From positions 1-22,641 of the IMG/VR virus record IMGVR_UViG_3300030333_006208: a stretch of 22,641 bases of DNA; one strand, written 5' to 3'. The stretch comes from a virus. Position 1 is the stretch's first letter. The number at the start of each line of letters is the position of its first letter. A program made the position numbers and the translations under genes. This document shows, one piece after another, positions 1-22,641 of this stretch. The notes below the pieces were generated by a model, which had not been told where the DNA came from, did no database searches, and saw only the letters and a program-made list of their open reading frames with translations.

Positions 1-3
1 AGT

Positions 4-27
4 CAAGGTGATAACTCTCTCACCTTG
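4..27. repeat. Inverted repeat at left edge, possible terminator stem
   Basis: CAAGGTGA (4-11) and TCACCTTG (20-27) form a perfect eight-pair stem with an eight-base loop, 43 bases after the stop of the membrane protein gene. On the minus strand only three bases (ACT) remain before the window edge, so a T-tract cannot be judged. It is well placed to end the operon. The rest of 28-69 is AT-rich with no gene. Confidence 0.5.
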
Positions 28-69
28 CTAAATTTAATATAACATAGTTTTTGTTTGCTGTAAAGTTTT

Positions 70-339
70 TTATTCAAAATAATCTGGATCAACTGGAATT
101 GTGAAGGTAAATCCGTCAAAAAATTCACATTGGCAGCCGTCATCATCATAAGCAATGAAGTCGCCTTGCATAATAACACACACCATCTCACAGCGTCCAA
201 CTTTCTTTCCGATTTCAATTCCGTCCTTGTGAACCTTGAGTGCGGCATAGGTGCCTACCGCTGAAAGTCCTGCAATGACCAGCCCTCGCTTCCAATATCT
301 TTTGCCAAAATCTAATACTTTTGTCCATAACGTTTTCAT
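70..339 (-). CDS. Small single-span membrane protein with four cysteines
   Basis: 89 residues. A basic N-terminus (KTLWTKVLDFGKRYWKR) is followed by one likely membrane segment (about 19-36, GLVIAGLSAVGTYAALKV). The C-terminal part has cysteines at 50, 54, 69 and 71 (CxxxC and CxC) and is acidic, ending in DPDYFE. With the positive residues before the span, the C-terminal part may face the periplasm and form disulfides, or it may hold a metal on the cytoplasmic side. AGGA lies seven bases before the ATG, nine bases after the FtsZ-like stop, so it belongs to the same transcript. No family is recognised; as the last gene of the run it could anchor the FtsZ-like protein, but that is speculation. 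Confidence 0.74.
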   Translation of the reverse strand: MKTLWTKVLDFGKRYWKRGLVIAGLSAVGTYAALKVHKDGIEIGKKVGRCEMVCVIMQGDFIAYDDDGCQCEFFDGFTFTIPVDPDYFE

Positions 340-348
340 AATAATTTC

Positions 349-1185
349 CTAATTGTTTGTTTTTTCAGTATTTACTACCAAATAACCATAGTTTTCGTCA
401 TACGAAGTAGAATAAACCTGAAATCCGGCGCTAACGTCTTTGCCAACATTTTTATTAATATTGTCTGTTAATCTTCGCAGCAATTTTCCGTCTGTTTCTA
501 AAACTTTTGAGTTGATAGCATAATAATAACTCTTTTCCCGAATGTTGTCAAGGGAAAAAAATAAATTTTCTTCACCCTTGTCAATGTCTAATATTCCGAA
601 TGTAGAAATGCGTGTTGTTTCGCTTGTATCAAATGGCGTTGAATGAATCGGGTCTTGATGATTATAAACATTAACCATGTGAATCGTAGAAACAATTAAT
701 TCATTCAACTTATCATAATAACCAACGATTGGAACGTCTCCCAAAATGTTTTCAACCTTTTTATTGTCAACAAGAAACATGCGGCTAAATACTCCAGACC
801 GTGTATATTCTTGTAAAACATTTCTTACTAATCGCTCTTGATAAATATTAGTTTTTGCAAGAAACTCTAAATCAGGCTTGATATACAGAACACTAACATT
901 TTTACCTTGAAGGCTTTTGAGAATCTGCAACGCCGCGCCTGAAACAATGCCTGAACCAGACACGACAAATAAAACATCATCGGTTGTATCTTTAAAAAAG
1001 GTTTTCATTGTGCGAATGTTTTTTTCATATTCCTCTGGAGCGTCTTGTCGCTGGAGGAGGAAGCAGTTCTTACTTTTACCATCAATTCCCTCAGAATCAA
1101 TTTTATAGGTTTTGTATTGGGGGTAGGCGCAAAATTTGTCAGCGATTGCACAGCCTGCTCTGCCCAGTCCGACTATTGTATCCAC
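349..1185 (-). CDS. Divergent FtsZ/tubulin-like GTPase (putative)
   Basis: 278 residues, GTG start with GGAGG five bases upstream inside the polymerase gene. The elements of an FtsZ/tubulin nucleotide domain appear in order: IVGLGRAGCAIADKF (4-18, first glycine loop), KIDSEG (28-33, second loop), DVLFVVSGSGIVSGAALQIL (70-89, in place of the GGGTGTG signature), NVSVLYIKPDLEFL (96-109, fifth loop), RMFLVDNKKVENIL (135-148, like the xxIxNDKLL of FtsZ) and a helix with NELIVSTIHMVNVY (161-174). A short second domain starts at TRISTFGI (191-198). The signature loop is degenerate, and the catalytic NxDxxE loop is not seen, so GTP hydrolysis is doubtful. The fold assignment comes from reading motifs, not from a search. 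Other Rossmann-type nucleotide binders remain possible. A role in positioning phage DNA or replication sites is inference. Confidence 0.6.
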   Translation of the reverse strand: MDTIVGLGRAGCAIADKFCAYPQYKTYKIDSEGIDGKSKNCFLLQRQDAPEEYEKNIRTMKTFFKDTTDDVLFVVSGSGIVSGAALQILKSLQGKNVSVLYIKPDLEFLAKTNIYQERLVRNVLQEYTRSGVFSRMFLVDNKKVENILGDVPIVGYYDKLNELIVSTIHMVNVYNHQDPIHSTPFDTSETTRISTFGILDIDKGEENLFFSLDNIREKSYYYAINSKVLETDGKLLRRLTDNINKNVGKDVSAGFQVYSTSYDENYGYLVVNTEKTNN

Positions 1186-2375
1186 TCAATCCTCCGCATG
1201 TCGCCGTAAGACTTACCAGCACTTAAATTAACTTGAAACTTTCCGAGGGGTGTATCAGCAAACAAATCCAACAACTCCCCTATCAATTGTCGATCACTGT
1301 CATCAAAGTCAATAACAATACTATCATGAAGTGTGAACGAAATAAAGGAGTTTTTGCCCTTAAGTTTATCAGCAATTTTAAAAGCTCTGGATAACACGAT
1401 ATCGCTTGTCGTGCTCTGTATTAAATAGTTTAGTGAATGGTGTTTGTCCGCTTGGATTACACGATTCATAGGAGTAACAACAACTTGTCCGTTCCAATAT
1501 TTTCTTAATATGCCTTTACGATCATAATACTTTGTAGGCAATTCATCTTTTGATTGTGGATTGTAGAGCCATGAGAAGATTCTCTTCTTTGCTTGGTCAC
1601 GAGTTCCGACGCCTTTAAACACATTCTTTAAATTCCAAATATGTAGATCTTCCGTAGGCTGTTCTTTGCCAGCAAGACCGAGAAGAGAACGAAGCTCTGC
1701 TGCATTATAATCAAGTTCTACAAAATAATCATTTGTCGGCTTAATGATTGAGCGATATTCGCCATCAAGTGTCAAAATAGGAAAATATCCCTTGTGTGTT
1801 GTCATGCGCCCAGTTTTTGTACCATACATATTATATCTAATGTATGGCTTTATGTATTTCGACTTCTTTATAAAGTTGCGAACCTTAAGTTGGTGGCTCT
1901 CACGGGCGATCTCTGAGTAGTCAATATTTAATTTTCTTTGTCCGATGTCGTATGTAAACTCAGACAACCTCCTCATAAAATCATAGTTCGCAGGCTTCTT
2001 CTGTGTTTTGATAATGTGGTCTGTGATCTTGTTTTTGACCTCGCAGTATTCCAACAGAAATCTCTCAGGCACAAGATCAAAAAAGCAATGAATATCCATG
2101 CTTATTTTGGCAGTTGAAAACGACTTATAGAAGGCGCTCATGCGGGCGTTAATCGTGTCCCAGCGGTTCCTAAGAAAAGACGGGCAAACTTCATTTAATG
2201 ATTTGCCTTCAGCGAATATAGAGGCAATGAGAGTGTCTTTTTGCGAAAAAACAGGGTTATAGCTCCAGGTCGCAGTTACAGCGTCGAAGTCAAATTCTTC
2301 ACAATCGTAGATTAATTTGCCGTCATTATAAATGCCGACACAATGTTTTTTATCGTCTAATGTTTGGACTAACAA
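1173..2375 (-). CDS. Stand-alone family A DNA polymerase domain
   Basis: 400 residues, covering only the polymerase part of a Pol I-type enzyme. Motifs in order: GTKTGRMTT (185-193, the TxxGR loop); motif A LDYNAAELR (221-229), with the metal-binding Asp222 and the Glu227 and Arg229 that match E. coli Glu710 and Arg712; motif B R259, K263, F267 and Y271 with the exact RxxxKxxxFxxxY spacing; N316 and Q320 (LNYLIQ); and motif C LHDS (349-352). In motif C the usual Glu after His-Asp is Ser. The essential Asp and Lys residues are kept, so it is probably active. No 3'-5' exonuclease domain precedes it. A TGA two codons upstream forces initiation at TTG 2375 (no in-frame ATG before codon 79), with a weak AAGAG upstream. 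It overlaps the next gene by 13 bases. Confidence 0.91.
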   Translation of the reverse strand: MLVQTLDDKKHCVGIYNDGKLIYDCEEFDFDAVTATWSYNPVFSQKDTLIASIFAEGKSLNEVCPSFLRNRWDTINARMSAFYKSFSTAKISMDIHCFFDLVPERFLLEYCEVKNKITDHIIKTQKKPANYDFMRRLSEFTYDIGQRKLNIDYSEIARESHQLKVRNFIKKSKYIKPYIRYNMYGTKTGRMTTHKGYFPILTLDGEYRSIIKPTNDYFVELDYNAAELRSLLGLAGKEQPTEDLHIWNLKNVFKGVGTRDQAKKRIFSWLYNPQSKDELPTKYYDRKGILRKYWNGQVVVTPMNRVIQADKHHSLNYLIQSTTSDIVLSRAFKIADKLKGKNSFISFTLHDSIVIDFDDSDRQLIGELLDLFADTPLGKFQVNLSAGKSYGDMRRIEWIQ

Positions 2376-2384
2376 GTATCACTC

Positions 2385-3755
2385 TTAATATCCGCCGCCA
2401 CCAGAAGAGCCACCTGAAGTGCTGCCACCGTTGCCTGTTGCTTGTGGGGCAGTCGCAAATGCATCTTGTTCGTATACATCAACGATTCTGGCTTGCTGCT
2501 CTGGCGTGCTTGTTGCTTGTATGGGATACCTAAAATTTTTAAACACTTTATTAATATAACCTTTTGCGCTTTCAAAGTCAACATTTTTATTTATATCAAT
2601 TGCATTTTTTATAATGGTGTCAAGTTTATGTTTGTCCAAAGGGCTGTTGTATTCATAATTTAGTACCCTGATATAAACTGGAAGCCAGTATGTGCTATCA
2701 TATTCGTCTTGAAGCTGTTGTTCGGTAACTTGTTCTCTTTTTATAACATGTGAGTCCATATTTTGGCACAACATTTGTCCGGTGGCAACAGGAATTTTTT
2801 GGTAGCTATTATTAAAACCGTAAGAGCCAAGAGTGTAATTGTTAAAGGCAATGCCCCCTGGTTTTGTGACCACTTTTTTAAATGGAAAATCGGCTGCATA
2901 ATCATTGTAAAACTGTGTTAAATAAATCTTGACGAGATCGTAGTCATATTCGTTAGCTTTATAATAATATTTCTCAAAAAGATTTTTAACAGTAACCCCA
3001 TATCGGCTCATATATCCTTGCATAATAGGAGAGCCAATATCTGCAACAATTCTATAAGGATTGTTATAATCCGCCATAAATCCAAATTTTTTCAACGCTT
3101 TCATATAAAAGTCAAAATTTTTGTTTTCACCTTGTGTACGATTATAATCTGTTAAGCTGTGTGTAATATCTGATCTAACCTCGATTACCAATCCAGTTAT
3201 TGATATAGGACAGAAATGTGAAAATATAAACGATGATCTTGTCAAATTAAAGTTTGGCACAAATTCATCATATAAATTCATTATCATATCTATAAATGAG
3301 TCGAGGTTTGTTGGTTCACCATAAAGAGCTTTACGTTTTACTAGCATATTTCGCACCAATGAGCCATAAGTGTAGGATGTGAGACTCCCATATAAAGTAT
3401 GTACACTGTCCCACCCCTGAATGGGCTCTAATGAATTTGTTTTATCATTTTTTACAATACCTGTTTCTATTCCTTTCAAATAATAGCGCCTAAGTTCTCG
3501 AAATGCTTCTGATACAAAATTAAGAGCGTATATTGGCATCCCTGAAGTTTTATTTGGGTTTGGTAATGCAGCAAGGTTTTCTTCTGATAAATAAACAATG
3601 TTTCCATCAAGATCAGTTTTTCCATACGCAGCCATAGTTGAGGGGTTATAAAAATTATCGTGCTCCTCAAATGGGACAACATCAGACAGGAAACGCTTTT
3701 TGCGCTCAAAATGCTCTCTAGCGTTGGGGAGTGATTTTCGGGGTGAAGCTGCCAT
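2385..3755 (-). CDS. Conserved protein of unknown function with Gly/Ser tail
   Basis: 456 residues, not recognised. It starts with a basic segment (AASPRKSLPNAREHFERKKR), has no signal peptide or membrane span, and is rich in Tyr, Asn and Phe, as many virion proteins are. Blocks such as SSFIFSHFCPISITGLVIEV and YRIVADIGSPIMQGYMSRYG look like a folded mixed domain. The last 17 residues are almost only Gly, Ser and Thr and end in GGGGY, a flexible tail. The ATG follows the hub-like gene by 12 bases with only a weak AAGACC before it. It lies between baseplate genes and the polymerase, so a structural or ejected internal protein are both possible. Confidence 0.72.
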   Translation of the reverse strand: MAASPRKSLPNAREHFERKKRFLSDVVPFEEHDNFYNPSTMAAYGKTDLDGNIVYLSEENLAALPNPNKTSGMPIYALNFVSEAFRELRRYYLKGIETGIVKNDKTNSLEPIQGWDSVHTLYGSLTSYTYGSLVRNMLVKRKALYGEPTNLDSFIDMIMNLYDEFVPNFNLTRSSFIFSHFCPISITGLVIEVRSDITHSLTDYNRTQGENKNFDFYMKALKKFGFMADYNNPYRIVADIGSPIMQGYMSRYGVTVKNLFEKYYYKANEYDYDLVKIYLTQFYNDYAADFPFKKVVTKPGGIAFNNYTLGSYGFNNSYQKIPVATGQMLCQNMDSHVIKREQVTEQQLQDEYDSTYWLPVYIRVLNYEYNSPLDKHKLDTIIKNAIDINKNVDFESAKGYINKVFKNFRYPIQATSTPEQQARIVDVYEQDAFATAPQATGNGGSTSGGSSGGGGY

Positions 3756-3767
3756 GGTCTTATATAT

Positions 3768-6700
3768 CTAGTCTATTAAGTCGAATTTTTTAAGATATTG
3801 TTCGATCTTGCGCCATTCGGTATCACTCATGCTACTCCGCAAATTGCTTAATTCGACATCACTAATTGCTTGAAGTTGTCTTTTCTGGGCTGCATTGGGA
3901 TTATTTAAAATACTTTTATTTTGCGTTTCAGACGAAGCGGTCCAGAATGCATTTCGATAAGCTCTAATTCGCCTTCTTATTGATGATTGACATTTTTCAC
4001 CATCTGTTCTCTTTGGTACTCCACTATCGTCGCCAAACGTTTGCCATTGTGTTTCTACTGTAGTTTCCCAAGTGTTGTTGCCTGACAAAGATAGCAAATG
4101 ATTTAGTCTAGTTACCATATGATATCCTCCCAAGCCTAAAGCACGAGAGGGGGAAACGCTATCAGAAGTTCTGCCCAAATCTAACGGATTTGGATCGATA
4201 TATACATACATACCAGGCTTAAAAAAAGTGTTCCCTACAAAACGAAGAGTGGAATTATATTTTTCACGAAGAATATTTAATGCATACATGTCTCTGCCCT
4301 CAAAGAGCCTAGCCTCTCGGAGCCCCTTCATATCTTCTCGCTGAAAACTCATGTCGTCTAAAAGCCCCTCCATTGGATCGGAGTAGCTGATGTGAGCAAT
4401 GCCGAGTTTTCTATCATGTTCATAAATACCAGCTTTCTGTTTGGATATGTCTATGTTTATACTTTGTCCCATAACGCTTATGCCTTTTGCAAAAAGTTGT
4501 CCTCCTGCAACATTTAAAGCGCAATGTTCTTTAATAAACGTTTGTAAATTTGGTATTTCTATAGCATTTTGGTACATTATTATTTTACTAAGAGTGTCAT
4601 AGTTATTACCACTCAGGGCATCGTCAAAGTTGGGAAATGCATTATATAGAAATCTACTACTGTCATTATTTACAAAATATCTATTCAATAACAAAGGAGG
4701 GGGCTCCACGTCGTCTGTTTTAGATTGTTGGTCAGAAACTGCCTCCTTGACAAGTCTTGACACCCATTTTAGTAAAGACTCGATATAGTTTTTTAGAAAA
4801 AAGTGTTTTTTTTGAACACCACTGACATTTGCTTTAAACCACTTCTTAAACTCAATCATAGATATTGGCAGATCCGCTAGACTTAATGCAATTTCCTCGT
4901 TTGGATTGGCAGGATCGGGATATTCTATGCTCGTCATTAAAAGTTCTCCCACCATATTATATAAATCGATTTCTCTTCTTGTTGCATATCCGCTTTGGGG
5001 GCTCAGATTGGGATTCCAAGTAAAAGTAGCTGATTCGGATCCCGCGACTCCACTGAGTTTCGTCATGTCTCGATCCCAATAAAAAGGTCTAATAAATTGC
5101 TCAGTATTATACGCGGTCTTTGTTGGCTTTCCAGAAGCTTGAACATCACCAGGCACCTCAACGATGTGTTGTGAAGGATTGTCTATTATCCGTTCAAGTT
5201 CGCTGCCCCCAAGCGCTGGGAGCCCTGGACCTGCCGCATCCTCGATATCAGAGGGCATCATATGTCCAAAGTCATATTCTCCAAGTCTGTTGTTGGCTGC
5301 GAGTACTTCTAACGCTGTTTCAAGTATATCGCCAAAGAACACAAATTCAACATTCGACTCATCTGTCTCACCAATTACATCAAAGCTGCCTTCGTTGACT
5401 TCGTGCTCATAATCGTGACTATTAGTACCATGTGCGCTTGACACCATTTTTTCAATTAATTTTTGAGCCTCATATATGCGTGAGCCGCTCTCATGACCAC
5501 CACCTTTTCTGACATAACTGAGCCCCATGTTATACAAAGCCCAACCTCGTTGCCCGACTTGTCCACGACATTTTTGTACAGTATTTTTAACCCAAGCTTC
5601 GGGAATCACCGCGAACCATGCTCGTGAATAATACTTCTGTCGCGTACCGATGGCGTCTTCGTCACCTGTCATGTCCCAAGACACTAAGCTCGATTGCCCA
5701 GGCGCGTGGAGCCTATCTCCTGAAGAGTGGAGGGTAAGTGCCGATCCATACAAGCCGTTTATCAACTTGTTTGCTTGTATAACATACAACCTTTTTTTCA
5801 TGCTCTGCAAATCTGAAACGGCTTGATTTTTTTCATCCTGAGTTGTCACAGTTCTTGTTTTCTCGCTGGATTTGGGAGAAATAGGATCCAGTTCTATATT
5901 GACAACTTCTTCATCATTCATGTTGTTTTGAATTTTACATATATCATCATTTATTCTCAATTCTCGCTCATACATGTAAGGATCAAATAGCAGATCAGCT
6001 TGCCTGCTTACATCTGCTGTCGCTGCGGAAGCGACATAATCTATTTGCATCTCAACGGAGGCATCCACTGCATTAAATGTTAGCGCATTTTGCGTTAAAT
6101 TTAAATAATATACTTCTCTTTGTGCTTCTAATTGTCTTTTATATTTATCAATCTCTTGAGTGCTGGCTCTCAACTTGCCACGTTCCACGAGGGTGTCAAT
6201 TATACTTGCAGGATATGAGAGTTCTAATTTTATTCTGTGCTCCTCTGTATCATATCCAAATGTGTTAGAATTAATTTGCTCCTTTGGATCAATCCCCGAG
6301 TCAATTCCAGCGGCGGAGAGGAGCCTTCCATATGGATCTACCATTTGACCCCCGTCTTCAGCACCAAACTTGATTAAATCAATCCAAGATATGCCTTTGT
6401 TTATTTTGCGCCGTACATCTTCGGGAATGTCCGTCATAACAAGCTGTTTTCCATTTGGACCCAGTTGCTTAGGTATTCTAAGAAGCTGGAAATTTTTTTG
6501 TTTTTTAAAAAAGTGTCCAATTTTAGCAGCCCATAAACGTATATTGACTGTAATGTTTGAATCAATTTCCGCCTCATTGCCCCCCAATCTATTAATTTCA
6601 ATAGTGTCTATTTGAGGAAGAGATACCATTTCCTTCATCTCTTTCTCAGTTATTGCCACTGTGGTTAAGGGCAGATCTGCTTCATAACCTTGTTGTTCGT

Positions 6701-7046
6701 AGGTGAAAACAAAAGATTTGTACAATATTGCCTGGGGTTTTAAAGCTCTTCTTATCACAGGAGGCACATCAGTAATAAAGTCAACTGATTCTGATACATC
6801 CAGTGCATTTGCGGGCAGAAGCTCTTCAGGCTTGTCAGCTTGCGGAAAATGATTTTCACGATGCATCACTTTTTTAATATATTGCATTCCCATTTGCCCA
6901 TCGACAGGATTCTCTGGAAGGGCTGGACTGTAATAACCGGACTGTGCTACTTCGTCCATATCACGGGCAAGACGATCACACTGATGAATTAATTCCTCTG
7001 CATTCGACAAAAGCCATGCTTGTAATTTATAATCTGATAATGCCAT
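3768..7046 (-). CDS. Large baseplate hub-like tail protein
   Basis: 1092 residues, the largest protein here. I do not recognise the whole. The C-terminal part resembles the last domain of hub proteins of the gp27/VgrG type: FFKPGMYVYIDPNPLDLG, then LGLGGYHMVTRLNHLLSLSG, and TTVETQWQTF. The N-terminal third contains strand-rich stretches (DSNITVNIRLWAAKIGHFFK; EEHRIKLELSYP). The middle carries a Gly/Asp-rich region and ESGSRIYEAQKLIEKMVSSA. No lysozyme catalytic motif or transglycosylase domain was seen. The very C-terminus (about 1030-1092) is basic and helical. There is no Shine-Dalgarno before the ATG (CTATAAACAAAAATG); translation probably depends on the stop of the LysM gene six bases upstream. 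A hub or tail-needle platform role fits the order, with moderate confidence. Confidence 0.62.
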   Translation of the reverse strand: MALSDYKLQAWLLSNAEELIHQCDRLARDMDEVAQSGYYSPALPENPVDGQMGMQYIKKVMHRENHFPQADKPEELLPANALDVSESVDFITDVPPVIRRALKPQAILYKSFVFTYEQQGYEADLPLTTVAITEKEMKEMVSLPQIDTIEINRLGGNEAEIDSNITVNIRLWAAKIGHFFKKQKNFQLLRIPKQLGPNGKQLVMTDIPEDVRRKINKGISWIDLIKFGAEDGGQMVDPYGRLLSAAGIDSGIDPKEQINSNTFGYDTEEHRIKLELSYPASIIDTLVERGKLRASTQEIDKYKRQLEAQREVYYLNLTQNALTFNAVDASVEMQIDYVASAATADVSRQADLLFDPYMYERELRINDDICKIQNNMNDEEVVNIELDPISPKSSEKTRTVTTQDEKNQAVSDLQSMKKRLYVIQANKLINGLYGSALTLHSSGDRLHAPGQSSLVSWDMTGDEDAIGTRQKYYSRAWFAVIPEAWVKNTVQKCRGQVGQRGWALYNMGLSYVRKGGGHESGSRIYEAQKLIEKMVSSAHGTNSHDYEHEVNEGSFDVIGETDESNVEFVFFGDILETALEVLAANNRLGEYDFGHMMPSDIEDAAGPGLPALGGSELERIIDNPSQHIVEVPGDVQASGKPTKTAYNTEQFIRPFYWDRDMTKLSGVAGSESATFTWNPNLSPQSGYATRREIDLYNMVGELLMTSIEYPDPANPNEEIALSLADLPISMIEFKKWFKANVSGVQKKHFFLKNYIESLLKWVSRLVKEAVSDQQSKTDDVEPPPLLLNRYFVNNDSSRFLYNAFPNFDDALSGNNYDTLSKIIMYQNAIEIPNLQTFIKEHCALNVAGGQLFAKGISVMGQSINIDISKQKAGIYEHDRKLGIAHISYSDPMEGLLDDMSFQREDMKGLREARLFEGRDMYALNILREKYNSTLRFVGNTFFKPGMYVYIDPNPLDLGRTSDSVSPSRALGLGGYHMVTRLNHLLSLSGNNTWETTVETQWQTFGDDSGVPKRTDGEKCQSSIRRRIRAYRNAFWTASSETQNKSILNNPNAAQKRQLQAISDVELSNLRSSMSDTEWRKIEQYLKKFDLID

Positions 7047-7052
7047 TTTTGT

Positions 7053-7391
7053 TTATAGATGTGATAACACAGTTTTGATAGGAGTTGGAATTAAAACTAT
7101 ATCACCTTTTTTTAAGTGAGCCTCTGTGGGTTTTTGATTGTAAAGTGCTATAATCCACCACAACTCTGATACACCGTAAAACTTCTGAGCTAATTTATAA
7201 TATCTATCGCCAGTTTTCCAAACATGTTTGACTGGCACAATATTGGTTTTATTCGTTAAGTTTTGAACTAAGGTGGTGTTATATTGTCGAATTGCGCCAA
7301 GTTCTTTACGCAATAACAAATCATCATATAAAGAATCCTTATTAATGTATATTAATTTTGTTCTGTTTCTGTATTTCTTTAGAAATGACAT
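7053..7391 (-). CDS. Baseplate wedge protein with LysM domain (gp53-like)
   Basis: 112 residues. A LysM-type domain covers residues 55-102: KHVWKTGDRYYKLAQKFYG, WWIIALYNQ, then LKKGDIVLIPTP. T4 gp53 also carries a LysM fold, used there to join baseplate wedges rather than to bind peptidoglycan. The N-terminal 50 residues are basic and would contact neighbouring wedge proteins. It lies after the tube-cap proteins and before the hub-like protein, as in many contractile tails. AAGG lies four bases before the ATG. The stop is six bases before the next ATG. Confidence 0.84.
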   Translation of the reverse strand: MSFLKKYRNRTKLIYINKDSLYDDLLLRKELGAIRQYNTTLVQNLTNKTNIVPVKHVWKTGDRYYKLAQKFYGVSELWWIIALYNQKPTEAHLKKGDIVLIPTPIKTVLSHL

Positions 7392-7414
7392 TATACCTTA
7401 CGTGCCCTCTTTAT

Positions 7415-7422
7415 TAAATAGT
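7415..7422 (-). promoter_or_regulatory. ACTATTTA motif upstream of LysM baseplate gene
   Basis: Exact minus-strand ACTATTTA followed by ATAAAG, in a 42-nt gap, 24 nt upstream of the ATG. No hairpin precedes it. Candidate late promoter core for the baseplate hub, polymerase and FtsZ-like genes, because no further copy occurs in an intergenic gap to the left. Confidence 0.47.
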
Positions 7423-7433
7423 ATTCGAGTAAT

Positions 7434-8597
7434 TTATTCAAGCACGTTTTCGTATTGATCTGGATCAAAGCTGAAGATCTCGTCTAAAACACCTTCATCC
7501 CATTCGTCGTCAAAAACGAGGTCTTCGGCATTTACGATTTCGTTCTCGACCTCTGGAGGGATATGGCTATTTACATTATTCTCTGTTGGAGTTTCAGCAT
7601 TATCCGTTAGCTCAAGTTCTTCAGGAAAGGAGATAAGTCCGTTTTCATCAACCTCAAAGACGATAAGTTCTTCTCCCTCTATAGGCTGATTAAGGGGATC
7701 GTTTTCGTCGGGAAGCCCAAGATCGACAGTCCGTACCGAAGGGCGGCGCGTAGTTCCCATATATCTCTGAACTGGGTAGGTTCGTCCTGTGCCATGTGGC
7801 CAGTCTCTGTTTTCATTCTCTGCCCATCGATAAGGATATTGATCGCCCCTACGAGATCCGCCGAAACCCAAAGGATAGTCGTGTAAAATAACTAATGTAA
7901 GACTAACATTAACTTCTTTAGGCAAAACGTGTCCAATATTTCTATGATAAACCCAGCCTGTTTCTCGACGTAGCTTGGCGTTATTTGTACTACCAAGAAA
8001 ATCTTGATATTGCCCAAGAGGAACGCTTTCTTTGTCGCCAGGATTATCTTGCCCAAATTTACCAACAGGAGTTTTGCTATATTCAAACACACCAGCATCA
8101 AAATTTGGAACAAACGCATATGCTTGAAAATATACAAGTTCGTTTCTTATAAGATTTCCAAAGTGTATTTTATCGGTAATTGTGGCACCCTCATATCGAT
8201 ATTTAGGTGCTCTACTAACATCAACCCCACTTACAAGTCCCGTCTGAGTATACTGTCCATAAACCCGTCTTGACAAATATTCACAAAAATCTAAATTACT
8301 TCTTGCCTCGCCAACATTTCTAGCCACTAACTTAAAAGATATGGTAGCCCTCCTTGTTGTTTGAACATATCTACAATCTGAATTTAGTCTGCCAAAAGGA
8401 ATTGAAGGAGTTTCCCATGTGCTTTCAAATGATTCACTGTACTCTGTTAAAAAAACATAACGCGATGTTGCTCTTTTTTCAGTTCTATCTCCTGATGGCG
8501 ACAGTGTTGTCTCTTTTACAGTAAATGGAAAATAGCCCTTGCCAAGTTCGCTTACCCAGGAAGAGTGTATAAGTGGAGATTTTTTCACTTCCTTCAT
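7434..8597 (-). CDS. Tail tube initiator / baseplate protein 2, paralogue of the preceding gene
   Basis: 387 residues. The N-terminal domain (about 20-130) shares the TRRxxISFKxxARxxxEARxN pattern with the upstream 203-residue protein and continues with a longer strand-rich domain, ending in PKEVNVSLTLVILHDYPLGF. The last 90 residues are acidic (many Glu, Asp and Asn) and low in complexity, an unusual tail for a tube-cap protein and possibly a flexible linker. AAGG lies eight bases before the ATG inside the end of the upstream gene. Role by order: baseplate/tube junction, gp54- or gp48-like. The acidic tail could bind a partner baseplate protein; this is inference. Confidence 0.65.
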   Translation of the reverse strand: MKEVKKSPLIHSSWVSELGKGYFPFTVKETTLSPSGDRTEKRATSRYVFLTEYSESFESTWETPSIPFGRLNSDCRYVQTTRRATISFKLVARNVGEARSNLDFCEYLSRRVYGQYTQTGLVSGVDVSRAPKYRYEGATITDKIHFGNLIRNELVYFQAYAFVPNFDAGVFEYSKTPVGKFGQDNPGDKESVPLGQYQDFLGSTNNAKLRRETGWVYHRNIGHVLPKEVNVSLTLVILHDYPLGFGGSRRGDQYPYRWAENENRDWPHGTGRTYPVQRYMGTTRRPSVRTVDLGLPDENDPLNQPIEGEELIVFEVDENGLISFPEELELTDNAETPTENNVNSHIPPEVENEIVNAEDLVFDDEWDEGVLDEIFSFDPDQYENVLE

Positions 8598-9208
8598 TAT
8601 CTATACCTTGGATATCGTTCTGGATAAGGTGAATTTCGACCTTGTTCTAAGTCTTCTGGTAACAGAGCGATTGCATCTATTGTGATTACTATGCATGACA
8701 TGTGAATTTCACCTGATTCGGGCGCGATTATTCCTTCTTCTAAATCCAACGTATACATTATATTTTGTATAATGCATTCCGCGCCTGGATCTGCTGTTCC
8801 GTCGTTAAGCATATTAAATCCAGATATTCGAATATAAGGGTCGAAATTCGCGATGTTTAAAGGAGTCAGAGTGGGATATAACATTTGCAATAACAGATTA
8901 ACGCTTTGTTCGTTGTGTCTAGCCTCGTCCACAGAAGCGCTTAAAACTTTAAAAGTCAAAGAAATTCTTCTATTAGTAGCGGCTTGTGTTATCTGTGGGT
9001 TGCTGTTGCTGGCGAACAGTTTTTCACTGGATTGTGCATCATGTGAATCACTAAATGATTGAATGATGGCGGGGAAAGAAACTTTGTGTCCCGTTGGTAT
9101 ATGCTCAAACATTAATTTGTAATTTTTATCTTGAGCATGTTTAACGATAGAATATCCGGCGTCTTTGCCGCTGTATACCCCTATCGTGTGTCTCCTGCCT
9201 TGTGCCAT
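8597..9208 (-). CDS. Tail tube initiator / baseplate cap protein 1 (gp48/gp54 position)
   Basis: 203 residues. The middle contains SFPAIIQSFSDSHDAQSSEK and, after it, TNRRISLTFKVLSASVDEAR, followed by LLLQMLYP. The next protein has the same pattern in the same order (SFES..., TRRATISFKLVARNVGEAR, EYLSRRVYG), so the two are tandem paralogues. Strand-rich proteins at this place, after the tape measure and before the LysM wedge protein, correspond to the tube cap/initiator proteins gp48 and gp54 in T4, which resemble tail tube subunits. The C-terminus is Pro/Arg-rich. The stop overlaps the next ATG by one base (TAATG). The specific T4 equivalent is not certain. Confidence 0.66.
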   Translation of the reverse strand: MAQGRRHTIGVYSGKDAGYSIVKHAQDKNYKLMFEHIPTGHKVSFPAIIQSFSDSHDAQSSEKLFASNSNPQITQAATNRRISLTFKVLSASVDEARHNEQSVNLLLQMLYPTLTPLNIANFDPYIRISGFNMLNDGTADPGAECIIQNIMYTLDLEEGIIAPESGEIHMSCIVITIDAIALLPEDLEQGRNSPYPERYPRYR

Positions 9209-9209
9209 G

Positions 9210-11381
9210 TTATTCGACCCCTACTTGTGGAGATGAGCCTGGAGCACCCATGTGACTATTTACCAATCTACCGAACTCTCGTTTATTAACTTTCATGACA
9301 GTATCGCCCTTGCGGCTAACGCTGGCGTTTATCGCATCTAACTTTACACCTAGGTTTGCCAACTCTCTGATTATAGCCTGATCTCCCTTGCTAGCACCAA
9401 GTCCGACGTTTGATAACAATGCCGAGCCAAATGACTTAAATCCGTTCTCAAAATTAGAATTATTAACCACAGCGGACCTTGGCGGCGGAATAACAAGTTC
9501 TGGACCTTCTTCTCCCACGACATGTGGTCCTTTCATTGTAGAATTAGTTCCGTCTGCAAGAAATCTTTTGCCCATGGAGTAAGCATCTCCTGCAAGCATG
9601 GCTATATTAAGCCCTGGGACGAAACGAGCGCCGAGTTTGGCGGCTGCCATTAGTCCACCCTTTTTTTTAAGCCAACCGCCGAGGCCACCAAGTAAACCTT
9701 TTTTTGATATTGTATCTCTCATCGAACCAAGAGCACCACCTCCTGGGACTTTTTTGCCGAGTTTTTCTAATACCGATCCCACACCATCTTTTACTTTATC
9801 GCCAATTTCTTCGGCAAGATCGTCCTTGGCATCAACATCTTTAGTGATCATTGGATTAGATGGGGTGCCAAGCTTTTCCCCAATTCCCAATAAACCTCTA
9901 ATGCCTTTAGCAGCAATTCCGCCTGCTTTGGCAATGCCAACTGCACCAGCAATGGTTCCCAGCGTACCACCAATTTTTGGAATAAACTCTCCAGCTTTTC
10001 TACTGAATTCAAGAAATTTTGCCATAAAACTCATCATGTTTTTTACAAAGGTAATAACGGGTGTTAGGGCGACTGTTAATTCAGCAGCTAATGCCAATAA
10101 TTCGTCTTTAAGTGCCATAGCTGCTTTGAGATTGTCCTCTCTTTCTTTTGCCTGCTTCTTTTGTTCTTCGGTTAATTGCTCGGCATTCATCAAGTTTCTA
10201 AGTTCTACAGTTGACATACCCGCTGCGTTTGCTATAGCTTGTTTTTGGAACACAGTCAAAGAATCAAAATCTCCAACGGCACCCCCAAGCTGTTCTCTAA
10301 ATGTGTCGATAAACGCTTGCGGTCCTTCCATTTGTGCCTCAAGCAGCGACATTGTGTCGAACATCTGTGTTCCAAGAACGGCATTAAGGCTTGAAGCAGC
10401 GCGACCCGCATCTTCAAATGTCATAAATTTATCAGCAATGCCAGTTAACTGATCTATTGATAGCCCAGTTTCTATCGCTTGCTCAGATAGTCTTTTAAAT
10501 GCAGGACCGATTTGCCTTTCTGATAAGTTGGCAAGTTGTGGTAATGCTTTATTTAAATCGCTAACTGCCTGACCAATGGAAATGCCGAGTTCTTGCGCTA
10601 ATGTTTCTGCTCCTTGAGTCAATTCCATTGCTGCGGTTTCTGTCATCCCAAAAGACTTAGTGGCTGTCTGCATAACACCCACAACATCACCACTTGCCGC
10701 TCCAAGTCGTTGTAGTTCAGATACTTCATCTGCTATAGCTGTCTGAGTGTCTGCCGCCATGAGTCCAAATCCAGACAAGCCTCCGATTAAATCAGCCATT
10801 GCTGCGGCACTGTCAGCAGCGGAAATACCAAATTTTCTATTTTCTTTTTCTAATTCAATAATCTGGCTATTATATCGTCCGCCTGCACCAGTTGCTTTAT
10901 TGAAAGATGCTGTTGCTTGGTCATTTGCTAAAGCAAGACCAATCGACCCTTCGGCAAGTTTTTGTGCTACGGAAACGCCAATATTGAAACTTGTTAGTGT
11001 TTCATCAACCGTTTTTTTGGCTTGCCCAAATGCTTCACCTACGTTACCAGCTTCGGAAGTCAGCTTTACAAAGGAGCCGATAAGTCCGTCACTCGAATCA
11101 GTGACACCTGTAAGTGTTTTAATCTTATGTTTAAGGGCTCTATCGAATTTTTCAAATGGAGCTATTGCATCATTTGCTGCGTCGGAAAGGTCTTTTAATC
11201 GTTTTTTAAACGCTTCAAGTGATGGACCAGAGTCGGCAGCAGATCCAGTAAGAGCCTTAATGTTGCTCTCTAACCTATCAAACAAGCCAATAAAATCGTC
11301 AGCCGCACTGGTATCTGCAAACTCTTTTTTTAATTGTTGAATTTGATCAACAAGTTCTTGTTGTGCTTTTGATAGAGCCAC
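9210..11381 (-). CDS. Tail tape measure protein
   Basis: 723 residues, starting with GTG; GGGAG lies about 11 bases upstream. The N-terminal two thirds are long, Ala/Leu-rich helices with many short repeats, as expected for the rod that sets tail length inside the tube. A hydrophobic segment rich in Gly and Ala follows (roughly 430-510: LALAAELTVALTPVITFV and later GTLGTIAGAVGIAKAGGIAA). Near residue 607 lies FLADGTNS, then GPHVVGEEGPELVIPP, a widespread C-terminal signature of tape measure proteins. At about 1.5 angstrom per residue of helix the tail would be near 110 nm; that is inference. The stop is followed by one base and then the next ATG, so translation is coupled. Confidence 0.92.
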   Translation of the reverse strand: MALSKAQQELVDQIQQLKKEFADTSAADDFIGLFDRLESNIKALTGSAADSGPSLEAFKKRLKDLSDAANDAIAPFEKFDRALKHKIKTLTGVTDSSDGLIGSFVKLTSEAGNVGEAFGQAKKTVDETLTSFNIGVSVAQKLAEGSIGLALANDQATASFNKATGAGGRYNSQIIELEKENRKFGISAADSAAAMADLIGGLSGFGLMAADTQTAIADEVSELQRLGAASGDVVGVMQTATKSFGMTETAAMELTQGAETLAQELGISIGQAVSDLNKALPQLANLSERQIGPAFKRLSEQAIETGLSIDQLTGIADKFMTFEDAGRAASSLNAVLGTQMFDTMSLLEAQMEGPQAFIDTFREQLGGAVGDFDSLTVFQKQAIANAAGMSTVELRNLMNAEQLTEEQKKQAKEREDNLKAAMALKDELLALAAELTVALTPVITFVKNMMSFMAKFLEFSRKAGEFIPKIGGTLGTIAGAVGIAKAGGIAAKGIRGLLGIGEKLGTPSNPMITKDVDAKDDLAEEIGDKVKDGVGSVLEKLGKKVPGGGALGSMRDTISKKGLLGGLGGWLKKKGGLMAAAKLGARFVPGLNIAMLAGDAYSMGKRFLADGTNSTMKGPHVVGEEGPELVIPPPRSAVVNNSNFENGFKSFGSALLSNVGLGASKGDQAIIRELANLGVKLDAINASVSRKGDTVMKVNKREFGRLVNSHMGAPGSSPQVGVE

Positions 11382-11396
11382 GTTTAATTATTCTCC

Positions 11397-11729
11397 CTAC
11401 TTAAATGGCCACTTGATCCCCGTATCTCTTTCAAAAGATTTAATCGCACGATCAAGCTGTGCCTTTGTTCTAAGTGTCTCAGGCTTGTCTAAACCATAGC
11501 GCTTCATTGCTTTGAGATATCTTGCCTCATTACCAAGAGCGCTCTTAAACGAGTCCACTTGCTTTCTTGTGCCAGAGATCCTAACGGGCACAGAGCGTCC
11601 ACCAAACATGCCACCGAGGATTGTCTCAATCGCACCACCCATCATTGCAAGCCAGCTTTCACTAAGCAAGTCTGTTTCGCTGGGGTTTAAATTAATTTCA
11701 ATTGGCACCAAATCATTTGGTTCGTTCAT
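11397..11729 (-). CDS. Conserved small phage protein, function unknown
   Basis: 110 residues from the ATG with GGAGG eight bases upstream; a GTG seven codons earlier (11750) overlaps the region before the ribosome site and is rejected. The N-terminal part is acidic, followed by a hydrophobic Gly/Met stretch (AMMGGAIETILGGMFGG, about 29-45) that could be an amphipathic or membrane-associated helix. The C-terminal part is basic and helical, with RISGTRKQVDSFKSALGNEA, then YLKAMKRYGLDKP, and it ends in FERDTGIKWPFK. I recognise this ending from hypothetical proteins in other myoviruses but know no function. Being next to the tape measure suggests a tail assembly role. Confidence 0.8.
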   Translation of the reverse strand: MNEPNDLVPIEINLNPSETDLLSESWLAMMGGAIETILGGMFGGRSVPVRISGTRKQVDSFKSALGNEARYLKAMKRYGLDKPETLRTKAQLDRAIKSFERDTGIKWPFK

Positions 11730-11760
11730 TGTATAGACCTCCGAATGCACTTATCTCTTA

Positions 11761-11768
11761 TAAATAGT
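11761..11768 (-). promoter_or_regulatory. ACTATTTA motif upstream of the small conserved gene
   Basis: Exact minus-strand ACTATTTA followed by TAAGAG, 32 nt upstream of the chosen ATG (11729) and immediately behind the terminator. On the plus strand the site reads TATAAATA (11759-11766), identical to the T4 late box, so its orientation is formally ambiguous. Confidence 0.5.
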
Positions 11769-11770
11769 TT

Positions 11771-11804
11771 CACATAAAAAGAAACGGGCATTAATTGCCC
11801 GTTT
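11771..11804. terminator. Bidirectional hairpin terminator before the tape-measure cluster
   Basis: A perfect nine-pair inverted repeat (AAACGGGCA, 11782-11790; TGCCCGTTT, 11796-11804) has a five-base loop. On the minus strand it is followed by CTTTTTATG; on the plus strand by TTATTTATT. It lies right after the gp51-like stop and before a new ACTATTTA motif, so on the minus strand it should end the tube/gp26-like message. Confidence 0.86.
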
Positions 11805-11966
11805 TTATTTATTGGATTTTTTCATCTGTTTTTCTTGTTCTTCAAAGTGTTGAACCAATCTATTAACAAACCAATCTCTTAGCTTAATAGGTAAATTGTA
11901 GGCTTCGATAAAACTCCAGCCTCCATGCATCTTTAAATAGAAAAACTGTTCATACACATATTGCAT
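11805..11966 (-). CDS. Small gp51-like protein, possibly made as a +1 frameshift extension
   Basis: Too short for usual gene finders. From the ATG at 11966 it encodes 53 residues: YVYEQFFYLKMHGGWSFIEA followed by YNLPIKLRDWFVNRLVQHF and a charged, Lys-rich tail. The pattern (aromatic helix, GGWS, AYNLP, RxWF..RL) is one I associate with small baseplate hub assembly proteins next to gp26-like genes in T4-type phages. The same frame is open upstream across the 3' end of the gp26-like gene (GLNDGY precedes the Met), so it may be produced either by +1 slippage or by separate initiation. The ATG has only a weak GATGG before it, which favours frameshifting or coupling. The stop lies one base before the terminator stem, so this frame ends the transcript. 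Confidence 0.62.
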   Translation of the reverse strand: MQYVYEQFFYLKMHGGWSFIEAYNLPIKLRDWFVNRLVQHFEEQEKQMKKSNK

Positions 11967-11973
11967 GTATCCA

Positions 11974-12852
11974 TCATTGAGGCCAAAAAAATTCCGAAGT
12001 AAACGGCACCTCCGTTTCAGTTACCGCACCGCAAGACGAACATTCAGTTTGTTGAGACATATCAATGTTAGGGGTGACAACTTGCATACAAGCTCGAAGA
12101 AAGCGAGCGTCTTGTGCAGGCATGTTATCGATAAAACTGGAAATTTCTGCACCAGAAGTAACATCATTAACGGAAACAACAAGCTTTTTTAATAAATTAG
12201 TTGATGTAGCATCTGGAAGTTTGTGCTTCTTTAGCTTATCTGCCAAATTTTGTAACTCTGTCTCGTCTCTTCCAGTTAACAAACGGAATTCAACAAGATA
12301 TTTTGTCACTGGTAATTCTGCAAGAAAGGTTCCCCTTTCAGTAAGTGATACCTGGCTATCTTCTCCTGGCTTGAGACCGTGATTAATCTCCAATTTTGAT
12401 AGATCAAATTCGTTTCGAACTGTCTCACCGCAAGCGGGGCACTGTAGCTCGACAGCATAGTCCTGACCATATCCTGAAACTCTTGCGGATATTAACATAG
12501 CATTTCTATCACCCACTAAAAGTTCGTTAACATCGATATTTTGATCAACGATTAGGTTTTCCAACAACCTATCAACCGCCAAACCTTTTCTAAGTAATGC
12601 GGGTGAAGTAAGAATGTCTTCATCCCTTGCTGTCATATACCTCATTTCAACAACTTCCTTATCACGAAGCGGGTGCTCGTTGTGATAATATTGTCCACCT
12701 GAAGGCAGTTCAACAAACTCTGTTGGAGTAACATATGAAAGACTTGCTGATCTGGCTACGGGCGCTTGTTCAGTTGCCGGACCTGCATCAACAGGGTTGG
12801 TTGAAGCAGCAGGACTCATTGCAGCAGTTGTCCGCTGTTCGTTTCTAGACAT
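11974..12852 (-). CDS. Zinc-binding baseplate/tail assembly protein (gp26-like)
   Basis: 292 residues from the preferred ATG, which has GAGG five bases upstream; a GTG two codons earlier touches the ribosome site and is unlikely. The first 40 residues are Ala/Pro-rich and probably disordered. Then comes TPTEFVELPSGGQYY, and EMRYMTARDEDILTSPALLR with RLLENLIVD, the pattern of the T4 gp26-type baseplate family. Two CxxC pairs (CPAC near 138 and CSSC near 271) probably form one four-cysteine zinc site. The frame ends in SEFFWPQ. A second conserved reading frame continues in the +1 frame exactly at the TTTTTTT before the stop (see 11805-11966). The position, between tail tube and tape measure, is where tail assembly chaperones with programmed frameshifts usually lie. 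The biochemical role is inferred. Confidence 0.76.
   Translation of the reverse strand: MSRNEQRTTAAMSPAASTNPVDAGPATEQAPVARSASLSYVTPTEFVELPSGGQYYHNEHPLRDKEVVEMRYMTARDEDILTSPALLRKGLAVDRLLENLIVDQNIDVNELLVGDRNAMLISARVSGYGQDYAVELQCPACGETVRNEFDLSKLEINHGLKPGEDSQVSLTERGTFLAELPVTKYLVEFRLLTGRDETELQNLADKLKKHKLPDATSTNLLKKLVVSVNDVTSGAEISSFIDNMPAQDARFLRACMQVVTPNIDMSQQTECSSCGAVTETEVPFTSEFFWPQ
11985..11991 (-). other. Seven-T run at overlap of two frames: candidate +1 frameshift site
   Basis: In the zero frame the site reads GAA TTT TTT TGG CCT CAA TGA. Skipping one T gives TTT TTT GGC CTC AAT GAT and enters a conserved-looking frame that runs another 59 codons. The fused product would be about 348 residues. 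The TGA stop only three codons later suits a programmed event. A homopolymer sequencing or assembly error would give the same picture. Confidence 0.45.
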
Positions 12853-12876
12853 ATACACCTCTTTTTTTATTGTCTA

Positions 12877-12900
12877 ATCATAGTATAACGTATCTATGAT
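12877..12900 (-). other. Inverted repeat in the 5' leader of the gp26-like gene
   Basis: ATCATAG and CTATGAT form a perfect seven-pair stem, extended inward by three more pairs (ATA/TAT) after a one-base bulge, around a three-base loop. No T-tract follows on the minus strand (AATAAAAAAA follows), so it is not a terminator. It lies 18 nt upstream of the GAGG ribosome site and could be a leader structure or a protein-binding site. Confidence 0.4.
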
Positions 12901-12907
12901 AATACTT

Positions 12908-12915
12908 TAAATAGT
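12908..12915 (-). promoter_or_regulatory. ACTATTTA motif upstream of gp26-like gene
   Basis: Exact minus-strand ACTATTTA, 56 nt upstream of the chosen ATG (12852), after the tube gene. A small inverted repeat (12877-12900) lies between it and the ribosome site. Candidate late promoter core. Confidence 0.48.
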
Positions 12916-12941
12916 TTTTAAAAAATATTTATAAAACTATC

Positions 12942-13511
12942 TCAAGATCGAAGTTTTTCATTTTTGACTGCGTATTCTGCCCAATCGTATTGAACGGTGA
13001 CAGAAACCTCGACCATTTCTTCGGAATCATACGAGTGACTTCCAAAGTTAACATCTGTAAAGAAAGAGTTAAGCAATTTCCATTCGCCTTTAATCTTTGA
13101 TTCATTACTTCCGCGATCAGTGGCAATTTCTAAGATTTTGATATCAGTTTTTGCGCCAACAGCAGTAGCTTTTGTAATTGTGGACATTGTTGCGTTGCTG
13201 ACTGAGGTGGGAACCTGAACTCCTGCGGTTTGCAAATAATTATATAAAAGCTGCGAAGCGTTGGGACTTACTGGATCTACCAATGTTAAATCGATGGAGT
13301 TCCAAGTAACACGACCAGGATAATAAAAAGTGTGATTAAAAAACTGATGGTCGTTTGAACTAATACTATACGAAGGACGATCAACAGATTTTGCAAGATA
13401 TTGCACATTTTGTTCCCCGCCGTTACCATCAGGAAGTGATAGTTCCACTAAAAATCTAAATTGTCTTTTTGGTTCAAAGCTTGGATTAATCCAAAAATCT
13501 GTTTTACTCAT
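12942..13511 (-). CDS. 19: Tail tube protein (T4 gp19-like)
   Basis: 189 residues, near the size of T4 gp19 (163). It lies directly after the sheath gene, the usual order. The N-terminus FWINPSFEPKRQFRFLVELS is followed by QYLAKSVDRPSYSISS, then FYYPGRVTWNSIDLTLVDPV, the beta-strand pattern of myovirus tube proteins. It ends in VSVTVQYDWAEY, again typical. GGAG lies 11 bases before the ATG in a leader identical over 12 bases to that of the neck gene at 19194. A one-mismatch version of the ACTATTTA motif (ACTATATA, 13535-13542) lies 24 nt upstream and may be a weak promoter. Confidence 0.87.
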   Translation of the reverse strand: MSKTDFWINPSFEPKRQFRFLVELSLPDGNGGEQNVQYLAKSVDRPSYSISSNDHQFFNHTFYYPGRVTWNSIDLTLVDPVSPNASQLLYNYLQTAGVQVPTSVSNATMSTITKATAVGAKTDIKILEIATDRGSNESKIKGEWKLLNSFFTDVNFGSHSYDSEEMVEVSVTVQYDWAEYAVKNEKLRS

Positions 13512-13552
13512 TATTTATAAGTCTCCGTGTGTAATATATAGTCTCTTGTTTG

Positions 13553-16408
13553 TTAATCCTCAAAGCCCGCACCAGAATTTGTAATAACAAAATCGAGAGC
13601 AATGAATTCGATAGATCTGGCAGGCTTCAAGAAGATCTTGGCATACAGCACATTTCTATCGATCAACTCTGGAGTTGTTGTGCTATCATCAAGCACGATT
13701 CTATAATCGGTAAGACCCAATCGTGCCTGCACCCCGCGCAAGAACTCTTCCGCCTTACTAGTAAAGCGGTTCCAAGTTGCTTGAACGTTTTGATCAAATA
13801 ATGTTGTAGCTGCAATTCTGGAAATTTCTTTCTTAACAAAAATCATTAAGCGTCGAACATTAATTCTATCAAGTGCCGATGGCGTAACTTGAAGTGTTTT
13901 TTGTCCAAAGATTACAATGCCCTCTGCGGGGAATGTGGCAATTGGATTAATATTTGCCTCATAAAGATCATCGCGGTTTTTAGATGTCAATCGCTCACGC
14001 GCTTGAATCACGGGTAATCCTGCTGACCCTTCGGTAAGACCGCCGCGAGTAAAGCCTGCGGGAGCAAACCAAAGTTCTGAATTTCTTTGTGCGCTTGAGA
14101 AAGTTCCAAGAGCAACAACCGAAGGCGGAACAAACACTAAGCTATCGGAAATACTGTCACGAATCTGTACCCATGGGTAATACGCACATCCATAGCTTGT
14201 ATTAAGCCTGCGATTGGTTAAATTAGTAATTGCGGTCGAGACCGAGCCTCGGTTACTTTGAACCGATTGTGTGTTCTCTGTTTGAGCACGATATCCCGAA
14301 TCAATGTCGATAACGGCGAGTGCATCACCACGAGCCTCACATGTCTCAATCATATGACTTGTTAGTGCCGCGTTGTATATACCAGGCGCTGCCAATAAGT
14401 TGTATTCGACCTCTTCTGGGTTTGCCACTGTATCAATGGCACGACGCACACTATAGAAAGCATAGTTTGTTGTATCGGACCCACCATTTATATCAGTGTT
14501 ATTGAACGGCTCTGCTTCTCTAATATCGAGTCCATCAAAGCCACCTTGAAGGGGAACTGTAAATCTATTATATCCCATATCGAGAACTTGCTCATACGTT
14601 CCGCTGCGTGCCGAGAACGAATTACCGGCTGCTCGCGAACCCGAAACATAAACTGCAACTTCGCCTGTTGCTGCAATGTTCGATGAACTTAAATCATCGA
14701 GTGTGAAGATATATGAATATTCTGTTGAGTCTACCACAGTAAAGCCATTGACTGCGTTTGGAAGGACACGAACTAAGTCAAGATAGCTGTCTTCAAAACG
14801 GTTGCTGCCAGCCTGAGTTGTATCGATACCAAAATATGCATCCAGGGGATCTGAAATATTTCCGTCAGAGGCACTTACTCGTAAATTAATCGTAGGATAA
14901 ACCAGAGACCCAGTAAAATCATATGCTTGCCCTGCGCCGATACCAGTGGCTAAAAAGGTTACATTAGCATCATAGGGGAGCCCAATGTCTCCAATACCGT
15001 TAACCCATCTATCTGTGGGCTCTGAGGTTCCAGACTGCCAAGACCAAGTTTTTTGACGGATAGGTCCGTATGAACCAAACGGAAGGAGACGGGGGTTACT
15101 GAGTAGACCTTCTTTAACATCAGGGTCTACTTCAACACGCACAATTGACGAGGCATTGGGATAATCCCCATAAACACGATGTCGTCGTTCCGTATCATCC
15201 CATTCAATAAACTGATCACCAATTACTCTCGCAATGTATCTAGGTGAGTTAGGGTTAAGGTTAAGAGAACTATATCGCTCCAAAACAATTGGGGCGTTAT
15301 CATTATCTCGTGCGTCACGAACTTCAACACCAAAACTTCCAAAAAGATCAAAATCATTTGTTGATTTCTTGATGTCTACAATAGAAATTTTCACTTTCTT
15401 TTGTTCATCTTCTCCCGCATCAAGAGTGTGGAACTTAAACAACTTTTTAGTATGCTGTGTGGCGTCAAAGCCTGAGAAAGCCGATTGATCATGTTGGGAA
15501 AAAATCCATGGAGTTTGTGCAGCCTGAAATCCAAATCGGAAATTGGCTGCATTATAGTTATTGGTACTTTCGTCAAGTCCGAGGATTGCTGCATGAGAAG
15601 AAGTAGCAGCGTATGTTGCTAAATGACGTTCGAATGTTGGACCAAGCCAGTAAGTTTCTTGGTTTGCCGTTCTTGTAATATCTGCATTAACAAGAGTTGG
15701 GTTAGTATTAAAAACTTTTCGAATATACTTTGCACTTGAGCGATCAAAGTTAAATGATGTGCATTTCTGAAGATTGCCGTTGCTATCTTTAATAAGTACT
15801 TTATACTCATTCTCTCCAGCAGACGAATCACCAGCTTTTTTTGCATCCTTAACGAGCACACCCGAACCACTTACAACTGTTGAAGTGCCACGGACGGTGC
15901 CAGAAATTTCAATCGCTCCTTCGTTAAGATACCATATGGCTGCTAAAGCGCCTGTTACTGCTGTTGTTGCGGAGGCAGATGGAAAAACAAAAAGACCATA
16001 AGCACCGCCATTGGTTCCAATGGCGCTTGTGTTTGATGCTGCGGTTTCCCAGCCAGCCTCACCTGCGGCACCATCAGCAACTTGTGAACTTTGAGCACCC
16101 AGGAGACGAACGACTGTCAAAGCACTGCTGTTTCTTAAATAAGCCTGAGCAGCATAGGCGGCATATGTTGGGGCAATATAATTGCCATTTCGCCAGGTGT
16201 CTGAACTATTACCACCTGGGATAGGATTACCAAAAATTCTAACATAATCAGAAAATGAATTGACCTTAACGGGACGCATTGCTGGTCCTCGTTCCGTTCT
16301 ACCAATAACCACTGGTCCGATCTCGTCTGGGATTCGTGGCAATTGTGAATTATCAATTTCATTGATGAAAATGCCTGGTGAAATAAACTTAAAAGATTTA
16401 ACTGACAT
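13553..16408 (-). CDS. 18: Contractile tail sheath protein (T4 gp18-like)
   Basis: 951 residues, much longer than T4 gp18 (659). The N-terminus SPGIFINEIDNSQLPRIPDE followed by IGPVVIGRTERGPA is the classic sheath start, with FSDYVRIFGNPIPGG after it. Near residue 775 lies the family hallmark ELWFAPAGFTRGGL, then EGIVIFGQKTLQ and INVRRLMIFVKKEIS. The C-terminal domain that polymerises the sheath ends with YAKIFLKPARSIEFIALDF. The extra length lies in the middle (roughly 120-680), where sheath proteins carry outward-facing domains that vary between phages. The ribosome site GGAG lies ten bases before the ATG, in a leader similar to those of the tube and neck genes. Identification is very secure; the function of the insertion is unknown. 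Confidence 0.95.
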   Translation of the reverse strand: MSVKSFKFISPGIFINEIDNSQLPRIPDEIGPVVIGRTERGPAMRPVKVNSFSDYVRIFGNPIPGGNSSDTWRNGNYIAPTYAAYAAQAYLRNSSALTVVRLLGAQSSQVADGAAGEAGWETAASNTSAIGTNGGAYGLFVFPSASATTAVTGALAAIWYLNEGAIEISGTVRGTSTVVSGSGVLVKDAKKAGDSSAGENEYKVLIKDSNGNLQKCTSFNFDRSSAKYIRKVFNTNPTLVNADITRTANQETYWLGPTFERHLATYAATSSHAAILGLDESTNNYNAANFRFGFQAAQTPWIFSQHDQSAFSGFDATQHTKKLFKFHTLDAGEDEQKKVKISIVDIKKSTNDFDLFGSFGVEVRDARDNDNAPIVLERYSSLNLNPNSPRYIARVIGDQFIEWDDTERRHRVYGDYPNASSIVRVEVDPDVKEGLLSNPRLLPFGSYGPIRQKTWSWQSGTSEPTDRWVNGIGDIGLPYDANVTFLATGIGAGQAYDFTGSLVYPTINLRVSASDGNISDPLDAYFGIDTTQAGSNRFEDSYLDLVRVLPNAVNGFTVVDSTEYSYIFTLDDLSSSNIAATGEVAVYVSGSRAAGNSFSARSGTYEQVLDMGYNRFTVPLQGGFDGLDIREAEPFNNTDINGGSDTTNYAFYSVRRAIDTVANPEEVEYNLLAAPGIYNAALTSHMIETCEARGDALAVIDIDSGYRAQTENTQSVQSNRGSVSTAITNLTNRRLNTSYGCAYYPWVQIRDSISDSLVFVPPSVVALGTFSSAQRNSELWFAPAGFTRGGLTEGSAGLPVIQARERLTSKNRDDLYEANINPIATFPAEGIVIFGQKTLQVTPSALDRINVRRLMIFVKKEISRIAATTLFDQNVQATWNRFTSKAEEFLRGVQARLGLTDYRIVLDDSTTTPELIDRNVLYAKIFLKPARSIEFIALDFVITNSGAGFED

Positions 16409-16470
16409 TATGAAGTGTCTCCTTGTCGCGCTTCAATATCTTGCGAATAAAATATTCTTATTATCGTTAA

Positions 16471-16478
16471 TAAATAGT
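16471..16478 (-). promoter_or_regulatory. ACTATTTA motif upstream of tail sheath
   Basis: Exact minus-strand ACTATTTA, 62 nt upstream of the sheath ATG, in a 101-nt gap that holds no gene and no clear terminator. The site overlaps a short direct repeat TTAATAAAT (plus strand 16468-16476 and 16478-16486). Candidate late promoter core. Confidence 0.48.
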
Positions 16479-16509
16479 TAATAAATTGGCGAAAGACCTA
16501 AATATACTC

Positions 16510-17397
16510 TTACTCTCGATAAAAAGGAACATTGCCGCTGACATGTAGATTTTCTGGTATATCTCCAAAGATTACGTGTTCTCTTGGTAATTTAATTTCT
16601 ACAGCGTTTTCTCTACGAACAATCTTGGGTTGTGCTTCGTTTTTATCACCACCAATTATATATCCAATAACTCTAAAGTTTATTTCCGTTTCATACCCCC
16701 TGGCATCTTCTAAGAGCGATGCCGCATTATTGTTTAATGTATAATCAGACTCAATAAATACCTCAAAACGATGATTGTCTTTGGTTATAACAAAATAATT
16801 AATAGCACCAGTTTTTGTCATAAACGGTGTAATAATTTCATTTATTTGCTGTTGATATTCAGCCATTACGGTTAAGGTATATGAAACCTCTAAATATACT
16901 GGTATTGGTACTGTGACTGTTTCGTAAACAACTTTTTTATTTTGTCTTGGAAAATTATTTTGACCTGTGCCAATTGTATCTAATACCAGTCTTTTTGAGT
17001 CTGCATTTGCAAAATTCGCAGTTTTGTCTTGCTTTATAACTCTCGCAATAGTCATGGAACCGCCCTTGACATCTGGGTAGTTTTGTCCTGCGGCGTAGTA
17101 AGCACCTCGTTTAGTAAGGTCTTTTGATATACCTGTTCTTTGTATACTCATTAGTGGGTATATAAGCCAACCATTAACATCACGCAGTTCTCTATCATGT
17201 TTAATTTGAAAAGCTCGTTCTGCTCCTGCCCAAAAGAAAGGGACTTTTTTAAATCCTTTGTTTGTTGTACAAAATATATCAAGATCTTCATCAATGTAAT
17301 CAAAAAGAGCGCGGTCAATAGTTTCAATTGTTGAAGGCTGAATTTCTATCTCTTTAAGCGGTGCAAGGTCTTGTTTCCTTGGGTTATCAGGTGGCAT
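16510..17397 (-). CDS. Tail sheath stabiliser / tail terminator (gp15-like)
   Basis: 295 residues, close to T4 gp15 (272), the protein that caps the head-proximal end of sheath and tube. Visible landmarks are LFDYIDEDLDIFCTTNKGFK near the N-terminus, PFFWAGAERAFQIKHDRELR, and the central block VSYTLTVMAEYQQQINEIIT followed by PFMTKTGAINYF. The C-terminal strand-rich part ends with FRVIGYIIGGDK. It overlaps the upstream neck gene by 11 bases; GAGGG lies before its ATG. The next gene downstream is the tail sheath, which fits the role. The gp15 equivalence is by pattern and context. Confidence 0.72.
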   Translation of the reverse strand: MPPDNPRKQDLAPLKEIEIQPSTIETIDRALFDYIDEDLDIFCTTNKGFKKVPFFWAGAERAFQIKHDRELRDVNGWLIYPLMSIQRTGISKDLTKRGAYYAAGQNYPDVKGGSMTIARVIKQDKTANFANADSKRLVLDTIGTGQNNFPRQNKKVVYETVTVPIPVYLEVSYTLTVMAEYQQQINEIITPFMTKTGAINYFVITKDNHRFEVFIESDYTLNNNAASLLEDARGYETEINFRVIGYIIGGDKNEAQPKIVRRENAVEIKLPREHVIFGDIPENLHVSGNVPFYRE

Positions 17398-17881
17398 CGA
17401 ATAGTCCCTCTCTTGAATAATATGCGGTGGCTACAATCTCAAACGTGTGTTCTATTTGACCAAACAATTGTCTTGCCCACTGTGTGCTGACGATTTCGTA
17501 ATAATAATCGCCATACAAAACAAAATCTCCTTCACGAACGTAAACATTTTGATCTTCAATTAATCTTCGTTTATGAAAATAAATCGTAATTGTATTTGAT
17601 TTATCCATACCTGCTACGGTATCTGCTTTGGTTTCTGTGCTTTGATAATCTACAAGAGCGTAAACGCGAACAGGGGGCAGAAATGTTTTTTCTATTGCCT
17701 CGCCATACAAATCGTTGTATTGGGTAATTGAGTCATCAATTGGATAATAAACTACCTCTTGTCCAATAACCCGTTCAATAAGTTCATCATTAACTTGTTT
17801 TACAAGATTACGTTCTTTCTCACCTAAAAATAATGGTGGAGGTGGTTGGGCGGGTTGTTTCCATTTTTCATCATCTGACAT
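17387..17881 (-). CDS. Neck / head-closure protein (gp14-like)
   Basis: 164 residues. The core reads YFHKRRLIEDQNVYVREGDF, then LYGDYYYEIVSTQWARQLFG and HTFEIVATAYYSREGLFD. This beta-rich pattern is what I associate with the gp14-like head-completion or stopper proteins of marine T4-type phages. Residues 8-18 are Pro-rich (QPAQPPPPLFL). The gene follows the connector gene by 14 bases with a strong GGGAGG site seven bases before the ATG. Its last 11 bases overlap the start of the next gene, suggesting coupled translation. The role in closing the head or joining the tail is inferred from family resemblance and order. Confidence 0.66.
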   Translation of the reverse strand: MSDDEKWKQPAQPPPPLFLGEKERNLVKQVNDELIERVIGQEVVYYPIDDSITQYNDLYGEAIEKTFLPPVRVYALVDYQSTETKADTVAGMDKSNTITIYFHKRRLIEDQNVYVREGDFVLYGDYYYEIVSTQWARQLFGQIEHTFEIVATAYYSREGLFDAT

Positions 17882-17895
17882 TTATCGCCCTCCCG

Positions 17896-19194
17896 TTATC
17901 CAACAAATATACCTGCTGGAATTTTTTTACTTACATCTTCAATATTGTTGCTTATGTCAGCATCTTTTGCTGCTAGAGCTTGATAGGTTAACTGATCAAA
18001 GACCTCTTTTAGCTCGGTTCGTAAATTATTTTGTTCTTCTCGTGCTTCAGAAATTAGCGCTGGTCCATTAAGTGTTACTGATTCGCCGGGAATTGGAATC
18101 GATGATAATTTAGAACGAACTTGACCTAAAGTCTCTTTTGACAGTGCTAATGCAAAACGCCTAATCCATTGTTTTCCAATAGAGTTTATATTGCCATATG
18201 GCACGTTTGCAAAAGGCAATGTATTCATGTTGTTGATGCCATTTATTCCTGCCGAACCAGATTGTTCTGTTGACCACGCATCATCAACAATTCTAAAGTC
18301 AAAGTGATAATATGTTGGTGTTGTGCTGCCTGGGCTAACTGGTTGAGGAAATATTCTTAAATTATTATTTTCTAATTCATATGAATAGTGAGAATTTCTG
18401 GTATATATTGCATCTTCAAATGACATTGCTTGTGCCTTATTTTGCCACACTGGCACCAATTGAAATGTTGAATCGTCTGCGTATTGTCCATAGTTGGCTA
18501 AGTTGCCCACTGTGTTGAGCCCTCCGTAATAACCAAAAAACCTCCACATAGCTGATGGAGACTTATAATATACCCTATTAACAACTATTTTTTTACCTGT
18601 CACCAATCCAGAATATGGTACTGTGCCACCTGTAGCTTCATCATAGTTATTGTTTGAAGCGCTTAAAACAATGGCTCCTAAATTATAGTCCTGTACTTTA
18701 TCTACTGCTTTAAAAGAGGCAGAATAGATAGTGGTTGCCCCACCTATGCCAGCATGAGTGGAGTATCCCTCACTATATTTTTCATTTAAAGCAAGTGTAA
18801 CTCTTGGGTATTTTAAAGCAACATGAGTACCACTCAGGCTTGATGAAAGCGCCCCAGACTTAAGCGAGCCCCTATGGTCAAAAGTGCCAGTTGTCATACC
18901 AAGCACTTCTGAAAGAACGTTCTTTGATTGATGCATATTAACAATATAAGAATATTCTAACACTGCTTCTTCGTAAGCAGAATATACGCTTCCAGTAGTC
19001 AATTCGATATCTAAGATATCTCCGCCAAGTTTTTGATAGGTATAGTTAACCTGATCCGCTGCTCCTGATAAAAAATCTTGTGATGTGTCATAAACACCAA
19101 TTGGGGTTTGAGACGCAACAGTTGATGCTGATCCAGTGCGCGGTAACACAATAGCACTAACTTCGCTAGCGGGGGTAAGGGTCGGTATCGCCAT
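17896..19194 (-). CDS. Neck / head-to-tail connector protein (gp13-like)
   Basis: 432 residues. The central segment VYSAYEEAVLEYSYIVNMHQ and the C-terminal helical segment IGKQWIRRFALALSKETLGQ, followed by RSK.SSIPIPGESVTLNG, look like the conserved parts of connector or neck proteins in T4-type phages, which sit between portal and tail. The position between major capsid and two further completion proteins supports this. The product should be cytoplasmic and then a virion component. The ribosome site GGAG lies 11 bases before the ATG, inside the leader GGAGACTTATAA that is shared exactly with the tail tube gene. The assignment to gp13 in particular is by position and pattern, not by a search. 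A portal-adaptor role is the main alternative. Confidence 0.7.
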   Translation of the reverse strand: MAIPTLTPASEVSAIVLPRTGSASTVASQTPIGVYDTSQDFLSGAADQVNYTYQKLGGDILDIELTTGSVYSAYEEAVLEYSYIVNMHQSKNVLSEVLGMTTGTFDHRGSLKSGALSSSLSGTHVALKYPRVTLALNEKYSEGYSTHAGIGGATTIYSASFKAVDKVQDYNLGAIVLSASNNNYDEATGGTVPYSGLVTGKKIVVNRVYYKSPSAMWRFFGYYGGLNTVGNLANYGQYADDSTFQLVPVWQNKAQAMSFEDAIYTRNSHYSYELENNNLRIFPQPVSPGSTTPTYYHFDFRIVDDAWSTEQSGSAGINGINNMNTLPFANVPYGNINSIGKQWIRRFALALSKETLGQVRSKLSSIPIPGESVTLNGPALISEAREEQNNLRTELKEVFDQLTYQALAAKDADISNNIEDVSKKIPAGIFVG

Positions 19195-19215
19195 TAATTA
19201 TAAGTCTCCTCTCAT

Positions 19216-19223
19216 TAAATAGT
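19216..19223 (-). promoter_or_regulatory. ACTATTTA motif upstream of neck gene
   Basis: Exact minus-strand ACTATTTA between the capsid terminator and the next start codon, 21 nt upstream of the ATG. Its position directly behind a terminator argues that it restarts transcription. Candidate late promoter core. Confidence 0.5.
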
Positions 19224-19228
19224 TTATG

Positions 19229-19264
19229 TCATAAAGAAAACCCCCGCCAATCGCTTGACGAGGG
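19229..19264 (-). terminator. Rho-independent terminator after major capsid gene
   Basis: On the minus strand CCCTCGTCAA pairs with TTGGCGGGGG through ten base pairs (two are G-T) around a GCGA loop of the stable GNRA class (19241-19264). It is followed by TTTTCTTTAT. It lies 32 nt after the capsid stop and before a new ACTATTTA motif, so it should cap the capsid message and let the neck genes be transcribed separately. Confidence 0.88.
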
Positions 19265-19296
19265 AATTCTTTTATACTACCGTTTGTTTAGTCGTA

Positions 19297-21054
19297 TCAC
19301 ACAAGGTTAACGACAACAACTAGTCCGTACATGTCTGGACGAACCATCTTCTTACCGTAGCGTGTCATGACTCCCTTGCGGGGCACGAAATCTTCGGTTC
19401 CGAAAATAGTAGGTGTGACCTGTAGTGGAACGTATGGCGCGTACACATAGCCGCTCTCCAAGAAGGATCCACCCTTACGACCGACGAGAACAATGTTCCG
19501 TGGGAAATAAGGATCAACGTAGACATCCCATTTCTTGGAAAGTGCGCCGACCTTGACAGCACCAACGGTGCCGCGATCAGCATCAGCAGTTACGGAAGCA
19601 CGGAATCCAGCGGTGAACTCAAGGACGTTAGCAACTTCAGGTCCGACGACAATGAAGTTAGCTCCGCCGCGAAGAGTCTTGCGGTGAATTTGTGCAGACA
19701 CATCGTTGATTGTCTCAACAAGTGTCTCATACCACTCAGAAACCGTACCAGTGAAGTCAGGAGTTGATGTAGTAGCACCAACCTCTTGACCAGTAAGACG
19801 GTTTACGAATCTGCCTGCATGGCGTGACCAGTAGTAGCGTCCTGCGGTTGCACCTTTAATAAGGTCTTCAAGAATCTCACGATCAATCTCAAGAGCAATT
19901 TGCTCGGAGAGGATTGAAGTAAGTTCCACCTCTGCATCCAAGTTGTGGTATGCGTTGAGGTCTTGACCTAATTCAGGTGTCCACTTAGCTTTTAACTTTT
20001 TAGTCAAAGCGGTGATGCTAACGGAATCGACCTTGATGTCAATTTCTGGAATGAACGTGGCGTCTGAGTTTTCAGTGGCAGTATCTGTTGCCTGCTCAAG
20101 ACCCCAAGTAGGATCACCAACGACTGCGCCGACATTATCGCCGCCGACATTAACGAAGTCATCCTTAATTGCCCATACAAGTGTTTCTGTCGCTCCACAG
20201 AATGAAGAAGACATTTCGTTAGGACGAGCCGATCCGTCAACTGATGCAAACACCAAGAGAATGGTATTTTTAGCATCGGTGCCTGGATCATAAAGACCAC
20301 CGTTCGAGCCAGACCACTGTGCTAAACGACGCACTTGTGCAGCGCCTGCAAGACCTTGAGAAGCAGAAATGCTAATCAAATTATCAAGATTAAGCTGCGA
20401 AAGGTCGGCTGCTGTCACCGAAGCGACGAGACAGTTGGTTGTACCAGAAGTAAAGGCTGGATCATAGCGTACAAGCTTATCACCAACGCCACCAGCGCCC
20501 ACTGTATCCCAGGTGCCACCAAAAGTACCAGAAGTAAGAGCGGTAACTGAAATGACTCCAGATCCTGTTGGAGAAGAATAGCCATTGTTCAATGCATAGA
20601 AAGAGTTCTCTGCATTAAGCCCGCTAAGACTTACACCACCAGTGATTTGTGAACCAACGGCACCACCACCATACAACGAGTTGCCCGAAAGCATTCCTAA
20701 CTTGCCACCAGTCTCATCAGAAACGGTAAAATCAAGGAAGAAAACGAGTCCACTTGGGAGACTCATTGGTTGAACGCTAACGAGATCGTTTGCGATCAAG
20801 CCGCCGAAAACACGACGGACAATTGGAAAAGCAACTGCGGCGAATCCTTGGACATCGCCCGATGCCATTGCGGAAGTTTCACGAAGAAGTTCCTTAGCTT
20901 GGTTCTCCAAAAGGCGAGCCATGCTATTGCGAGTGCGATTATTGTCGAGTCCTTCAAGAAGTCCTGTCTTCTCCCACTTGGAAAGAAGTGCAGCACCCTC
21001 TTGAGAGAGGTCACGATCAACAATGCCCTCAGTTAGTTTATCTAAAACTGACAT
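19297..21054 (-). CDS. 23: Major capsid protein (T4 gp23-like)
   Basis: 585 residues, somewhat longer than T4 gp23 (521). The N-terminal delta region reads LLSKWEKTGLLEGLDN and ARLLENQAKELLRE, matching the gp23 pattern NKW..LLEG..ENQ. After it comes FPIVRRVFGGLIANDLVSVQ followed by PMS.P.GLVF, the typical fold entry of this family. A prohead-protease site of the LxE type is likely after Glu59 (LRE/TSAM), at the position where T4 gp23 is cut (Glu65); LLE at 48-50 is an alternative. The C-terminal part includes FGTEDFVPRKGVMTRYGKK, a gp23-like ending. A Gly/Ser/Thr-rich stretch at about 125-260 is probably a surface insertion. Translation should be strong: AAAGGAGG sits nine bases before the ATG. 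A hairpin terminator follows the gene. The identification is very secure; the cleavage site is inferred. Confidence 0.95.
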   Translation of the reverse strand: MSVLDKLTEGIVDRDLSQEGAALLSKWEKTGLLEGLDNNRTRNSMARLLENQAKELLRETSAMASGDVQGFAAVAFPIVRRVFGGLIANDLVSVQPMSLPSGLVFFLDFTVSDETGGKLGMLSGNSLYGGGAVGSQITGGVSLSGLNAENSFYALNNGYSSPTGSGVISVTALTSGTFGGTWDTVGAGGVGDKLVRYDPAFTSGTTNCLVASVTAADLSQLNLDNLISISASQGLAGAAQVRRLAQWSGSNGGLYDPGTDAKNTILLVFASVDGSARPNEMSSSFCGATETLVWAIKDDFVNVGGDNVGAVVGDPTWGLEQATDTATENSDATFIPEIDIKVDSVSITALTKKLKAKWTPELGQDLNAYHNLDAEVELTSILSEQIALEIDREILEDLIKGATAGRYYWSRHAGRFVNRLTGQEVGATTSTPDFTGTVSEWYETLVETINDVSAQIHRKTLRGGANFIVVGPEVANVLEFTAGFRASVTADADRGTVGAVKVGALSKKWDVYVDPYFPRNIVLVGRKGGSFLESGYVYAPYVPLQVTPTIFGTEDFVPRKGVMTRYGKKMVRPDMYGLVVVVNLV

Positions 21055-22025
21055 TATTTATTACCTCCTTTAATGCCTGCTAAAGCCCTCATCCTATTAA
21101 AATGTGGATTTTGGGGTTTTGTCTCCCTACGACGAGGGAGGGTTGGCGACGATTTTTCCACCGCTTCGCGAAGTGATTGTGGAGCTTTACTGTTTCTAGA
21201 TTCTCCCACTGCGCTCTGAAGGGTTTCATAAATAACCTTCGCCTCTTCAACAGAATCGGCATTCGAAATAGACTCGACAATCTTTGTTTTTTGTCGCTCA
21301 TTCAAGGAGGTGCTATTTAACACCCGATTCGTGTAAAGTAAACGAGCGTTTGAAAGATTAACTTCTTCCAATCGCTCTTTTAAATGTAAAATTGTTTTTT
21401 GTAAATTAGACTTTTCTTGCTTAAGTGTCTCGTTTTCATTAAGATACATGTCTGCTTCTTCACGAGCTTTTTGAAGAGCAGCGTGCTCTTCTGCAAGTTC
21501 GTCATCTTTGAGGGCTGCGAGTGTCACTTTTTGCCCTTCAAGATTACGATCAGTAGGGGTTGAGCGTCCTCCCAAACCTTGGTCTGGGATACCTAAGTCT
21601 ACTTTAAGCTCTTCAGCAATAGCGTCAAGAATTTCCTCGTCAAGCTCGATTTCTTCGTCAAGATCGGCTTCTTCGGATCCTTCGGCTTGAACGGCTTCCT
21701 CGATTTCTTCTTCGAGGGTGTCAGCGAGATCTTCGTGAGATTCCTCAACAGGCTCTTCCTCCTCGGACAAGGCACGTTCAAGTGCTTCAAGGTCTAAACG
21801 AACCATAATCGGTTCATCACCTTCTTCAACAGCGTAAGGAACTTCTTCCATCACTGAGCTTTCTTCCTCCTCTTCAAGGGTATCTTCTTCTTGTTCTAAA
21901 AGAGAGTTGACGGCATCCCTAACTTCGGAGGAGTATTTTTCAATAATCGCTGCTTCGGCGTTTTTAATAGCCGCCTCTTTTAATGCTTCCGCATCAACAA
22001 TTGCTTGTTCTAACAAAGTAGACAT
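21054..22025 (-). CDS. 22: Prohead core scaffold protein (T4 gp22-like)
   Basis: 323 residues, internal scaffold around which the capsid shell assembles before being degraded by the prohead protease. The N-terminal half is strongly acidic, with long Glu runs (about residues 45-145). Residues about 175-225 are heptad-rich and likely coiled coil. A conserved gp22-type segment follows (SLNERQKTKIVESISNA, about 240-256), and the C-terminus ends in NRMRALAGIKGG. An ATG five codons further upstream (22040) has no Shine-Dalgarno; the chosen ATG has GGAG nine bases before it, so it is preferred. The last codons contain the ribosome site (AAAGGAGG) of the capsid gene, and the stop overlaps the capsid start by one base (TAATG), so the two are translationally coupled. 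No prohead protease (gp21) is in the window. It is normally encoded close by, so it probably lies to the right. Confidence 0.86.
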   Translation of the reverse strand: MSTLLEQAIVDAEALKEAAIKNAEAAIIEKYSSEVRDAVNSLLEQEEDTLEEEEESSVMEEVPYAVEEGDEPIMVRLDLEALERALSEEEEPVEESHEDLADTLEEEIEEAVQAEGSEEADLDEEIELDEEILDAIAEELKVDLGIPDQGLGGRSTPTDRNLEGQKVTLAALKDDELAEEHAALQKAREEADMYLNENETLKQEKSNLQKTILHLKERLEEVNLSNARLLYTNRVLNSTSLNERQKTKIVESISNADSVEEAKVIYETLQSAVGESRNSKAPQSLREAVEKSSPTLPRRRETKPQNPHFNRMRALAGIKGGNK

Positions 22026-22060
22026 AGATAGACACTCCATAAAATATAATTGGTCAAATA

Positions 22061-22068
22061 TAAATAGT
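22061..22068 (-). promoter_or_regulatory. ACTATTTA motif upstream of scaffold gene
   Basis: Minus-strand 8-mer ACTATTTA, 35 nt upstream of the preferred scaffold start. Five further exact copies sit in other intergenic gaps of this operon. A TTGACA lies just upstream on the same strand (about 22075-22080), followed 15 nt later by TATATT, so a host-type promoter could overlap it. Candidate late promoter core; function is inferred from position and recurrence only. Confidence 0.45.
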
Positions 22069-22120
22069 ATATTATTTTGTCAAATGCCAGATAATATTAT
22101 TGTATGCACTGTTGAAAGGT

Positions 22121-22641
22121 CTATGCGGTATTGACAGACTCGTTGCCATGTCCAACTTGATCACGAACAACACTTGGAACAGGAGGTATATATGCGTGCC
22201 CTCCGGCAATGTTAGAGGATGCGGTCTTTGGTGTCGGAATTGCATTAAATATGTCAAGACTACCAGTGCTTATATAAAATGCCAAATTATCACCACCAAT
22301 AACAACATTAAAATTGTCTGTTTCAACTCCATGGAATGATTGATTTCCGTGAGCTTGCAAGGTTTGAATGGATCCCCAGTTTTCACCACCGTCAGAACTC
22401 GTTAAAATATGAGCGCGTTGTCCGACAGCTATAAACCTATCTCTTCTTGCATCATAAGTTACATCAAGAAGTTGCACTGGTGATTCACCGTCTCTAGCAA
22501 CAGCGGTTGCTTTGGTCCAGTTTGCACCATTATCTGTGCTATAATATATACCGTAATCACTACCGGCTTTTTCACCAACAGCAACAAAACGACCGTCTGA
22601 TGACTCGCCATCTCTTTGTGCCCATGCCCATGCGTTTGTTG
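22121..22641 (-). CDS. BNR/Asp-box repeat protein, N-terminus outside window
   Basis: The frame stays open to the right edge, so about 172 C-terminal residues are visible and the start is missing. Two Asp-box motifs are present, STDNGANW (22517-22540) and SSDGGENW (22376-22399), 47 residues apart. Each follows a matching strand pattern (RFVAVGEK, then RFIAVGQR). RDGES occurs twice, before each repeat unit, so at least two and probably three blades of a beta-propeller are visible. Asp-box propellers occur in sialidases, in Ycf48-like proteins and in phage adhesins. No catalytic arginine triad of a sialidase can be seen in this part. Placed directly upstream of the scaffold gene in a structural operon, it is more likely a virion surface or glycan-binding protein than an enzyme; that is inference. 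An internal GTG at 22477 is not a plausible start because it lies between two repeats. Confidence 0.75.
   Translation of the reverse strand, partial: TNAWAWAQRDGESSDGRFVAVGEKAGSDYGIYYSTDNGANWTKATAVARDGESPVQLLDVTYDARRDRFIAVGQRAHILTSSDGGENWGSIQTLQAHGNQSFHGVETDNFNVVIGGDNLAFYISTGSLDIFNAIPTPKTASSNIAGGHAYIPPVPSVVRDQVGHGNESVNTA

Follow-up and report, generated by a model that had tools for sequence, protein, structure and literature searches.

Phage tubulins have been described as PhuZ in jumbo phages and as TubZ in a few Bacillus/Clostridium elements. The locus analyzed here raises the question of what role a tubulin presumably unable to hydrolyse GTP may play, as its base pocket is kept and its catalytic loop lost throughout the family, and the gene has a fixed place in a replication operon. 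With it, the puzzling divPolA1 replication module, published in 2024 (PMC11348598), gains a gene that had gone unrecognised. The main text of that article contains neither 'tubulin' nor 'FtsZ'.

The gene and its setting

The window, meaning the whole stretch of 22,641 nucleotides that was analyzed, represents part of a T4-type phage genome and carries its main genes on the minus strand. The gene of interest is an open reading frame of 278 codons, read from a GTG start at 1185. The features of the window relevant to it are as follows.

70..339, minus strand: small membrane protein with one N-terminal transmembrane (TM) segment and conserved Cys residues, accessory, retained on the downstream side of the tubulin gene within the window's subclade
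352..1185 (stop codon 349-351), minus strand: tubulin-fold protein of 278 aa with a GTG start, member of a conserved family
1191..1195, minus strand: Shine–Dalgarno-like GGAGG of the tubulin gene, within the polymerase gene (from the junction sequence)
1173..2375, minus strand: divPolA1-type family A DNA polymerase of 400 aa (PF00476 1.2e-8, phrog_17 1.7e-15)
11974-12858, minus strand: T4 baseplate protein
13553-16408, minus strand: tail sheath
19297-21054, minus strand: Gp23 major capsid protein

The capsid, sheath and baseplate genes bear out the T4-type setting proposed in the initial annotation, and large tail-region genes lie between the baseplate protein gene and the short family A polymerase gene. 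The closest isolate match of this polymerase is that of phage immuto. RM378, a T4-type isolate found by its capsid match, was considered as a syntenic relative and rejected, as no synteny was seen in the stretch read.

Translation of the tubulin gene by overlap with the polymerase gene, also proposed at the outset, agrees with the junction: 13 nt (1173-1185) are common to both genes, and the GGAGG stands ahead of the GTG inside the polymerase gene, so that translational coupling of the two is well founded. In some lineages (L034, L037, L098), divPolA1 and the tubulin gene are separated by an additional 1-2.6 kb; thus, coupling by overlap is common, not universal. As to the membrane protein said to follow, a single-TM protein is indeed encoded at 70-339; it is not a fixed partner, and its distribution is described below with the operon.

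A predicted tubulin fold

The AlphaFold2 model of the window protein, built with 30 family sequences as input, reached a pLDDT of 92.7 and a pTM of 0.91. A relative with about 36% identity was modelled at pLDDT 91.7, with the same outcome in Foldseek searches. The best 50 PDB matches listed for each model were all FtsZ or TubZ, with both domains covered by the alignment (E ~1e-12, TM ~0.7). TubZ 4ei7 was the best single match (E 1e-12, TMq 0.71), while FtsZ structures mostly gave TMq values of 0.66-0.76. In the viral library (BFVD), the best match was 'FtsZ Cell division GTPase' A0A6J5RW92 of an uncultured Caudovirales phage (E 1e-13, TMq 0.77), and the next fold matches included PhuZ of Noxifer (7e-7) and a 'Tubulin'. 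Both modelled members thus show the two-domain tubulin fold, comprising a Rossmann-like N-domain, the core helix H7 and a C-terminal domain.

Profile comparison points in the same direction. The hhalign score of the family profile (132 sequences) against a PhuZ profile of nine sequences was 41.0 (E 7e-5), with 100 column shuffles giving 13.6 +/- 1.9 (maximum 19.0). Against FtsZ the score was 28.0, and shuffles reach 25.4. Five unrelated phage profiles scored at most 19.1, and reversed profiles about 18. The FtsZ segment ending ISLLDAFGAANDVLK is aligned with the family segment VLQEYTRSGVFSRMFLVDNKKVENILGDVPIVGYYDKLNELIV. Sequence homology to the tubulin/FtsZ superfamily is therefore above chance, and the window protein belongs, by a firm structure prediction, to this structural superfamily. 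The suspicion of an FtsZ/tubulin-like protein, raised from sequence motifs, has accordingly gained a confident tubulin-fold match over residues 1-200, which extends to the C-terminal domain in two models and is joined by the profile-profile comparison.

The nucleotide pocket and the missing catalytic loop

The motifs on which the initial annotation relied, namely a glycine loop, a GSGxxSGAA loop and an IxxDN-like strand, are present in FtsZ order (G6-C12, S76-A85 and F137-N141), and profile comparisons place all three in register with FtsZ. Its two reservations, an altered signature loop and a missing NxDxxE loop, hold for the whole family. The parts of the pocket lie as follows, all on the minus strand.

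1150..1170, minus strand: T1-like glycine loop, residues 6-12 (GLGRAGC), aligned with T1 of PhuZ and FtsZ
931..960, minus strand: T4-like loop, residues 76-85 (SGSGIVSGAA), where FtsZ has GGGTGTGAA, by hhalign to T4 of FtsZ and PhuZ
751..783, minus strand: S6/T6 strand, residues 135-145, with N141 at the position of the FtsZ IPN asparagine, placed by its register with FtsZ in profile comparisons and in a weak TIGR00065 match
661..720, minus strand: core helix H7, residues 156-175, with base-pocket residues Y156 and N161, by DSSP of the model
610..660, minus strand: T7/H8 position, residues 176-192, having neither NxDxxD/E nor a helix, from 117 relatives and two models

Conservation was calculated from 117 unique sequences with an effective number of about 79. 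In the T1 loop, G6, G8 and G11 are found in 100% and A10 in 97% of them, while in the T4-like loop G77 reaches 87% and G79 89%. In place of the T4 signature GGGTG[ST]G (GGGTGTG in FtsZ), the family mostly has [GAS]G[SAG]Gxx[ST][GA]. The third motif reads F137-L-V-D-N141, with N141 conserved in 99%; in H7, N161 is kept in 99%, H169 in 100%, N172 in 97% and Y156 in 93%. D30 is likewise conserved (96%), and the far end of H5 bears a second patch of conserved residues, QEYxRS (125-130). The T1 glycines, the T6 asparagine and the H7 asparagine that define a guanine/ribose pocket are thus all in place, in a register taken from profile alignments and with residue roles deduced from the alignment with FtsZ rather than from a structure with bound ligand. 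Some divergent members change T1 as well (GLGNVGH, GFGQVGR), so perhaps not all of the family binds a nucleotide.

The catalytic face of the protein is different. The catalytic T7 motif NxDxxD/E occurs in 0 of the 117 unique relatives, and neither model has a helix H8 after T7, as H7 (156-175) leads straight into strand 193-200. Residues 176-192 have a mean entropy of 2.49 bits, versus 1.77 overall, and only the T2-S3 region is more variable. The active site of an FtsZ or tubulin subunit is completed by T7 of the adjacent one; since this loop is absent here, hydrolysis by the FtsZ/tubulin route is not expected. The conserved base pocket together with the lost T7 loop and H8, as seen in alignments and models, fits a putative nucleotide-binding, non-hydrolysing member.

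Extent and conservation of the family

One IMG/VR scan returned 43 close relatives of the window protein, and a profile scan found relatives encoded in at least 587 viral-contig stretches (587 of the first 600 candidates, among the matches listed), diverging to about 30% identity. The gene is under strong purifying selection, with a dN/dS of 0.06-0.08. A frame kept in so many stretches, such selection and motifs in the FtsZ register argue that this is not a chance open reading frame. Standard annotation is blind to the group, for which Pfam, PHROG and NCBIfam have no entry: searches of Pfam, PHROGs, NCBIfam and PDB sequences with the window protein gave chance-level matches only. Additionally, three family members used as tblastn queries had 0 matches in 50,697 phage records.

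All relatives come from uncultured contigs, and the metagenome identifiers suggest that the phage group may be marine. The sole genome match is in a WOR-3 MAG, CP070664, where a 5-kb piece of such a phage (L117 7697-12736) lies between 100-N gaps in the published 'chromosome' CP070664.1. This piece is a mis-binned scaffold and not a prophage; being a phage scrap flanked by such gaps, it gives no host evidence.

The replication operon

The conserved gene order is polymerase, tubulin, (small gene), gp32-like SSB, RecA, 5'-3' exonuclease and, further on, DnaB helicase. Wherever a polymerase locus extends at least 2.5 kb downstream, the tubulin gene is present (147 of 147), and the count is 54 of 54 when only those fetched with the polymerase profile are included, these loci having been fetched by similarity and not being a random sample. 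It is absent from the immuto-like sister group around Flavobacterium phage immuto (0 of 80 loci), which has the same operon with other small genes in the tubulin slot. In the sampled loci of this large, so far uncultured T4-like group, the tubulin-fold gene always lies between the DNA polymerase and DNA-binding protein genes.

The membrane protein behaves otherwise. In 88 of 179 loci the gap between tubulin and SSB genes is shorter than 130 nt and therefore leaves no membrane protein, which rules it out as an obligatory partner; among the loci with a wider gap, the open reading frame in that slot has a predicted TM segment in 59 and is soluble in 30. Present in about a third of the loci, it is an accessory protein. 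In L034, L094, L111, L225 and others lacking it, the space between tubulin and SSB is often taken by a ~90-aa soluble protein (GTFxKxNGxxRxMxFVK...FNW), so that this slot swaps cargo.

In divPolA1, the kind to which the polymerase belongs, the palm is intact, the exonuclease dead and the thumb truncated (PMC11348598, Yutin et al. 2024). A cellular-type DNA polymerase III alpha (DnaE-type, PF07733, ~1145 aa) is also encoded in 11 of 12 long tubulin-bearing contigs, e.g., at 156393-159848 of G002 (L127:16393-19848); divPolA1 may thus not be the main replicase. No second tubulin was found by PF00091 in contigs G001-G004. The 185-kb relative G002 (L120-L122, L127, L128) also carries genes for GroEL, ClpP, IMP dehydrogenase and a trypsin-like protease as well as many sugar-modification genes. 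In L097, a 625-aa open reading frame (10615-12492), named by eye as a DnaK/Hsp70-like chaperone, lies between the exonuclease and helicase genes.

Proposed role and alternative explanations

The account that we prefer, and to which we would give an even chance, is that of a structural or accessory component of the phage replication site which would bind guanine nucleotide and not hydrolyse it, a function inferred from context. Guanine nucleotide would be bound in the usual pocket of the tubulin-fold protein, and no hydrolysis by the FtsZ/tubulin mechanism would follow, because helix H8 is gone and so is the T7 loop, which would complete the active site of the adjoining subunit. The protein would be made by translational coupling with the short family A polymerase divPolA1, directly ahead of the gp32-like SSB, and may serve as a fixed subunit of the replication site, that is, a nucleotide-stabilised scaffold or static oligomer instead of a treadmilling filament. 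Such an assembly might hold divPolA1, SSB and RecA together or anchor them. A dynamic spindle is unlikely for a fixed core gene that is co-translated with the polymerase and has kept the base pocket while losing the catalytic face. With the GTP-cutting loop absent, the protein probably has another role than building moving filaments.

What the analysis shows is the fold (by prediction), the conserved pocket, the loss of T7 and H8, the fixed gene order and purifying selection, whereas nucleotide binding, the lack of hydrolysis and the physical partnership with replication proteins are inferred. Several points speak against this account: operon position indicates co-expression and not physical partnership; divPolA1 works without the tubulin in the immuto-like sister group; with a polymerase III alpha in the same phages, divPolA1 may not be the main replicase; and T1 is altered in some divergent members. 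The bolder version of the proposal is that a tubulin-fold protein has left the cytoskeleton and now serves a viral replisome as a dedicated subunit that does not hydrolyse GTP, partnering divPolA1 and SSB. This would be the first tubulin relative directly involved in DNA synthesis; we regard it as a tentative idea that may well go too far.

The leading alternative is that the protein mimics FtsZ and so poisons the host's own. It would dock by its nucleotide face under the last FtsZ subunit and, in the absence of T7 and H8, permit no extension, so that it would cap the filament or co-assemble with it and stop division. Such a cap would be expected to look like this, a tubulin fold whose nucleotide face is conserved and whose T7 face is lost. 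Division inhibitors are usually variable accessory genes, however, whereas this gene belongs to the fixed core and stands between polymerase and SSB at every locus sampled, and its divergence to about 30% identity exceeds what would be expected if a mimic had to fit an FtsZ interface that changes slowly. Lambda Kil and T7 Gp0.4 are unrelated small proteins with which phages are reported to attack FtsZ (PMC3961180, PMC13423816). Right in anatomy and wrong in genomic behaviour, the mimic is an unlikely explanation.

Less likely still is a cytomotive filament of the PhuZ/TubZ kind, which would use GTP-driven dynamics to position phage DNA or replication sites. PhuZ is the closest profile match, and TubZ and FtsZ are the closest fold matches, but all 117 relatives lack the T7 NxDxxD/E motif and both models lack H8. 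Moreover, PhuZ and TubZ have a long C-terminal tail, unlike the window protein, which ends soon after S10. An unrelated Rossmann-type nucleotide-binding protein with only a general resemblance to tubulin could have been suspected, as no family library names the protein and single-sequence searches found no match. Yet the best PDB matches listed for both models are all FtsZ or TubZ over both domains, NAD-type Rossmann dehydrogenases appear in the viral library only at E >= 2.7e-3, and there is profile homology to PhuZ, which makes this reading highly improbable. Functions other than those considered here take up the remaining probability.

Comparison with known systems

PhuZ (phiKZ gp39 and relatives of nucleus-forming jumbo phages) shares with the window protein a phage-encoded tubulin fold, gives the best profile match (E 7e-5) and has a T4 loop that is divergent in a similar way. 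The carriers differ, however, being jumbo phages in the case of PhuZ and T4-type phages here, with long contigs of 132-204 kb; moreover, the window family is without T7 and H8, and its gene lies in a replication operon. Orthology was not seen at the tblastn level, where phiKZ PhuZ finds 179 records and three family members find none. Chimallin (phiKZ gp54) had no match in 10 tubulin-bearing records, nor in Vibrio phage Aphrodite1, the intended positive control.

TubZ, the partition tubulin of Bacillus plasmids and phages, is the best single PDB match (4ei7, E 1e-12). The window protein is shorter (278 aa versus a 381-residue chain), lacks the catalytic loop and has divPolA1 and SSB as invariant neighbours, whereas TubZ belongs to a partition operon (tubR, centromere). 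FtsZ resembles it in fold over both domains (TM ~0.7), with T1, T6 and H7 in the same register; unlike FtsZ, the family has no GGGTGTG, NxDxxD or H8, and it is not a host division gene. The FtsZ equivalog profile TIGR00065 of NCBIfam gives 14.5 bits, far below its cut-off of 295.2. A search of the viral contigs for FtsZ with E. coli peptides found nothing, and a GGGTGTG pattern search of them found only two host-like ftsZ genes. The closest viral fold match, A0A6J5RW92, differs in having 452 aa and 18% identity to the window protein.

The divPolA1 phages (PMC11348598) have the same kind of polymerase and the same replication gene order, but their immuto-like members are without the tubulin gene. 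As the defining features of FtsZ, PhuZ and TubZ were each looked for and found wanting, the window protein is none of the three. It represents a third phage-tubulin group beside PhuZ and TubZ, very common and carried by T4-type phages of uncultured viral contigs.
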